Position numbers and translations under genes: made by a program. This document shows, in pieces, positions 1-64,000 of a stretch of DNA of 64,000 nucleotides (position 1 is its first letter; each line of letters opens with the position of its first letter). The notes under the pieces were generated by a model. The model made no database searches and had not been told where the DNA came from. It saw only the letters and a list, made by a program, of their open reading frames with translations. The stretch comes from Vibrio quintilis (GTDB taxonomy: Bacteria > Pseudomonadota > Gammaproteobacteria > Enterobacterales > Vibrionaceae), in NCBI RefSeq assembly GCF_024529975.1, contig NZ_AP024898.1:1116001-1180000 (forward strand). The letters run 5' to 3'.

Positions 1-1062
1 CCATGTTTATCCAAGACATTACGATCAAAAGCATACACGCCGGTACAGGCATCTCCCGCCACCGGCAGCCTCTCCCGCATGGTTCAGGGAATGGCTCCGC
101 AAACCGCTCAGCGACAGGCAGATGATTTCTCATTTGGCCTTAATGCGTTAGAAAATGATGTCTGTGTACTGGGCCGGATTTCCGCCCGCTGGCCGGATAC
201 ACAAATTGAACGGGAGTTTCGTTGCGCCGCTCAGGTCATTCAACAATATCCGCATGATATTATGGATTATGTCAAAGGGTTTGCGCCGTTCTGGCCGGTG
301 CCTGTCCCGACAACGCCGCCGCCGATGACCGCAGAACAGGCAAAAGATGACATGCTATCAGTGATCAATACCGTGCTCTCTTCCCGGTATTTCCGCTATC
401 TGGCGCGTGAACTGATATGGTTGCTGGAAGATGAATACGGGAATGAAATCTATCAGCTGATCCCGAGTGAATATAATATGCAGCAGCTGATTAACGCACT
501 GGATGAAACACAAACGCCCCCTTCACCGGACCAGGGCGGTTTTAATCCGCCACCGCAATCCGGCACCAACGTCAATGATTCAACTTCAACAATCAATACA
601 CTGGTGGTGGGTTCAGTCACGCCCGGCACCGGAGAATTAAGCCAGCTTCATATTGATAAATTTCGTCAGGTGGACCCGGCCACCATCGCCGATCAGGTCG
701 GCTATTTCCATCAGCATAATCAACAGGCCACGATGGCCCAGCTGATCAAAAGCTATCTGCTGCTGGCTAAAAATGCCGGTATGACCGATGAAGCACGCGC
801 CCTCAACTACCTGCTCTGTTATGACACCGGTTTTTACAGCAAAGTCTATGAACAGCGCCAGCAATCACAGCGTCAGGCCGTGCATCTGATCGGCATTGAC
901 GCCCGGCTGTACTACGCCGGGGAACGCACGCTGGTCTGTGTGATTTTTAATTATCAGGACCAGAAAACCAGTGTGATTGAGCCCTGGTCTTCCACCATTG
1001 ATGTCACGGATGAATATCCGTTTATGGTAAGTGAATTCGAACCGTATATTCATGTGCTTTAA
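1..1062 (+). CDS. PatG C-terminal-like protein, 5' end outside the window
   Basis: The frame is open from base 1, so the start is probably upstream; 353 residues are visible and in-frame ATGs at 79 and 94 are not convincing starts. The visible part resembles, from memory, the C-terminal domain of cyanobactin-maturation proteases of the PatG family: an N-terminal LGRISARWP-type segment, then SSRYFRYLARELIW, NAGMTDEARALNYL, and an ending of the IDVTDEYPFMVSEFEPY type. A proline-rich patch precedes residue 110. In PatG-like proteins this domain follows a subtilase domain, which cannot be checked here. It is the first of three genes on this strand, followed by a weak terminator and then an 873-aa gene. 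A role in peptide maturation is inference only. The domain call is moderately sure, the function unknown. Confidence 0.5.
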   Translation, partial: PCLSKTLRSKAYTPVQASPATGSLSRMVQGMAPQTAQRQADDFSFGLNALENDVCVLGRISARWPDTQIEREFRCAAQVIQQYPHDIMDYVKGFAPFWPVPVPTTPPPMTAEQAKDDMLSVINTVLSSRYFRYLARELIWLLEDEYGNEIYQLIPSEYNMQQLINALDETQTPPSPDQGGFNPPPQSGTNVNDSTSTINTLVVGSVTPGTGELSQLHIDKFRQVDPATIADQVGYFHQHNQQATMAQLIKSYLLLAKNAGMTDEARALNYLLCYDTGFYSKVYEQRQQSQRQAVHLIGIDARLYYAGERTLVCVIFNYQDQKTSVIEPWSSTIDVTDEYPFMVSEFEPYIHVL

Positions 1063-1104
1063 ACCGCGGTTGCTGTCACTTCAACATGCAGTGACTCCCT
1101 TCAC

Positions 1105-1131
1105 AGGCCGGTCTTTTCCGGTCTTTTTTTT
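1105..1131 (+). terminator. weak rho-independent terminator
   Basis: A short CCGG...CCGG stem (1108-1111 with 1118-1121) is followed directly by a run of eight T (1124-1131). It sits 45 bases after the stop of the PatG-like gene. The stem is short, so read-through into the next gene is plausible. Confidence 0.4.
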
Positions 1132-1253
1132 GCCGCTCACATCAACCGGACCGGTTTCGCTGATTTCCCTGTATGTCGCTGAAATTCCCCCAATCCCTGC
1201 CCGCCTGAAGCGCTTACGATCAATAATCTGTCCGACACCATACGAGAATCATC

Positions 1254-3875
1254 ATGCGTCATGATCAATCTTATCTGAATAGTTTTACCGGCAATGAGGT
1301 CAGAACTGATTATCAGAATCTGTTTCCTTATTTCCATCAGGGAGAAGTTCCGGATGTCCCGCCATCGGTGGTGAACAATGTCTTCATCACGATCCCGGCG
1401 GCACTGACCAGCACGACAACGTTCACGGATTTGTCTAAAGCCAGACAGGCAGGCAACCGGCGTGACATCGAAAAGTGGGCCGCTGAGTTTATTTCCCAAC
1501 CCGCAAAACCGGGCGACTTGACCGGTTATATTGGATCTGCGGCACAGCTGCCAGCCTGGTCTGAACCGTTAATGAACTTCCCGCTGGATCACCCATCGAA
1601 CGATCAGGCAGAAGCACTGGGTCATATCGTAAATGTCGATCAGCAAAAAGTCACACAGGCAGAACTGAACCAGCTGACTCAGTCCCTCTGGTGGAGCGTG
1701 CTGGCACTGGTGATTCAGATTGACTACCAATATGCATGGCTGGATCAGTTGTTGTCACTGCTGCGCAAGATTCATATCGGGCTGCGCTATAATCAGGCCG
1801 CACAAAAAAGTAAACCGGTGAATGATACGCTGCTGGCACTCTGGTGGCAGGCCAGTGTGCTGCTGCCTGATGCGATTTTTCCGCTTCCGGCTCAGAGTGA
1901 TGCAGAGAAAAGTCAGACGTCACAACCACCAGCGACAACCACAACTTTCCCCCCGGATACACCCGCTACCTCGCCACAGGGGAGCGCCCGCTATTACGCA
2001 CTGGGGATACTGAATCTGTTCCGCTATCGTCTGGCGGGCTATGAAGTGGGCGAACTGCAAAAGGTCGAAACCATTTTGCCCGGAGAAACAAGAACCCAGG
2101 TCTGCAGAGAAGTCACCCACACCCACCAGCACGATCACTATCAGGACACAGACAGTAAAGGACATGACACCAGCCAGCATCGGCTGGATCAGGATCTCGG
2201 CACTTATGTTCAGCAGGTGATGGCAAAAAAACAGCAGGAAACCGCCTTTAATCAGTACAAGACGGGCTATAACCCCGGCAATGAATCCGATACTTCCGGC
2301 GGATGGACGATCACCGACACCCCGCTAAGCACAGGCGTGGATAAACATGAAGATTTTATTCAGCAGGTGCTGGCCGAAAGTAAAGCCAGTGCGGTGAAAG
2401 ATGTCAATCAGCGCCGGGAGCAGCAATCAATTATTCAGCGCGAGCTGACCTCAACCCACGAGTTTTCCAATCAGACTCCGAACAGAATCAATGGCTTTTA
2501 TTTCTGGCTGAACAAACGCTATAAAGTCAGCGCCTCATCTTCTGACAACCGGCTGCTGATTGAAATCATCTGCCCGATTGAAAGTGCCGATCTGGGTGAC
2601 TTTGCCGGCCTGAAAGATTTACTCAATCTGCAGGCACCCAAAACGCTGGCGAAATCCGGCGTCAGCGACTTTCGCGAGATCACACCGGAGATCACCAGTA
2701 GCCAGACCGGTGGTCAGCGGTCAGAAACAACGGCACAGACGAAAAAAACGCCGCAATGTCCGGACTATTTATCGCTGGCCGCTCAGTTTGATGTCTCAGA
2801 CCTCCCGCCGCCACCGGCACCAACCTGTGTCCGCTCACTGAGTCAGACCAGTGATAAAAGTGCAACCACCCTGATGATGCCGGTGCCGGAGGGCTATCAG
2901 GCCACAAAAATCACGGTCTGCCTGTCAGCGGCTGAAGGTTATCAGTACCAAATCAATGTGGCCGGTCAGGTTCAAAAATCAGCCTCAGGCAACTGTACGT
3001 TCCCGGCTAAATCAGGTTCAACAACGCTCCCCCTGAGTGATGAGATCCCGGTCTCCATTCTGGCAACGCCACCAGCAGCCACCGGTGAGACCACGCTGTC
3101 TGCCCCGGTGCAATATACGATACAGATCTGCGCCGAATACAACTGTCAGCCGCAAGTATTTTCCCGCTGGCAATTTGAGGTTTGGCAGGCACTGCAGTCC
3201 GGTTATCAAACCCAGCTTGAGGATTACCTGAAGCGCCGGAAAGAAGCCGAAACGTTACTGAAACAATCAGCAACCCCCATGACCCGTGCGCTGATGAAAA
3301 ACTATGTCATCCATCAGGGGATGATGGCGTTATATCATCAGGCGATGGAAAAAATCGGCGATGATATGTCTTACCCGCACGAGCCCATGCCTTTCGAGCA
3401 GTATGCCAGCAGCGTGCTGGACTGGGAAAACCTCTGTATTGTCTTATACAGGGGTTCACTCAAAGATGATAGTTCACCAGAAAATGACCGTTCAGCGAAA
3501 AATGACAGCGCATCCGCCAGTGTGGACCCGTTCAAAGCAACGACTGAACTGTTGGCGGCCTTAGATGCACCGGTCTATTTAAAAGACTTCCTGACCGCCA
3601 CACAGGCCCGGCTCTATGTGCCGGTGGAGAAGAACTGTGTGATGCGGTTTTTATACTTCCTCGATACCGGGAAAATCTGGCATGGCGAAGAACAATACAC
3701 CCCGGTCAACCGCCAGTCAGAAGCCATCGCAGCCGACTATAAGCGCTTTAGCATCAACCGTTCTGAGCAGGACGACCGGGATCATGACTGGCACATCACC
3801 CTGCCCACGACCATGGCCGTATTAGGTGATGATCATGGACGCGACTTAGAGGATTATTTAGACCATGACCGATAA
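1254..3875 (+). CDS. 873-aa protein of unknown function
   Basis: I do not recognise this protein. It has no obvious signal peptide or membrane segment. It shows a Trp-rich helical stretch near residues 140-210, a low-complexity Pro/Thr segment near 225-245, a His/Asp-rich stretch near 285-310, a Cys/Pro-rich middle region near 500-640 and an acidic end. Its stop overlaps the start of the tail-collar gene by 11 bases, so the two are probably translated together. The gap to the upstream PatG-like gene is 191 bases. Size, low-complexity linkers and the tail-collar partner suggest a structural or surface protein, possibly phage-tail-derived, but nothing in the sequence fixes this. Confidence 0.75.
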   Translation: MRHDQSYLNSFTGNEVRTDYQNLFPYFHQGEVPDVPPSVVNNVFITIPAALTSTTTFTDLSKARQAGNRRDIEKWAAEFISQPAKPGDLTGYIGSAAQLPAWSEPLMNFPLDHPSNDQAEALGHIVNVDQQKVTQAELNQLTQSLWWSVLALVIQIDYQYAWLDQLLSLLRKIHIGLRYNQAAQKSKPVNDTLLALWWQASVLLPDAIFPLPAQSDAEKSQTSQPPATTTTFPPDTPATSPQGSARYYALGILNLFRYRLAGYEVGELQKVETILPGETRTQVCREVTHTHQHDHYQDTDSKGHDTSQHRLDQDLGTYVQQVMAKKQQETAFNQYKTGYNPGNESDTSGGWTITDTPLSTGVDKHEDFIQQVLAESKASAVKDVNQRREQQSIIQRELTSTHEFSNQTPNRINGFYFWLNKRYKVSASSSDNRLLIEIICPIESADLGDFAGLKDLLNLQAPKTLAKSGVSDFREITPEITSSQTGGQRSETTAQTKKTPQCPDYLSLAAQFDVSDLPPPPAPTCVRSLSQTSDKSATTLMMPVPEGYQATKITVCLSAAEGYQYQINVAGQVQKSASGNCTFPAKSGSTTLPLSDEIPVSILATPPAATGETTLSAPVQYTIQICAEYNCQPQVFSRWQFEVWQALQSGYQTQLEDYLKRRKEAETLLKQSATPMTRALMKNYVIHQGMMALYHQAMEKIGDDMSYPHEPMPFEQYASSVLDWENLCIVLYRGSLKDDSSPENDRSAKNDSASASVDPFKATTELLAALDAPVYLKDFLTATQARLYVPVEKNCVMRFLYFLDTGKIWHGEEQYTPVNRQSEAIAADYKRFSINRSEQDDRDHDWHITLPTTMAVLGDDHGRDLEDYLDHDR

Positions 3876-4434
3876 ACATGAAAGCGGGATTGTGGTTTCA
3901 TTTCCGCCGGCAGAAACCGCCCCTTCCAGCCCCATCGGTGCCGTGATTGCTTATGCCGGCGTCGTGGAAACGGCTCCCGCAGAAGCCCCTCAGCCATTTG
4001 ACTGGCTGCTGTGCAACGGCGCGGCCGTCAACATCTCGGTTTATCCAAAGCTGTTTGCCGCGCTAAGTAACCGCTACGGCGGAGATGGCAAGACCAAATT
4101 TGCCGTACCGGATTATCAGGGGACGTTTCTCAGAGGCGTGGATGACGGCAGCCATTTTCCCGGCAGTACGGAAAATCGAACCGCGCCAGAACATGGCAGC
4201 AAGAATCAGGTCGGTTCCCGTCAGGATTATGCACTCATCGAGCATGAGCATCAGTATCAGCATAAAGGCTCAGGGGTCAACACCCCTTCAGATCCACCGA
4301 TGGGCGAAGCCATTTCTGCTGTGGATGAAGACTTCACCACCACTGAAATAAGCCAGCCGCAAGGTAAATATATCAGCACAACGGAAGTCCGCCCGGTCAA
4401 TACGTTTGTGTACTGGCTGATTAAGGCTCGTTAA
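3865..4434 (+). CDS. phage tail collar domain protein
   Basis: 189 residues. The N-terminal half has the pattern of tail-collar (microcystin-dependent-protein-like) domains: PIGAVIAYAG near residue 24, then FDWLLCNGAAVNISVYPKL, FAALSNRYGGDGKTKFAVPD and GTFLRGVDDG. The C-terminus VRPVNTFVYWLIKAR is the usual ending of these proteins. Such domains occur at the tip of phage tail fibres and in secreted tail-derived proteins. It overlaps the preceding 873-aa gene by 11 bases and is closed by a hairpin at 4444-4470. No other tail genes are in the window, so an intact prophage is not implied; upstream sequence could change that. Confidence 0.85.
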   Translation: MTDKHESGIVVSFPPAETAPSSPIGAVIAYAGVVETAPAEAPQPFDWLLCNGAAVNISVYPKLFAALSNRYGGDGKTKFAVPDYQGTFLRGVDDGSHFPGSTENRTAPEHGSKNQVGSRQDYALIEHEHQYQHKGSGVNTPSDPPMGEAISAVDEDFTTTEISQPQGKYISTTEVRPVNTFVYWLIKAR

Positions 4435-4443
4435 TCCTGTAAG

Positions 4444-4470
4444 GGCGCACCAGGGTTGTTCTGGTGTGCC
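4444..4470 (+). terminator. hairpin after the tail-collar gene
   Basis: Ten-base-pair stem GGCGCACCAG / CTGGTGTGCC with one G-T pair and a seven-base loop, nine bases after the stop codon. There is no T-run, so it may be a weak terminator or an RNA-stabilising hairpin. Confidence 0.5.
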
Positions 4471-4560
4471 TGTCCGGATTATTCATTAGTTGCAGCTAAA
4501 GCCTGGGTCTCACATTACCCGAAACTTGTCGTTGAGATGGAGATATTGTCCATACAAACC

Positions 4561-4805
4561 ATTCAACGAATCCCACTCACTCAGGAGAAAAATCCCGGAT
4601 GGATTTTTCAGGTTTTTTGAGCCATGGAAGGCGAATAAAACCGCTCCGGACAGCGACCACCAAAAGGATTTTCTGGATACGCTTTCATCCCTGAAAGAGT
4701 ATCTGGGGCGCGAGCATCAAAAGCCCGCTGAAACCGGCTCACCCAATAGCGCACCAAACCATCCCACGCCAGCAAAGGCATCCACAAAAGATGTGCCAGC
4801 GATAA
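4561..4805. repeat. direct repeat, left copy (245 bp)
   Basis: Nearly identical to 9580-9824, in the same orientation and of the same length, with five differences that I can count (about 98% identity). The two copies bracket the AT-rich cargo segment. A reading frame in each copy (4490-4825; minus 9463-9843) has no recognisable product and is not called as a gene. Confidence 0.9.
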
Positions 4806-4874
4806 GATCGCGAAACAAAAAATAGCAGGGACAGACGCGAGAAATAACTCGAGAAATAACTGGGAACGATGCCC

Positions 4875-5756
4875 TTAAAGGAAACTAAATTTAGCACTTA
4901 TAGGGTAATGATCAGAAATATCCATCAATCTTGGCTCTTTAGTATCCGAATACAGATAGTTTTTATCTACCTTCAAGTCATCAATCACCACATTAGCCGC
5001 CGCCTGATTTATAAAAATATAATCTAACCTTTGTTGTACGTTATAATCTTTAGGCTCAAAAATAGGTATCAGTTTATTTTTATAACCATTATATGTAAAA
5101 CCATGATTAATTTTAGCTTGTTTATATAATGTCCTATATGCATCAACGAAACCCTGAACCCCAAAATTTTTTTTGAGTGTCCTATATTCATCTGTTTCAG
5201 CACCTTTATGATATTCACCAATAACATTAAAGTCTCCAGTTACAAAAACTGGAATAGAAAGGTTAATATCTCTTATCGAGTTATATATTTGTTGGAAATT
5301 ATTTTTCCTAGCTTGAATTTCGTCAGAATTATTACCTGACTGTGTATGAGTTGTTAGTATATATATTAAATCATTAGGACCATATTTCAATTTAGCCTCA
5401 ATGAATCCTTTTTGACTCCACCTGTCTGAACTAACAAGATCTTCGAACTGAGTAAATGAGCTATCAATAACTTCATGCTTACTCAATAATAATAAACCTG
5501 CCCCTAACTTAAGTGGATTATTCTTTTTTTTTGGATAATATGAATAAGGGAATTTTCCACATAACTCTTTTATTAATTTTTCTTTACTAGAGTCCGCCCA
5601 TACTTCACAAAGAGTGATGACATCAGATTTTGATTTGCGTAATTGTTTAATCAACATCTCTAGCCTAGTCTCATCTTCATATTCAGGCGCTGCACCAAGA
5701 GCAGTCCCTAAAAAAAGGTGTGTATTATACGTTGTGATTTTTAATGAGCTCATCAT
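4875..5756 (-). CDS. EEP-fold phosphodiesterase, sphingomyelinase C-like
   Basis: 293 residues with the endonuclease/exonuclease/phosphatase fold motifs in order: ITTYNTHLF near the start, TLCEVWAD (metal-binding Glu), WSQKGFIEAKL, THTQSG, FVTGDFNV (Asp/Asn), QRLDYIF and the final DISDHYPISAKF (catalytic Asp-His). WSQKGFIEAKL, HTQS and SDHYP resemble bacterial neutral sphingomyelinases more than DNA-repair EEP nucleases. No signal peptide is visible, unlike secreted sphingomyelinases, so substrate and export are uncertain. It is preceded by an AAGGT ribosome site and lies 76 bases downstream of the aegerolysin-like gene on the same strand, with a perfect hairpin between them. It is much more AT-rich than the flanks, which suggests transfer. 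Confidence 0.75.
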   Translation of the reverse strand: MMSSLKITTYNTHLFLGTALGAAPEYEDETRLEMLIKQLRKSKSDVITLCEVWADSSKEKLIKELCGKFPYSYYPKKKNNPLKLGAGLLLLSKHEVIDSSFTQFEDLVSSDRWSQKGFIEAKLKYGPNDLIYILTTHTQSGNNSDEIQARKNNFQQIYNSIRDINLSIPVFVTGDFNVIGEYHKGAETDEYRTLKKNFGVQGFVDAYRTLYKQAKINHGFTYNGYKNKLIPIFEPKDYNVQQRLDYIFINQAAANVVIDDLKVDKNYLYSDTKEPRLMDISDHYPISAKFSFL

Positions 5757-5779
5757 ATATTTACCTTTATATTTTAAAT

Positions 5780-5815
5780 ACTGTATGTTGCTTCAATATA
5801 TAAGCAACATACAGT
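5780..5815 (-). other. perfect 14-bp hairpin between the aegerolysin-like and EEP genes
   Basis: Arms 5780-5793 (ACTGTATGTTGCTT) and 5802-5815 are perfect reverse complements around an eight-base AT loop. It lies after the stop of the aegerolysin-like gene and before the EEP start, and no strong U-tract follows. An attenuator or mRNA-processing hairpin that gives unequal expression of the two genes is the simplest reading. Confidence 0.7.
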
Positions 5816-5832
5816 TATTTTTAAATCTGCGA

Positions 5833-6234
5833 CTAGTCAGTAATAATAAATATACCACTTAAAGGATGACCGCTTGATGGATACTGCCCTTCTTCATTAT
5901 CAGGTATTGAGTCTAAATATCCGGCTTTATTCGACCCATAAAAATTAATAGTCAAGTCCGTACCACCGTTATCAAAAGACAATTCATTAGAAGAGTCACC
6001 ATATGGACAGTCGTAATTAAACTGAATAACGCCTTCACCAACATCATACTTTGTCAATCCAGTAGAGCCGTGAGGTCCAGTAGTATCCTTAAGTCGAAAT
6101 TGAGTTTTATCTTTTAATTTTAAATTAGTTTTTGGCCGTGAATCATATTCGCCCCAACTACATTCACTTTTACCATTTTTAAATTCGATGCTTGAATTAT
6201 TAATAATAGTAATATAACAAGAAAAATTCGACAT
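5833..6234 (-). CDS. aegerolysin-like protein
   Basis: 133 residues, the usual aegerolysin size, with no signal peptide. The clearest family mark is FNYDCPYGDSSNE, which lines up with the WDCPWGxxTN signature of bacterial and fungal aegerolysins, preceded by a CSWGEYDSRP segment like the KPSWGKL region of RahU-type members. The ending differs from classic members. Aegerolysins are small beta-sandwich proteins that bind sphingomyelin/cholesterol or ceramide phosphoethanolamine and act with pore-forming or other partners. The start has a strong GGAGGG ribosome site. Together with the sphingomyelinase-like gene downstream it may form a two-part membrane-attack cassette (inference). The family call rests on one motif, size and fold pattern. 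Confidence 0.5.
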   Translation of the reverse strand: MSNFSCYITIINNSSIEFKNGKSECSWGEYDSRPKTNLKLKDKTQFRLKDTTGPHGSTGLTKYDVGEGVIQFNYDCPYGDSSNELSFDNGGTDLTINFYGSNKAGYLDSIPDNEEGQYPSSGHPLSGIFIITD

Positions 6235-6336
6235 ATTTACCCTCCTATTAGGCTCAACAGTTTTTTATGTTCTAGATAACTGAACGATACAAATTTAAAC
6301 ACAAATAACAAAAAAAAATATTACACTCTATTACAT

Positions 6337-6930
6337 CAGGGTGGGATCGCACCCCAGTGCAAGATCGTGAACATATCTTAACCAATTTAATTGATCGATT
6401 TGACGATCATATTTACCTGTGATCATATACGCTCTTTTCAAGCAAAGAGAGCTTCCTAAATGTATATCGACGAGTTTAAAGCGTACTTTCACGCAGTGAC
6501 AGATGACCGCCAGTCAGCAAAGGTAACCTATTGCTTATTTGAAGTACTATTTGGCTCTTGGTGTGCTGTCATCGCAGGCGCGAAAGGATGGTTTGATATA
6601 CGCGAATACATTCTTGGCCACCATGAGTGGTTTAAGCGTCATAGTATGTTTATTCAAGGTATTCCTGCCGATGATACGATAGCCCGTATTATCTCCAGAA
6701 TGAAGCCAGAGCCATTTTACGCCTGTTTTATCAACTGAATGTCTGCGGTGCACGCTTTAACTGACGGTCAGATCGTTGCCATAGATGGCAAGACGCTATG
6801 CGGCTCATACAACCGGGATGATCGGGATTTTGACCTGCGGCTCAACAGTTGTGTTCTTTGGCATCATGAACTCCTTTTTCACCCTGATTTGTATGTTATC
6901 TCAAAAGCGGGTGGTTCAATAGCAGGTTGA
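6337..6930 (+). pseudogene. ISAs1-family transposase remnant
   Basis: The frame opens at 6460 with MYIDEFKAYF and continues through DRQSAKVTYCLFEVLF, DIREYILGHHEWFK and IPADDTIARIISRM, the N-terminal domain of ISAs1/H-repeat transposases. At 6736-6738 a TGA interrupts the frame where a Trp codon is expected, after which TDGQIVAIDGKTLCGS (start of the DDE domain) continues in the same frame. Similarity ends near 6850, so most of the catalytic domain is missing. CAGGGTGGGATCGCACCCC at about 6338 may be the left terminal repeat. The gene is dead by both a nonsense codon and truncation. Confidence 0.8.
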
Positions 6931-6934
6931 CACA

Positions 6935-7020
6935 CAGGGATCCCGGAAAAGGTGTCCGGTTTAAAACGGAACAAGTGTCCGGATTACTCCTGAATCGGTG
7001 GCTGGATTGCTCCGGAATAT
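6935..7020. mobile_element. possible IS21-type end fragment
   Basis: Two spaced GTGTCCGG motifs (near 6951 and 6975) followed by a GGTGGCTGGATTGCTCCGG segment look like the repeat-containing terminus of an IS21-family element. No istA or istB coding sequence is present. It is wedged between the ISAs1 and IS481 fragments. Confidence 0.4.
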
Positions 7021-7229
7021 GCAATACGCCCATAATCTTACATGCCTTGGACACATTGCCTAATTCTTCCGCCAGATTTAATAAACCCGCTTTGTGTTTG
7101 ATAATGGGATTGTTAGTATGAAGCATGAGAGTTACCTCTTTTTTGTTTGATTAAAGATTCAGCACCTTTATCAAAACGGGTAACTCTCAATTTTTCAAGA
7201 AGATGTGTCAGATTAAGTCGTGACTAATT
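7021..7229 (-). pseudogene. IS481-family transposase fragment (5' end only)
   Basis: On the minus strand a frame starts at 7126 with MLHTNNPIIKHKAGLLNLAE followed by ELGNVSKACKIMGV, the N-terminal helix-turn-helix of IS481-type transposases, and loses similarity after about 33 codons near 7025. A TGTCAGATTAAGTCGTGA motif at about 7206-7223 fits the matching element end. The rest of the transposase is gone. Confidence 0.75.
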
Positions 7230-7247
7230 CATTTCATCTTGTATCAG

Positions 7248-9311
7248 CTACTTTGACTTCAAAATTAAATACTGTCTGATATATGTATCCAATAGTTTGT
7301 TTAGCTCATTATTGGCGGCATCATGCTTCTGAGGACTCCTTAACTTAGATAAATGCTTAGTTAAAAAGTTCGCAGATAATTTAATTACAATTTTCTTACC
7401 TTGATTAAAATATAGCTCTTGAGCCCAATCTAGCTCTTTACCTCTTTCTAAATTATTGTTATCAGATCGACTAACAAAAAAACCAACTCTTCCATGATCA
7501 TTTGCTAGATATGTATTCATCTGTCGGTATTCATCTGCATTTATATCGACGAAGTTCTTTACTTCAAAAACAATTTGTCTAGAGTCATAGTCCCTTAAAA
7601 TTCTATCCCAAACTGGCGTAGATGCCATATTTGTTGCGACTATATCCCTTTGTTGCCTACCATTTTTATTTGGGTGAATTTCTACGTTGGAAAGAGAGCC
7701 AGCAAAAATTAATTTTATTGCTCTATGACACCAATCCTCAAAATCATGGCAGCCTTTTCGACCAATTTCGATACATTTTATTTCCTCAATTAATTGGCCT
7801 ATTCTCGTTGCTCTTTGTTCTTCACTAATTGAGCTTATTTCAATATCATACTCATCATATATCTCTTCTGCCATGTGCTTTTCTAGTGCTTGCTCATGAA
7901 TATTTAACGCTAGCCAATAACAAGGGTGAATCAAAAATGTTGTATCGTCAGTGATTTCCTTAGTTGGATCTCTCCCGTCATGGCAAAAAATATATGATGT
8001 GCTTTTAGTATCTTTTACGCCTAAAAAACCAATGCCATATAGTCTTTGAAGAACTTGAACTGGATTTTCCATGATAATAACATCACGTTGCAAAGAAAGC
8101 TCATAGTCGTCTTTTGCTAAAATTGGAAGTACGATTTGACGTGCTTTACTTATGGTAATCTCAGCAGGCATTGTGGAGAATGCAGTTGTAAACAATCGAA
8201 GCGCTGGAAAAATACTCTCATACTCTTTCTGTAAATCATAAAGCCTATTATCTGAAATGGACTTGGCAGAGAGGTCTATATCTTCCATGATAATTTCTTC
8301 ACGATCTTGAGAGTTAGCATTTAAAAATGCGTTATTCAACAATACTAATATATCTCGAGGCCTATATAGCGTTAATCGTAAAGCTAACCGAAACCCTTCT
8401 CGACCCTTCATTTCTCTTGCAGTGAACCTACTCCATAGTTTTGTATTATTCTCTAACGTTGAATTTTTCGCTACTCGTATACGATTACATACCATGTTAA
8501 AGAGGCCATATTCATCCCAATGAAGCCTCAAAATTTGCCCTTCAATATTTCGAGTAAAGTCTGGGTCTTTCACTGCTATTGAGCGATACATGTTATCTCG
8601 TAAAAATACTATTCCTCTTATATGCTTGTGAAAGGTAGTATTGATATCAATATTTGACTGAACGAATCCGTTGACAATAGCAATACCTAGAGGGTCTGGC
8701 GTATAACCTTCATCTAGCCTATCAATTAATACTATTACTTCATATTTTGAGTCTTTTATAACATTAAGAATCTCTCGTTCAATTAAGTCTAACTTGAGTT
8801 TGAATGCTAGATCTGCAATGTTTTCCTCTGGAGATAGTTCTTTATCTACCACCTTTCTTAGATTTAGCCTTAACTTTAATGCAATATTTTGGTCTGGGCT
8901 TCCCCATTCTTTGATAAATTGATTTAAGTTTGACCTTTCTATAATCTTTCTTAGGCGAAAGTGACTATTTAATTTTGACGTTATCTCCATTAATAGAGCA
9001 TACCGCCAAGCTATTTTTGCCGCTGCTCTAATGTGAATAAAGTTGTCACCAAAAGTATCAAATAGGCCTCTAAGTCCAATAATTTGATCTTCCTTGGGGG
9101 CTAAGCTAATAACAAATTTGTTTTTTTGCTTATGCCAGTGAGCATTAATTTTATGTACTAAAGCGCTTTTACCAGTGCCACGACGACCGACTACGATACA
9201 CCTGTCGTTAGACTCTAGCAGTGACTTGTAGTCTGGTGTCTCAAAAAATGCTTGGTCAAGCATGCTCCCATCGTTCTCTGCCCGAATATCACCTAATATA
9301 TTGCTCTTCAT
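7248..9311 (-). CDS. P-loop ATPase with C-terminal PD-(D/E)xK nuclease domain
   Basis: 687 residues. An N-terminal AAA/STAND-like ATPase carries Walker A GRRGTGKSA at residues 42-50 and a Walker B-like strand VIVLIDRLDEG at about 192-202. A long helical middle part follows, with sensor-like RPRDILVLLNNA near residue 325. The C-terminus (about 520-640) has the spacing of a restriction-endonuclease fold: RDIVATN with Asp556, then IVFEVKN with Glu583 and Lys585, then a VGFFVSRS strand. The pairing of a nucleotide-sensing ATPase with a nuclease is typical of anti-phage defence proteins, but I cannot assign it to a named system. It stands alone on the minus strand, is AT-rich and lies beside IS remnants within the direct-repeat-bounded segment. 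Likely horizontally acquired. Confidence 0.7.
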   Translation of the reverse strand: MKSNILGDIRAENDGSMLDQAFFETPDYKSLLESNDRCIVVGRRGTGKSALVHKINAHWHKQKNKFVISLAPKEDQIIGLRGLFDTFGDNFIHIRAAAKIAWRYALLMEITSKLNSHFRLRKIIERSNLNQFIKEWGSPDQNIALKLRLNLRKVVDKELSPEENIADLAFKLKLDLIEREILNVIKDSKYEVIVLIDRLDEGYTPDPLGIAIVNGFVQSNIDINTTFHKHIRGIVFLRDNMYRSIAVKDPDFTRNIEGQILRLHWDEYGLFNMVCNRIRVAKNSTLENNTKLWSRFTAREMKGREGFRLALRLTLYRPRDILVLLNNAFLNANSQDREEIIMEDIDLSAKSISDNRLYDLQKEYESIFPALRLFTTAFSTMPAEITISKARQIVLPILAKDDYELSLQRDVIIMENPVQVLQRLYGIGFLGVKDTKSTSYIFCHDGRDPTKEITDDTTFLIHPCYWLALNIHEQALEKHMAEEIYDEYDIEISSISEEQRATRIGQLIEEIKCIEIGRKGCHDFEDWCHRAIKLIFAGSLSNVEIHPNKNGRQQRDIVATNMASTPVWDRILRDYDSRQIVFEVKNFVDINADEYRQMNTYLANDHGRVGFFVSRSDNNNLERGKELDWAQELYFNQGKKIVIKLSANFLTKHLSKLRSPQKHDAANNELNKLLDTYIRQYLILKSK

Positions 9312-9540
9312 ATAAAGTTATTTTTTGAGTTTTTATCAATAAAAGACAAATATGCCACGAGTTTTTATTCATGACTTTCATACACATCACAACTTTATGA
9401 ACTCACGTGGGTAAAGGCCAAAAATGCAAGTTTTTCCAAAAACTGCGACGAAGTCGCTACTGCTAAGACGTTTGTATCGCCAACGATGGTTTGATGAATT
9501 TCAATGCGTTTATGTCAATGATGCTTATATTCAGTATGTA

Positions 9541-9562
9541 TTCCCACGGAGGACCGTGGGAA
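9541..9562. repeat. dispersed hairpin TTCCCACGG / CCGTGGGAA
   Basis: Perfect nine-base arms around AGGA. Related hairpins of the form GTTCCCA...TGGGAAT occur at 49271, 50484 and 61108. The 268-base stretch 9312-9579 holds this hairpin and presumably the promoter of the ATPase-nuclease gene; I see no gene in it. Confidence 0.6.
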
Positions 9563-9579
9563 CAAGGGTTAACCAGACT

Positions 9580-9824
9580 ATTCAACGAATCCCACTCACT
9601 CAGGAGAAAAATCCCGGATGGATTTTTCAGGTTTTTTGAGCCATGGAGGGCGAATAAAACCGCTCCGGCCAGCGACCACCAAAAGGATTTTCTGGATACG
9701 CTTTCATCCCTGAAAGAGTATCTGGGGCGCGAGCACCAAAAGCCCGCTGAAACCGGCTCACTCAATAGCGCACCAAACCATCCCACGCCAGCAAAGGCAT
9801 CCACAAAAGATGCGCCAGCGATAA
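9580..9824. repeat. direct repeat, right copy (245 bp)
   Basis: Second copy of 4561-4805 in the same orientation, with about five differences. The sequence just beyond it (AGCAGGAACAGACAC) also resembles the sequence just beyond the left copy (AGCAGGGACAGACGC), so the homology is slightly longer but interrupted on the left. Confidence 0.9.
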
Positions 9825-9843
9825 ATCCAGCAGGAACAGACAC

Positions 9844-9874
9844 AAAAAAATCGCCGGCATCCGGCGATTTTTCT
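9844..9874 (-). terminator. rho-independent terminator of the R-body operon
   Basis: Stem AAATCGCCGG (9848-9857) / CCGGCGATTT (9861-9870), loop CAT. Read on the minus strand it is followed by a T-run, 30 bases after the stop of the last operon gene. It could also work on the plus strand. Confidence 0.85.
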
Positions 9875-9904
9875 CAATAAAGCTCCGACCTGAGCGACTA
9901 CAAA

Positions 9905-10282
9905 TTATCCGTCATCCTGTTCCGCTTCCTGCTCCCCGGCCTCCGGGATTTCGGCAGACTGACCGGCAGAACCGAACATACTGTTCAGGGCTTCTCTCTG
10001 CTCCGACTGCATATTCATTAATTCAGCCAGATGCGCTTCCTGTGTCGCCCGCATCTCAACTAATTGTTCGTGTAATGTATTGATTTGCTCATACAGTGAA
10101 GACTGAAATGCTTCAAAGTCAATCTCCGGCAGTTTCAAACCGGAAAGCCGGGAAGCACTGCGGGGTGTATAACGATCGGATTCATCGTGTGAATCCGTCC
10201 GCGTGTTCCGGTCATGCCGGTCGTCAGAATGTTCACCGGCCTGAGATGAGTCATTGGTTTGATAAGTGGGTTCGGCTGTCAT
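9905..10282 (-). CDS. R-body operon accessory protein with coiled coil
   Basis: 125 residues and no known family. A charged, disordered N-terminus rich in Ser/Asp/Arg precedes a predicted helical coiled coil around residues 55-105 (SSLYEQINTLHEQLVEMRAT and onward) and a Glu-rich tail. It is the last gene of the operon, with an AAGGAATTGTT-ATG ribosome site. The distance to the preceding gene is 140 bases if that gene ends in frame, but only 36 if the -1 frameshifted product is used. A role in R-body assembly is inferred from position alone. Confidence 0.7.
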   Translation of the reverse strand: MTAEPTYQTNDSSQAGEHSDDRHDRNTRTDSHDESDRYTPRSASRLSGLKLPEIDFEAFQSSLYEQINTLHEQLVEMRATQEAHLAELMNMQSEQREALNSMFGSAGQSAEIPEAGEQEAEQDDG

Positions 10283-10318
10283 AACAATTCCTTTTCCTTT
10301 GCTGACATCAGTATGCTG

Positions 10319-10447
10319 TCAGATCATCAGAGAACTCAGACTGACCAACACCAGAGAAAGCATCAGCCCAAGTCCCAACAATGTATGCGCTGGCAGGGGT
10401 TTGGCGGTAGTTTCAGGTGAAGCTACAGCCACTGTCTCTTTTTTTTC
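10319..10447 (-). other. dnaX-type slippery site and -1 frame membrane-helix extension
   Basis: On the minus strand the zero frame reads AAG AAA AAA AAG, which contains the heptamer A-AAA-AAG (10444-10438), the classic dnaX-type -1 slippery signal, inside an A8 run. A -1 shift here continues for 39 codons to a TGA at 10321-10319. It adds a Pro/Thr linker and a hydrophobic helix (TLLGLGLMLSLVLVSLSSLM). An imperfect GTAG...CTAC stem lies about 11 bases beyond the heptamer. The zero frame stops four codons after the site. Alternatives are a phase-variable A8 tract or a sequencing indel. Confidence 0.65.
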
Positions 10448-10737
10448 TTACACACATTCTGTTTGTTTTCGCCTTCCTGCGCTCCTGGTTTGTCGCTCTC
10501 TTCATCGTCAGTTTTTTTTACCGCGACTTTCGCCTGTGCCTGAAGAATCCGCGCACAGGCACTGGTGACCGCACTGGAAGACGCCATTTGTGCATTTTGC
10601 TGAGAGACGATGGCATTTTGCATCCCTCTGGAAAGCGTATCGGCGAAAATCGTATCAACCATATCCAGGGAGTAGTTTTCCGGGGCGTATTGTCTTTCCG
10701 GCAAACAGTCATCTTCACCTTGTGTGTCATTTCTCAT
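10423..10737 (-). CDS. R-body operon protein, RebB-like helical core, frameshift candidate
   Basis: The zero frame gives 104 residues ending in KKKKRQWL. The core (about residues 20-65: DTIFADTLSRGMQNAIVSQQ and onward) has the Gln/Ala-rich helical character of RebB-family proteins (NAIVSQQNAQ, SAVTSACARILQAQ). An acidic then Lys-rich tail follows. The poly-A run at 10439-10446 is a -1 slippery site; shifted translation would give a 139-residue protein with a C-terminal membrane helix. It lies in the R-body operon, 17 bases downstream of the 150-aa gene. Family membership is suggested by pattern and context only. Confidence 0.65.
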   Translation of the reverse strand: MRNDTQGEDDCLPERQYAPENYSLDMVDTIFADTLSRGMQNAIVSQQNAQMASSSAVTSACARILQAQAKVAVKKTDDEESDKPGAQEGENKQNVCKKKKRQWL

Positions 10738-10754
10738 GATTATTCTCCAAAAAA

Positions 10755-11207
10755 TTATTTCTCAGGTGTCTCCGGTTTGTTCTTCAAAGCATCAATTGCA
10801 GCCTGTCTCTGCTCCGGCGTGGCATTTTTTATCGTATCACCCAGATGATCTGCCTCTTTTTTTGGGGCTGTATTTTCCGGACCCCTGTTGATCTGGCTGC
10901 CCTGCCGGGCCTGATTCACCTGGGTATATAAATCGATGAAGTTATTTTTTGATGCCTGCGCCTGATGATTGATCGTATCTAATGCTTTGAGGTACTGCGC
11001 ATCTCCGGTTTCAATAAAGTTCGCCAGTGCAACCCCGCTGGCCGTCGTCAACAGGGTATTCATATCACGATAAGAATTGGCTGCATCCTGCACAGCCAGA
11101 GCGCCGGACTGCGCCAGTGACTTATCAGCAATATTAGCAGTTTGCTCCCTGTCTTTTTTGATATCACCCTGACCGGGATCTGGTGAATTATCCTGTCCTG
11201 CTCCCAT
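10755..11207 (-). CDS. R-body operon helical protein
   Basis: 150 residues. The N-terminal 25 are polar and disordered. Residues 30-105 are predicted to be long Ala/Gln/Asn-rich helices (SLAQSGALAVQDAANSYRDM and onward), similar in style to the RebB-like neighbours though without a clear motif. The tail is charged. It follows the last RebB paralogue by 69 bases on the same strand. I treat it as an accessory or structural R-body protein on grounds of context. Confidence 0.65.
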   Translation of the reverse strand: MGAGQDNSPDPGQGDIKKDREQTANIADKSLAQSGALAVQDAANSYRDMNTLLTTASGVALANFIETGDAQYLKALDTINHQAQASKNNFIDLYTQVNQARQGSQINRGPENTAPKKEADHLGDTIKNATPEQRQAAIDALKNKPETPEK

Positions 11208-11276
11208 GAACAGACTCCTCTTTACCTGACTGAAAAAGAAGTTCAGAGGGCTCTCCCTCTGAACTCTGTATCATGA

Positions 11277-11543
11277 TTACCGGCCAGCAATAATGTTACC
11301 GGAAACCTTACCTGTAACAGCTTCACCAGTGTTCATCAATGCATTGATGCCCTGTACCGTTGCAGTTTGCCACATCACATTCGCCTGTTGCTGACCTGTG
11401 GTCAGGTTTTGTGCCGCAATGCCCAGCGCCTGACTGGTACTCATCATCAGGTTGCCCATTGCGGTTGCGGGTACATCACCAAGAACTTTGGTATTCACTT
11501 GCGTTACAGAATCTGTAATCGCGCCATTCACTGTGTCTGGCAT
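11277..11543 (-). CDS. RebB-family R-body protein, paralogue 4
   Basis: 88 residues, one of four near-identical-length paralogues in tandem. Shared features are an N-terminal ITDSVTQVNTKVLGD, a central AMGNLMMSTSQALG and a Gln/Ala-rich helix ending in AATVQGINALMNTGEAVTGKV. This is the pattern of the RebB (killing-trait) family, whose members polymerise into coiled protein ribbons (R-bodies) that unroll abruptly, first known from Caedibacter. This copy reads WQTATVQG where two others have WQAATVQG. It is the fourth in transcription order and is preceded by a 17-bp tandem-repeat spacer. Confidence 0.85.
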   Translation of the reverse strand: MPDTVNGAITDSVTQVNTKVLGDVPATAMGNLMMSTSQALGIAAQNLTTGQQQANVMWQTATVQGINALMNTGEAVTGKVSGNIIAGR

Positions 11544-11570
11544 AATTTTGTCCTTATTAACAGATAGTTA

Positions 11571-11638
11571 CTATAAACTGTTCGTTCCTGTAAACCGATC
11601 GTTTCTATAAACCGATCGTTTCTATAAACCGATCGTTA
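11571..11638. repeat. 17-bp tandem repeat, four units, between reb paralogues
   Basis: Four head-to-tail units at 11571, 11588, 11605 and 11622, with consensus CTATAAACCGATCGTTT; the first unit diverges (ACTGTTCG). It fills the spacer between the third and fourth RebB paralogues and is absent from the other reb spacers. Each unit contains a CGATCG palindrome. Confidence 0.9.
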
Positions 11639-11658
11639 CAGTTGCCGGAAAAACCGGG

Positions 11659-11925
11659 TTAACGGCCCGTGATGATTTCTTCGGTGACTGCCCCTGTCAC
11701 AGCTTCACCGGTACTCATCAGTGCATTAATTCCCTGCACGGTGGCGGCCTGCCACATGATATTGGCCTGTTGCTGAGCCGTGACCAGATTCTGAGCTGCA
11801 ACGCTCATCGACTGGCTGGTACTCATCATCAGATTACCCATGGCGGTCGCCGGTACACTTCCCAGCACTTCCGTATTTGCTTGTGTCACTGAGTCTGTAA
11901 TCGCAGAATTGACTAAATCTGGCAT
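11659..11925 (-). CDS. RebB-family R-body protein, paralogue 3
   Basis: 88 residues with the same layout as its neighbours: ITDSVTQANTEVLGS, AMGNLMMSTSQSMSV, a Gln-rich centre (TAQQQANIMWQAATVQGINA) and TGEAVTGAVTEEIITGR. It is the most divergent of the four near the C-terminus (GAVTEEI in place of GKV). Multiple Reb paralogues are usual in R-body operons, where they are co-assembled into the ribbon. Third gene in transcription order. Confidence 0.85.
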   Translation of the reverse strand: MPDLVNSAITDSVTQANTEVLGSVPATAMGNLMMSTSQSMSVAAQNLVTAQQQANIMWQAATVQGINALMSTGEAVTGAVTEEIITGR

Positions 11926-11969
11926 GATTTTGGTCCTTATTGATTCATATTAGTGACGGGAAGTTCCGG

Positions 11970-12236
11970 TTAACGGCCTGTGATAATGTTATCAGTGACT
12001 TTACCTGTAACGGCTTCACCGGTATTCATCAGTGCATTAATTCCCTGAACTGTTGCAGCCTGCCACATCACATTAGCCTGTTGCTGTCCCATCGTTAAGT
12101 TCTGAGCGGCCACACCTAATGCCTGGCTGGTGCTCATCATTAAGTTGCCCATTGCAGTTGCAGGCACATCACCCAGAACTTTGGTATTCGCCTGAGTTAC
12201 GGAGTCTGTAATCGCTTCATTCACATAATTTGGCAT
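11970..12236 (-). CDS. RebB-family R-body protein, paralogue 2
   Basis: 88 residues: ITDSVTQANTKVLGD, AMGNLMMSTSQALGV, MGQQQANVMWQAATVQG, then TGEAVTGKVTDNIITGR. It is closest to paralogue 4. The spacer to the next paralogue is 44 bases. Second gene in transcription order. Confidence 0.85.
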   Translation of the reverse strand: MPNYVNEAITDSVTQANTKVLGDVPATAMGNLMMSTSQALGVAAQNLTMGQQQANVMWQAATVQGINALMNTGEAVTGKVTDNIITGR

Positions 12237-12282
12237 GATAATTTTCCTTATTGATTAGTATGATTTATGAGACAAGTAAGCC

Positions 12283-12549
12283 TTAGCGGCGGGTAATAAT
12301 TTGTTGAGTGACTTTTCCTGTCACCGCTTCACCCGTATTCATTAATGCATTGATTCCCTGCACAGTCGCAGCCTGATACATCACATTGGCTTGTTGCTGA
12401 CCTGTGACCAGGTTCTGAGCGGCTACACTGAGCGACTGGCTGGTAGGCATCATCAGATTTCCCATCGCTGTCGCAGGTGTATCACCCAAAACTTTTGTAT
12501 TCACCTGAGTGACAGAATCTGTAATTGAACCATCTACTGTACTTGGCAT
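12283..12549 (-). CDS. RebB-family R-body protein, paralogue 1 (first gene of operon)
   Basis: 88 residues: ITDSVTQVNTKVLGD, AMGNLMMPTSQSLSV (Pro where the others have Ser), TGQQQANVMYQAATVQG (Tyr where the others have Trp) and a TRR end. The start has a strong CAGGAGAAAACT-ATG ribosome site. It is the promoter-proximal gene, with two inverted repeats just upstream (12575-12590 and 12599-12618). It is expected to co-polymerise with the other paralogues. Confidence 0.85.
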   Translation of the reverse strand: MPSTVDGSITDSVTQVNTKVLGDTPATAMGNLMMPTSQSLSVAAQNLVTGQQQANVMYQAATVQGINALMNTGEAVTGKVTQQIITRR

Positions 12550-12574
12550 AGTTTTCTCCTGTATAGAAGTGATT

Positions 12575-12618
12575 AAGCTATCGCTAGCTTATTAATGTAT
12601 GACGTGGTTTCACGTCAT
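12575..12618 (-). promoter_or_regulatory. paired inverted repeats upstream of the R-body operon
   Basis: Two dyads lie 26-70 bases before the first reb gene: AAGCTA/TAGCTT (12575-12590) and a perfect ATGACGTG/CACGTCAT with a four-base centre (12599-12618). Their position between the likely promoter and the start suggests operators or a leader-RNA structure. I could not place a convincing -35/-10 pair. Confidence 0.45.
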
Positions 12619-13104
12619 GATGGATAAAGTGATTTACCCAATTTCTGTATCTGATGGCGATTGAGTCAGATGTCCGGCAGCTCTGACGGCATTCATCCAA
12701 CAATGCGTATTCTTTTCTCTCTGCTGTATAGCACTCTTGCCTTTCAGCGAAATCCCCTGCTCAGGCATGGCGGTTCGCTTCAGGTGCGTTCTGAGGTTTA
12801 TTATTGGCGAAAAGCGGCAGACTCTCTCCGCGAAATCACGGAGGTTTTCCGGCAAATCAATGCAACTTAGTGAATAAATAGAATCTGATATCCCAAACAA
12901 GCTGAAGAAGCATATTTCAGATGAATCAGGGAAATTGTTTGGGGATACAAAACCAAAGAAGAGAAAACAGGAAGAATGGTGAAACACGGACTAAATGCCG
13001 GGAGTAATCAATCAATAGTGAGTGATCATGCCTCCCCTGGAAAGGAGAGGCCGGAAAGAGGAAGAAAAAGAGGATTGCCGGTTCAATGGCAATTTAAATA
13101 ACAA
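12619..13104. other. 486-base stretch without a convincing gene
   Basis: Holds the upstream region of the R-body operon and the downstream region of the lamin-tail-domain gene. Short frames on both strands (plus 12661-12870, minus 12634-12987) have no recognisable product or good ribosome site. A purine-rich stretch lies near 13045-13075. No terminator-like hairpin with a T-run was seen. Confidence 0.5.
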
Positions 13105-13881
13105 TCAATAGTGATACACAGAAACGGTGCTCCCCTGATAATCAATCAGTTCTGCCCCGCCGTCCTGATTATTCCAGATAGCACGATGGCTGTTAAAACT
13201 ATATTCATTTTCCTCCAGCCTGGCTTTACCAGTAAAAATCTTCAGTGAAACACCGGGCCGAAGCACACTTTTTTCCGGAAAAGTAAAACTTGTATCATTG
13301 CGGACAGACGTGACCTGCCAGCCACTCAGATCCACAATATGGTCAGAGGTATTGGTCATTTCAACAAACTCATCGCCTTCACCCCGGCCATCATGCCCAT
13401 CCGCGTTGATATAGCTAATGATCACATCTGAGTGGGCAGCAAGGCCGTAAGCCCAGTGACAAACCACCTCACCGTGATGATTTTTCAGAGTCGCCAGATC
13501 CCCGCGGTTATTCCAGATCGGATGATTAAACTGAAAACTATGGGAGTGCGCCCCGGAGGTATGAACAATAAACTGCCGGTGTGGATGCAGCAGTGAATGT
13601 TCCGGAAAGGTATACAGCTGATGCGGCGAACCGGCTTCAATGGTCCAGCCGGACAGGTCAGCAATCAACGCTCCCCGGTTTTTGATGGTAATGGTTTCAT
13701 CAAGCTGATCGGTCTCTCCTTTAAACTGAAGGTGAGAAATCTCAATCTGATGTCTGAGTTGTAACTGATTCAGCTCATCCCAGACCTGATCGACAGCCTT
13801 TACAGAAGGCAAATCATTTCCGGGAAGTTGATCAATTATTTTCTGCATATCCTGACGGATCTGACAATGAATCACTGACAC
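13105..13881 (-). CDS. protein with two lamin-tail domains
   Basis: 258 residues from a GTG start at 13881, chosen because AAGGAG lies six bases upstream; an ATG 27 codons earlier lacks a site. Two tandem lamin-tail (LTD) beta-sandwich domains are visible. The first has DLSGWTIEAGSPHQLYTFPE, the HPHRQFIVHTSG turn and the IWNNRGDLATL strand; the second has DLSGWQVTSV, the TFPEKSVLRPGVSLKIFTG turn and AIWNNQDGGAELID. The N-terminus is a predicted helix. There is no signal peptide. Bacterial LTD proteins are usually surface-associated or tied to nucleases; the role here is unknown. It stands alone between the R-body operon and the pullulanase. Confidence 0.8.
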   Translation of the reverse strand: MSVIHCQIRQDMQKIIDQLPGNDLPSVKAVDQVWDELNQLQLRHQIEISHLQFKGETDQLDETITIKNRGALIADLSGWTIEAGSPHQLYTFPEHSLLHPHRQFIVHTSGAHSHSFQFNHPIWNNRGDLATLKNHHGEVVCHWAYGLAAHSDVIISYINADGHDGRGEGDEFVEMTNTSDHIVDLSGWQVTSVRNDTSFTFPEKSVLRPGVSLKIFTGKARLEENEYSFNSHRAIWNNQDGGAELIDYQGSTVSVYHY

Positions 13882-14229
13882 GGTGTGCTCCTTTTTTCCG
13901 GACCATAATCGGTTTTTTTGAGGTTGTGTTTGGGTAAACACATGTACCGCTATACTAAGCAAAATCCGGCGGAATTTAACGGCGAAACCACCGGACTTTG
14001 CGGTGAAACAGAGGATAAATCAGACTCATTGCACCCTCATCTCACCCGCCCGGCTACGCCTGCAAACCATGTGCGCTGTAACATCGCCTCAGCCTGCATA
14101 AAGTGATAATTCCTGATAAAAAATTCATTCATTTTCCGAAAAAAAACAACAGCAAACCCGGTCACATTCTGTAGCAGCAGGACATTTTTAGGATGGTGTT
14201 TACAACCAACAATTAAATGGACAAATCAC

Positions 14230-17200
14230 GTGAACTATCAACTCATCAACAGGCTATTACCGGTCAGAAACATTCTGGCAAAACGCCGTATCCCAATAAT
14301 GATACCGCTGATTCTGGCCGGGCTGCTGAGCGCCTGTCACGGGGCAGATACTGACACTGCTGCCACAACCGGCAATCACAACACCGAACGTGTGTACTAC
14401 AAAGCGGATAACGATGACTATGAACAGGCCAGTTTATATGTCTGGAATGATCAACATTGCCATGCATACGCGGCCACCAATCCGGATGCGGCGGACTGGT
14501 CAAAAGGCCTGTCGCCGGACGGCACTGACCCGCATTACGGTGTTTACTGGGATCTGGCAGTCATTGACGATGCCACTCAGTGTGTCAATTTTATTCCGCG
14601 GATTGGCGGGGAAAAACCGTTGGGTGACTTCGATGCCACCCTTGATTTCACCCAAACGGATGATCACAACGCGGTGTACACCCGTCAGGGCGTTGCTGCG
14701 GTTTATCCTGAGCTGATTCCCGGTGGCGCTGTCCCGGAGAATACCGCGCGTATTTATCTCAACAGTACTGACAATGACATCAATCATTTCACACTTCATC
14801 TCTGGAATGACGCAAATTGTACTAATTTTAATGGAAGTGATACGACATGGCCGGGAATTGCGCCCACCGGATACAGTGAGACTTACGGTGCCTACTGGGA
14901 TATTCCCGTGCTTTCTGCCGAAAAAACGGGTGGAACCGGTCACTGTATCAATCTCATTCCTAATAATAAAACCAGTGGCAACTATCAGACGGCTGACCTG
15001 AAATTTGAACCGGATAAAACCACAGCCATCGGACTGATTGGCTTTATTTTTAAAGGAACAGACAAAGTGTATTATCAGGCGCTCTCACATCACCCCGAAG
15101 CTCAGGTTGAACTCAGCGGTGCCAGTGCGATTTTTGCAGATGCGCACACCCTGCTGATTAACCGGACAGACGCAACAAAAGTCACGCTGTATTACTCAGA
15201 AACCGGTGAACTGAGTTATGACAGCCACAGCAAAACGATTTCCGGCGCAACCGGAAGCATTTCCTCAACCCGCCCCGGCGACACCAGCTGGCAAACCGCC
15301 AAGCCCCATCTGAAGGATGACTTCACCGGGTTCAGTTTTGACTTTGCAGCCAATGGCGTGTCGCTGAAAACCCTGCTCAAAGATCAGTTACTGGTGACCG
15401 CCAGTGATGCCAGCGGCGTCATTCTTGCCACCGCGGTTCAGCCCGCCAGTGCGCTGGATGATCTTTATGCACAAACGGCCAGCAGGCTTGAATACGGCGC
15501 GGTTGTCAATGAAGACGGCACGACCACGTTTCGTTTATGGGCACCGACAGCACAGAAGGTCCAACTGATTCCTTACACGGCAGATAAGCAGGCGCAGGCA
15601 GCCATGGCGATGAATTTTGACAACGCTTCGGGCAGCTGGGTGGCAGAACAAACCACACTGGCAGCCGGTGATTATTACCGCTACCGGGTCAAAGTCTATC
15701 ATCCGGCAACACAGCAAATTCAGACCTATGAAGTCTCAGACCCGTATTCGCTGAGTCTGTCGATGAATTCACAATACAGTCAGGTGGTGGACTTGTCCGA
15801 TCCGGCGCTCAAGCCTGCTGGCTGGGATGCACTGACAGCACCGCATTCGCAGGATAACCCGGCCGGGCTGGTGATTTATGAAGCCCATGTCCGGGATTTT
15901 TCATCCACCGACAGGTCCACCATCCCGGCATATCGCGGCAAATATCTGGCTTTTACCCAGGCAGACTCGGTGCCGGTCGAACACCTGAAGGCACTGGCAG
16001 ACGCCGGTGTCACGCATCTGCACCTGCTGCCGGTGTTTGATATCGCCACCATTAATGAAGATCCGACCCGGATTGCGACGATTGATACCCGGTTTTCATT
16101 TTTGTGCCAGCTCGATGGCACGATCAACAATGATCCGGATTTCGGTCACTACTGCACCAGCGATGAAACTTTAGCCTCGGTCTTTCAGGCATTAACCGCA
16201 AGGGATCATAAAGAAAATGCGGTGGTTCAGCGTCTCAACAGCCATGTCCGGAATATTGATGCCTTTAACTGGGGGTATGATCCGTTCCATTACACCGTCC
16301 CGGAAGGCTCTTATGCTACACAAGCCGAAGGTATGGGCCGGATTAAAGAATTCCGGAAAATGGTAATGGCAATCAAACAGGAGATTGGCATGAATGTGAT
16401 TATGGACGTGGTTTACAATCACACCAATGCCTCCGGTATTGCCGATACATCGGTGCTTGACCGGATTGTTCCCTGGTATTATCAGCGTCTGAATGAGATC
16501 ACCGGGGCAGTTGAGCAATCAACCTGTTGCTCCAATACCGCGCCGGAAAATAAAATGTTCGGCAAACTGATCGATGACTCCATTTCTGTCTGGGTCAAAC
16601 AGTACAAGATCGATGCATTCCGCTGGGATTTAATGGGGCATCACCCGCTGGCTCAGATTAAGCAAACGCTGGCCGCCGCCAGAGCGATCAATCCACAGGT
16701 TTATTTCTACGGCGAAGGCTGGAACTTCGGCGAAGTCGCCGATGACCGGATGTTCGTACAGGCCACTCAGGCGAATCTCGGCGGTACCGGTATTGGCTCT
16801 TTCTCCGACCGGCTGCGTGATGCCGTGCGCGGCGGCGGGCCGTTCGACAGCGATCAGGATCTGCGCCTTAATCAGGGTTTCGGCAATGGTGTGTATGTGC
16901 AGGTCAATAATCTCAATACTCAGCTCCCGGCCCTGAAATCCACAGCGCTGCATCTGGCCGATCTGATCCGGCTCGGTATGGCCGGTAATCTCAAAGATTT
17001 TGTCTTCACCGACAGTAAAGGAAAAACGGTGAAAGGGTCAGAAGTGGATTACAACGGCCAGCCCGCCGGGTACGCGCAGGATGCGTGGGAAGTGCAGAAT
17101 TACGTCTCCAAACACGATAATCAAACCCTGTGGGATAACAATCAATATAAGATTGCCTATGACGTCAGTGCCGCAACCCGCACCCGGATGCAGGCCGTCA

Positions 17201-17853
17201 GCCTCGCTACTGCCATTCTTGGTCAGGGGATACCTTTTATTCATATGGGCAGCGAGTTATTACGTTCCAAATCCATGCAGCGGGACTCTTACGACTCCGG
17301 CGACTGGTTCAATAAAGTCGATTTCACCAAAAATGACAGCAACTGGAACAGCGGCCTGCCCCGCGAAGATAAAGACGGCAGTAACTGGTCGATGATTGAA
17401 AAAATTCTGCACAATGCCGGCGACAATGCCAAACCGTCGCCGGACAATATCGCCGCGATGGATCGTTATTTCCGCGAGCTGGTTGCCCTGCGCGCTTCTT
17501 CCGGGCTGTTCAGTTTAGGCAAGAGCAGCGAGATCAAACACCGGGTCAGATTCTGTAACACCGGTCCGGACCAGATTCCCGGCCTGATTGTCATGGCAAT
17601 TGATAACAGTGGCAGTTTGCACGACAGCAGCATCGATCCCGACAGAGCCGGTCTTTTGGTGGTGATCAATGCTTCCCCGTCAGCCATCAGCAACTATGCC
17701 GGATTTGATGCCACCGGTTATACACTGCATACCATTTCTCAGCTGGCGGGATCTGATTCAATTGCGGTTCACGGACAAAACACTGCCAGGGTTGAAGAAA
17801 ACCTGCTGTCTGTCCCGGCATGGTCTGTGGCTGTGTTTGAGAAAAGGGGATGA
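14230..17853 (+). CDS. pulA: pullulanase-type alpha-1,6-glucosidase, lipoprotein
   Basis: 1207 residues from a GTG start. The N-terminus has basic residues (KRR) and a lipobox LLSAC, so it is likely anchored in the outer membrane. Two pullulanase-associated (PUD) domains follow (VYYKADNDDY...YGVYWDLAV and RIYLNSTDND...YGAYWDIPV), then a CBM48-like domain (YGAVVNEDGTTTFRLWAPTA) and a GH13 barrel with IMDVVYNHT, DAFRWDLMGHH (nucleophile Asp), YFYGEGWNFGE (acid/base Glu) and SKHDNQT. It hydrolyses alpha-1,6 branches of pullulan, starch or glycogen. The 5' side has no strong ribosome site; a methionine at 14299 would leave too short a signal. The 3' end overlaps the convergent AraC gene by 85 bases. 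Confidence 0.93.
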   Translation: MNYQLINRLLPVRNILAKRRIPIMIPLILAGLLSACHGADTDTAATTGNHNTERVYYKADNDDYEQASLYVWNDQHCHAYAATNPDAADWSKGLSPDGTDPHYGVYWDLAVIDDATQCVNFIPRIGGEKPLGDFDATLDFTQTDDHNAVYTRQGVAAVYPELIPGGAVPENTARIYLNSTDNDINHFTLHLWNDANCTNFNGSDTTWPGIAPTGYSETYGAYWDIPVLSAEKTGGTGHCINLIPNNKTSGNYQTADLKFEPDKTTAIGLIGFIFKGTDKVYYQALSHHPEAQVELSGASAIFADAHTLLINRTDATKVTLYYSETGELSYDSHSKTISGATGSISSTRPGDTSWQTAKPHLKDDFTGFSFDFAANGVSLKTLLKDQLLVTASDASGVILATAVQPASALDDLYAQTASRLEYGAVVNEDGTTTFRLWAPTAQKVQLIPYTADKQAQAAMAMNFDNASGSWVAEQTTLAAGDYYRYRVKVYHPATQQIQTYEVSDPYSLSLSMNSQYSQVVDLSDPALKPAGWDALTAPHSQDNPAGLVIYEAHVRDFSSTDRSTIPAYRGKYLAFTQADSVPVEHLKALADAGVTHLHLLPVFDIATINEDPTRIATIDTRFSFLCQLDGTINNDPDFGHYCTSDETLASVFQALTARDHKENAVVQRLNSHVRNIDAFNWGYDPFHYTVPEGSYATQAEGMGRIKEFRKMVMAIKQEIGMNVIMDVVYNHTNASGIADTSVLDRIVPWYYQRLNEITGAVEQSTCCSNTAPENKMFGKLIDDSISVWVKQYKIDAFRWDLMGHHPLAQIKQTLAAARAINPQVYFYGEGWNFGEVADDRMFVQATQANLGGTGIGSFSDRLRDAVRGGGPFDSDQDLRLNQGFGNGVYVQVNNLNTQLPALKSTALHLADLIRLGMAGNLKDFVFTDSKGKTVKGSEVDYNGQPAGYAQDAWEVQNYVSKHDNQTLWDNNQYKIAYDVSAATRTRMQAVSLATAILGQGIPFIHMGSELLRSKSMQRDSYDSGDWFNKVDFTKNDSNWNSGLPREDKDGSNWSMIEKILHNAGDNAKPSPDNIAAMDRYFRELVALRASSGLFSLGKSSEIKHRVRFCNTGPDQIPGLIVMAIDNSGSLHDSSIDPDRAGLLVVINASPSAISNYAGFDATGYTLHTISQLAGSDSIAVHGQNTARVEENLLSVPAWSVAVFEKRG

Positions 17854-18650
17854 CGTGTCAGCTCCGCATGCTTGCGGAGCTGACGACTTTGCCGGATAAA
17901 CTGCCTCACACAGGAAGGCGTGACGCCAAACATCTCTCTGCAGGTCCGGCAAAAATGAGAACTGTCAGCAAAACCGTGACCAATCGCGAGCTCGGTCAGG
18001 GACATATCACTGCCAATATCAAATATGGCCCCCTGTAATTTTTTCCATAGCAGATAACGTCTGAAATTAGTGCCGGTATTAGACTTGAACAAATGTAAAA
18101 AACGCCCCTCCGACAGGCATAACAACTTTGACATTGACTGCGAGGAGATTTTTTTTGTTTCAAGTGAGTCAATAAACAGAATTGCTTTTTGAATCCGGAC
18201 ATCCGGATAATACTCATATTCAAAATCTGAGTTTAATATTGCGATGACTGTCGCCACATCTAAATGTCCCGGATGAGACATCGCACGGAAACACAATACA
18301 GCAAGTTTTTCTGATTGTTTCCGGCTCAGGCAAACCATATTTCTGTTCTGAATGAAGCAGCTCAAAAGCTGAACACCAGGAAATGTGGGCTCAATAATCA
18401 ATGTCATGCAATGCATGTTTTCCGTGTACATTTTATGTCTGACACCTGAGTCAACAATCAGGCCAAATGCTTCATAGCGATGTGCACCGGTTTCCATTCT
18501 GAGCTTGTTCGCCTGCAGAGAGAGGCTGATTTGAATACCGATATGGCGATGACATTCTGTAGAAACGTTGTAGCTGGTAATAATCATCCAGCCATTATTC
18601 ATTTTAAAATCAACTACAGTGCGATCCTTCGCTTTGTCTGCCAGCTGCAT
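17769..18650 (-). CDS. AraC-family transcriptional regulator
   Basis: About 293 residues from the ATG at 18650, which has GGAAGA six bases upstream; an in-frame ATG at 18671 is the alternative. The C-terminal double helix-turn-helix is clear: MSLTELAIGHGFADSSHFCR and FGVTPSCVRQFIRQ. The N-terminal part is an AraC-type sensory domain with no recognised ligand motif. Its last 28 codons run antisense through the end of pulA. Position and orientation allow control of pulA or of the acyl/sulfur operon upstream, but no evidence picks one. Confidence 0.88.
   Translation of the reverse strand: MQLADKAKDRTVVDFKMNNGWMIITSYNVSTECHRHIGIQISLSLQANKLRMETGAHRYEAFGLIVDSGVRHKMYTENMHCMTLIIEPTFPGVQLLSCFIQNRNMVCLSRKQSEKLAVLCFRAMSHPGHLDVATVIAILNSDFEYEYYPDVRIQKAILFIDSLETKKISSQSMSKLLCLSEGRFLHLFKSNTGTNFRRYLLWKKLQGAIFDIGSDMSLTELAIGHGFADSSHFCRTCREMFGVTPSCVRQFIRQSRQLRKHAELTRHPLFSNTATDHAGTDSRFSSTLAVFCP
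17857..17884. other. perfect 12-bp inverted repeat in the pulA/araC overlap
   Basis: GTCAGCTCCGCA / TGCGGAGCTGAC around TGCT, three bases after the pulA stop and inside the araC coding region. It lacks a T-run. It probably acts as a transcript-end hairpin for pulA while also encoding part of the regulator. Confidence 0.7.
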
Positions 18651-18787
18651 ATGATCTCTTCCATATACCAATACGATTGCGTATAAAGCATATTATCAAA
18701 CAGATTGTATATATGCACTTCATAAATAAAAATGATAATCAGTATCTAACCAGGCAATACCCGGATAGTCTGAAGAGACCGGGGTCA

Positions 18788-18819
18788 TCATGCTGCCTGG
18801 GTTTACCCAAACAGCATGA
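18788..18819 (-). terminator. hairpin after the acyl-carrier-protein gene
   Basis: Inverted repeat TCATGCTG...CAGCATGA with an inner GGGTTTACCC, 12 bases after the end of the ACP gene on the minus strand. No strong T-run; likely the 3' end of the five-gene operon. Confidence 0.5.
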
Positions 18820-18830
18820 ACCGGGAAGTA

Positions 18831-19073
18831 TTAATCATTTCCCTGCGCAGTAACATACTGACTTAAGGAAGCAATTGTCGGATACTCAAATCCCAGAGTC
18901 GGGTCGAGATCCATGCCTAATGCTTCTTCCAGGCCTCCAATCATCTCAACCCGGGTCACAGAATCTAATCCCAGACTGTCAAAAGAAGTATCTACACTGA
19001 CAGGTAAATTATTCTTCTGAAACATAGGTTCCAGATAATCTTTAAGCCACTGAGTTGGATTTTTTTCTTTCAT
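18831..19073 (-). CDS. acyl carrier protein
   Basis: 80 residues. The phosphopantetheine attachment motif SLGLDSVT is at residues 33-40, with Ser38 as the modified residue, and a helical GGLEEALGMDLDPTLGFEYPTI segment follows, as in free-standing carrier proteins of FAAL systems. Its start lies inside the end of the fatty-acyl-AMP ligase gene (32-base overlap), so the two are tightly coupled; the ligase probably loads this protein. It is distinct from housekeeping AcpP by length and sequence. Last gene of the operon. Confidence 0.92.
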   Translation of the reverse strand: MKEKNPTQWLKDYLEPMFQKNNLPVSVDTSFDSLGLDSVTRVEMIGGLEEALGMDLDPTLGFEYPTIASLSQYVTAQGND

Positions 19074-20790
19074 CTTCGAAATCCTTTATTGAAATCAAAC
19101 TACATAAAACGTTGAAATTACTTTGTTCATATCTTTTCCGGCACAAAGCCCGCTGCACTTTGCCACTGGATGTCATCGGGAGTGTATTTGCAGGAATCAA
19201 GACTAAATCCCGGATCGATACTTCGTATGCCTGAGTTAATGCTGTCACTGACTGATAAATACTTTCAGCCAGTGCCGGACTTTTTAAAGCGGCTTTTTCC
19301 ACTTCCTGAATCAGGACAATTTCCTGTCCGGTCTGGATGGCGGCAGTTTTATTCTTCCGGAATAAAGGTGAAATATCGGCCAGGCTGCGTTCAATATCCT
19401 GAGGAAAAATATTCCGCCCCCGGACAATGATTAAATCCTTGAGCCTTCCTGATATAAACAGCTGATCATCTTGTGTGATTCCTGAGTCTCCTGTCCGTAA
19501 AAACGGGCCTTGTCCGCAGGCGGTGTACGCGTGGAAGTCCTGTCGGGTTTTGTCCGGATTATTCCAGTATCCCTGTGCAACACTGTCACCACTCACCCAT
19601 ATTTCACCAATCTGACCTTCAGCCTGAATCTGTTTGGTTTCCGGATGAACAATAACAATCCGATGCCCCGGGGCAACCCGGCCACAACTCACCAAACGCT
19701 GCATTTTTTGCCGACTCTCCTGCGACTGGGAGTATTCATCCAGCTGATAAACATCCGAATCAGGGATCTCGCAAATAACCGGCACTTCTTCATCGGTTGA
19801 TGAAGAGACCATCAGCGTGGTTTCAGCCATACCATAGCAGGGCGTCATTGCTGCCGGGCTGAACCCATAGGGAGCCAGAAACCGGGTAAAAGCATCAATT
19901 GTTTCCGCCTGAACAGGCTCCGCTCCGTTTCCGGCCCATTTCCAGTGAGAAAAATCCAGCCCTTGCAGTTTTTCAGGGGAAACTTTATCCACACATAAGT
20001 CATAGGCAAAATTCGGGACCGTCGAGAAAGCACAGTGATAATCAGACATCAGTTGAAGCCAGCGGACCGGACGCTGAATAAAAGATAAAGGCGGCATGAA
20101 AACATAATGGCCGCCAAGGGCACTTGCATGAAGAATATGACCAATCAATCCCATATCATGAAACTGAGGCAACCATCCACCAATACGGACATGCTCACCG
20201 GTTCCAAATGTATCCCGGATAGCAATAATATTCGCCAGTAAGTTGCCATGAGAGACCATGACCCCTTTGGGTGAAGCCGTCGAACCCGAGGTATACTGAA
20301 TGAATGCTATATCTTCCCTTTTCACTTCCGGGAATAAATCAGCTGAAATACACATGTCTTCTGATTCAAAAGATAACCATTCAACCTCAGGACAATCCAG
20401 TTTGGACATCATGCTATCTTTCAGCTCTGCCGTTGTGAGCACGGCACTGGCACCAGCATCACGGATAATATCTCTGAGACGCATCAGATGATGGCTGTTA
20501 CGTGACAAATTACCGGGAATCGCCACCACCCCTGCATAAAAGCAGCCATATAATGCGTACATAAATTCCAGCCCGGCCGGATATAGCAAAATCGCATTTT
20601 TTCCTGCCAGTCCCCGCTTTACCAGTGAATAAGCAATTTTTCGGGCTTGTTCATCCAGAGTCCGGTAATCCGTGACAACCTTTCCCTGCGGTTTACCTCC
20701 GGGCAAAAAAGTATAAGCCAGCGCATTCGGATGCGTATTTCTGTAGCCAGTCAGACAGTCCAGAATTGTCGACGCATGATCAATAAACAT
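19042..20790 (-). CDS. fatty-acyl-AMP ligase (FAAL)
   Basis: 582 residues of the adenylate-forming superfamily. The ATP-binding loop YTSGSTASPKG is at 166-176, followed by the GGWLPQFHDMGLIG motif typical of FAALs, CYGMAETTLM, TGDSG and the C-terminal hinge GRLKDLIIVRGRNIFPQDIE. It ends in TSSGKVQRALCRKRY. FAALs activate a fatty acid as acyl-AMP and hand it to a carrier protein without CoA, which fits the ACP gene that overlaps its 3' end. Its start overlaps the cysteine desulfurase gene by 11 bases. Confidence 0.92.
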   Translation of the reverse strand: MFIDHASTILDCLTGYRNTHPNALAYTFLPGGKPQGKVVTDYRTLDEQARKIAYSLVKRGLAGKNAILLYPAGLEFMYALYGCFYAGVVAIPGNLSRNSHHLMRLRDIIRDAGASAVLTTAELKDSMMSKLDCPEVEWLSFESEDMCISADLFPEVKREDIAFIQYTSGSTASPKGVMVSHGNLLANIIAIRDTFGTGEHVRIGGWLPQFHDMGLIGHILHASALGGHYVFMPPLSFIQRPVRWLQLMSDYHCAFSTVPNFAYDLCVDKVSPEKLQGLDFSHWKWAGNGAEPVQAETIDAFTRFLAPYGFSPAAMTPCYGMAETTLMVSSSTDEEVPVICEIPDSDVYQLDEYSQSQESRQKMQRLVSCGRVAPGHRIVIVHPETKQIQAEGQIGEIWVSGDSVAQGYWNNPDKTRQDFHAYTACGQGPFLRTGDSGITQDDQLFISGRLKDLIIVRGRNIFPQDIERSLADISPLFRKNKTAAIQTGQEIVLIQEVEKAALKSPALAESIYQSVTALTQAYEVSIRDLVLIPANTLPMTSSGKVQRALCRKRYEQSNFNVLCSLISIKDFEDERKKSNSVA

Positions 20791-21985
20791 GGCTCAGCTC
20801 CTCATTCTCCTGAGTTTTTGCCGGAGAGATACTCAGTAAAAAACCGACTTCTTTTGCGATTGAATCAACCAAATGTTTCACATCGCTTTCAGTCGTTGCG
20901 TATCCAAAACTAATCCGTATTGCCCCATCAATTTGCTGCTCAGGGATACCCATTGCTTTCAAAACATGAGAATGTCTTTTCTCTTTGTTATTACTGCATG
21001 CGGACCCGAGGGAAACACAGATACCATGACAAAGGTCCAGTCGGGTGGCTAAAGATTCTCCCCGGATACCGGACAGACTCAGATTTAACGTCCATGGTGC
21101 CTGATATTCCGGATTTGATGCGCCGATCACCCTGGCAGATAAACCATGCTGGTGTATCAGTGATAATGCCAACGATCTTAATTCAGCAAATTGTTTGAGT
21201 TTTTCATCCCGCCAGGATTCACACTCCTCGACAGCAGCTTTCAATGCGGCGATACCAACCGTATTTTCTGTACCACTTCGCATGCCGTTTTCCTGCCCTC
21301 CGCCAGCAAACAGTGGCAACAAACGACAGGATGTCTGGCAATATAGTCCGCCAATCCCCTTAGGTGCATAAAATTTATGCCCTGAAAAAGCGACAGTCTG
21401 CGCCCCAAGTTCAGACAAATCCAGCGGGATTTTTCCAACAGCCTGAACCGCATCAACGTGAAAATGGATGCCATGCGCCTGAGCCAGTTTTGCAACCGGC
21501 CCGACAGGCTGAATCACACCCGTTTCGTTATTGACCGCCATAAGCGTGATCAAACACGTCTCGCTGATGATCTCATTCTCAACAGAACTGAGCGTAATCC
21601 GCCCTTCCGCATCAGGATTAATAAAACTGACCTTGAGACCATGTCTCCGCTCATAACAGCGCAACAATTCAATCATGGAAGGATGCTCTATCGCAGAACA
21701 AATCACATGCTGACGACACAGCTGATCCGGCTCGTATTGATCCAGGACACCTCTGACCGCCAGATTGTTACTTTCTGTCCCTCCGGAAGTAAATATGATT
21801 TCTTCGGGGGTACAACACAAAAACTGTGCAACTTTTTTCCGGGTTTCAGAGATCAGGGTTTGAACCGGTGAACTCAATGAGTACCGGCTGGAAGGATTAC
21901 CAAATAACCCGAAAGCCTCTGACACAGCCTGCTGTACGCCCGGAGAAACCGGAGTTGTTGCATTAAAGTCAAAATAACCGTTCAT
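20780..21985 (-). CDS. cysteine desulfurase (NifS/IscS-like)
   Basis: 401 residues, fold-type I PLP enzyme. The PLP lysine is in SGHKFYAPKG (Lys204); VNNETGVIQP and HVDAVQAVGK (about 151-185) are standard. The catalytic cysteine lies in SLGSACSNN (Cys330), followed by SHVLKAMG, so it looks active. It converts cysteine to alanine and a persulfide. It overlaps the scaffold gene by four bases (ATGA) and the FAAL by 11. No iscR, iscA, hscBA or fdx is present, so it is not the housekeeping isc operon; it is more likely dedicated to this acyl/sulfur pathway. Confidence 0.92.
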   Translation of the reverse strand: MNGYFDFNATTPVSPGVQQAVSEAFGLFGNPSSRYSLSSPVQTLISETRKKVAQFLCCTPEEIIFTSGGTESNNLAVRGVLDQYEPDQLCRQHVICSAIEHPSMIELLRCYERRHGLKVSFINPDAEGRITLSSVENEIISETCLITLMAVNNETGVIQPVGPVAKLAQAHGIHFHVDAVQAVGKIPLDLSELGAQTVAFSGHKFYAPKGIGGLYCQTSCRLLPLFAGGGQENGMRSGTENTVGIAALKAAVEECESWRDEKLKQFAELRSLALSLIHQHGLSARVIGASNPEYQAPWTLNLSLSGIRGESLATRLDLCHGICVSLGSACSNNKEKRHSHVLKAMGIPEQQIDGAIRISFGYATTESDVKHLVDSIAKEVGFLLSISPAKTQENEELSHVY

Positions 21986-22353
21986 GCCACCTCCATTGAT
22001 TTCAGTTGCTGAAACAGTTCATTGAGCATATCGAGGCAATGCTGTTGCGACGGTTCAAGCTCACCGAGTAACGCGCTGATAGCGTGTTCCTTTAGTTCCG
22101 TCAGGCTGTCAACGGAGCGGCCTTCAACATAACTGCAAAAAGCATTTGCCATTGCCAGTGACGTAGCACACCCCCATGCCCGGAAACGGGCCTGAATAAT
22201 TTGAGCGTCTTTCCCGGAAGCAGCAAACTTGAGGTCAATATTCACTTTATCACCACAAACCGGATTCCCTAATGCCAGCGTAGTATCCGGATCAGCCAGT
22301 TCCCCCTGATGAGTCGGAGAGCTAAAATGTTGAACAAGAATTGAATTAAACAT
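21982..22353 (-). CDS. IscU/NifU-type Fe-S scaffold protein
   Basis: 123 residues. All three cluster-binding cysteines are in place: NPVCGD (Cys33), GCATS (Cys62) and QQHC (Cys106, preceded by His105), and Asp35 is also present. Such proteins accept persulfide sulfur from a NifS/IscS partner, here the overlapping downstream gene. It could build an Fe-S cluster for a pathway enzyme or act as a sulfur relay; no candidate Fe-S client is in the operon unless the Cys-containing tail of the LuxE-like protein is one. Confidence 0.9.
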   Translation of the reverse strand: MFNSILVQHFSSPTHQGELADPDTTLALGNPVCGDKVNIDLKFAASGKDAQIIQARFRAWGCATSLAMANAFCSYVEGRSVDSLTELKEHAISALLGELEPSQQHCLDMLNELFQQLKSMEVA

Positions 22354-22397
22354 TAGATTTACTCCATGAAATCAAAATCATGCCAAATGACTGTGAA

Positions 22398-23576
22398 CTA
22401 CTGCGCAACAGGACAGACCGAATCTTCGTCTTCAGCCGCCATTTTTCTTTCAAGGTTCACAGCGCAACATCCAAATTCTTTCGCTTTAGGAGCCCGCATC
22501 ACATATTGCATCCGCTGAGCATTCCGATGATCAAACGTTTCATCTTTCCGGAGATAAATCATATCTTCTGTCAGCAACATCCCCGGTGTTGCGCGGGAGA
22601 GCGGATCAAGAATGACCAGCTGGCCGGTTTCACCATCCGGAACTTCTTTGCTGAGATCATTCGGATCCCGGACAGAAAAGTGGACATACGGCGGAATAAT
22701 TTTCTGATTAAATTCATTCTCAATCGCAAGCATACTGGCTTCAACCAAACCATACATATCCCGGATATTGGTTGCCGGAACACCTAAATAAGTTTCAACT
22801 TCAGCATTAAACTCACGGCGTGAAATCATCTGACCGGTAAATCGTTTCCAGCCTCCCAGCGTAATAATCATGCTGTCTTTATCGAGTTGAAGCGGTTGAT
22901 TAATCGCTTTCAGGTAACTGGTTAAACGATGAATCAAAAAAGGAGGACCAATCAAATGCCGGGTGAATTTATTTTTCCACTGAGAAAGTTGTTCAATGGA
23001 ATCTTCAGGTGAAAAGCGCTCGTTTTTCACCATAAAGCGGTGGGTATCCAACAATCCGGTCAGGAAATTAAATGCTTTCACCATCCCCATTTCAGGGATT
23101 TCTTCTGTTGAAGGACAAACACATAATCCGGCACCTTTTGAAAGGTTAAACATTTCACGGTACATCGCATAAATACCAATGACAGCATTATCCATGGTTT
23201 CGCTGCAACGACGGGCAACACTTGGAATACCACTGGTTCCGGTTGAGCGCATTTCATGTTCAATTTCATTCAAGGGCTTCGTCAGCAATTTATGACTGTC
23301 AGCAGATTTAAATGTATGGACAGGAATCACGGGAATTTTAATCAGATCCGAAAAGCTCTGAATATCATCAGGTGTTACTCCTTTTTCATCACATTGACCG
23401 CGATAGAATGAATTATTTTCGTAATGAAATGAAAAACTGTCTTTTATCAGTAAAGTTTTGAGTGTTTGTTGCTGATCTGTGCTTAAAGAAAATAACATTC
23501 CCAGATCTGAGGCCAGCCATTTTACGGAATCTCCTCCTAATTCTTTCAGCTGGTTATATATATTGACAATATCCAT
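22398..23576 (-). CDS. LuxE-like acyl-protein synthetase
   Basis: 392 residues of the LuxE / phenylacetate-CoA-ligase-like adenylating family: RSTGTSGIPS (ATP loop, about 110-119), LGGWKRFTG (240-248), DMYGLVEAS and LLTEDMIY. LuxE activates a fatty acid as acyl-AMP and transfers it to an enzyme cysteine, in luminescence for delivery to the LuxC reductase. No luxC, luxD or luxAB is here. The C-terminus is unusual, with GCC and CPV cysteines. It is the first gene of the operon, with AAAAGGAGC ahead of the start. The product may instead be an acyl-ACP or acyl-scaffold ligase. Confidence 0.85.
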   Translation of the reverse strand: MDIVNIYNQLKELGGDSVKWLASDLGMLFSLSTDQQQTLKTLLIKDSFSFHYENNSFYRGQCDEKGVTPDDIQSFSDLIKIPVIPVHTFKSADSHKLLTKPLNEIEHEMRSTGTSGIPSVARRCSETMDNAVIGIYAMYREMFNLSKGAGLCVCPSTEEIPEMGMVKAFNFLTGLLDTHRFMVKNERFSPEDSIEQLSQWKNKFTRHLIGPPFLIHRLTSYLKAINQPLQLDKDSMIITLGGWKRFTGQMISRREFNAEVETYLGVPATNIRDMYGLVEASMLAIENEFNQKIIPPYVHFSVRDPNDLSKEVPDGETGQLVILDPLSRATPGMLLTEDMIYLRKDETFDHRNAQRMQYVMRAPKAKEFGCCAVNLERKMAAEDEDSVCPVAQ

Positions 23577-23662
23577 ATAAGCTCCTTTTCTTCTTGAAAT
23601 AAAAGTAAAAAAACTATCTTATTCATCTCAAGGAGCTATCTCTTGAATAAACTGGCTAATTA

Positions 23663-23690
23663 TATACCCAAGCAACCTGAAGATGCATGA
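23663..23690. repeat. dispersed TATACCC repeat, single arm
   Basis: TATACCCAAGCAACCTGAAG and the following GATGCATG match one arm of the palindromic repeats at 25971, 36831 and 39357. It lies upstream of the LuxE-like operon and beyond the end of deaD. Confidence 0.75.
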
Positions 23691-23773
23691 TTCAGCGTGC
23701 AGCCGAAAGGTACAGTTCAAGGAAAGGGAATGCGGGAATCTACCCACCTTTCAAATTATCCTGACGCAGAGCA

Positions 23774-23803
23774 CAAAAAAGGGACGCCGAAGCGTCCCTT
23801 TTT
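23774..23803 (-). terminator. rho-independent terminator of deaD
   Basis: AAAAAAGGGACGC / GCGTCCCTTTTT stem with a CGAA centre; read on the minus strand it ends in a T-run, 17 bases after the deaD stop. A strong bidirectional terminator. Confidence 0.9.
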
Positions 23804-23820
23804 CATCAGATTTTTGCGTA

Positions 23821-25698
23821 TTAAGCACGGCGTGCCGGACGGCTGTGTCCACGCTCTCCGCGATAAGAGCCACGATTGTCGCCACCCCGGTTGCGGTCAA
23901 AGCGACGTTCGCCACCTTCACGGTTACCACTTTCACGGTGACCACCTTCACGGTTACCACCACCGAAATGACGTCCGTCACGACGGCCACCAGATGAGTT
24001 GCCATCACGACGACCACCACCACGTGATTCACGGAAGTCATTGAAATCACAAACAACTGCACCAACATTCTTCTGACGAATGCGCAGCTTGCTCAGCTTA
24101 CGTGAAACATCTGAAGACATGGTTTTTGGCAGCTGGACAAATGTATGTTGAGGTGCCAGTTTGATTGCACCGATAGAACCTTTGGTTAAACCAAGTTCGT
24201 TTGCCAGTGCGCCAACGATATCTTTTACCTGAACGCCCTGCTCACGACCAACCTGCAGCTGGTAAGTTTCCCAGTCACCCTGCGCGAAAGTACGGCCTTT
24301 TTTGCCATCTCTGCCACCATTTTCTCTTCTTTCACGGCGACGCACTTTTTCACGCTCGATTTCCGCAATCATCGGATCTTCGCCGATGTAGAATAAAGGA
24401 CGCTTACCCTGTTGACGTTTCAGTAACATCGCCGCCAGAGTTGCTGCATCGATATCCAGTTTCTCTCTGAGTGTTTCAACCAGAGATTCAAAACGATCCA
24501 ACACTTTATGTTCTTTTTCGGCATCCAGTTCTTCGCTCAGTTTCACCAGACGCGCTTCTGCGACTTTGTCGCGGTGCGGCAGCTGAATTTCTTCCATTGA
24601 AGAACGGGTCACGCGCTCAATCGTCCGCAGCATGCGAATCTGATTGGTACGAACCAGCAGGATCGCTTTGCCTTTTCTTCCGGCACGACCGGTACGGCCA
24701 ATCCGGTGAATATAAGATTCAACATCGAAAGGAATGTCGTAGTTAAATACATGAGTAATCCGTGGCACATCAAGACCACGCGCTACAACGTCGGTTGCAA
24801 CCAGAATATCGGTGACGCCTTTTTTGATATGCTCAACCGTGCGCTCACGCAGCGACTGAGGGATATCACCGTGCAGCGCTGTCGCTTTAAAGCCACGGGA
24901 AGAGAGCCAGTCCGCCAAACGTTCCGTATCCTGACGGGTACGGACGAATACGATCGACGCATCCGTTTCTTCCGTTTCCAGCAGACGAGCCATCGCTTCA
25001 TCTTTTTCTACGCCCTTCACCACCCAGAATTGCTGCTCAACTTTTTCAACAGTCTGGTTTGTGCCTGCCACATCAACTTTCGCCGGATCACGCAAAAAGC
25101 GCTCAACAATGTTTTTCACCATCGGTGGCATTGTTGCAGAGAACAGAACGCGCTGTGCTGATTCCGGTGCCTGCTCCATAATCCAGGTCACATCGTCAAC
25201 AAAGCCCATTTTGAGCATTTCGTCCGCTTCATCCAGAACAAAAGTATGACACTCATCTAAATGCAGACGATCGCGGCTGATTAAATCTTTAACCCGGCCC
25301 GGCGTACCAACAACAATATGTGCGCCAGTTCTGAGTGCTCTCATTTGATCAACGATAGAAGCACCACCGTAGATTTCAAGCACCTTCAGGCCTTTGATGT
25401 TTTTACCCAGATTTTTGATTTCAGCAGCGACCTGAATTGCCAGTTCGCGGGTAGGCGCCATCACGATGGCTTGTGGTTTGTATTGATTCAGATCGAGTTT
25501 ATTCAGTAAAGGCAAAGAAAACGCCGCGGTTTTACCCGTACCAGTCTGTGCTTTACCCAGTGCATCACGTCCTTCCAGCAGGTAAGGAATGGCTGCAGCC
25601 TGAATCGGCGTCGGGGAGACAAAACCCATTCCATCCAGAGCAGAAAGAATTTCGTCAGTTAAAGACAGATCGCGGAATTGAATTTGATTTTCTTGCAT
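23821..25698 (-). CDS. deaD: DEAD-box RNA helicase DeaD/CsdA
   Basis: 625 residues from MQENQIQFRDL, the conserved family start; ten more upstream codons are open but unlike the family. Helicase motifs are PTPIQ, AQTGTGKT, PTRELAIQ, DEADEM, SAT, HGDIPQ, ARGLD and HRIGRTGRAG. A DbpA/CsdA-type RNA-binding region follows, then an Arg/Gly/Asn-rich tail of roughly 60 residues. It unwinds structured RNA in ribosome assembly and mRNA decay, especially in the cold. The 3' end is closed by a strong terminator. The 5' side shows a long untranslated region, as is usual for this cold-regulated gene. Confidence 0.95.
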   Translation of the reverse strand: MQENQIQFRDLSLTDEILSALDGMGFVSPTPIQAAAIPYLLEGRDALGKAQTGTGKTAAFSLPLLNKLDLNQYKPQAIVMAPTRELAIQVAAEIKNLGKNIKGLKVLEIYGGASIVDQMRALRTGAHIVVGTPGRVKDLISRDRLHLDECHTFVLDEADEMLKMGFVDDVTWIMEQAPESAQRVLFSATMPPMVKNIVERFLRDPAKVDVAGTNQTVEKVEQQFWVVKGVEKDEAMARLLETEETDASIVFVRTRQDTERLADWLSSRGFKATALHGDIPQSLRERTVEHIKKGVTDILVATDVVARGLDVPRITHVFNYDIPFDVESYIHRIGRTGRAGRKGKAILLVRTNQIRMLRTIERVTRSSMEEIQLPHRDKVAEARLVKLSEELDAEKEHKVLDRFESLVETLREKLDIDAATLAAMLLKRQQGKRPLFYIGEDPMIAEIEREKVRRRERRENGGRDGKKGRTFAQGDWETYQLQVGREQGVQVKDIVGALANELGLTKGSIGAIKLAPQHTFVQLPKTMSSDVSRKLSKLRIRQKNVGAVVCDFNDFRESRGGGRRDGNSSGGRRDGRHFGGGNREGGHRESGNREGGERRFDRNRGGDNRGSYRGERGHSRPARRA

Positions 25699-25970
25699 GG
25701 GGATCCCAGTCAGTAAAATAAATAACACATAGCCCCATACGCTTTACCCATTCTCACCCGGTTAAGGATAGATTCCTTTCTGTAGTTACTTAAGATTTAA
25801 CTTCGTCTGAAAGCGGCAAGGGACATAAACAGGGTGCGGATTATTCCCTAAACGCATAAAAAAAGCCAGAAAAAATTGAAATTCATCACATATTTTTCGA
25901 AATTAAAGCGCCGGATATTCACTGTTTATCATAAAAATGACAAGAATCAATGCTAATTGCCAGTCCCGTA

Positions 25971-26017
25971 TATACCCAAGCAACCTGAAGATGCAGGGTT
26001 CAGGTTGTTTGGGTATA
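25971..26017. repeat. 47-bp palindromic TATACCC...GGGTATA repeat
   Basis: Arms TATACCCAAGCAACCTGAA and TTCAGGTTGTTTGGGTATA around a short centre. It belongs to the same family as 23663, 36831-37007, 39357-39396 and 48491. It sits in the 548-base gap between deaD and rnb, which otherwise holds the two promoters and a G-rich leader; the plus-strand frame 25937-26224 is not a convincing gene. Confidence 0.85.
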
Positions 26018-26172
26018 AAACGCGTCTCTCCAATTCATCATCCGGTAACTGATACATCCGATGATAGTCAGGAACATGGATATACTTTCATCCAATTACC
26101 AGTTACTATGTGGCACAGTATAAAGAGTAGTAACAATACCCCAACTCAAACGCCCTGTATATCCAGTCTCAT

Positions 26173-26209
26173 TTTGGGGCGGAATTTGGGGGAGATTTTG
26201 GGGAATGGC
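26173..26209 (+). promoter_or_regulatory. G-rich leader segment upstream of rnb
   Basis: Three long G runs (GGGGCGG, GGGGG, GGGG) in an imperfect repeat of the form ATTTTGGGG lie 40-75 bases before the rnb start. They could form a G-quadruplex in the leader. Significance unknown. Confidence 0.3.
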
Positions 26210-26246
26210 AGTTTCCCTATATAAGTCAAAGGTTTAATTTATAAAG

Positions 26247-28238
26247 ATGTTTTCAGATAACCCGCTATTAGCCCAACTCAAACAACAAATTCAGGAAAAT
26301 CTGCCTAAGAAAGAAGGCGTGATTAAAGCAACCGATAAAGGGTTCGGTTTTTTGGAAGTTGACAGTAAAACCAGCTTCTTTATTCCGCCACCGTATATGA
26401 AAAAATCAATGCACGGTGACAAAGTGGTTGCGATCATCCGTACGGAAAAAGAACGTGAAGTTGCTGAACCACAGGAGCTGCTTGAACCTTCTTTAACCCG
26501 CTTTATCGGCCGGGTAAAGCTCTATAAAGGAAAACTGAATGTTGCACCGGATCATCCGCAACTGAAAAAACAGCCATTAAAAGCAAAAGCAAAGAAAGGG
26601 GTGAATCCGGAACAGTTTGCGGAAGGGGACTGGGTTGTCGCCCACCTGACCCGCCACCCACTGAAAGGTGATAACGGCTTTTTCGTTGAAATCAGTGAGA
26701 AAATTACTGACGCGAATGACAAGATTGCGCCGTGGTGGGTGACGCTGGCAGAAAATGATTTACCGAATCATGAACCTGACGGCATTGAGAACTGGGAACA
26801 GAAAGATGATGCAGAACTGGCGCGGGTTGATCTGACAACAACACCCTTTGTCACCATCGATGGTGAATCGACCAAAGATATGGATGATGCTCTGTTTGCC
26901 AAACGTAAAGACAATGGTGACTTTGAGCTGACCATTGCGATTGCTGATCCAACAGCTTATATCACACCGGATGATTCAATGGATAAAGTGGCCCGTGAGC
27001 GCGGCTTTACCATTTATCTGCCGGGCCGCAACATTCCGATGCTGCCTCGTGAACTGGCCGATAACCTCTGTTCACTGATCGAAGGCGAAATCCGCCCGGC
27101 ACTGTGCTGTACAGTGACAATCGCACAGGACGGCACCATTGGCGATGATATCAGTTTCTTTGCTGCCAATATCAAATCACACGCGCGGCTGGTTTACGAT
27201 CATGTCTCCGACTGGCTGGAAAATGGGACTTCAGATGCCTGGTCGCCGGATGAAACCATCTCACAGGTGGTCCGTGACCTGTATGATATGTCGAAAGCCC
27301 GTTCCGGCTGGCGTGAAACCCACGCTGTCGTTTTCCCGGATCGCCCGGATTATCGTTTTGAGCTGAGCGAAGATAACGATGTGATTGCAATTCATGCAGA
27401 TTTACGCCGCAGTGCAAACCGTCTGGTTGAAGAAGCGATGGTGACGGCCAACGTTTGCGCCGGAAAAATTCTGAAAGAAAGTTTCAATACCGGTGTCTTC
27501 AACACACACGCGGGCTTTAAACCGGAAAAAATCCAGGATGTGGTCGGGCTGGTGACAGAGCACGGTCTGGAAGGACAAACACCCGAAACCCTGGCAACGC
27601 TGGATGGCTTCTCTGCTTTACGTCGCTGGCTGGCCGCACAGGACACCATGTATCTGGATAACCGGGTGCGCAAATTCCAGAGTTACAGTGAGATCTGTAA
27701 CCAGCCTGCGCAGCATTTCGCTATGGGGCTGGATGTTTACGCCACATGGACTTCTCCGATTCGTAAATATGGTGATATGATCAATCACCGTTTGCTGAAA
27801 TCTCACATCATGGGCAAAGCACCGATTCAGACACCAGATGAACAGGTCGGCGAAGAATTGTCACTGCACCGCAAACATCATAAAATTGCAGAGCGCAACG
27901 TCAGTGACTGGCTGTATGCCCGCACACTGGCAGAAGAGCCGCAGAAACAGACACAATATCAGGCAGAAATTTTTGATATTAACCGGGCCGGACTCAGGGC
28001 CAGACTGCTGGAAAACGGCGCGACAATCTTTATTCCGGGCGCACTGATTCTCGATAATAAAGAGCGAATCAGCTGTAACGGCGATAGTGGTCAGGTGATG
28101 ATCGATAACGATGTCATTTTCAGACTGGGCGATGTATTGCCGGTCGTATTGACAGAAGTTAATCAGGAAAACCGGAATATTGTGGCGAAACCCGTTGAAA
28201 CTTTCGGTGAAACCAACGCAGAAAAAGTGACAGAGTAA
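26247..28238 (+). CDS. rnb: exoribonuclease II
   Basis: 663 residues, slightly longer than the E. coli enzyme (644). An N-terminal cold-shock domain begins with [16 protein letters not shown] and a second OB fold follows. The RNB catalytic domain has [20 protein letters not shown], whose aspartates bind the metal, and the C-terminus is an S1 domain ([20 protein letters not shown]). It degrades single-stranded RNA 3' to 5'. The upstream leader is long and G-rich; a strong terminator follows at 28267. A single-gene unit. Confidence 0.95.
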
Positions 28239-28266
28239 CAAATTTTTATCAGTTTACATGTCTGTT

Positions 28267-28294
28267 GACCCGGAGTGAATCCGGGTCTTTTTTT
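28267..28294 (+). terminator. rho-independent terminator of rnb
   Basis: Stem GACCCGGA / TCCGGGTC with loop GTGAA followed by seven T, 28 bases after the rnb stop. Confidence 0.92.
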
Positions 28295-28323
28295 CTGCCC
28301 ACACATTCTTCATTCTCAACCGC

Positions 28324-28917
28324 TCAAAATATTTCCTTTTGGAAAAATAAAGTCACTCTCGCAACTTCAACGCCCAGCTTTCGGATACTGGTCAGATTAA
28401 ATACATGTCGCTCATCCTGCCGGTACAGCCAATCATCAAATGAAACTGTGGTTTCACTGTCTTCACCGTGTTTGAGCCGGAAATCATATTGCCAGCGTAA
28501 CGCGTTTCCACTTTCCTGACCGGTGGCTACGCCAATAATATCATCAGCGGTTCCACGGTAACGGCCTTCCGGCAAACGTTGTATCGTCCATACCCGGGTC
28601 TCTTTTTCGCCATCATCGTAAACAAACTGCTCATCCAGCACCAGGGTATCGCCGTTAACTGTCCCCTGCAGAGATACATAAAACCGCCGGGTCTGTTTGT
28701 TGGTATAATCCTGCACCATGCCCCAGGCGAGTGTTTCTCCTTCAAAGTACTGAAACAGGTCAAAGGCCGGAGACCGGGACTGATAATCTTTCAGATCTGC
28801 CGAACATCCGAAAACAACCCATGCAAACAGAACCACGACTGCCCACTGAAGCTTTTTCATCCATCTTGCCCGGTTCATCCGGCGAACGGCTTTCCGTCTC
28901 ACTGACTGCATCATCAC
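28324..28917 (-). CDS. DUF3833 lipoprotein
   Basis: 197 residues. The N-terminus MKKLQWAVVVLFAWVVFGCS (from Met20) is a lipoprotein signal with a FGC lipobox; the true start may be at 28860 rather than 28917. The body matches DUF3833 (FEGETLAWGMVQDYTNKQTR and beyond, WTIQRLPEGRYRGTADDIIG). It is the last gene of the eight-gene membrane-lipid operon and overlaps the upstream gene by four bases if the first ATG is used. Function unknown; the family travels with Cfa-type lipid operons. Confidence 0.88.
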   Translation of the reverse strand: MMMQSVRRKAVRRMNRARWMKKLQWAVVVLFAWVVFGCSADLKDYQSRSPAFDLFQYFEGETLAWGMVQDYTNKQTRRFYVSLQGTVNGDTLVLDEQFVYDDGEKETRVWTIQRLPEGRYRGTADDIIGVATGQESGNALRWQYDFRLKHGEDSETTVSFDDWLYRQDERHVFNLTSIRKLGVEVARVTLFFQKEIF

Positions 28918-29552
28918 ACTCCTCCGATTAATTGTTGCCGAAGCCGCGGGTATTCCGTCTCAGGTGACAGCCAGATCGAAATAAACGCATTACTGAATAG
29001 CGGCTCTTTTATTTCCCCCAGAGACTGCCAGTCAGCCTGTGTTCTTTTACGGAAGAAAAAACCGCCCTGCTGATTGTGAATCACAAAGCTCAATTCATCC
29101 CCTTCACTGACGGAAGGATAAATTTCCGCCAATACTTTACTCCACTGCTCAATATCTGTTTGGGCGTATCCCAGATGAAGCCACTGTTCCTGCGTCGCTT
29201 CTAACAGATCTTCGGCATCAATTGAGCGGCGGTAAGTAATCTTCAGTACCAGATTTTGATCCACCGGTCGCTGATTCTCCTGATAGCGACCACTTTCACT
29301 CCGCAGTTCTGAGGTATACACATCAAACACAAACCAGCGTAATTCAGCCTTTCCCACCGCGGGCCACTGTTTCCAGTCTTTTACCCCGGCCCCTTGTCCG
29401 GCATCCGCTGCATGATCAATCATGTCACTGAGCTGTACCGTACCAGCAAAGGCTGTACCTGTATAAACAAACCCGCCACTAATCAGCAGACTGGCGACGC
29501 TCATCAACACATAAGCTGTCACTTTGGTCCGCATAAATTTTAAGTACTGCAT
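28914..29552 (-). CDS. chalcone-isomerase-like family protein, exported
   Basis: 212 residues with an N-terminal signal peptide (TAYVLMSVASLLISGGFVYT). The body has the pattern of bacterial chalcone-isomerase-fold proteins: VGKAELRWFVFDVYTSELRS, LKITYRRSIDAEDLLEATQE, EWS/IYPSVSEGDELSFV and FSNAFISIWLSP. These bind fatty acids or similar ligands in the periplasm. Its start overlaps the previous gene by 74 bases; Met7 at 29534 is an alternative. Seventh gene of the operon. Confidence 0.82.
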   Translation of the reverse strand: MQYLKFMRTKVTAYVLMSVASLLISGGFVYTGTAFAGTVQLSDMIDHAADAGQGAGVKDWKQWPAVGKAELRWFVFDVYTSELRSESGRYQENQRPVDQNLVLKITYRRSIDAEDLLEATQEQWLHLGYAQTDIEQWSKVLAEIYPSVSEGDELSFVIHNQQGGFFFRKRTQADWQSLGEIKEPLFSNAFISIWLSPETEYPRLRQQLIGGV

Positions 29553-30018
29553 AGATGATGACTCCCCATTCCAGCCAGAGAATACTTAACGTCAACGGCA
29601 GTGAGTAGCTAAACCCGACCGCACTGAGTTTCATCCCGGCATAGTAACTCGCCATGCCGGAACAGGCACCAGACATGATGACAAACGGCAATGGCCATTT
29701 TGTCAGGACAGGCACCAGATAGCCGCTATAACAGGCAAATGCAACCCACAACGCCGCAAGCCAGCCGGGAAATCCGGTGGTAGTAAAGACCAAAACACCA
29801 AATACAATATTCAGCCCATCGATCATCAGGCCCATCGCCAGCACCCGTCGTCCGGTTAACAGTACCGCTTTGCGGTATCGCCACAGCCATAACACGGCGA
29901 TCACCAAAAATACCCACAACGCGTTTTGCCAGCGTGACTGTCCCAAGACAGCAAGCAGCCATACACCCTGAAAAATCAATGAGACCAGAATAAGCTCTGG
30001 CGTTTTAACCGGCTTCAT
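29479..30018 (-). CDS. DUF2878 membrane protein
   Basis: 179 residues with about five or six predicted membrane helices and no known enzymatic motif. The pattern (SLIFQGVWLLAVLGQ, GLMIDGLNIVFGVLVF, LSILWLEWGVIIYAVLKIY) fits DUF2878, a small inner-membrane family found with Cfa and DUF1365 genes in Vibrio and related genera. It overlaps cfa by four bases (ATGA). Confidence 0.85.
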   Translation of the reverse strand: MKPVKTPELILVSLIFQGVWLLAVLGQSRWQNALWVFLVIAVLWLWRYRKAVLLTGRRVLAMGLMIDGLNIVFGVLVFTTTGFPGWLAALWVAFACYSGYLVPVLTKWPLPFVIMSGACSGMASYYAGMKLSAVGFSYSLPLTLSILWLEWGVIIYAVLKIYADQSDSLCVDERRQSAD

Positions 30019-31256
30019 TTTTGTTTCTCAAATGTCATTTGCACTGTACTGATCCCGCGGGATAAAAATCCGCCCTCACAGTAGCAAAGATAGTACCGCC
30101 ACATCCGGATAAACGATTCGTCATAACCTAACGCTCTGACATCATCAAGACGCGATTCAAACCGCATCCGCCAGTGTTGAAGCGTTGTCGCATAGTCCAG
30201 ACCAATATCCTCAATATCCCGCACCACCATCCGGCTGTACCGGGTCATCTGTGCCAGTAAGGCAGTCACCGAAGGAAGAAAACCACCGGGAAAAACATAT
30301 TTCTGGATAAAATCCACATTGCGCGCATAATAATCCAGCCGCTGGTCAGCAATCGTGATCATTTGTATCGCCATCAGCCCGCCCGGTTTGACCAACGCAT
30401 TACATTGCTCAATAAAAACTGGCAGATAAGCTTTGCCAACAGCTTCGATCATTTCAATAGAAACCAGCTTATCAAACTGTCCGATCAGGCAACGGTAATC
30501 CTGTTTGAGCAGCGTCACTTTATCTTCCAGTCCTGCGGCTTTAACCGCGGCTTTGGCATAATCATACTGCGCATCAGAAATCGTGGTCGTCGTGACCCGG
30601 CAGCCATAATGCTTTGCCATATAAACCGCCATCGCGCCCCACCCGCTGCCAATTTCAAGCACATGGTCACTTTTCTTCAGTTGCAACTGTTCACACAAGC
30701 GCCACATTTTATTTTCCTGTGCATCTTCGAGTGACGCTTTGTTGTGCAGAAAAATCCCGCTTGAATACAACATTTGTTTATCCAGAAACAGCTGGTACAT
30801 CTCATTACCCAAATCATAGTGGGCGTGAATATTCTCTTTTGCCCGGGTGACAGAGTTATCTCTCAGCCAGTGCGCCACTTTATACAGCCGGGTCACCCAC
30901 CATGACGATCGATCTTCAAATGCATCAAGGGCATTGAGATTTTCCGCCATCAGCTGCATGACAGCTGTCAGATCATCCGCTTCCCACCAGCCATCAATAT
31001 AAGCTTCCGCAGCGGCAATGCTGCCGCCTTTCAAGACACGTTTGTATAAACCGGGATGATCCACATAAATATGGGCTTGCAAAGGTTGGTTGTGGGCATC
31101 ACCAAATACAATCTGATCGCCGTGTCCGGACGGTGCAAAAGTCTCTTCAATGACCAGGGAGCCGGTCTGAATCTGCTCAAGACAACGAAAAAGAATTGCT
31201 TTAGCGCCGGAATCAGTTCCGGACATTGCCTTACCCGATATTAACGTCTCTGTCAT
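30015..31256 (-). CDS. cfa: cyclopropane-fatty-acid synthase family methyltransferase
   Basis: 413 residues from MTETLISG, chosen because GGAGGAG lies about eight bases upstream; longer in-frame starts exist. SAM-binding motif LEIGSGWGAMAVYMA, then HYDLGNEMYQLFLD, SIEMIEAVG, and the conserved FIQKYVFPGGFLPS. It methylates unsaturated acyl chains in membrane phospholipids, giving cyclopropane or, in some relatives, methyl-branched or furan-precursor chains. The preceding DUF1365 gene ends one base before it. Part of the eight-gene lipid operon. Confidence 0.92.
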   Translation of the reverse strand: MTETLISGKAMSGTDSGAKAILFRCLEQIQTGSLVIEETFAPSGHGDQIVFGDAHNQPLQAHIYVDHPGLYKRVLKGGSIAAAEAYIDGWWEADDLTAVMQLMAENLNALDAFEDRSSWWVTRLYKVAHWLRDNSVTRAKENIHAHYDLGNEMYQLFLDKQMLYSSGIFLHNKASLEDAQENKMWRLCEQLQLKKSDHVLEIGSGWGAMAVYMAKHYGCRVTTTTISDAQYDYAKAAVKAAGLEDKVTLLKQDYRCLIGQFDKLVSIEMIEAVGKAYLPVFIEQCNALVKPGGLMAIQMITIADQRLDYYARNVDFIQKYVFPGGFLPSVTALLAQMTRYSRMVVRDIEDIGLDYATTLQHWRMRFESRLDDVRALGYDESFIRMWRYYLCYCEGGFLSRGISTVQMTFEKQK

Positions 31257-31257
31257 A

Positions 31258-32013
31258 TCACGCTCCTCCATGTTTTCGGGGATGGTCATACACCGGAGCA
31301 CCTTTCCGCCACAAACGAAAGGCATGCCAGTAAATCCCCCATAATATTTTCAGTGAAACAATCGGTGTTTTTGCCAGTAAACTCAGAAATTTTTTATCCG
31401 AAAATTCAATGGCTTTCATATTCAGTGTTGCATCAAATACAGTTTGTTCCCGGATACATTCAAGATGCACCCGCAGTGTCCGGCCCGGTGCTTTCAGCCG
31501 CCAGCGGTAAGTCTGATCAACCGGGTTAAATGGCGACACATGAAATGCTTTGGGGTGACAAATATGTTGCGTGTCCTCAGAGCCGGTATCCAGCACATAA
31601 TAATGTCGTTCATTCCATGGGGTATTACTGACTTCCGCCAGCATATACAGCCAGTGTCCCTGCCGGTCGAAAATATAGTAAAAATTCACCGGACTGAAAT
31701 AGATACCAAGATAGCGTAACTGAATCAGTGCCATCACCTGCGTTTCTTCCGGTACAAGCGAAGCTCCGGCCTGCTGATTCACACAGGTAATCACTGCAGA
31801 CTTCAGCGACCCGGTGCCCAGATAATCTTCCCGGCGGAATCTGGCCCAATGCCACCAGCGAAAACCAAATAACCGCAATTTGTCATTCAGGACAGGCAAC
31901 TCATCGAGATCAATCCACGGCATAAATAACGGATTGTTCAACGCGTGCGCCACCGGTGTATGCCGTCGGTGTCTGACCCGTCCAATCATCAGCTGGCTGT
32001 TTAAGATTGTCAT
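31258..32013 (-). CDS. DUF1365 family protein
   Basis: 251 residues. It shows GRVRHRRHTPVAHALNNPLF near the start, LRYLGIYFSPVNFYYIFD, LAEVSNTPWNERHYYVL and KAFHVSPFNPVDQTYRW, all typical of DUF1365. The family nearly always accompanies Cfa-type methyltransferases and an FAD amine oxidase, as here, and probably acts in acyl-chain modification. Its start and the stop of the oxidoreductase share one base (TAATG-type junction). Confidence 0.9.
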   Translation of the reverse strand: MTILNSQLMIGRVRHRRHTPVAHALNNPLFMPWIDLDELPVLNDKLRLFGFRWWHWARFRREDYLGTGSLKSAVITCVNQQAGASLVPEETQVMALIQLRYLGIYFSPVNFYYIFDRQGHWLYMLAEVSNTPWNERHYYVLDTGSEDTQHICHPKAFHVSPFNPVDQTYRWRLKAPGRTLRVHLECIREQTVFDATLNMKAIEFSDKKFLSLLAKTPIVSLKILWGIYWHAFRLWRKGAPVYDHPRKHGGA

Positions 32014-33311
32014 TATGCAGCTCCCTGTGAAACCTGTGCAGCCAGTTCATTCAGTCCACGGATGACATCCAGCGCACTCTTCACCCCGTCTTCGTGGAAA
32101 CCGTTATACCAGTACGCGCCACAGAACCAGCTCCGGTTGCTCCCGCTGATCTCAGTCTTTCTCTGCTGGGCAGAGATTGCCGCAGCATTAAAGACAGGGT
32201 GATGATAGACAATACGCTTTAAAACTTTATCCGGATCAATCAGCGCGTCACTGTTGAGGCTGACACAAAAAGTTTCAGGTGCACGAATGTGCTGAAGAAT
32301 ATTCATATTATAAGTCAGCACCGGCCGTTCAGCTTCGTAAGACAGAAATTGTTCTGTCTTATCCGTTCCGATCCGGTAATTCCATGAGGCCCACGCCTCA
32401 GGCACCTGCGGTAACAGAGAAATATCCGTATGCAGTGTCACCTGATTGGCCTGATATGCCATTGAAGATAAGATTTCCTGCTCCGCCGGAGTCGCATCCT
32501 CCAGCATGTTTAATGCCTGATCACTGTGGCAGGCAAAAATCACCTCATCATATCTTTCCCGCGCCTGTCCTGTGACGACTTCAACATGCGTGGTGAATCG
32601 CCGGACCGATGTGACGGGGGAGTTCAGCCGGATACGATCTCTGAAGTGCTTTGTCAGTGGGTCAATGTATGAACGTGAGCCACCTTGAATCACATACCAC
32701 TGCGGCCGGTCGGCCACGTCCAGCAGGCCGTGATTGAGGAAAAAACGTAAAAAAAAAGCCAGCGGTAAAGCCCGCATATCAGCAATAGTTGAAGACCAGA
32801 TTGCCGCACCCATCGGCAATATATAATTGTCACTGAAATAAGCAGAAAAGCGATGCCGGCTGAGAAATTCTCCCAGTGTCAGCAACTCAGCTTCGGCCAG
32901 CCGGGTGCGGTAAAACTGTTTTGCCAGCCGGTTGAAGCGCAAAATCTCATAGATAAATGCATAAAATCCCGGACGGAATAGATTACGCTTCTGAGCAAAC
33001 AGCGTCCGGATCGTGTGACCATTGTATTCCAGACCTGATATCTGATTACTGACGCTGAAACTCATCTCAGTCGGAACCCGCTCAACCTCTAATTCATCCA
33101 TCAGCTGCATAAATTCCGGATAAGTTTTGTCATTACAGACAATAAATCCGGTATCGACCGCATAGTCATGACCGCCAAGGTTAACATCCACTGTGGCTGT
33201 GTGACCGCCGATATAATCACCGGCCTCATACACAGTGACCTCATGTTCACGGCAGAGGTGATACCCGCAGGTCAGTCCGGAAATGCCTGAACCAATAATT
33301 GCTATTTTCAT
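32013..33311 (-). CDS. FAD-dependent amine-oxidase-type oxidoreductase
   Basis: 432 residues. N-terminal dinucleotide-binding motif IAIIGSGISGLTCGYHL, then YEAGDYIGGHTATVDV, and later QGGSRSYIDPLTKHF, EVIFACHSDQAL and SWFCGAYWYNGFHEDGVKSAL (FAD contact near the end). It is the oxidoreductase that co-occurs with DUF1365 and Cfa; relatives in other bacteria take part in modifying or desaturating membrane acyl chains under photo-oxidative stress. Ten bases separate it from the SDR gene. Confidence 0.9.
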   Translation of the reverse strand: MKIAIIGSGISGLTCGYHLCREHEVTVYEAGDYIGGHTATVDVNLGGHDYAVDTGFIVCNDKTYPEFMQLMDELEVERVPTEMSFSVSNQISGLEYNGHTIRTLFAQKRNLFRPGFYAFIYEILRFNRLAKQFYRTRLAEAELLTLGEFLSRHRFSAYFSDNYILPMGAAIWSSTIADMRALPLAFFLRFFLNHGLLDVADRPQWYVIQGGSRSYIDPLTKHFRDRIRLNSPVTSVRRFTTHVEVVTGQARERYDEVIFACHSDQALNMLEDATPAEQEILSSMAYQANQVTLHTDISLLPQVPEAWASWNYRIGTDKTEQFLSYEAERPVLTYNMNILQHIRAPETFCVSLNSDALIDPDKVLKRIVYHHPVFNAAAISAQQRKTEISGSNRSWFCGAYWYNGFHEDGVKSALDVIRGLNELAAQVSQGAA

Positions 33312-33321
33312 CTTTCTTTCC

Positions 33322-34047
33322 TTATTTACGGGTCAGGTAACGGACAACCCATTGCTGAATGTCGTGCGGCAGCAGCCTGATCAAACGCAGCATACCGGTA
33401 AAAAGACGCGGAAAATAAATCCGGGACTTTCTCTTCGCCAGCGCCATGCGAATCGCTTTTGAAGCATCCTGCACGGAAATACACATCGGCATAGCGAACG
33501 TGTTTTTCTGTGTCAGCGGCGTATCGACAAAACCAGGAGAAATCAGTGAAATATCGATATCCTTGTGATGCCAGTCCAGCTGAAGTGCAGAGAGAAAGTA
33601 GTCAAGTGCAGCTTTTGATGCACCATAAGCTTCCGACCGGGGCAGCGGCACGACACTGGCGACAGAACTCACCACCGCAACATGGTTGCCGCTTCTCAGA
33701 TAGCGCTGTGCCGCCTGCAAACAATGCAAGACGCCGAAGAAATTCACGTTCATCACCCGCCGGCACAGTTCGCTGTCTATCTGACCGTCATCAATATATT
33801 CACAATCACCGGCATTCAGAATCCATAAATCGGGCACAAATGACAGCTGTGCAAAAGCCGCTTCCGCTTCCTGCAGTTGTGTGACATCAAAACGCAATGT
33901 ACGGATTCCCGGATGAGATTCTTTGAGTGCCTCAAGCCGCTGCTCATTTCTGCCGCATGCCACCACAGACCAGCCATCCTGCGCATAATCTGCGGCCAGC
34001 TGTTGTCCGATCCCTGATGTGGCGCCTGTAATTAATACCGTTTTCAT
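33322..34047 (-). CDS. short-chain dehydrogenase/reductase
   Basis: 241 residues, classical SDR: cofactor motif GATSGIGQQLA at the start, ILNAGDCEY in place of NNAG, Ser in VVSSVASV and the catalytic YGASKAALDY. A hydrophobic C-terminus follows. It overlaps the NTF2-like gene by four bases (ATGA). Probably acts in the lipid operon; substrate unknown. Confidence 0.9.
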   Translation of the reverse strand: MKTVLITGATSGIGQQLAADYAQDGWSVVACGRNEQRLEALKESHPGIRTLRFDVTQLQEAEAAFAQLSFVPDLWILNAGDCEYIDDGQIDSELCRRVMNVNFFGVLHCLQAAQRYLRSGNHVAVVSSVASVVPLPRSEAYGASKAALDYFLSALQLDWHHKDIDISLISPGFVDTPLTQKNTFAMPMCISVQDASKAIRMALAKRKSRIYFPRLFTGMLRLIRLLPHDIQQWVVRYLTRK

Positions 34048-34463
34048 TGGCTCAGCCTCTGCTTCAGTTGTTTCACAGCCCAGCCAACCAATGGCACATG
34101 CTCATAAACCATGCTGCCTAAATCGAAGTAATCGCGGTGATATTTCACCAGTCCGTCTGAAAACTGAATCTGACTCACTCCATGCACTTCTACCGGTTGC
34201 CCTTTATTGAGTCTTGTATTAATAAACACCATTTTCCAGGTGATAAAGCCAATATCCTGCTGTTGAAACTGCTCTTCGATGTAAAAATGGCACTCGCTCA
34301 CATTCTCAAACAAATGCTCAAAATAGTTACGCAAAGAAGAGAGACCCAGAACACGGTGCGCCGGATCTTCAAACACAACCTCCGGATGATAGATTTCATC
34401 GAGAAGGTCCAGATGGAACTGATCCAGCTTTTGATACGTCCTGGAAAAATGCTGCACATCCAT
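34044..34463 (-). CDS. NTF2-like (SnoaL-type) protein
   Basis: 139 residues of the NTF2/SnoaL cone fold: LDLLDEIYHPEVVFEDPAHR, LRNYFEHLFENVSE and HGVSQIQFSDGLVKYHRDYFD. Small ligand-binding or isomerase proteins of this kind start the same operon in many Vibrio genomes, where an ECF sigma factor and ChrR usually lie just upstream; neither is here. First gene of the operon; the likely operators are at 34491-34570. Confidence 0.87.
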   Translation of the reverse strand: MDVQHFSRTYQKLDQFHLDLLDEIYHPEVVFEDPAHRVLGLSSLRNYFEHLFENVSECHFYIEEQFQQQDIGFITWKMVFINTRLNKGQPVEVHGVSQIQFSDGLVKYHRDYFDLGSMVYEHVPLVGWAVKQLKQRLSQ

Positions 34464-34490
34464 AATCGTTACCTGATTGCTACAGTTTAA

Positions 34491-34570
34491 TTGTACAAAA
34501 TAACAAATTGTACAACTTACCTATATAATTTAGTACAGTCTGAATAGTTATACAAATCAGATTTTGTATA
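34491..34570 (-). promoter_or_regulatory. possible MerR/LitR-type operators upstream of the lipid operon
   Basis: Two spaced dyads: TGTACA (34492-34497) and TGTACA (34509-34514) with an 11-base spacer, and TTATACAAA/TTTTGTATAA at 34548-34571. They resemble the TGTACA-N12-TGTA(C/T)A sites known for light-responsive LitR/PplR-type MerR regulators, one base short. The link to LitR is inference. Confidence 0.4.
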
Positions 34571-34584
34571 AGTTTAAAACCGGT

Positions 34585-35505
34585 TCACTGAATAGTATTC
34601 TGATCGATGTACAAAACTTTGACTTTGATGTCCTCTTTCAGCGACTCCCCGTGCAGGGCCTGGTATAACGCATAGGTTGCCTGATAGCCGATATCAAACG
34701 GCAGCTGGGCAATATAGCCATGAAGCATGCCCTGCTTCAGCGCACTGATGATGTAGGTGTCCTGATCAAAGCCGATGTGAATTGCATCCCGGTATATATT
34801 TAACATTTCACGGGCCTGCAACACACCAATCGTTGTGGTGTCATTGGGTGTAAAAATGCCATTGACTTCTGCCGTCTGTAGCATTTTTTTGCCGGCCCTG
34901 GCCTTAGCATCCCCAATCCGGGTACCCAGATAACCGGAAATCATCACTTTTAAACCCGCTTTTCTGGCTTCCCGGACAAATCCGGCTTCTCTGGCATCGG
35001 TTGAAACCACGCCTTTTTGAAGACGAAACACCAGCACATTGCCACGCCCCCCTAATTTTTCGGCCATTTTCCGGGCCGCCAGTGCCCCGGCAACTTCATT
35101 ATCAGTTTTCACTGAGATTAAACGGTCTCCACCGGTATCCCGATCAATATAAATAACCGGAATATTCTGCTGCTTTAACCTGGCCACATCCTGATTCCGG
35201 GATACATCCGATGGTGCAATAAGCACACCCCGGCAACGATACTTCTCCATCAGATTGTCCAGAATAAATTTTTGTCCTTTGGTATCGTTATCATTCACCG
35301 TTCCTCTGGCAAAAACGTCAATGCCCAGCTCCTTTCCCGCCAGCCGGGCGCCATTGATCATTTTGGACCAGAACTGCCGGCTGTCACTGCCGGAAACAAC
35401 CATAGCGATACAGTTTTCTCCGGGTATGTTTTTTCCGGGCTTAGCCGCGTAACTACCCGGCACCCAGCTCAGCATGAATAACAGAATGATCGGTAAAAAT
35501 TTCAT
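34585..35505 (-). CDS. periplasmic sugar-binding protein (RbsB/LuxP type)
   Basis: 306 residues from MKFLPIILLFMLSW, which is a proper signal peptide; 14 upstream codons are open but unlikely. Fold-type I periplasmic binding protein: MVVSGSDSRQFWSKMINGAR, RGVLIAPSDVS, IPVIYIDRDTGGDRLISVKT, GIFTPNDTTTIGVLQAREM and HIGFDQDTYIISALKQG. It binds a sugar or similar ligand for an ABC importer or a sensor kinase. No permease or ATPase is adjacent, so it is an orphan here. Same strand as the lipid operon but separated by the operator region. Confidence 0.88.
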   Translation of the reverse strand: MKFLPIILLFMLSWVPGSYAAKPGKNIPGENCIAMVVSGSDSRQFWSKMINGARLAGKELGIDVFARGTVNDNDTKGQKFILDNLMEKYRCRGVLIAPSDVSRNQDVARLKQQNIPVIYIDRDTGGDRLISVKTDNEVAGALAARKMAEKLGGRGNVLVFRLQKGVVSTDAREAGFVREARKAGLKVMISGYLGTRIGDAKARAGKKMLQTAEVNGIFTPNDTTTIGVLQAREMLNIYRDAIHIGFDQDTYIISALKQGMLHGYIAQLPFDIGYQATYALYQALHGESLKEDIKVKVLYIDQNTIQ

Positions 35506-35696
35506 CAGAATTCTTCGGGTTATAAGCAATACCTTTAGTATAGACAAGATAAAGTTAACCAGAAAAACAAGACCAAACGGCTCTGATTAAAAGCCGGCAA
35601 TCAGCACCTTTCCCTGCGCCAGATGCCAGAACACCCGGAAAGAGAAAGACTTCATTGAACAGAAATACCTTAAACTGGCGGATGAAAACAAATAAG

Positions 35697-36080
35697 TCAA
35701 AGCACCAAACTTTCACTGACGGCCTGATAAAATTCTTCAATCGCGTTATTATTTTGGCCCGCCTGTCCCCAGTGCCAGACATCCTCAGTTTCAACCCGCA
35801 GATAGCCCATCTGCCAGTCGGGGAAAAGGCGTGTGTCCCGATAGCCTGATAACAGAATTTCCACATCAGAATGCCGGTCATCTGCTGAAATATTATGATA
35901 AAGCTGATCAATCGCGGCTTCATCCCCTTCAATATATTGATAAAAACCATTGAAATGTGAAATTAAATATCCGGTGATGCCAAACTGCTTATTTTTCTCT
36001 CTGGATACTTCAAGAATGTCATGTACATTCACTTCCGCTAAGTTCGCTGTACTGGAATAAAGTAAATATTTGCAGGTCAT
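35697..36080 (-). CDS. BLUF-domain blue-light photoreceptor
   Basis: 127 residues, a stand-alone BLUF domain. Conserved features are the flavin-contacting Tyr in KYLLYSS (Tyr8), Asn/Gly-rich EKNKQFGITGYL, the key Gln in GFYQYIEGD and PDWQMGYL (semi-conserved Trp and Met). BLUF proteins bind FAD and switch hydrogen bonding on blue-light absorption. Its start overlaps the stop of the diguanylate cyclase gene by four bases, so it probably controls that enzyme by direct contact. Confidence 0.93.
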   Translation of the reverse strand: MTCKYLLYSSTANLAEVNVHDILEVSREKNKQFGITGYLISHFNGFYQYIEGDEAAIDQLYHNISADDRHSDVEILLSGYRDTRLFPDWQMGYLRVETEDVWHWGQAGQNNNAIEEFYQAVSESLVL

Positions 36081-36754
36081 TTATTTTTCTTCCTTTCATA
36101 CATCATAGAATCAGCCTGATGAATGGTATCGAACAAGCTGGCGTTGGTATTTAAATGATGACCAACACTGAATGACATCTGATATTTTTCGATACATGTC
36201 TGATTTTGAACTCTCGATATCATGTCTTCAATCTCGATATCATCACGCAGGATAATGACAATGAACTCATCACCACCATATCTGAAAATTAAATCAGTCA
36301 GCCGGAAAGACTGTTTCAGTGCTTTGGCAAAGTTAACGATCATCTCATTGCCATATTCATGGCCAAATTTATCATTGGCCAGCTTCATGTTATCGATATC
36401 AAAAAAATATAAACTGAACTCTTTATGATTTAATTCATTTTCCAGTGTTTTCAGGTAGTTAAAATTAAACATTCCCGTAAGATGATCGGTATAACAGACG
36501 TGATGTTCCATCCGGACCAAAACAGATAATAATTCCAGATACCTTTCAATTAATACCTGAAAATCTTCTTTTTCTGCTATATGAGACGCAATCAGATCTT
36601 TCAATACGTCGGTAACAATATTGAATTTAGAAATAATCCCTTCATTAAAAAGCGCAGGAATATTATCCAGATAAGAAGCTTTTCTTCCGGAGATAAAAAA
36701 TTCTTTTACTTCATGGCAGAATATTTTTTTCTTTATTTCAAAATCATTACTCAT
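36077..36754 (-). CDS. diguanylate cyclase (GGDEF), partner of the BLUF protein
   Basis: 225 residues. A helical N-terminal domain (1-85) with no known fold precedes a GGDEF domain: DHLTGMFNFNYL, FFDIDNMKLANDKFGHEYGN and an intact RYGGDEF active site. An inhibitory site RLTD lies five residues before GGDEF, so product feedback is likely. It makes cyclic di-GMP. It is read first and overlaps the BLUF gene by four bases; the N-terminal domain is a probable docking site for the photoreceptor. Confidence 0.93.
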   Translation of the reverse strand: MSNDFEIKKKIFCHEVKEFFISGRKASYLDNIPALFNEGIISKFNIVTDVLKDLIASHIAEKEDFQVLIERYLELLSVLVRMEHHVCYTDHLTGMFNFNYLKTLENELNHKEFSLYFFDIDNMKLANDKFGHEYGNEMIVNFAKALKQSFRLTDLIFRYGGDEFIVIILRDDIEIEDMISRVQNQTCIEKYQMSFSVGHHLNTNASLFDTIHQADSMMYERKKNK

Positions 36755-36830
36755 CGGCCAGAAACATATTAAACAGTTATAAACAGCAATAACATATGGG
36801 TCATCAATAGCTAAAATATAGTCAAAGCTA

Positions 36831-37007
36831 TATACCCAAACAACCTGAAGATGCAGGGTTCAGTGAGATTTGTCTGGCTTTGAGACAAGGCACTGATTTG
36901 AAGACAGAGTCATTCTACGTTGAAAATCAGTCACGCCGTATCAGAGCCAGACAAACTCACCCGAAGGGCGTGAGCTGAATCATGCATCTTCAGGTTGCCT
37001 GGGTATA
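36831..37007. mobile_element. 177-bp MITE-like element with 25-bp terminal inverted repeats
   Basis: Ends TATACCCAAACAACCTGAAG...and...CTTCAGGTTGCCTGGGTATA pair over about 25 bases with two mismatches. A second, inner inverted repeat (GTGAGATTTGTCTGGCT near 36861 and AGCCAGACAAACTCAC near 36945) makes it a nested palindrome. No coding sequence. The same outer arms occur alone or back-to-back elsewhere in the window, and part of the left half recurs at 48491. Confidence 0.8.
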
Positions 37008-37126
37008 CAAGTGTGTGAATAAAACCTCAAAGAATATGTTGACATTGATAACTCACCATCCGGACTCCCTGAAAGCGGCACCAGCGATGCCGCTTTGTCA
37101 TCAGGATGTCAACACAAACACAGCGA

Positions 37127-39319
37127 TTAACGTGCTTTCACTCTGAGCACCCGCAAATTTCTGCCACTGGCTGAAGCATTTACCACATCCTGAATTCTGA
37201 ATGCTACCAGCTCATCGTAGTCAAAATAGCCTTTGGTCGTGACTTTCACCGTTTTGCTGGTTTCGCCCGGCTTGAAAATCAGATAAGAACCGGAGAGGGT
37301 AAAATCAGTATCTTTTTCCGCATCTCCGGCGATTGGTTTAACACTGGCCTTCACCTGATAAGCAGATGCCCGGTTTAGTTTCACGGTCAGCGAGACTGTT
37401 TTACCCCGCTCTGCGGCAGAAATCAGCTGATCAAAATAAATGATGGTATCTGCTGATTCCGCATCAGCATTCCAGCCGGTTGACGTTCCCGGATAATAAG
37501 CATAAACACCCAGATCCTGCCCGTTATCTCCCGCATTCTTCGCCGGACTATTCGACTTGAGCCTGAAATCATCCGAACCATAGAAAAGCGGATTGACAGA
37601 AAGGCCACCGCTTTCACTGACATTGTTCTGAAAAGCAGCCACGGTGATATCTGATCCGGGATACGTTGAACCACCGCTCTCAGTTGCCGAAGGTATGCCA
37701 CCAAACTGAATCGACTGACTTTTTCCTGCGGTATACCACAGGTTATTTTTGAACACGTGCGGACCATTGTTACGGGCTGCATCGGTATAAATCAGATTAT
37801 ATTTTGTATTGTTGTAGGTAATATTGTTGCGAAACTCATCCTGTTTCGACTTATGAATCGTAAACCCGACGGTATTCTTATAAGCGACATTACCAATCCA
37901 GCGGGCCTTTTCTGTCCAGCCGGTTGAAGTGTAGTAAGCGGTCATATAACCGGATGTCATTCCGACTGAGATGTTTTCCTGAATCAGATTTTTCTTACAG
38001 CGGGATTCATTAAAGACATTGCCGCTACCGTCCCTGCCGTAGTTTCTTAAGATCACATTGTTACTACCGTCCCGGTCAAGCCAGATATGGTGATAGACAT
38101 CTTCTGCATGGTTAAAGGCAACCACATTGTTCCCGTCTGACATATCCTGTACATCAATCGCACGGGAATACAGATACGACCCGCCCCAGCTGCGCAATTT
38201 ACCTTTGAAGGTTTTAAATGTGTTCTGACACACCAGATTCTGCTGAGATTTCTGCGAATTGATGCCGACACCATCCCCATAAATATTTTCAAAGTAGTTA
38301 TTACAAACCACGTTATTGGATGAATTAAACAGACCAACCACATGGTTGCCGTTCCATTTGCCCACCTCTTTATTACCCAGGTCAATAAAACGGTTGTTCG
38401 TCACCACATTATTGTTACCGGCAGACACGTATATCGTCGACAGCCCTTTGGTATAGCCTTTAAATTGAAAACCTTCGATCCAGATATAGTTTTTGCCGGA
38501 TAAATTAAATAACGGCGTGACATCGGAAATATATGACGGATATTTCACCGTGACAGTTCCCGTTCCCGGCCAGGGCCGGAACACAATGTAGCTGCCCTCT
38601 TTTCCTGAATTTGCCGGAGTAATATCGTTTTCAGAATAAGTGCCGCCGTGAACCAGCACAGTCGTGCCGGCAGTAGCGACTTTCGCGACTTTGGTCAGTG
38701 TCCGGTATGGTTTCGATTTCGTCCCGTTGCCCTGATAATCACTGCCGTCATTGGAGACATAAACTGGATGAGAGAAATCCGGTGTAACATCGGCTGTTCC
38801 TGCATAGGTGATCGTCCCGGATGAAGGCTTCAGAATCACCCGGTCAAGCTGTGCACCATATTCACGCCGTTGTATATAAAGTGTGTGTGTCCCTGCAGAA
38901 ACACTGCTAAAAGTTGTTGGCTGTAAAGTCTGCCACGCAGAATAAGTTTGATTGTTCTGGACCTGCCAGCCTGACGAATCCAGTTTGTAATAAAAAGAGT
39001 CATCGCCGGTGTCCGGCAGTTTGACCCGGATCTGAAATGCCACATCAGCGCTGTCTGTCAGTGAAAATTTCACCGCCACCAGTCCGCTGCTGCTGTTGCT
39101 GGCTGACTTCAGCACCTGATCACCATTATCCGCCCAGACAATATATTTCCCACCGGAAGCGGATATATCAGATTTGACCGAAAAAGGGGAAAACTGAGAC
39201 TGACCGGAAAAGTTTTCCAGCTCGACATTGAGCGAATTTGCCCCGGCCAGTGACGGATAGCCGCAAAGCATCAGACTCCCGGCAACCAGCCATGAAGCCA
39301 GCCGTTGTTTATTATTCAT
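37127..39319 (-). CDS. secreted right-handed beta-helix protein, probable polysaccharide lyase or binding protein
   Basis: 730 residues with signal peptide (SWLVAGSLMLCGYPSLAGA). Residues about 28-165 form a CBM6/CBM35-like module (VELENFSGQSQFSPF to AQLDRVILKPSS) closely similar to one in the neighbouring esterase. A parallel beta-helix follows from PVYVSNDGSDYQGNGT (about 185-590) with many NNVVxNN turns, as in chondroitinase-B/alginate-lyase folds. A Calx-beta-like domain ends the protein. The start has an AAAGGT site. Substrate unknown; catalytic residues could not be assigned. Confidence 0.8.
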   Translation of the reverse strand: MNNKQRLASWLVAGSLMLCGYPSLAGANSLNVELENFSGQSQFSPFSVKSDISASGGKYIVWADNGDQVLKSASNSSSGLVAVKFSLTDSADVAFQIRVKLPDTGDDSFYYKLDSSGWQVQNNQTYSAWQTLQPTTFSSVSAGTHTLYIQRREYGAQLDRVILKPSSGTITYAGTADVTPDFSHPVYVSNDGSDYQGNGTKSKPYRTLTKVAKVATAGTTVLVHGGTYSENDITPANSGKEGSYIVFRPWPGTGTVTVKYPSYISDVTPLFNLSGKNYIWIEGFQFKGYTKGLSTIYVSAGNNNVVTNNRFIDLGNKEVGKWNGNHVVGLFNSSNNVVCNNYFENIYGDGVGINSQKSQQNLVCQNTFKTFKGKLRSWGGSYLYSRAIDVQDMSDGNNVVAFNHAEDVYHHIWLDRDGSNNVILRNYGRDGSGNVFNESRCKKNLIQENISVGMTSGYMTAYYTSTGWTEKARWIGNVAYKNTVGFTIHKSKQDEFRNNITYNNTKYNLIYTDAARNNGPHVFKNNLWYTAGKSQSIQFGGIPSATESGGSTYPGSDITVAAFQNNVSESGGLSVNPLFYGSDDFRLKSNSPAKNAGDNGQDLGVYAYYPGTSTGWNADAESADTIIYFDQLISAAERGKTVSLTVKLNRASAYQVKASVKPIAGDAEKDTDFTLSGSYLIFKPGETSKTVKVTTKGYFDYDELVAFRIQDVVNASASGRNLRVLRVKAR

Positions 39320-39356
39320 ACCTTTGTATCCTTCTATTTATTCTCTTGTAAATTGA

Positions 39357-39396
39357 TATACCCAAGCAACCTGAAGATGCAGGTTGTTCGGGTATA
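39357..39396. repeat. palindromic TATACCC...GGGTATA repeat
   Basis: Short palindrome of the same family as 25971-26017: TATACCCAAGCAACCTGAAG then AGGTTGTTCGGGTATA. It lies just upstream of the beta-helix gene. Confidence 0.85.
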
Positions 39397-39420
39397 ATTT
39401 TTTATAACGAATCGTTTTTT

Positions 39421-39467
39421 GATTCCCAAACAACCCGAAGGAACATCATTCTGGTTGTTTGGGAATC
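39421..39467. repeat. related palindrome GATTCCCAAACAACC / GGTTGTTTGGGAATC
   Basis: Perfect 15-base arms around a 17-base centre, beside the previous repeat. The arms share AACAACC/GGTTGTT with the TATACCC family but have different ends. On the minus strand it follows the SASA esterase gene and may act as its transcript-end hairpin. Confidence 0.85.
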
Positions 39468-39558
39468 ATCAGCCCCCTGATGAACGGGCGGTGATACACA
39501 CCACCCGTGACGATCAGAGCTCACTATCAAAAAGAATGCTCAGAAAAAGCTGGCCGGA

Positions 39559-41175
39559 CTAACGTTTGGCACAGAATCCGACAGAGGAAATACTTGCACC
39601 AGCTGCAACAGTATCATTCCAGCTGACACCACTCAGAGTCAGGCTTGTACCGTCCTGAGACCATTTGGCGTTGTAGACATTACTGGCCGTGCCTTCGATA
39701 TCAAGACTGACATTCCACTTCACGCTGCTTTGTCCGTTGTTGGTAATTTTCACATCAGCGCAATAGCCGGTGGTCCAGTCATCTTTAATGGTAAGTGATG
39801 CTGTGATCCCGCCGTCAGTTGACGGGGTATCACTGCTGGTCCTGGTGATGTCTCCGGCAGATGCGGTTAAATACAGCTTATCCAGTTTGGCACCATCTTC
39901 CCGGCGTAAAATCTGCAGGGTATGGTCTCCGGCAGCCAGGTCGCTGAATGTTGCAACACTGAGCGTTGCCCAGCCCGAAGTCAGTTTCTGGTTCTGAGAC
40001 TTCCAGTCACCGGCATCCAGTTTGTAGTAGAAAGAATCGTCATCCGCCGTCGCCATATCAGCCCGGACTTTAAAGCCGACAGTGGCTTTTTCAGACAGAG
40101 TGAATGCTGCCGTTACCTGACCGGAAGCACTGTCTGAAGGGGAAGTCAGTACCTGATTATCATTATCCGGCCACATAATATACTGCTCACCGGAAGCATT
40201 GATGTGCGTTTTTGTCTCAAACGGCGCAAAGCTGCTCTGAGAACTGAAGTCTTCAAACTCAAAACTCAGCTGACTGTCTGCCGAAGGATAATTTCCGACT
40301 TCAAGCATTTTGGCGGCATAGCGTTTCCCCATTTCAATCACAGAGAAAGTGCTCCAGTGCAGGTGATCACTCCGGTCTCCGAGGACAGTCCCGTCAGGCA
40401 TCGGACCGGAAGAAACCCAGTATGCATTCTCAATGTAATCCGGCAGGCGGTGAACTAACGGGTTATGCACCGTGGCACAACATCCGGTTCTGGGCAGCTC
40501 ACCAGCAATGAACGGTACTTTGGCCGGGTCAAGATTCAAGTCTTCCCTTAAATGGGTCACAAGCTGGTTCACATATTCAATCCAGGCTTCCTGACCGGCA
40601 TTACTCTCACCATGGTGGAAGATGATGCCTTTAATCACACCGACTTTCTGGGCTTTTTTCGCCAGATCTAAAATCCACTGATAAATCGGCGTGGTGCCGT
40701 TCACCACCGGTGCGCCGGTCACACTGCCATAAGGTGGTTTGCAGGTATCATAGTCTGCACAATTTGGCAGGTGAGCACGGATATCAGACCCGCCATAAGC
40801 CGCACCGACAATCCCGATCGTAATATCTTCGCCTTCGGCTTCAGCCATAGTAACCGCAAATGTATCCACCGGGCTCAGACCAATCGGACCAGACGTTCCA
40901 TCCGGTTTCTCCCGGTTGCCTTCTTTACAGCGAATCACCGGCTGAAAGTGCCCGCGCCAGGTCCCGTAACCATATTCAGTTTCGTTACAGTCCTGACTCT
41001 GGAGCACTTTCACTCTCGGGTGAGAAATAGTTGTATCAGGCAGATGAGCGGCACCCTGCATATTGGACTGGCCCAGCGCCAGATAGATATGGAAATTCGG
41101 ATCAGGTTCAGCCTGAGTGAATACCGGAAATAGCGCCATGCTCAGCACACCGGCCAACAGAGGTAATTTGTTCAT
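39559..41175 (-). CDS. secreted SASA/CE6-type carbohydrate acetylesterase with CBMs
   Basis: 538 residues from MNKLPLLAGVLSMALF (signal peptide; AGGAA site eight bases upstream). The catalytic domain has YLALGQSNMQG (nucleophile Ser37), GAAYGGSDIRAHLP, FHHGESNAG and DRSDHLHWS (Asp/His). A CBM6/35-like module follows, homologous to the one in the beta-helix neighbour, and a C-terminal CBM2 (SLTIKDDWTTGYCADVKITN and onward, with terminal Cys). It probably removes acetyl groups from xylan or a related plant polysaccharide. 240 bases upstream of the beta-helix gene on the same strand. Confidence 0.88.
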   Translation of the reverse strand: MNKLPLLAGVLSMALFPVFTQAEPDPNFHIYLALGQSNMQGAAHLPDTTISHPRVKVLQSQDCNETEYGYGTWRGHFQPVIRCKEGNREKPDGTSGPIGLSPVDTFAVTMAEAEGEDITIGIVGAAYGGSDIRAHLPNCADYDTCKPPYGSVTGAPVVNGTTPIYQWILDLAKKAQKVGVIKGIIFHHGESNAGQEAWIEYVNQLVTHLREDLNLDPAKVPFIAGELPRTGCCATVHNPLVHRLPDYIENAYWVSSGPMPDGTVLGDRSDHLHWSTFSVIEMGKRYAAKMLEVGNYPSADSQLSFEFEDFSSQSSFAPFETKTHINASGEQYIMWPDNDNQVLTSPSDSASGQVTAAFTLSEKATVGFKVRADMATADDDSFYYKLDAGDWKSQNQKLTSGWATLSVATFSDLAAGDHTLQILRREDGAKLDKLYLTASAGDITRTSSDTPSTDGGITASLTIKDDWTTGYCADVKITNNGQSSVKWNVSLDIEGTASNVYNAKWSQDGTSLTLSGVSWNDTVAAGASISSVGFCAKR

Positions 41176-41411
41176 ATCTTGTTTCCTGTTTATTGGGTAT
41201 ATATAGCTAATAATGCATTTAGATGCATAACAAATTTGTTCAAAATAATATGAACCATATTTAATGCAAATCATAATCGATCAATTCATGAGCGGCTTCT
41301 CATACAGAAGTGTAAAAATGAGACAACAAACGATCTGAAAAACAAACGCCCCGGACTTCGGGGTAAAGTCCGGGGCACAATAAAGCAAATGAAGAGAACA
41401 AGCGTCTGGCA

Positions 41412-42209
41412 TCAGTTTCCCTGCCCGTCTGCCACATCCGTCACAAACCGCGACAACGCCTGCAACAACACAGAAAAGCGCTGCGCCTCAAGATTTCCTT
41501 CCGACGGCATCACATAAGTCGCATTGATTTCAAGCTGAATGGCCGGTACACCGGCCTGAGCGGCAAATTTGGTAATCGTCTGATGGGATGACGCCGCAAA
41601 CCGGTTGGAAGACAAACTGTCTATCCCGTCTTCTTTGAGCCGGTGGATCAGACGGTGGAGCAAACCGGGCTGCCCAAGCAGGGATTCGCCATTCATGGTC
41701 CCGAAATCAATGTCATAAGAGCGGAAAGGATGACTGCCATGAATGTCTAACAATAACACCGGAGTTTCTGCCTGAATCAAATCCGCCAGTGCGGCTTTAA
41801 ACCCATTGTCATCATAATAATTTGGATCGGATGGCCCTTCATACGTGGTGTATATCACCGAAGCGCCGGTTTGTTCACCCAGTGCCAGCGCCAGTGCAGC
41901 CGTCCCGCCACCATCTGAAAAACGGCGTTTTCCCTCACGAAATGGCCGGGTCGCATGCGGTGCGGTAATAATCACAGGAATGGTGCCTTTCACGACTTTA
42001 AACCAGCTTTCCCCTTCAGGCAGCGCCACATTTTCCCGACTGTTTAACAGATTTTCGACCTGAATCGCCTGTGTGACCTGTGCCGGTGAAATAAGCGCAC
42101 GTTCAGGCAGCGGCTCCGTACCACGCTTCGCCGCCACGGGCAGCGCCATCAGTACCGAAGCCGTCAAACATATGAGTGTGATGTGGAAGTATTTTTTGAA
42201 ATTCATCAG
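41412..42209 (-). CDS. exported N-formylglutamate-amidohydrolase-like protein
   Basis: 265 residues from MNFKKYFHITLICLTASVLM (signal peptide; GGTGA site). Fold features are IPVIITAPHATRPFREGKRR, the GGGTAALALALGE helix, LLLDIHGSHPF (metal His) and AIQLEINATYV (Glu). The family removes N-formyl or related acyl groups from glutamate-like compounds, but most exported members have no known substrate. It is separated by 237 bases from the esterase gene on the same strand. Confidence 0.72.
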   Translation of the reverse strand: MMNFKKYFHITLICLTASVLMALPVAAKRGTEPLPERALISPAQVTQAIQVENLLNSRENVALPEGESWFKVVKGTIPVIITAPHATRPFREGKRRFSDGGGTAALALALGEQTGASVIYTTYEGPSDPNYYDDNGFKAALADLIQAETPVLLLDIHGSHPFRSYDIDFGTMNGESLLGQPGLLHRLIHRLKEDGIDSLSSNRFAASSHQTITKFAAQAGVPAIQLEINATYVMPSEGNLEAQRFSVLLQALSRFVTDVADGQGN

Positions 42210-42254
42210 GTCACCTGCTGCGTTGAAAGTTAAACATATGAAATCTATATGCAC

Positions 42255-42683
42255 CAGATAATATATTCAAATGGTTTTATTTAAAATGATATATGAAAGG
42301 CATATTCACAATCACGAACAAATGAAACATAAATTTCACTTAGGGTGTATTTCATTTCGCATTGAGCCATAAAAAGCCGCTAAAGCGATGAATACAGAGA
42401 CAGAAACAGGTCATTTTTAGAATAAAATTTTCGTTTCGATCACAAAATGGAAAAAACAAAACACATCTGTTAACATTATTTTAACTTTCGTCACAGTTAA
42501 TAAACATGCAAACCGTTAGTTTTATAAACAGGGAACGCAAGACGCTCAACAAAATAAGATCGTTCCCGACACTGTGCCTTTCTCCACACGAGTTGGTTCA
42601 GCTCAGGAAAAAGCGCCGGTACAACATCCAATAACAACTCTCCGAGGCATCGGTAAAGTCTCTTCAACCAGGGGAACGAGAAT
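42255..42683. promoter_or_regulatory. divergent regulatory region between the amidohydrolase-like gene and the ABC transporter
   Basis: A 474-base AT-rich gap from 42210 to 42683. It holds repeats of the type AAACATATGAAA/ATATATGAAAGG on the left and ATGAAAC...TTTCA near 42322-42352, possible operator half-sites. GGGAACG (42531) and CGTTCCC (42561) form a distant inverted repeat about 120 bases before the transporter gene. No gene seen. Confidence 0.4.
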
Positions 42684-43625
42684 ATGAAAGGATTTTTGAA
42701 AATTGTCACTTACGCAATTGCCGCAATGGCATTTCTGACAGGCACACAGGCTATTGCCAAAGAGCCCACCATTATCGTTGTTACACACGGACAGGCATCC
42801 GATCCATTCTGGTCGATTGTCAAAAACGGCGCGATGCAGGCTGGTAAAGACATGCATGTCCGCGTGCAATACCGGGCACCGGAAACTTTTGACATGGTTC
42901 AGATGGGCAACCTGATCGAAGCGGCGGTAAACCAGAACCCGGCCGGTATTGTCGTCTCCAACCCGGATCCGGAAGCACTCGGTCCTGCAATCAGCAAAGC
43001 CGTGAATGCAGGCATTCCGGTCATTTCGATTAACTCGGGTATGGGAGCCGCTGAAAAGCTCGGTATTAAACTTCATGTCGGACAAGACGAATTCACCGCA
43101 GGTAAAGCAGTCGGAGAAGAGCTGAAAAAACTCGGCAGAAAACAGGTGATCTGTGTCAACCAGGAAGTGGGGAACGTTTCTCTGGATCAGCGTTGCCGCG
43201 GCGTTTCCGCCGGATTTGGTCAGGAAGTCAAAGTCTTGCCGACTACGACAGATCCGTCTGAAACACAATCTAAAGTCCGGGCGGCACTATCAAGTAATAC
43301 AGCCATTGATACGATTGTCGGCCTGAGTGCGCCACTTGTGGGTGAACCTGCGGTTGCTGCGGTAGAAAGTATTGGACAGCAGGCTCGTGTCAAGGTCGTC
43401 AGCTTCGACCTTTCTGCGGGTTTCCTGAAAGATGTCTCAGAAGGAAAAGCACTGTTTGCGGTTGACCAGCAACCATTCCTGCAGGGCTACCTGCCGGTGT
43501 CTTTCCTTGCACTAAACGCCAGCTACAAAACAATTCCTGCCGGAAATGTCCCGTCCGGGCCAAGTTTTGTTACTCAAAAAGATGCGGCCAAAGTCATCGA
43601 ATTATCAGCAAAAGGTATCCGGTAG
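42684..43625 (+). CDS. sugar ABC transporter, periplasmic binding protein
   Basis: 313 residues with a signal peptide (IVTYAIAAMAFLTGTQAIA). Type I binding-protein fold: IIVVTHGQASDPFWSIVKNG, AGIVVSNPDPEALGPAIS, IPVISINSGMGAAE, KQVICVNQEVGNVSLDQRCR and VVSFDLSAG. It delivers a sugar to the permease encoded next. It resembles the fructose/ribose group (FrcB-like). First gene of a three-gene operon (binding protein, permease, ATPase); a 111-base gap follows. Confidence 0.9.
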   Translation: MKGFLKIVTYAIAAMAFLTGTQAIAKEPTIIVVTHGQASDPFWSIVKNGAMQAGKDMHVRVQYRAPETFDMVQMGNLIEAAVNQNPAGIVVSNPDPEALGPAISKAVNAGIPVISINSGMGAAEKLGIKLHVGQDEFTAGKAVGEELKKLGRKQVICVNQEVGNVSLDQRCRGVSAGFGQEVKVLPTTTDPSETQSKVRAALSSNTAIDTIVGLSAPLVGEPAVAAVESIGQQARVKVVSFDLSAGFLKDVSEGKALFAVDQQPFLQGYLPVSFLALNASYKTIPAGNVPSGPSFVTQKDAAKVIELSAKGIR

Positions 43626-43736
43626 TCAGCACGGGTCACGCCGTGACCGCTTTGCAGAAAGTGATCACGGCAGACTCCGTCAACTATCGTTCCCGACTGG
43701 CTTTCCAGAAATGACTACGGAGCAGGAGCACAGATT

Positions 43737-44915
43737 ATGAGTTCAATTTTATCTACATCGACCAAGGCGGATACGCCAGCAGAACCGGTCAAACAGGTTC
43801 AGAAACCCTCACCCGCTTCAGAAAAACCAGCCGGTGATGAACGGGTTAAAAAAGTGTCGCTGATCACCGCACTGATCCGGCGTCCTGAATTAGGTGCGAT
43901 GACCGGACTGATTCTGGTCACAATTTTCTTCCTTATTTTTGCTGATTCCGCCATGTTTACCCTGTCCGGGTTCATGAACTTCATGGTACCGGCCTCTCAG
44001 CTGGGAATTCTGGCTATCGGTGCTGCACTGCTGATGATAGGCGGAGAATTTGACCTGTCACTCGGTTCAATGGTGGCCTTTGCCGGTCTGATCTTCGGCA
44101 CAGCACTGGTGGTGCTCAACTTACCGCTCGGCCTGGCATTGATTGTTACTTTCGCCTGTGCCGTCGCTTTCGGCATGCTGAATGCACAAATCGTGTTGAG
44201 AACAGGCCTGCCCTCTTTCATTGTCACTCTGGCTTTTCTGTTCATTCTGCGCGGACTGACGCTGGTTGGATTAAAAATGGCCAGTGGCGGCTCTACCCAG
44301 CTGCGCGGATTCCGTGAAGCCGCCAGCGACAGCTTTCTGGTCCATCTGTTTTCAGGCAATGCCTTTACCGGACTCTTCAGCTGGGCGGCTGATCAGGGCT
44401 GGATAGACAAATTCCCTAATGGCACACCAATGGTCACAGGTGTTCCGGTAGAGATTCTCTGGTTCCTCGGCCTGACAATTCTCGCAACCTGGGTTTTACT
44501 ACGCACACGTTTTGGTAACTGGATTTTCGCCGCAGGCGGCGACCCGAAAGCCGCACGTAATTCAGGGGTTCCGGTCAATCAGGTCAAAACCGTGTTGTTC
44601 ATTTTTGTTGCGGTATGCGCAACCTTAGTGGCAGTGTTAACCGTGATGGATGTCGGTTCAACCGATGCCCGGCGTGGTTTCCAGAAAGAGTTTGAAGCGA
44701 TCATTGCAGCCGTAATCGGCGGATGTCTGCTGACCGGTGGCTATGGCTCTGCGATTGGTGCTTTCTTCGGTTCGATTATTTTCGGCATGGTCATGATTGG
44801 TCTGAGTTACACCAATATCGATCAGGACTGGTATCTGGTCTTCCTTGGCGGCATGTTACTGCTGGCCGTCATCTTCAACAATATTGTCCGTAAACGTGTC
44901 ACAGGAGAGCGATAA
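43737..44915 (+). CDS. sugar ABC transporter, permease
   Basis: 392 residues, RbsC/FrcC-type permease with about ten membrane helices after a polar 40-residue N-terminus. Conserved [54 protein letters not shown] (cytoplasmic loop for the ATPase) and [25 protein letters not shown] lies ahead of the start. It forms the channel with a dimer of itself or a partner. Two bases separate it from the ATPase gene. Confidence 0.93.
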
Positions 44916-44916
44916 G

Positions 44917-45720
44917 ATGAATGCAGCAATTTTTACTCCCCCGAAAACACCGCTGGTGGAAACGCGCGGTCTTGTGAAACACTTCGGCCACATCATTGCG
45001 CTGAATGGTATTGACATGAAAGTCCACGCGGGCGAAGTACTTTGCCTGCTTGGTGACAACGGTGCCGGTAAATCAACGTTGATCAAAACATTGTCGGGCG
45101 TGCATTCCCCCACCAGTGGTGAACTGCTGGTCCGGGGAAACCCGGTCCGGTTTAACAGCCCGAGAGATGCCTTAGATGCCGGTATTGCCACGGTTTATCA
45201 GGATCTGGCGATGATTCCCCTGATGTCGATTACCCGGAACTTTTTTATGGGCCGGGAACCACTCAAACAGAAGTTCGGCCTGAAATATATCGATATGAAG
45301 CTGGCCAATGAAGTCACTCACGATGAGATGCAGAAAATCGGCATTGATATCCGTGATCCGGAACAGGCGGTCGGCACCCTGTCCGGTGGTGAAAGGCAGT
45401 GTGTTGCCATTGCGCGGGCGGTTTATTTTGGTGCGCAGGTGCTGATTCTGGATGAGCCGACGTCAGCTCTGGGTGTTGCGCAAACTTCCATGGTTCTGAA
45501 ATATATCAATCAGGTCCGCGGTAAAGGGCTTGGGGTGATTTTCATCACCCACAACGTCCGTCATGCCTATGCGGTCGGCGATAATTTCACCATCCTGAAC
45601 CGGGGACAGACACTCGGCACCTATAAAAAATCTGAGATCACGACAGATGAACTACAGAATCTGATGGCAGGCGGAAAAGAGCTGCAAACGCTGTCAGAAG
45701 AACTCGGCGGCACCATCTGA
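44917..45720 (+). CDS. sugar ABC transporter, ATP-binding protein
   Basis: 267 residues from [19 protein letters not shown], with AGGAG in the preceding codons. A single nucleotide-binding domain, FrcA-like rather than the double RbsA type: Walker [11 protein letters not shown]-loop YQDLAM, signature TLSGGERQ, Walker [13 protein letters not shown] and the switch His in FITHNVRH. It powers uptake of the sugar bound by the periplasmic protein. Terminator-like hairpins follow at 45797. Confidence 0.93.
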
Positions 45721-45796
45721 TCAGGTCGGTCAAAATCCGTCTGTAACCTGATACGCTCCCGGAGCCGCCCTGCGCCTTCCCCCTGTGTGACAGACT

Positions 45797-45836
45797 GCTC
45801 CGGTTTCACCGGAGCTCTCCGGGAGCTTCTTTGCAG
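45797..45836 (+). terminator. terminator after the ABC transporter operon
   Basis: Hairpin GCTCCGG / CCGGAGC (45797-45815) overlapping a second one (CTCCGGGAG) followed by CTTCTTT. About 76 bases after the ATPase stop. Confidence 0.6.
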
Positions 45837-45866
45837 CCATGCAGTGGATAAAGGGCATGTTTATCT

Positions 45867-46793
45867 TCATATCCCCTGCTTTGCGTGGGCAGTTTTACTC
45901 ACCAGCTGGCCCGGCTTATAAAACATCACCACATTACCAAACAGAATCAAAATCAGCCCCAATACCGCGGATTGCGTCCAGACATAGCCTTCATAAACCG
46001 TTGAAATACCCAGCGCGACCAGCGGAAACAAGACCGTCGCATAAGCGGCTGCGCCGGTGCCAATCCGCCCGACCAGCGCAAAATAAGTCCCGAAGCCAAT
46101 CACACTGCCAAACACCGCCAGATAAACTAACGCACCGACATAACTGGCGGAGGCATCAAAGCGGAATGGCGTTTGAGTCAGCGCAATCACACCCAGCATG
46201 GTACAAGCCCCGTAAAACATCGCATAAGCGTTGGTAGAGAGGACATCCAGCCCTTTTTTCTGATGGCGTGCCGTAATGATATTGCCAATAGAAAAGCCAT
46301 AGGTTCCCAGCAGACACAGGCCAATACCGTACAACGTTTCTGTGGTCAGCTCCTGCGCCATCAGGCTTTCCCAAAACAGACTGATAATCCCCAAAATGCC
46401 GAAACTACCGGCTATCAGGAGCTTGCGGGTCAGACGCTGGCCGAGAAACATCACGCCATTGATGGCGTTAAACAGAATCGCCATTGAGAACAGTACCGAC
46501 TCCAGACCGCTGTTGATATAGTGATTGGCTGAATAAAAACATAAGAAGTTAAAACAGAACACACACATGCCCTGTAACACACAAAACAGGTGATCCTGAC
46601 GCTGAATCCGGCAAAGCCGCCCGGTGATTTTCAGCCCGCCAAGTAACAGGACAGACGCAATGGCAAAGCGGTAAAAAATCGAGATCATCACCGGCACCTC
46701 ACCAACCTGCATAGCAATCGCATACCAGGTTGTGCCCCAGATTAACACCGTCACACCATATAAAAGACCATTCAAAGCCGTACCACTGAACAT
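45867..46793 (-). CDS. EamA-family (DMT) transporter
   Basis: 308 residues from MFSGTALNGLLYGVTVLIWG, with AAGGAAG ahead of the ATG; a longer open frame upstream has no support. Ten predicted membrane helices in two EamA repeats: WGTTWYAIAMQVGEVPVM opens the first, GIGLCLLGTYGFSIGNIITA the second. It probably exports an amino acid or related metabolite. It shares orientation with the MocR regulator gene 190 bases upstream, which may control it. Confidence 0.9.
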   Translation of the reverse strand: MFSGTALNGLLYGVTVLIWGTTWYAIAMQVGEVPVMISIFYRFAIASVLLLGGLKITGRLCRIQRQDHLFCVLQGMCVFCFNFLCFYSANHYINSGLESVLFSMAILFNAINGVMFLGQRLTRKLLIAGSFGILGIISLFWESLMAQELTTETLYGIGLCLLGTYGFSIGNIITARHQKKGLDVLSTNAYAMFYGACTMLGVIALTQTPFRFDASASYVGALVYLAVFGSVIGFGTYFALVGRIGTGAAAYATVLFPLVALGISTVYEGYVWTQSAVLGLILILFGNVVMFYKPGQLVSKTAHAKQGI

Positions 46794-46983
46794 ACATTCT
46801 TCCTTAAAAAACTGATTTACCCTCCGATTGTGAATGACCACAATCCGGAAAGATTGCAGCCAATTGCCGTAAAATTGCATATTCTTGCGGTTTTGCTCTC
46901 CGGTAAAGAGAAGCTGTGATTCTGATATCTCCGGACAATCTGAAGACGCACAGTCCGGCTCACGCCCTGCCGGTGAGTTCGGG

Positions 46984-48414
46984 CTAATCAAAAGGACCGG
47001 TTTCTGCCAGCAGCCGGATGAGCGGATCAATTTTATCTTCCGCCGTATTCCCGTAACCAATCACGGCACCGCGCCATTCCCGTGACGGTGACGCGCTAAT
47101 TTCATAATCACTGAGCGGCCGGATAATCAAACCGGCCTGCCTTGCCAGACGGCACCAGGTCTTCTCATCCAGCCCCTGATACCATTTCAGTGTGATATGA
47201 AGCCCAGCAGCCTGACTGATAATCTGCATCCGCGGGCCAAAGTGAGTGCTGACGGCCCGGCAGATTGTTTCGTATTTCATCTGATACAGTCGTCTCATCC
47301 TGCGGATATGACGTAACAGGTGACCTTCCTCAATCATCGCCGCAACAGCAGCCTGAGTGTGGCCCGGAGAATCACCGGTGAAAGCGTCCTTGAGCATCAC
47401 ACACCGTTCAACCCATGCCTCAGGAACCACCAGATAACCCAATCTCAGTCCGTTAAACAGAATTTTACTGAACGACCCGATATAACCCACACAATGGGCT
47501 TTATCCATTTGTGCTGCCAGCCCCTGCAAACTGGTATAGGGCCGGTGTGCAAACTGAAATTCACTGTCGTAATCATCCTCAATGATCAGACGCTGCCCGG
47601 ATGCCGCCCACTCAATCAGCCGGATGCGTTGTTCGGTATTCAGTGTGGTTCCCATCGGATACTGATGGCTTGGCGTCAGGTACACCAGCCGTGCCTGACT
47701 GTTCAATACATGCTCAACATCCACCCCGCTCTTTTCATAAACCGGCAGGGGTTCAATCGTGTGACCAAGCACCTGGATCACCCGGCTCATCCGGGTATAA
47801 CCCGGCTGTTCCATTAATACCGTCTGCGGATGAGGTAGTGCCGTCATTAAAGCGATGGACAAAGCCTGCTGCGCCCCGGATGTAATGATAATTTGCGATT
47901 CCCGGCAGCGAACAGCCCGGCTCGTTGCCAGATAATGCACCAAAGCCCGCCGCAGTTCAGGATCTCCGCGGGGATCCTGATTTCCCATTAAGTGCCTGCG
48001 TTCCAGTTGCCTTTGCAATATCAAACGCCACTGCTGACCGGGAAATGCAGCTAAATCAGGCACACCGGGCGCAAAAGACTGGTTCACGTCCGGAACCGGC
48101 TCGGTCACATTACTGACCGCCGGTAAAACCAAATCCGGTTCGGCAGAAAAATGTTCAGGCAACTGAACCGCCACATAAAAACCAGAGCGGTGGCGGCTCT
48201 CAAGATAGCCTTCTGCTGTCAGCTGTTCATAAGCGGATGAAATGGTATTGCGGCTCAGGCCGAGGCTTTGTGCCAGCTTCCGGGTTGACGGTAACTTGCC
48301 ACCTCTCGGCCACAGCCCTGAGATAATCTTATTGCGAATCGCATGGAACAGCTGCGCCTGACGGGTTTTCCATGTCGGATCCAATTGCAGATCACCAATG
48401 TCAATCCAGACCAT
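46984..48414 (-). CDS. MocR-family regulator (GntR HTH plus aminotransferase-like domain)
   Basis: 476 residues. The N-terminal winged helix (LFHAIRNKIISGLWPRGGKL, PSTRKLAQSLGLSRNTISSA) is GntR type. A fold-type I aminotransferase-like domain follows, with IIEDDYDSEF and the PLP lysine in YIGSFSKILF. Such PdxR-like regulators sense pyridoxal phosphate or an amino acid. It is divergent from the flavin split-barrel gene at 48583, a pairing often seen with PdxR-type regulators, and the EamA gene lies downstream. Confidence 0.92.
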   Translation of the reverse strand: MVWIDIGDLQLDPTWKTRQAQLFHAIRNKIISGLWPRGGKLPSTRKLAQSLGLSRNTISSAYEQLTAEGYLESRHRSGFYVAVQLPEHFSAEPDLVLPAVSNVTEPVPDVNQSFAPGVPDLAAFPGQQWRLILQRQLERRHLMGNQDPRGDPELRRALVHYLATSRAVRCRESQIIITSGAQQALSIALMTALPHPQTVLMEQPGYTRMSRVIQVLGHTIEPLPVYEKSGVDVEHVLNSQARLVYLTPSHQYPMGTTLNTEQRIRLIEWAASGQRLIIEDDYDSEFQFAHRPYTSLQGLAAQMDKAHCVGYIGSFSKILFNGLRLGYLVVPEAWVERCVMLKDAFTGDSPGHTQAAVAAMIEEGHLLRHIRRMRRLYQMKYETICRAVSTHFGPRMQIISQAAGLHITLKWYQGLDEKTWCRLARQAGLIIRPLSDYEISASPSREWRGAVIGYGNTAEDKIDPLIRLLAETGPFD

Positions 48415-48490
48415 TCTGGCTCCTTTATTATTATCAAACTGGCTCTCAATACCATACCAGTTTAATTTTAAAGTCGCATCAGTAGTGATT

Positions 48491-48545
48491 CATATCCAAA
48501 CAACCTGAAGATGCAGATTTCAGTGAGATTTGTCTGATCCGGATA
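48491..48545. repeat. partial copy of the 36831 MITE-like element
   Basis: CATATCCAAACAACCTGAAG, then GATGCAGATTTCAGTGAGAT and TTGTCTG, match the first 55 or so bases of the element at 36831 but have no right end. It sits in the promoter region between the MocR gene and the split-barrel gene. Confidence 0.8.
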
Positions 48546-48582
48546 GTTTCCGGATGAGTATGACAACACAGACCAAGGAGCA

Positions 48583-49257
48583 ATGATGTTATCAGCAACC
48601 CCCAGAACTCAAATCAACAAAGGCCCTCACAAAGCGGTTCAGTCACAGGATGCCCTGCACCGGATTATCGATGAATCCATGGTGGCGCATATTGGCCTGA
48701 TTCAGGAGCATGGGCCGGTCGTCATTCCGATGCTGGCCTGGCGGGTGGATGAACATATTTATATTCATGGTGCTAATAACAGCCGTTTAATGCGTCATTT
48801 CAAACAGGGAAACCCGGCCTGTCTGACCTTCACTCTGTTTGATGGCTGGGTGCTGGCACGCTCAGCCTTTCATCACGGTGCGCATTATCGTTCTGCGGTG
48901 GTATACGGCAACTTCACCGCTGTCGATTCAGAAGCAGAGAAAGATCGCTTACTGAATCATTTTATTGAGCAAATCGCGCCGGGACGAACAGCAGATATCC
49001 GCTTAAGTGACCCAAAGGAACTCGCAGCTACCATGGTATTAGCGATGCCACTGACAGAAGCATCCGTGAAAATCAGCAATAAAGGGGTTAATGATGATGA
49101 ATCGGATCTCAGCCATCCTGTCTGGGCAGGCGTTATGCCTTACCGCACAGTTGTCGGGCCATTACAGCCAGCACCGGATTTAGCTCCCGGTATCGAAACG
49201 CCGGACTATAGTGCCGCCTATGCAAAACACTGGAAAGACGGTTGCAGGGATGTATGA
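48583..49257 (+). CDS. pyridoxamine-5'-phosphate-oxidase-like flavin protein
   Basis: 224 residues, FMN-binding split barrel of the NimA/PNPOx-like group: LHRIIDESMVAHIGLIQEHG, MLAWRVDEHIYIHGANNSRL, CLTFTLFDGWVLARSAFHHG, SAVVYGNFTAVDSEAEK and WAGVMPYRTVVG. The ribosome site AAGGAG is five bases from ATG. Divergent from the MocR regulator, which probably controls it. Reaction unknown; members of the family bind FMN, F420 or haem. Confidence 0.88.
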   Translation: MMLSATPRTQINKGPHKAVQSQDALHRIIDESMVAHIGLIQEHGPVVIPMLAWRVDEHIYIHGANNSRLMRHFKQGNPACLTFTLFDGWVLARSAFHHGAHYRSAVVYGNFTAVDSEAEKDRLLNHFIEQIAPGRTADIRLSDPKELAATMVLAMPLTEASVKISNKGVNDDESDLSHPVWAGVMPYRTVVGPLQPAPDLAPGIETPDYSAAYAKHWKDGCRDV

Positions 49258-49265
49258 GATTTTGC

Positions 49266-49421
49266 CGCTCGTTCCCATGCTCCGCGTGGGAATGCAGATC
49301 CGGACCTGAAGCAGACAGCTCACTCCCCTTATTGCCGCCTGATACAAATCCACTGCAATGAAAAAGGTGAATCAAACCAGCTACCACAGCCAAAAGCTTC
49401 CACCGTCCCGCAGACCCTTTT
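49266..49421. repeat. CRISPR-flanking repeat element, copy 1
   Basis: Starts with CTCGTTCCCATGCTCCGCGT and continues through CTGATACAAATCCACTGCAA to CTTCCACCGTCCCGCAGA, where the array leader begins. Copies follow at 50479-50633 and, shorter and diverged, at 61103-61227. Confidence 0.85.
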
Positions 49422-49542
49422 TTCACCCCCTCTGTAACTCATTGATTTTATATACCAAAAATCAGGCACTCAAAAAAGGGGGTTTGCAAAGTTTTCAGAC
49501 GCAGCCCTGTTGCTTTCTGGCCTGAGCCGCTATACTGCAACG
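49422..49542 (+). promoter_or_regulatory. leader of CRISPR array 1
   Basis: About 120 bases nearly identical to 50634-50760 and similar to 60560-60687, from CCCTTTTTTCACC to CTGCAACG. A TATACT box (49531-49536) lies just before the first repeat, with TGTTGC 17 bases upstream as a possible -35. Conservation between arrays marks it as the integration and transcription leader. Confidence 0.85.
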
Positions 49543-49792
49543 ATTCACTGCCGTATAGGCAGCTTAGAAAAGCAGGTTGGCAGCCTGCCGGTGGTTGAGC
49601 GTATTCACTGCCGTATAGGCAGCTTAGAAATTCATACTCAGCGATTTCATACCCTTCCCAGCATTCACTGCCGTATAGGCAGCTTAGAAAAATAAGGAGC
49701 ATCTTTGCTTGCTTCTTTCCACGTTCACTGCCGTGTAGGCAGCTTAGAAAATCGAGATCAGCTAACCCGGCGATCAGACTTTGTTCACTGCC
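49543..49792 (+). CRISPR. CRISPR array 1, type I-F, four spacers
   Basis: 28-bp repeats at 49543, 49603, 49663 and 49723 with 32-nt spacers, and a broken fifth repeat from 49783. The hairpin CTGCC/GGCAG of type I-F repeats is intact. The first three repeats begin with A and carry loop GTATA; the fourth begins with G and carries GTGTA like array 2. The leader is on the left, so the newest spacers carry the GTATA form. The array ends 29 bases from parE. Confidence 0.97.
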
Positions 49793-49821
49793 ATACAAAC
49801 GTCAAACACTCATTCCGGCGC

Positions 49822-50121
49822 TCAACTCAGCGGATGCTGAGTGACATCCATCCGCTCATGCAAGACCCGGACAATATCAATATGGGTCGCTGTTATCTGG
49901 TAAAGCACAATATGATGCCTGAAATGATAGGCACGCAGGCCGGAAAAAATATAACCGGCTGCCCGGCCAAGTTCGGGCATACCCGCCAACACAGACAATT
50001 TTTCAGCCAACTCTCTCAGGTAACGATCTGCCTGACGACGCCCCCACTTATCACAAGTATATTGCCAGATGTCGAGCATATCCTGACGGGCCAATGGCCG
50101 GATAAAAGGAGTGACACTCAT
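49822..50121 (-). CDS. parE: ParE/RelE-family toxin
   Basis: 99 residues. RelE/ParE fold: FIRPLARQDMLDIWQYTCDK, RYLRELAEKLSVLAGMPELG, then YIFSGLRAYHFRHHIVLYQI and IDIVRVLHERMD. ParE-type toxins inhibit gyrase; others of the fold cut mRNA. It overlaps the antitoxin gene by four bases. The pair lies between CRISPR arrays 1 and 2, on the opposite strand. Confidence 0.92.
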   Translation of the reverse strand: MSVTPFIRPLARQDMLDIWQYTCDKWGRRQADRYLRELAEKLSVLAGMPELGRAAGYIFSGLRAYHFRHHIVLYQITATHIDIVRVLHERMDVTQHPLS

Positions 50122-50363
50122 ACGTCGGCGCGTTTTCTGGCTTCACAAAGCAGATCTTCTACGTCAAACGGCGCTGGTTCACCGCTTTCAAGTCCGGCAT
50201 TGGCTGCGCTGCGAAGCGCAATTAATTTCGCCTGATAGACTTCATCCTGCTGCATTTTTAACCGTAATGCTTCACGAATCACTTCACTGGCGTTGTTATA
50301 CATACCGGTATCCAGTTGCTGCCGGATATAGTCTTCAAAGACAGAACTTAAGTTTACATTCAT
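50118..50363 (-). CDS. parD: ParD-family antitoxin
   Basis: 81 residues. The N-terminal ribbon-helix-helix (MNVNLSSVFEDYIRQQLDTG, YNNASEVIREALRL) is CopG/ParD type, followed by a toxin-binding tail (FDVEDLLCEARKRADV). It neutralises ParE and should bind the inverted repeat 32 bases upstream. First gene of the pair. Confidence 0.93.
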   Translation of the reverse strand: MNVNLSSVFEDYIRQQLDTGMYNNASEVIREALRLKMQQDEVYQAKLIALRSAANAGLESGEPAPFDVEDLLCEARKRADV

Positions 50364-50394
50364 CAGTCGTTCCTCCCAGGTTCATCCTATCTTT

Positions 50395-50421
50395 ATGTCT
50401 GATATTGTCAATATTAGACAT
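50395..50421 (-). promoter_or_regulatory. operator of parDE
   Basis: 27-base inverted repeat: ATGTCTGATATTG and CAATATTAGACAT around one T, one mismatch. Position 32-58 bases upstream of parD fits autoregulation. Confidence 0.75.
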
Positions 50422-50478
50422 ATATTTAACCCAAGGCGACTTTCGGCCATATCGGAATGATACTTCAGACCCTTTTGC

Positions 50479-50633
50479 AGCTCGTTCCCATGCTCCGCGT
50501 GGGAATGCATATCCGGACCTGAAGAAGGCATTCAACTCATTTCCCTTATCGCCGCCTGATACAAATCCACTGCAATGAAAGAGGTGAATCAAACCAGCCA
50601 CCACAGCCAAAAGCTTCCACCGTCCCGCAGACC
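50479..50633. repeat. CRISPR-flanking repeat element, copy 2
   Basis: Second copy of 49266-49421, with several substitutions and short indels (GAAGAAGGCATTC in place of GAAGCAGACAG). It stands directly before the leader of array 2, so element plus leader form one duplicated block of about 280 bases. Confidence 0.85.
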
Positions 50634-50760
50634 CTTTTTTCACCCCCTCTGTAACTCATTGATTTTATATACCAAAAATCAGGCACTCAAAAAAAGGGTT
50701 TTTGCAAAGTTTTCAGCCGCAGCCCTGTTGCTTTCTGGCCTGAGCCGCTATACTGCAACG
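50634..50760 (+). promoter_or_regulatory. leader of CRISPR array 2
   Basis: Near-identical to the array 1 leader; differs by AAAAAAAGGGTTTTTG in place of AAAAAAGGGGGTTTG and a few points. The TATACT box is retained (50749-50754). Confidence 0.85.
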
Positions 50761-51750
50761 GTTCACTGCCGTGTAGGCAGCTTAGAAAACAAAGGGCGGG
50801 CGCTGGGCGTTAATCTTCTTGTTCACTGCCGTGTAGGCAGCTTAGAAAGTTCAGTTTGATTTTGCTCCCGTTCGCGACAAGTTCACTGCCGTGTAGGCAG
50901 CTTAGAAATTGAAGAGGCCGCGTCAATGGCCGGGTTGCTGGTTCACTGCCGTGTAGGCAGCTTAGAAATGATTCATGGACTTAAATCGCTCAACGGCCAG
51001 GTTCACTGCCGTGTAGGCAGCTTAGAAAACTGACTGATTTCCCCCTGTTGCGCTGAGCAAGTTCACTGCCGTGTAGGCAGCTTAGAAAACCAAAAGCCAG
51101 AAAAATTTTCGTCAACTATTGTTCACTGCCGTGTAGGCAGCTTAGAAAACCACGTCGGACTTTATCAAAGCCTCTTACGAGTTCACTGCCGTGTAGGCAG
51201 CTTAGAAAACATCAAAACCAACCGGACATAGTGGCTCTCATGTTCACTGCCGTGTAGGCAGCTTAGAAAAATGGGGGGCTGATGTTCCTCGGAACCCGGA
51301 CGTTCACTGCCGTGTAGGCAGCTTAGAAAACTGAAAATAAATCCATGATGAGTCCCGGTACGTTCACTGCCGTGTAGGCAGCTTAGAAACAGGAGCAAAA
51401 CCCCGGTCTGATTTATCTGACAGTTCACTGCCGTGTAGGCAGCTTAGAAACTCAAAGTAACGAAAGGCTTCCATTTCAGATTGTTCACTGCCGTGTAGGC
51501 AGCTTAGAAAGATATGGGCGGTTAAATGTGCCAATAGTTCGAGTTCACTGCCGTGTAGGCAGCTTAGAAAATAACAGGGCACGTGGTACACACGCGATTG
51601 ACGTTCACTGCCGTGTAGGCAGCTTAGAAAATTTCAATCGCTGGCATGAGTGCATTCTGAATGTTCACTGCCGGATAGGCAGCTTAGAAACGGAAGAACT
51701 TGAAGCACTGCTTGACTCAATTGTTCACTGCCGCACAGGCAGCCTAACCA
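50761..51750 (+). CRISPR. CRISPR array 2, type I-F, 16 spacers
   Basis: Seventeen 28-bp repeats starting at 50761, every 60 or 61 bases. Spacers are 32 nt, except those at 51209 and 51390, which are 33. Repeats 1-15 carry loop GTGTA; repeat 16 (51663) carries GGATA, the array 3 form; repeat 17 (51723) is degenerate (CCGCACAGG, CCTAACCA) and marks the old end. The cas1 gene begins about 90 bases later, so the array reads towards it. Confidence 0.98.
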
Positions 51751-51841
51751 CGCCAACTTAACAAAACATAACAATCATCCTTGATTGAATAGCGCTGGGT
51801 TGCTTAACATAAGCGCCCGGTTTTACAACAAGGACAGCACC

Positions 51842-52810
51842 GTGGTACAGGAATTCTCCCCCAGCGAACTCAAAACCATTCTCCATTCCAAACGTGCAAA
51901 TCTGTACTACCTGCAACACTGCCGGGTTCTATTTAACGCCGGGCGGGTGGAATATCTCACCGATCAGGGCAAAGAAAGCCTGTACTGGAATATTCCGATT
52001 GCCAATACTACCGTGATTATGCTCGGCACCGGAACATCCATCACACAACCAGCCATGCGGGAACTGGCCAAAGCCGGCGTATTGGTCGGGTTTTGTGGCG
52101 GCGGAGGAACGCCTTTATATGCTGCCAATGAAGTTCAGGTCGATGTTTCGTGGCTGACGCCACAATCCGAGTATCGCCCGACAGAATACCTGCAACAATG
52201 GTGCAGCTTTTGGTTTGATGATAAAAAACGCCTTGAAGCAGCAAAAATGCTCCAGCGGGAACGGCTGAAACAGATCCGTACCCACTGGCCGTCTCTGCAA
52301 GATCCTGAAACCTTTGCGATTAATACTGACCGGCTGGAAACCGCCCTGAAGCGGTTTGAAGACAATCTGGACAACTGTCATACCACGCAAGATCTGCTCT
52401 CTCTGGAAGCCACGACAACAAAAGCACTCTATAAACTGGCCTGTGATGGCGTGCAATATGGTGAATTTACCCGCTCAGAACGAGGCAACAGCACCGACAT
52501 TGCTAACCGCTTTCTCGACCACGGCAACTACCTCGCCTATGGCTTAGCTGCCACGGCCTGCTGGGTGATCGGCCAGCCTCACGGGCTGGCAGTACTGCAT
52601 GGAAAAACCCGTCGCGGCGGACTGGTGTTTGACGTGGCAGATATCATCAAAGATGCACTGGTACTGCCACAGGCATTTATCGCGGCGATGGCCGGGGATG
52701 ATGAACAGGAATTTCGCCAACGCTGTCTGAATCAGTTCCGCAAAGGGGAAGCACTGGATGTCATGATTGACACATTACAATCGGCAGCCACACAACTGGC
52801 GGCGTACTGA
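51842..52810 (+). CDS. cas1: Cas1, type I-F integrase
   Basis: 322 residues from a GTG at 51842, chosen because AAGGA lies eight bases upstream and the length fits Cas1f; a TTG 19 codons earlier is also open. Family blocks are FSPSELKTILHSKRANLYYL, YWNIPIANTTVIMLGTGTS, GVLVGFCGGGGTPLYAANEV, LTPQSEYRPTEYLQQWCSFW, YGEFTRSERG and the metal-binding LHGKTRRGGLVFDVADIIKD. With Cas2-3 it inserts new spacers. Two bases separate it from cas2-3. Confidence 0.95.
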   Translation: MVQEFSPSELKTILHSKRANLYYLQHCRVLFNAGRVEYLTDQGKESLYWNIPIANTTVIMLGTGTSITQPAMRELAKAGVLVGFCGGGGTPLYAANEVQVDVSWLTPQSEYRPTEYLQQWCSFWFDDKKRLEAAKMLQRERLKQIRTHWPSLQDPETFAINTDRLETALKRFEDNLDNCHTTQDLLSLEATTTKALYKLACDGVQYGEFTRSERGNSTDIANRFLDHGNYLAYGLAATACWVIGQPHGLAVLHGKTRRGGLVFDVADIIKDALVLPQAFIAAMAGDDEQEFRQRCLNQFRKGEALDVMIDTLQSAATQLAAY

Positions 52811-52812
52811 AA

Positions 52813-55800
52813 ATGAATGTGTTAATCATCTCTGAGTGCAGTAAACAGGCACTGACCCAAACCCGGCAAATACTCGATCAGTTTGCAGAGCGGAAAGGCC
52901 GTCGCACCTGGCAAACTCCGATAACCGCCGAAGGGCTGAAAACCCTGAGAATGCTGCTGCGCAAGCATGCCCGGCGCAACACTGCCGTTGCCTGTTACTG
53001 GATCAGGGGGAAAAATCACACAGAGCTGATGTGGACTGTGGGTAACCGGCGAAAGTTTAATGCAGACGGCACCGTACCAACCAATATCACCCAACGGGAT
53101 ATTCTGCGCAGCGGCGATGAAAACCCAATGAACAGCATTCAGGCCGCCGCCCTGATGGCAGGAATTGCCGGGCTGTTTCATGATTTTGGTAAGGCAAATC
53201 CGCTGTTTCAGGCCAAATTAGAACGCGGCAGCGGATCAGAACCTTACCGCCATGAGTGGCTCTCCTGCCAGTTGTTCATTCTGTTTGTCGGCCAGAAAAG
53301 CGATCAACAGTGGCTGGAACACCTGACCCAAATCACCGGCTCAGAAAATATCAGCTTCCCTGCAAGTTTTGATGCCGAAAACCTGACAGGTTTTCATTCC
53401 CTGCCAACCGTTGCAAAAGCGGTCGCCTGGCTGATTCTGACGCATCACCGGTTACTTTACGATCACAGCGAACAACAACATGCCTTTGATCAGGTGGACA
53501 GTTGGCTTGAAAACACACCAGACGTCAAATGGAATGCACTCAATCATCGAAAATTTACCGACGCGGAGAAGAAACTGTGCCTGACTTTCCCTGCCGGCAC
53601 CCCCATTCAAAGCCGGACCTGGCGGCGCAAAGCGGCGGCGCTGGCAAAACGGGCACTCAATACGCCAAAACTCTCACACTATGCCACGATTGATCAGCCC
53701 TTTCCCCTGCATATTGCCCGGCTGACACTCATGCTGTCCGACCACTGCTATTCGGCCGGACCGGTAACATTGCACTGGCAGGACAGCCACTATCCCGTCA
53801 TAGCCAATACAGACCGTAAAACCGGGCAAGCCAAACAACAGCTGGATGAACATTGTGTCGGCGTCGCCCATCATGCTTACCTGCTGACGCGCATTCTGCC
53901 CCGGTTACGTTCGACGCTGCCTTCCCTGCCACCGATGAAAAAGATGAGACAACCCGGTACTTTGCCTCAGTTTCGCTGGCAGTATCACGCTTACCGGGAA
54001 GCCGAAGGTCTGGCAGAGTTATCACGGCAGGCAGGTTTTTTTGGCGTCAATATGGCCTCCACCGGCAAGGGAAAAACCTTCGCCAATGCCAGAATTATGG
54101 CCGCGTTATCAGACCCGCAACAAGGCTGTCGTTTCAGTGTCGCACTGGGGCTGCGCACGCTGACGCTGCAAACGGGTGACGCATTACGTCAGAAACTGAA
54201 TCTGGAACAAGAAACCATTGCGGTACAAATTGGTTCTCAGGCCGTGCGCGATCTCTATGATCACCAAAAGCAACCGGAGATGCAGGTTGGAAATCACGGT
54301 AGTGAGTCATCCGGCGCCTTTGATGAACTCCCTGAAGTGATTTACGACGGAGAAATCGACAACCTTTATCTCAGTGAATGGCTGAAAGCCAGAGGCAACG
54401 CGCACAAACTGGTGAGTGCACCGGTTCTGGTCAGCACGGTTGATCACCTGATCACCGCTTCAGAAGGCATTCGCGGCGGGCAGCAAATCGCACCATTACT
54501 GCGCCTGCTGACCAGTGACTTGGTTTTGGATGAACCGGATGATTTCTCGCTGGAAGATGACCCGGCGCTGGGGCGTCTGATCTGGTTTGCCGGGCTGATG
54601 GGCTCACGCGTATTACTTTCATCTGCCACGCTAACCCCGGCACTGGTGACCCATCTGTTTGCCTGCTATCAACAAGGGCGGCAGGCATTCAACCGGGTCA
54701 CCGGGGAGCAGAGCACACCCGCGATTCCCTGCGCATGGTTTGATGAATTCAGCACTCGTTCAGCGCAATGCGGTGATGAACAAGCATTCAAAACAGCGCA
54801 TCAAAGTTATGTTGATCACCGGATTGAGCAGCTTAAGCAACACGCACTACCGCTCCACTTACCCCGGTGGCTGACACTCAAATCAGTCAGTGACAAAGAA
54901 ATCTCTCCCGCAGCACACATGGCACATACCATTTATCAGGGCATCTGTGAGCTTTCTGCGGCGCACAAAACACGCCATCCAACACAAACGCAGACGGTTT
55001 CCTGCGGCATGGTCAGAATGGCAAATATCGAGCCGCTGGTTGCCATTGCCCGGCAGCTTTCTGAATTGCCTGCACCCGATAACTGCCGGATTCAGTACTG
55101 TGTTTATCACAGCCAGCTGCCACTGGCACTGCGGGCTTATCTGGAACACCGCCTTGATCGCCTGCTTCAGCGCAATGCTGATGCGCCGCAAGCCCTGTTT
55201 GAGAATGAAGAGGTGAAACAGGCATTGCTTGAGCATCAGGAGCAACATCATATTTTTGTTGTTCTCGCCTCTCCGGTGATAGAAGTCGGACGGGATCTGG
55301 ATTTCGACTGGGCGATTCTTGAGCCCAGCTCACTTCGATCATGGATTCAGGCCGCAGGCCGGGTTCAACGCCATCGCCGGATGGTGCCGCAACAGGCCAA
55401 TATTTATCTGCTCAACCGTAATTATCGTGCATTCACCCGGCAAAATCTGGCGTATACCAAACCGGGATACGAAACAGACCGATCATTTCAGATCACCGGC
55501 AATGGCAATGCCGTGAACTGTCTCAGACTAGCTGAACATGATCTGGCCGCTCAGGTGGATCTGACCACACTTACGCCACTAACCGCGGTTCCCCGCTTAA
55601 TGGCACCGCCACTGAAAGCACTCCTTGATGTGCCCGATTATCATCTGCCGTGGCGGCCAAAAAGCTGGCTGACCCTCGAACATGCCGCCACCATGCTCTC
55701 ACTCAACAGTGATTTACGGCCCTGGTGGCAACATCAGCATGCGCATCTGTTTGGCCAGTTTCAGCGGCAAACCCGCTTCCGGAAAAGCCGGCCAACCGTC

Positions 55801-56130
55801 GATTATCTGATGATTCCTGATGAAGAGAGCGGCGCTCTAAGGCTACAGGAGTTTGACTCACAGGATCAGCAATGGAAAGAGACCGTTCAGCTGAAACCCT
55901 GGCAACAAACAGGAACGACACCGGACAATTCTGCCCGTGGCATCAGCTTTTGGGGAACCGCACCACTGACGGACATCATCGATTCGCTTGCCGATCAGTT
56001 TGAGCTGAGCACGTTGGAGGCGTATCAACGCTTTTCCCGCATCACACTTGATAAGCCCGGTAACAAAACAGCAGGCAAGCCATGGTTTATCGACCCGGTG
56101 TTTGGGGTATTTCGTGGCAGGGAAATGTAA
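52813..56130 (+). CDS. cas3: Cas2-Cas3 fusion, type I-F
   Basis: 1105 residues. The N-terminal Cas2 domain covers about 1-95 (MNVLIISECSKQALTQTRQI). The HD nuclease motif is LFHDFGK (His123-Asp124). The helicase part has STGKGKT near 416, LVLDEPDD near 573, SSAT, SPVIEVGRDLDFDWA and QAAGRVQRHRR near 845. Length and order match type I-F. It degrades target DNA and supports spacer acquisition with Cas1. A terminator follows directly. Confidence 0.97.
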   Translation: MNVLIISECSKQALTQTRQILDQFAERKGRRTWQTPITAEGLKTLRMLLRKHARRNTAVACYWIRGKNHTELMWTVGNRRKFNADGTVPTNITQRDILRSGDENPMNSIQAAALMAGIAGLFHDFGKANPLFQAKLERGSGSEPYRHEWLSCQLFILFVGQKSDQQWLEHLTQITGSENISFPASFDAENLTGFHSLPTVAKAVAWLILTHHRLLYDHSEQQHAFDQVDSWLENTPDVKWNALNHRKFTDAEKKLCLTFPAGTPIQSRTWRRKAAALAKRALNTPKLSHYATIDQPFPLHIARLTLMLSDHCYSAGPVTLHWQDSHYPVIANTDRKTGQAKQQLDEHCVGVAHHAYLLTRILPRLRSTLPSLPPMKKMRQPGTLPQFRWQYHAYREAEGLAELSRQAGFFGVNMASTGKGKTFANARIMAALSDPQQGCRFSVALGLRTLTLQTGDALRQKLNLEQETIAVQIGSQAVRDLYDHQKQPEMQVGNHGSESSGAFDELPEVIYDGEIDNLYLSEWLKARGNAHKLVSAPVLVSTVDHLITASEGIRGGQQIAPLLRLLTSDLVLDEPDDFSLEDDPALGRLIWFAGLMGSRVLLSSATLTPALVTHLFACYQQGRQAFNRVTGEQSTPAIPCAWFDEFSTRSAQCGDEQAFKTAHQSYVDHRIEQLKQHALPLHLPRWLTLKSVSDKEISPAAHMAHTIYQGICELSAAHKTRHPTQTQTVSCGMVRMANIEPLVAIARQLSELPAPDNCRIQYCVYHSQLPLALRAYLEHRLDRLLQRNADAPQALFENEEVKQALLEHQEQHHIFVVLASPVIEVGRDLDFDWAILEPSSLRSWIQAAGRVQRHRRMVPQQANIYLLNRNYRAFTRQNLAYTKPGYETDRSFQITGNGNAVNCLRLAEHDLAAQVDLTTLTPLTAVPRLMAPPLKALLDVPDYHLPWRPKSWLTLEHAATMLSLNSDLRPWWQHQHAHLFGQFQRQTRFRKSRPTVDYLMIPDEESGALRLQEFDSQDQQWKETVQLKPWQQTGTTPDNSARGISFWGTAPLTDIIDSLADQFELSTLEAYQRFSRITLDKPGNKTAGKPWFIDPVFGVFRGREM

Positions 56131-56153
56131 AAACCCGCCGAAGCGGGTTTTTG
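56131..56153. terminator. terminator between cas2-3 and the ψ-repeat RNA gene
   Basis: AAAAACCCGC / GCGGGTTTTT around CGAA. It ends cas2-3 on the plus strand and would also end a minus-strand transcript coming through 56221-56154. Confidence 0.9.
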
Positions 56154-56221
56154 GAGCTGCCTGTTCGGCAGTTAATTCATTACTATATCGTAATATTTTC
56201 TAAGCTGCCTATACGGCAGTT
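56131..56221 (-). ncRNA. CreR/CreA-like regulatory crRNA gene with two degenerate repeats
   Basis: Minus strand. The first degenerate repeat (56224-56197) keeps the last 24 bases of the array 1 repeat exactly, including loop GTATA. A 20-nt spacer (56196-56177) and a second, more degenerate repeat (56176-56149; loop GAACA, intact CTGCC/GGCAG) follow, then a terminator. A promoter TTGACA-16-TAAGAT lies at 56255-56228, which places the start near 56221, at the first repeat. The spacer begins ATATTACGATA; the same 11 bases, preceded by CC, occur on this strand at 56289-56277. It is 12 nt shorter than normal spacers. Confidence 0.8.
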
Positions 56222-56227
56222 GCCAGA

Positions 56228-56255
56228 ATCTTACCTTTCATTTTGATCTTGTCAA
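56228..56255 (-). promoter_or_regulatory. promoter of the ψ-repeat RNA
   Basis: Perfect -35 TTGACA (56255-56250), 16 bases, then -10 TAAGAT (56233-56228). It points at the degenerate repeats and diverges from the cas8f promoter. Confidence 0.65.
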
Positions 56256-56276
56256 TGAAGCAGATTTTTAAATTCT

Positions 56277-56317
56277 TATCGTAATATGGTTGAATTTATG
56301 AAGCACAGCGATATAAT
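56277..56317 (+). promoter_or_regulatory. cas8f-operon promoter with abutting crRNA-like target site
   Basis: -35 TTGAAT (56290-56295), 16 bases, -10 TATAAT (56312-56317). Just upstream, 56277-56287 is the complement of the first 11 bases of the ψ-repeat spacer, and GG at 56288-56289 is the CC PAM on the other strand, touching the -35 box. Binding of a type I-F complex here should block the promoter. Confidence 0.7.
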
Positions 56318-56352
56318 CATAATCAACAAGAAACATATGAAAGGATGTTTCT

Positions 56353-56514
56353 ATGGAAACGTTTTTAATAAAATGTCTTGAAAAAATGTGGATATTGATA
56401 AAAGCAAAAGGAAATCAATTCAATAATACACACAAAAGATTCTATTTAAATTTCCATAAAATAAAAATATTACTGATTTTTATTCATCTGATTCGTAAAT
56501 ACTTTGACAACTAA
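56353..56514 (+). CDS. 53-aa small basic hydrophobic protein, first gene of the cas8f operon
   Basis: Starts ATG at 56353 with AAAGGA seven bases upstream and ends at 56514, nine bases before cas8f-cas5f, whose ribosome site overlaps the stop. Begins METFLIKCLEKMWILIKAKG; a hydrophobic stretch ILLIFIHLI lies near the end. About ten basic and three acidic residues. Five of eight Ile codons are ATA, rare in the neighbouring genes. No homology recognised. It is either a leader peptide coupled to the cas gene, a CreT-like toxin under ψ-repeat control, or chance. Confidence 0.5.
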   Translation: METFLIKCLEKMWILIKAKGNQFNNTHKRFYLNFHKIKILLIFIHLIRKYFDN

Positions 56515-56523
56515 AGGAATATA

Positions 56524-58881
56524 ATGATTTCTGATCAAATCCGCGCCTATATTCAGTCCCGTTTTGAGGCCAAGCGGGACACGGAAGACAAGGCATTTGA
56601 TAAAAAGCGGTCGGCTGCCACCTCGCCCTCCGACCTCGATGCCGTTGAAGCGGCCTACACTGAAAAAATTGCCCGGCTTATCCATGATTACACGCCTGCC
56701 GTCTGGCTGGACAGCGCCGCCAAACGCGCCAAACAGATCAGCATGGCCACCCATGTGATCAAGCTGGTCAACAGCAGTGCCAAAGGCACCAGCCTGATTG
56801 CCGGTGAAAGCCGCCATGACCCGCATTATCTGGATACCAGCGCATTAGAAAACCCGGTGAAAGATGTGTCGGGCAATGCGGCAAGCCTTGATGTGGCCGG
56901 GCTGCTGCAACTGACAGAAGATTCAGGCAAGTCTCTGCTGAACTACCTGCAAGCCAATGACTTTTCTCCCCTCGCGCCATTTACCGTTGATGAAACGCAG
57001 TTGCAAAGCTGGGGGCAAGGTCTGAAACAGGCATTAGAGGATCAGGCGCCCGCCAGCCATACACTGGGCAAACAGGTTTATTTTCCTGTCGCTGACGGAA
57101 CCTATCACCTGCTGGCCGTTCTGCCCTCCTCCGCCCTGATACAAACAATTGATGAAACCATTCAGCATTGCCGCTTCAGTCAGGCGATGAAAGAAGCCAG
57201 AGATGCTAAAAAAGCCAACCATCTTTATCCGGATCCGGTAGTTACGTACCCCAATCTGGCTTTAATGACTGCCGGAGGTTCCAAACCTCAGAATATTTCC
57301 CAGCTCAACTCACAACGTCGCGGAAGATGCTACCTGCTACCAGCCACACCGCCCAAATTACGGGAAAAACTGCTGCCGCCACTGCATGTGGAGAGCCTGT
57401 TTCATCATGGTGCGGTCTTAACTGCAACCCGTCCAATCATTAAGGAAATGGTGACTCATCTGAAAGAGATGCACCAAAACAACGTTGACAGCACGCTGCC
57501 GCACCGGGACAAAATACGCGATTATATCGACCAAACCATTGATGCCATCTCCGGTATCGTCGGCCAGTGGCAGCGCCTGCCAGCGGGTTGGAGTGATGAA
57601 GCTGAAACCCTCTGGCCGGAACACAAACGCTGGGCAGATCCAAACCATCCGGAATGGGATATTCATGATAAAAGCTGGCACAAAGCGCTGCCAAAACAAT
57701 TTGCTCAATGGCTGAATGATGTTTTGAATGGCTATAGCGCCAAATCATTTCTCTTTGCCGGGGGCGATCAAAGCTACTGGAAAAAGTTTTTCAAACAGTG
57801 GCGGGATCAGTTCCGGTTCGATAGTTTCACTGGTCTGAGCATAGCTTCAGACGCTGAGCCGGACGAAGCAGAACAGCAACAGAGTCAGACAGCACCCAAA
57901 CAAACCAGCAACTCTTACGCCAACAGTTCGAACGCTAACAGCACGCAGGGAAATACGGGTGAAACCTATCTGGTGCTGAAGCGTATTCAGGTCACGCAGG
58001 CCAATGCCGTCGGCGGGCTGACTTACGGCTTCCCGGCCATCACCCATTTTCTCGGTTATGTCCATGCCTTGTCCCGCAAACTGTCTGCCGCACACGGCAT
58101 CACCCTGTCAGCCACCAGTGTGGTCTGCCATCATCATCAGATTCATGCCTACAGAGCTGCCGGTTACGAGCCTTATATTTTTGCCCAAACCCGCAACCCG
58201 TTAACCCATGAGGGAAAAACCGCTCCTATCAATGAAGAAGGCAAAATGAACATGACGGTTTCTCTGGTGATCCGGGCACAGGGGCTGAACCTGATCAATG
58301 ATGAGCAACACCGTGATCAGTGTAAAGCTATCCAACAACTGGCAGAAAGACACCGTTTAGCCGGTGGCAAAATTACGTCCATCGACGGCTGTTACATCAC
58401 CACACACCATGAGCCGGTAAAAGTCTTCCGGCCGTTAATGCCGGGCACGATTCTGGTGGACCGGGCCCCATTACTGGCAACAGAAGCCCCCGATCCGACG
58501 CAAACTCTCAAGCGATGGCTGAAAGTCTCCTCTCTGACCTATGTTTCAAAACAGGTGCCGGTGAAAGAAAACAGTGAAGAGACCCAAATTGACTGGCAAC
58601 AAATTGATAAAAACAAAGGTTGGCTGGTGCCCTTCATGGTCGGCTATAAACAGATCAGCCCTCTTTATCCGGCCGGTGAAGTGGCGAACATGCGCGACCT
58701 CAATACGCCGGTCAGCTTTGTTGAACCGATTCACAGTATCGCTGAATGGATCAGAAGACCCAGCCGGATAGAAACACTCGGCAGTGTCATGTGGTGCTAC
58801 CACGATGACGCACCTTTTTATGCCTGCCGCAGCGAGCAAGCGCAAACCCTCTCCTCCGACGACCTGATTGATATTATTTAA
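56524..58881 (+). CDS. cas8f-cas5f: fused Cas8f-Cas5f (Csy1-Csy2), type I-F effector subunits
   Basis: 785 residues, about the sum of Csy1 and Csy2. Residues 1-440 are Csy1/Cas8f-like ([40 protein letters not shown], then [20 protein letters not shown]). A Gln/Ser/Asn-rich linker of about 40 residues follows (441-479). Residues 480-785 are Csy2/Cas5f-like from [20 protein letters not shown], with [18 protein letters not shown] and the terminal [11 protein letters not shown]. The large and small foot of the crRNA complex, which recognises the PAM and holds the 5' handle, is thus one polypeptide. The frame through the linker is clean. Confidence 0.92.
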
Positions 58882-58894
58882 CAAGGATTTTTCC

Positions 58895-59896
58895 ATGAGC
58901 AAATTACAAACGCCTTCTGTCCTCGCATTTGAATCTAAATTAGCCTGCTCCGATGCCAAATTTGAAGCCGGTTTATGGTCAGATAAAAACACCAATACCG
59001 AATGGAAGCCGGTTGCTGTGACCGAAAAATCAGTTCGCGGCACCATTTCAAACCGTTTGAAAGGTGCCAAAGCCAGTAAGCTGGATGCAGAAATCGAAAA
59101 TGCCAACCTGCAAACGGTCGATACCGCCGCGCTGCCCTTCGATACCGACACCCTGAAAGTGACTTTTACCCTGCGGGTATTGGGTGATTTATCCACGCCA
59201 TCCACCTGTAACGGTCCTGAATACCAATCCACACTGGCTGGTAAAATCCACCAATATGTCACTGAGTACGGTTTTCAGACACTGAGTCTCCGCTATGCAG
59301 CGAACCTTGCCAATGGCCGTTTTTTGTGGCGCAACCGGGTGGGTGCCGAGGCGATTGAAGTTCGTATCCATCATCAGGAGCAAACATGGACGTTTAACGC
59401 CTATGATTTCAATCTGAAATCGTTCGATCAGCCCACAGAAGCGGTTCAAACCATTGCCGGAGTTATTGAGCAGGGATTACTGGGAGAACAGGCAACGCTG
59501 CTGACCATCGAAGCGTTTGTTCAGTTTGGTGCCGGGCAGACGGTCTATCCGTCTCAGGAGCTGGTTTTAAATGCCGGGAGTACCAATAAGAAAAGTAAAG
59601 AGCTCTATTCACTGAGTGAAAGCATTGATCGTCAGGCCGCCATGCATTCACAGAAAATCGGCAATGCCCTGCGCACTATCGACACCTGGTATCCACAAGC
59701 GGATGAATCCGGATCAATTGCCATCGAACCTTATGGCAGTGTCACCAACCGGGGGATTGCTTACCGCAAACCCAAAGAGAAAACGGATTTCTACACCCTG
59801 CTGGATCAGTGGATGCTGAAAGATAAAACGCCCACAGAAGCAGAGCAGCACTACATCATGGCCATGCTGATTCGTGGTGGCGTATTCGGAGCGTAA
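58895..59896 (+). CDS. cas7f: Cas7f (Csy3) backbone subunit
   Basis: 333 residues from [27 protein letters not shown] lies ahead and nine open codons upstream are not used. Csy3 pattern: [68 protein letters not shown] block and [11 protein letters not shown]. Several copies line the crRNA spacer, each covering six nucleotides. Thirteen bases after the fusion gene, two before cas6f. Confidence 0.95.
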
Positions 59897-59898
59897 AG

Positions 59899-60495
59899 AT
59901 GGACTATTATCTTGATATACGGGTCGAGCCGGATCTGGAAGTGACCGCACCGGCACTGCTCAATAATCTGTTTGCCAAGTTCCACCGGTTTATGGCGCAG
60001 TCGGTTGCCGGTGAAGTTGCGGTCAGTTTTCCGGAATATGGTCGCCGTGAGCAAAGCCGGAGCAAACCCGGAAAACCGACAGCACCGACCGCAGGCCGGG
60101 TATTGCGGTTGCATGGCTCGCAGACCGCGTTGGATCATTTGATGACCTTGCCGTGGCTCAAAGGGTTACGTGACTACACGCAGATCAGCGATTTACTGCC
60201 GGTGCCGAAAAATATTGAAGGCTACCGGACAGTTTACCGGGTGCAAAAGAAAAGCCCGCATAATCTGCGCAAACGAGCGGTTGCCAAAGGCAGAATGACG
60301 GAAGCCGAAGCATGGCAAAAGATCCCGGATGAGAATCAGCAAGTGCTGAAACTGCCTTATCTGCAGTTACAAAGTCTCTCCAATCATCAGGTGATGCGGA
60401 TTTTTATTGCACTGGGGGAATTACAACGCGAGCCGGTTGACGGGATATTTTCCAGTTATGGGTTGAGCCGTGAGGCAACCGTGCCGTGGTTTTAG
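59899..60495 (+). CDS. cas6f: Cas6f (Csy4) crRNA endonuclease
   Basis: 198 residues. MDYYLDIRVEPD opens the protein; the catalytic His is His29 in FAKFHRFM, as in Csy4. An Arg/Lys-rich helix (SPHNLRKRAVAKGRM) binds the repeat hairpin, and the C-terminus SSYGLSREATVPWF is typical. It cuts the repeats on the 3' side of the CTGCC/GGCAG hairpin and should also process the ψ-repeat transcript. Confidence 0.95.
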   Translation: MDYYLDIRVEPDLEVTAPALLNNLFAKFHRFMAQSVAGEVAVSFPEYGRREQSRSKPGKPTAPTAGRVLRLHGSQTALDHLMTLPWLKGLRDYTQISDLLPVPKNIEGYRTVYRVQKKSPHNLRKRAVAKGRMTEAEAWQKIPDENQQVLKLPYLQLQSLSNHQVMRIFIALGELQREPVDGIFSSYGLSREATVPWF

Positions 60496-60517
60496 GTTTC
60501 CCGGAGAAGTAACAACA

Positions 60518-60568
60518 CTGAAGCCGGAGAACGCAGAATAAAATCTCCCGGCTTCAGACCCTTTTTTT
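60518..60568 (+). terminator. terminator after cas6f
   Basis: Stem CTGAAGCCGG (60518-60527) / CCGGCTTCAG (60548-60557) then ACCCTTTTTTT. It overlaps the start of the array 3 leader, so array 3 is likely transcribed from its own leader. Confidence 0.8.
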
Positions 60569-60687
60569 CAGCCCCTCGTAACTCATTGATTTTATATACC
60601 CAAAATCAGGCACTCAGAAAAAGGGTTTTTGCGAAATTTTCAGCCGCAGCCCTGTTGCATTCTGGCCTGAGTCACTATAATGCAACG
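60560..60687 (+). promoter_or_regulatory. leader of CRISPR array 3
   Basis: Similar to the leaders of arrays 1 and 2 but more diverged (CTATAATG in place of CTATACTG, TTTTTGCGAAATTTTC). It lacks the upstream flanking element. Confidence 0.8.
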
Positions 60688-61075
60688 GTTCACTGCCGGA
60701 TAGGCAGCTTAGAAAGTTATCTGCAGACAGCCATTCATCATGCAAATGTTCACTGCCGGATAGGCAGCTTAGAAATCATAGTCCAAACTACCAGGATACC
60801 AATCTTCGTTCACTGCCGGATAGGCAGCTTAGAAAGTTGTAACCATTGACCTGGTTTCCTTCCCACAGTTCACTGCCGGATAGGCAGCTTAGAAAGGTCT
60901 CGACAGCTCAAACCATTATTCAGAGGTGTTCACTGCCGGATAGGCAGCTTAGAAATCCATTAATGCGGTCTGCTCCTGACCGCTGTTGTTCACTGCCGGA
61001 TAGGCAGCTTAGAAAGGCAGAATCATCAATATCAGTTACAACCGGAGGTTCACTGCCGGATAGGCAGCTTCGGAA
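60688..61075 (+). CRISPR. CRISPR array 3, type I-F, six spacers
   Basis: Seven 28-bp repeats at 60688, 60748, 60808, 60868, 60928, 60988 and 61048 with 32-nt spacers. All repeats carry loop GGATA; the last ends CTTCGGAA instead of CTTAGAAA. Leader on the left, same strand as the cas genes. Confidence 0.98.
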
Positions 61076-61102
61076 TATTTTCAGACCGGGAAGAGATAGA
61101 CC

Positions 61103-61227
61103 GCTCGTTCCCATGCTCCGCGTGGGAATGCATATCCGGACCTGAAGAAGGCAGCTCATTTCCCTTATTTCTGCCTGATGCAAATCCACTGCAATAAAAG
61201 AGGTGAGTCAAACCAGCTACCACAAAC
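61103..61227. repeat. CRISPR-flanking repeat element, copy 3 (partial)
   Basis: Matches the first 120 or so bases of 49266-49421 (CTCGTTCCCATGCTCCGCGT, later GCAAATCCACTGCAATAAAA), then diverges. It closes the CRISPR region on the right. Between here and 61420 I see no gene. Confidence 0.75.
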
Positions 61228-61420
61228 GCGGCCAAATCGCATGTTAAAGCATCCGGCTTCAGTGGCATCTATGGTGCGCCAATTCGCTTCGCTGACCCAA
61301 GCAGCCCAAAAATTACATATTCTTGCGGTTTTTATTGAGTGCTTCCTCAATCAGGCTGGTCTCAGTGGCGGATTCCACGTAGACTAAACTTCCGGCAGGT
61401 CAGGGAGAGATGTTCGTTTT

Positions 61421-62323
61421 ATGTCCGAATCCGTTTACCAAATGCACCAGAATCTGATCCAAACCAACGCAAACCTGCGTGATTCTGTGCGCCTGGAAAA
61501 TGGTACTGAGCTGGTCTCCTGGTTTAATCAGCAGGACCGGGTTCTGGTGCAAAACTCTGATCACCACACCTTAAGTTTATATGTCGATGGCGGCTATGAA
61601 TCATTCCTGAAAACGCCGGAAGGCTGGAAGAACGGCGGCGGACCAGACCGGCTGTGCCTGATGCCGAAGAATCATGTTTCCGAATGGGATATCCGCGGCC
61701 CGCTTTCTTTTGTACATTTTTATTTCACCGATCAACATCTCACTGAGGTGGCGGAAAAAGTCTGGGATAAGAGCCCGGCGGGACTCAGCGTGGATGAACA
61801 CATCTTTAATAATGATCCACAAGTCACTGCCATTTATCGCCAGTTCTTCCTGAATTGTCAGTGGAGCGAAAGCGCCGATCGGATGGCCATCAGCGCTGCG
61901 GTATCGCTGTTATTCACCCATTTAGTCAAACATTATACGCATTTCCGCTGGGCGCCGGTTCAGGTCAAAGGCGGACTGGCACCTTTCCAGCTTGCCAGAG
62001 TGAAAGAATTTGTGGAAGCGAACCTCAGTGCACCGCTTCAGCTGTCCGACTTATCTGAGCTGGTCAGCCTGAGCGAATATCACTTTGCGCGGATGTTCAA
62101 ACAGAGCACTGGCGTCTCTCCGCACCAGTATGTGATGCAACAACGCTTAAACCTGGCACAGCGGTTACTGCAACACTCGACAATACCACTGACAGAAATC
62201 GCCCTGCAGTGCGGTTTCAGTTCTTCGAGTCATTTTTCCAACCGCTTCAAACAGGCCAGAGGAGAAACACCACTCACCTATCGCCGGAAAACAGCCTCCG
62301 GTTCAGTTGATTGCTTTTCCTGA
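61421..62323 (+). CDS. AraC-family transcriptional regulator
   Basis: 300 residues. The C-terminal DNA-binding domain is complete: LSDLSELVSLSEYHFARMFK, GVSPHQYVMQQRLNLAQRLL and TEIALQCGFSSSSHFSNRFK. The N-terminal half is a cupin-type sensory domain (LSLYVDGGYESF, LSFVHFYFTDQHL). Target unknown; next to kptA on the same strand. Confidence 0.92.
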   Translation: MSESVYQMHQNLIQTNANLRDSVRLENGTELVSWFNQQDRVLVQNSDHHTLSLYVDGGYESFLKTPEGWKNGGGPDRLCLMPKNHVSEWDIRGPLSFVHFYFTDQHLTEVAEKVWDKSPAGLSVDEHIFNNDPQVTAIYRQFFLNCQWSESADRMAISAAVSLLFTHLVKHYTHFRWAPVQVKGGLAPFQLARVKEFVEANLSAPLQLSDLSELVSLSEYHFARMFKQSTGVSPHQYVMQQRLNLAQRLLQHSTIPLTEIALQCGFSSSSHFSNRFKQARGETPLTYRRKTASGSVDCFS

Positions 62324-62389
62324 TTTGGGGATGAACCAGCCAGAAAACCATATTGGACAAACAGCGATGAAAACACTTCATCAAGATAT

Positions 62390-62413
62390 CCAGATAACCA
62401 GATAACCAGATAA
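62390..62413. repeat. 8-bp tandem repeat (CCAGATAA x3) upstream of kptA
   Basis: Three perfect units, with a near-copy on each side (TCAAGATATC, CCACCAGTAA). They lie 39-62 bases before the kptA start, so changes in copy number could alter expression. Confidence 0.7.
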
Positions 62414-62451
62414 CCACCAGTAAAACACAAACCAGACAAGAACAATCGACC

Positions 62452-63018
62452 ATGACAACACCAAAACAGCGCCAACAAATCAGTAAATTTTTAAGTTTTG
62501 TACTACGCCATAAGCCGGAAGCCATTGACCTGACACTTGACCCGAATGGCTGGGCGGACATTGATGAGCTGATCACAAAAGCCAATCAATCCGGACAGAC
62601 CGGAACACTCGACAGGATGGCGATTGAAGACGTCGTCGCGACCAATGATAAAAAACGCTTTATGCTTTCTGAAGATGGCCTGCGTATTCGTGCCAGCCAG
62701 GGACATTCGATCAAAGTGGATTTACAACTCGAACCAGCCCTGCCGCCGGAGCTGCTCTATCACGGCACTGCCAGCCGCTTTGTGGAAAGCATTATGCAAG
62801 AAGGTCTGAAACCGCAGCAGCGGCATCATGTTCACCTGTCGCAGGAAACAGCAACTGCGCATGATGTGGGGCAGAGATATGGCAAACCCGTGATTCTGAC
62901 GATTCAGGCAGGTCTGATGCATCAACAGGGTTGCCGGTTCTACCGATCAGACAATGGCGTGTGGCTTACCGATCAGGTGTTGCCGGAGTTCATTCAGCCA
63001 GCGCCTCAAAATTCCTGA
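62452..63018 (+). CDS. kptA: RNA 2'-phosphotransferase (Tpt1/KptA)
   Basis: 188 residues. [20 protein letters not shown] and [10 protein letters not shown] open the N-terminal winged helix; the NAD-binding half has [30 protein letters not shown] (conserved His) and [13 protein letters not shown]. It transfers a 2'-phosphate from RNA to NAD. Its bacterial role is unclear, possibly RNA repair. The 3' end overlaps the convergent MarR gene by 13 bases. Confidence 0.95.
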
Positions 63019-63425
63019 TTCATCTTTTCAAAACAGCTCAGCAGCACCTGCTCATGTTCCGGGTCAATGTTTCTCATTAAATCCCGGACTAAGTCCAGAT
63101 GCAGCTGATTGTGCTGGAAATAGATATCTTTCCCGGCCTCCGTTAATGTCACCACAATCGCCCGGCGATCATCGGGATGCGGGCAGCGGATGATCAAATC
63201 AGCCCTGACCAGTTTTTCAATCTGAACCGTCAGCGTCCCGGTGGTGATCCCCAGTTTCTGCGCCAGCTCTTTCATTCTCAAAGCACCGCAGGTACCCAGC
63301 ACTTCAATGGTATGAATCTGTGCCAGAGAATAGCCGGTTTCTTTCACAACAGACATCTCCCAGGAAGACATCTTGTCGTAAAACTCCGTCAGCATCCGGT
63401 TCAGTTTTTCCAAATCATTCATCAT
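63006..63425 (-). CDS. MarR-family transcriptional regulator
   Basis: 139 residues with a winged helix-turn-helix: [60 protein letters not shown] (wing). Its start overlaps the stop of the cation efflux gene by four bases, so the two are one operon and the regulator probably responds to, or controls, metal efflux. Confidence 0.92.
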
Positions 63426-64000
63426 GTAACATTATGTATTTCAAGGGTGAGATGATGGATTCTATCAAATTTGCTTAGCATTTGTTTATAGTCGCTGACA
63501 GATTTCTCTTCACCAGATTCAATCGTGATCGCGGCTGAATAATGGTGGCCGCTGATTTTCCAGATATGCATATCTTTGACAGTGGCAAATGGTGCCAGCG
63601 CATCGGCGATGGACTTTCTGTATTCAGTCTCTATGCTTTCGTCCAGCAGGATCGGACTGGTTTGTTTTATCAGGCCGAATGTCCATTTACTGATCACCAC
63701 CGCGCCAACCACGCCCATCAGCGCATCAGACCAGTACCAGCCATAATATTTACCGAAACATAATGCCACGATGGCTAACACGGAAGTCAATGCATCCGCC
63801 AGCACATGCAGATAAGCAGCACGCAGGTTGTGATCATGATGGTGTTCATGATCGTGACTGTCCTGATGCGCATGTTCCTCATGAGAATGTGTGTGCCGAT
63901 GAAAATGTTCATGGGTATGTCCGTGAGAGTGCCCGTGATGATCATGATCGTCATGCAGCAGAAAGATGCTGACGATGTTCACAATTAATCCAATCACCGC
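63422..64000 (-). CDS. cation diffusion facilitator transporter, 5' end outside the window
   Basis: 193 codons are visible and the frame stays open at the right edge. GLIVNIVSIFLLHDDHDH begins a His/Asp/Glu-rich loop of more than 35 residues, followed by NLRAAYLHVLADALTSVLAI (metal-site His and Asp), YWSDALMGVVGAVVISKW and a C-terminal domain ILLDESIETEYRKSIADAL. Typical of zinc/cobalt exporters of the CDF family. Its partner regulator is the overlapping MarR gene. Confidence 0.92.
   Translation of the reverse strand, partial: AVIGLIVNIVSIFLLHDDHDHHGHSHGHTHEHFHRHTHSHEEHAHQDSHDHEHHHDHNLRAAYLHVLADALTSVLAIVALCFGKYYGWYWSDALMGVVGAVVISKWTFGLIKQTSPILLDESIETEYRKSIADALAPFATVKDMHIWKISGHHYSAAITIESGEEKSVSDYKQMLSKFDRIHHLTLEIHNVT

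Follow-up and report, generated by a model that had tools for sequence, protein, structure and literature searches.

In the type I-F CRISPR-Cas locus of Vibrio quintilis, the gap between cas2-3 and csy1 holds a small candidate RNA gene whose crRNA-like product, judging from its sequence and from its relatives, is probably a CreA/CreR-type guide that represses a promoter in the same gap (56290-56317). The element has the full anatomy of such a guide gene, its target match is unique in the genome, and the logic by which guide and target fit each other is conserved across relatives. The locus lies in a stretch of 64,000 nucleotides (assembly GCF_024529975.1, contig NZ_AP024898.1, positions 1,116,001 to 1,180,000), hereafter called the window, in which all positions are counted. 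Shmakov and colleagues reportedly described in 2023 standalone repeats of I-F1 systems as mini-arrays partly complementary to cas8 promoters, with one I-F1 case tested experimentally.

The type I-F system of the window is complete (cas1f, cas2-3f, a csy1-csy2 fusion, csy3, and csy4) and has CRISPR arrays on both sides; the guide gene lies on the minus strand inside the 393-bp gap (Table 1). A first-pass annotation had proposed a minus-strand promoter, two degenerate repeats with a 20-nt spacer between them, and a terminator, and direct reading gave the same elements base for base. The last 24 nt of the first repeat-like element, which had been equated with the repeat of array 1, are identical to the first three repeats of that array (49543-49690). 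The locus thus shows a trait of CreA/CreR RNAs, degenerate repeats that stand outside the arrays and match the co-resident repeat. Against the Rfam model CRISPR-DR4, the two elements PsiR1 and PsiR2 reach 33.1 and 28.0 bits, below the gathering score of 35 (E 1.8e-5 and 6.5e-4). Rfam matches to rsmX, RsmY, istR, and STnc180 were far under their gathering scores and were taken as chance. The fold of the guide RNA has a z of -6.3, and in the lowest-energy structure the two repeat copies pair together instead of forming two separate Csy4 hairpins. The terminator is predicted to end the guide RNA and probably also the transcription of cas1-cas2-3.

Table 1. Features of the cas2-3/csy1 gap and of the flanking cas genes (window positions).
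Feature	Position	Strand	Remarks
cas1f	51785..52810	+	
cas2-3f	52813..56130	+	
Hairpin terminator	56129..56152	both ways	T-run on either strand; overlaps the cas2-3 stop; the promoter/terminator scan did not list it
PsiR2, second repeat-like element	56149..56176	-	last 8 nt degenerate
PsiS, spacer-like guide	56177..56196	-	20 nt
PsiR1, first repeat-like element	56197..56224	-	28 nt; Csy4-type hairpin + 8-nt handle CTTAGAAA
Predicted guide-gene promoter	56228..56255	-	TTGACA 56255-56250, 16 nt, TAAGAT 56233-56228; consensus match only
Target (protospacer)	56268..56287	-	guide positions 1-11 match 56287-56277; 12-17 mismatch
CC PAM	56288..56289	-	abuts the -35 box
Predicted target promoter	56290..56317	+	TTGAAT 56290-56295, 16 nt, TATAAT 56312-56317; consensus match
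53-codon ORF	56353..56514	+	SD AAAGGA 56340-56345; candidate cargo, possibly toxic
csy1-csy2 (cas8f-cas5f)	56524..58881	+	single fused frame, 785 aa
csy3 (cas7f)	58868..59896	+	
csy4 (cas6f)	59899..60495	+	expected guide-RNA processor

Several features of the surroundings may be mentioned here. Each of the three CRISPR arrays (49410, 50628, and 60555) follows a copy of one 161-nt leader-like repeat, and the guide gene shares with array 1 the variant found in its first three repeats. A ParE toxin gene (Pfam PF05016, E 2e-19) lies within 49822-50363, between arrays 1 and 2, downstream of an 81-aa ORF that, by resemblance, is presumably its antitoxin. The fusion of csy1 and csy2 occurs here in a locus that nevertheless has cas1 and cas2-3. 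Among the 120 listed of 170 homologues there was no second protein of fusion size, but frames with both halves, of 846, 814, and 768 aa, were seen in the genomes G203, G347, and G414.

The spacer partly matches the nearby predicted promoter, through an 11-nt seed beside the type I-F PAM CC. This placement of the seed, with the PAM touching the -35 box, had been claimed in the first pass and is read directly from the DNA. CC plus the 11-mer occurs once in the 5.85-Mb genome. When 56226-56523 was shuffled 20,000 times with dinucleotides preserved, CC plus the 11-mer never appeared, and the 11-mer alone did so in 12 shuffles. The predicted target promoter is the only plus-strand promoter match in 55900-56700, in a scan whose overall yield (4 in 801 bases, versus 2.3 with an s.d. 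of 1.6 in shuffles) is not above chance. Because a two-way terminator follows cas2-3 and that interval has no other plus-strand promoter match, 56290-56317 is the likely source of the csy transcript; and because no second plus-strand match precedes csy1, feedback on the effector through the window guide is likely, with the reservation that a separate csy1 promoter could have escaped the scan. The -35 box of the divergent guide promoter begins 12 bp past the end of the 20-nt target (56250-56289). A 32-nt guide would extend up to this box, which may be the reason why the guide is short.

A single-protein csy1-csy2 query of genome contigs returned no relatives, and an alignment of Csy1 was used instead, from which the best 80 of 478 relatives were taken. 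A repeat-consensus scan, its output counted by eye, showed two repeat-like elements on the minus strand upstream of csy1, spaced by 42-60 nt, in 22 of the 80. A handle + seed detector compared spacer positions 1-5 and 7-11 with a nearby CC-flanked site on the same strand, with at most one miss. Such a match is kept in 21 of the 22 relatives, with 18 different guide sequences; the exception, L098, has two repeat-like elements but no local match. The first-pass annotation had named loss of the seed/PAM match in close relatives that keep the repeats as a refuting outcome; in these relatives, L098 excepted, the match is kept.

The repeat-consensus scan missed one locus, L060, which the handle + seed detector recovered; with L060 and the window included, this detector was positive in 23 of 81 regions, as against 7 of 1620 single-base shuffles. 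A further 77 regions upstream of csy1 matches, two of them shortened by contig ends, came from 57 of the 59 other order genomes with a match (all except G049 and G103) and from 20 of the 29 other class-sample genomes with a match. A wider two-strand search was positive in 35 of these 77, and because 26 of 385 single-base shuffles passed it as well, the final detector also demanded a hairpin. This hairpin + handle detector found the element in 51 of 158 regions upstream of csy1 and in 2 of 474 dinucleotide shuffles, counts that are not independent since the loci are related to each other. The claim of a CreR/CreA-like guide with seed-and-PAM logic is supported by this result. The remaining 107 of the 158 regions have no guide element by the same detector, so a guide is not a general requirement of the csy genes. 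No close relative of the window guide itself was found when the gap DNA was searched in 61 genomes (its own included). Ten had a match: array repeats (own genome and G037), terminator matches of 22-23 nt, two short unrelated matches (G059 and G016), and, in G042 (78% over 64 bases), the repeats of the guide gene of L220, which lies at the same place and has a different guide.

How the relatives' guides pair with their targets carries signs of function. For a profile by position, 42 distinct guides were used, 9 of the 51 being dropped for a repeated guide start; position 6 and positions from 12 onwards had played no part in finding the matches. Guide and target match at position 6 in 14 of 42 and at position 12 in 12 of 42, versus 34 of 42 at position 13, 31 of 41 at 14, 30 of 38 at 15, and 30 of 35 at 16. 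Position 18 (17/35) does no worse than positions 19 (18/34) and 20 (14/28), so the 6-nt mismatch pattern is visible only at 6 and 12. In the guide bound by the Csy complex every sixth base is flipped out, and the mismatches at 6 and 12 can thus be seen as a mark left by selection for Csy binding. The lengths of 41 guides, determined from the second hairpin, fall into 13-15, 18-21, 24-27, 30-32, and 36-38 nt (L222 was left out because it has no second hairpin). No length leaves a remainder of 4 or 5 modulo 6, and the Rayleigh value is ~4e-6 for a period of 6 and 6e-5 for a period of 5. Such clusters would follow from one Cas7f covering six bases, and they agree with the earlier proposal that the window guide is shortened by 6-nt Cas7 steps.

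The position of the PAM points the same way. A -35 box with a matching -10 box begins 0-4 nt after the PAM (GG on the plus strand) in 18 of 35 minus-strand loci; at twelve control places, displaced by 10-60 nt to one side or the other, the count is 0-3 of 35. The 35 loci were hand-picked from the matches of the handle + seed and wider searches; L060, L124, L178, L179, and L186 among them fail the hairpin filter, and L058, L084, L119, L177, and L231 (repeats of others) and L248 (which fails the filter) were excluded. Guide and target also change together between relatives at the level of families: between E. coli 503025 and E. whittamii, position 5 is changed alike in both. The window guide is of the commonest length (20 nt), the PAM of its target touches the -35 box, and it pairs throughout the seed (positions 1-11), but it differs from the family in that positions 12-17 are unpaired; L076, L083, L124, and L067 are likewise limited to the seed. 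Taken together, the conserved guide-target match in relatives, the mismatches at 6 and 12, the 6-nt length steps, and the PAM at the -35 box argue for a CreA/CreR-type guide.

Some of these guides stand in other arrangements. Of the 51 positives, 16 are on the plus strand, 15 of them in one family of small genomes (L197-L227); ten plus-strand guides have their target 600-1100 nt before csy1, and many show the 6/12 mismatch pattern. In Stenoxybacter (L099) there is a three-repeat mini-array, one spacer of which matches the local promoter region; the test applied gave no local match for the other spacer, which is 32 nt long. Of the 5426 complete genomes of E. coli, 237 have a homologous gap, and the four that were read (L167-L170) are type I-F loci with a guide.

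The element is probably a further case of the CreA/CreR type, which has already been published for type I-F. According to Wang (2023, PMC10097628), a type I-F CreTA module of Acinetobacter WCHA45 occupies the same place, with reporter and toxicity data, and the authors report 19 further modules. Guide repression was demonstrated there by reporter in the same layout as in the window: a guide gene with two degenerate repeats in a cas3-csy1 gap of ~400 bp, divergent from an SD and ORF, with a 20-nt guide, a CC PAM, and a partial match. The differences concern the target, which lies downstream of the creT promoter in Acinetobacter, whereas in the window the PAM abuts the -35 box; the pairing, which covers 17 of 20 guide nt as against 11 consecutive nt; and the cargo, since creT is a 33-bp mini-ORF that acts as RNA, whereas the window ORF is 53 codons long and stops just short of csy1. 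In WCHA45 the pairs at 13-17 were required for antitoxin function (PMC10097628); consecutive pairing in the window stops at 11, so its 11-nt seed may be weak and the repression weaker.

The window guide also resembles two other kinds of system, both reviewed in PMC12737573. CreR, listed there for types I and V-A, resembles a crRNA and brings the effector to the promoter of the very cas operon that encodes it, as the window guide may; CreR is described as generally uncoupled from a toxin gene, whereas the window operon has an ORF in first place. In CrePA, a CreA-type guide represses a protein-coding gene, which again may hold for the window; CreP is typically a KilA-N protein, in contrast to the window ORF with its lack of Pfam or PADLOC matches. 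Among the matches listed in a literature search on small proteins or toxins in the cas3-csy1 gap, judged by title and start of abstract and with most subscription papers outside its scope, only PMC10097628 and PMC12737573 were to the point. Two points may be new: that I-F loci carry a conserved small-protein cargo, and that guide length, when measured, goes in 6-nt steps.

These parallels raise a serious competing explanation, toward which we lean somewhat less than halfway, namely that the locus is first of all an addiction module. The guide would then be an antitoxin (CreA), the 53-codon ORF or its RNA would be a toxin of CreT or CreP kind that is released when the Csy complex fails, and csy feedback would be a by-product of co-transcription. 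Up to the cargo, addiction and simple repression by the guide involve the same molecular steps. The place, orientation, 20-nt guide, CC PAM, and SD + ORF layout shared with Acinetobacter CreTA all speak for addiction. The first-pass annotation had argued for feedback control of the effector, and this part stands as likely because of the single plus-strand promoter match before csy1, but the closest published case with the same layout (PMC10097628) is a toxin-antitoxin module and not a pure feedback loop.

The 53-codon ORF, overlooked in the first pass, is the first ORF read from the target promoter and ends 9 nt before csy1. What had been called the own promoter of cas8f does read towards cas8f-cas5f, but with this ORF in front it is really a promoter of the small ORF and the csy genes. 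The length of the ORF is in favour of the addiction module, as a frame of such length after the start at 56353 arose in only 29 of 5000 shuffles (any leader ORF of at least 53 codons in 41 of 5000). Against it, the ORF is without relatives in searches, and its basic (+7), weakly hydrophobic product has a 19-residue hydropathy maximum of 1.19, under the usual yardstick of 1.6 for a membrane span. No match was found in Pfam (E 0.1 and E 1), NCBIfam, or PADLOC, and a search of ~5.8 billion proteins that needed shared five-residue words returned only the ORF itself. Across 196 genomes of the genus there were 10 matches including its own; the other nine were weak (E 4e-4 to 0.005), six being one shared stretch that resembles a shadow frame and three being crossed by stops, and the pattern used found no Csy4-type hairpin near any of them. 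The ORF is neither recognisably a member of the enterobacterial small-protein family described below nor like the Photobacterium ORF of L055. We regard toxicity of its product as quite possible, with doubt slightly prevailing.

In relatives, the leader between target and csy1 varies. Of the 35 loci, 8 have the PAM 60-88 nt away from the csy1 start, 4 have it 121-141 nt away, and in 23 the spacing is at least 183 nt. The 8 loci with 60-88 nt, which include the congener L205 (genome G272) and L178 of the same family (genome G292), have no ORF of at least 25 codons between target and csy1; the guide there can hardly regulate anything except csy1, which counts against addiction as the general role. 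By contrast, an SD and an ORF of at least 25 codons were found in 17 of the 23 long leaders, a raw count that would favour addiction; L079 has a leader ORF without the SD that the filter required. The leader ORFs of Pectobacterium, Dickeya, Erwinia, Serratia, Leclercia, and Photorhabdus have a basic start and a hydrophobic stretch in common, often with a C-terminal SIFSITIN-like motif (some start codons were chosen by us, and the Pectobacterium pair lacks the SD motif that the filter required). They form a family of small, membrane-like proteins to which 17 database proteins belong, none with a named function; most have a basic start and one hydrophobic stretch. This family is a further point for an addiction module, and its dN/dS values, 0.20 between two Pectobacterium loci (13 changes: 7.0 synonymous, 6.0 other) and 0.23 between two Photorhabdus loci (18 changes: 9.5 synonymous, 8.5 other), argue for translated, conserved proteins, not RNA toxins, in these two genera. 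Six small ORF products (P0121-P0123, P0125, P0128, and P0138) had no Pfam match above the cut-off and no PADLOC match. In three of the four E. coli records (L168-L170), on the other hand, the ORF is frameshifted relative to E. whittamii while guide and target still pair, which fits regulation that outlives the ORF; two of these three have csy1 or csy2 annotated with an internal stop. The 86-aa product of the leader ORF in Alishewanella (L060:4690-4950) has a hydrophobic stretch and a KP motif, features that recur in several of the shorter enterobacterial ORFs.

Two further explanations can be treated briefly. The element might be what remains of a CRISPR array after decay, its two repeats flanking a spacer that has been shortened and matches a promoter by chance, and the degenerate repeats, the short spacer, and the mere 11 consecutive paired positions would suit such a remnant; the unique match, the promoter-like and terminator-like ends, the placement of the PAM, and the covarying matches in relatives make it very improbable. 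Least credible of all is an RNA anti-CRISPR (Racr)-like decoy that titrates Csy4 or Cas7f instead of guiding DNA binding, because, although repeats are mimicked and I-F Racrs exist, Racrs are solitary repeat units, carried by a virus or plasmid and described from viral genomes (PMC10651486), whereas the window has a pair of repeats and a spacer whose target is local, between cas2-3 and csy1 within a cas locus and not on a virus.

With repression by a CreA/CreR-type guide as the preferred explanation, we infer transcription, processing, repression, and feedback of the window guide along the following lines. The guide RNA would be transcribed leftwards from ~56221, and Csy4 would cut it at the base of each repeat hairpin, which would give an 8-nt handle, the 20-nt guide, and the repeat hairpin. 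The processed guide would load into a shortened Csy complex with two Cas7f steps fewer, and this complex would bind 56289-56268 via the CC and the 11-nt seed, so that its PAM end adjoins the -35 box of TTGAAT-16-TATAAT. RNA polymerase would be kept off the target promoter, and the match would be too short for cutting by Cas2-3. The promoter is predicted to read the 53-codon ORF and then csy1-csy2, csy3, and csy4; repression would lower both the small ORF and the effector, and its relief would raise them. In other words, when the Csy complex is lost or titrated, whether by new crRNAs, anti-CRISPRs, or cas mutation, the product of the small ORF and the effector would both go up.

The window may provide a concrete case of a CRISPR effector that acts as its own repressor, together with sequence rules that predict such guides: a CC that touches the -35 box, mismatches allowed at 6 and 12, and a length in 6-nt steps. 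As a tentative generalization, about which we are more doubtful than confident, many gammaproteobacterial I-F loci may keep an operon repressed by means of a guide, the first gene of that operon being one for a small membrane-active protein. Feedback on the effector would then be coupled, through a single promoter, to a suicide or alarm gene acting as protein and not as RNA; the window would be an example with its own orphan cargo, and the 6-nt length steps would mean that this switch naturally works with shortened Csy complexes. If the small ORFs are toxins, phages with anti-CRISPRs would trip them, and common bacteria, some E. coli among them, would have an alarm built into their I-F systems, one missing from the annotation of the four E. 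coli records examined.
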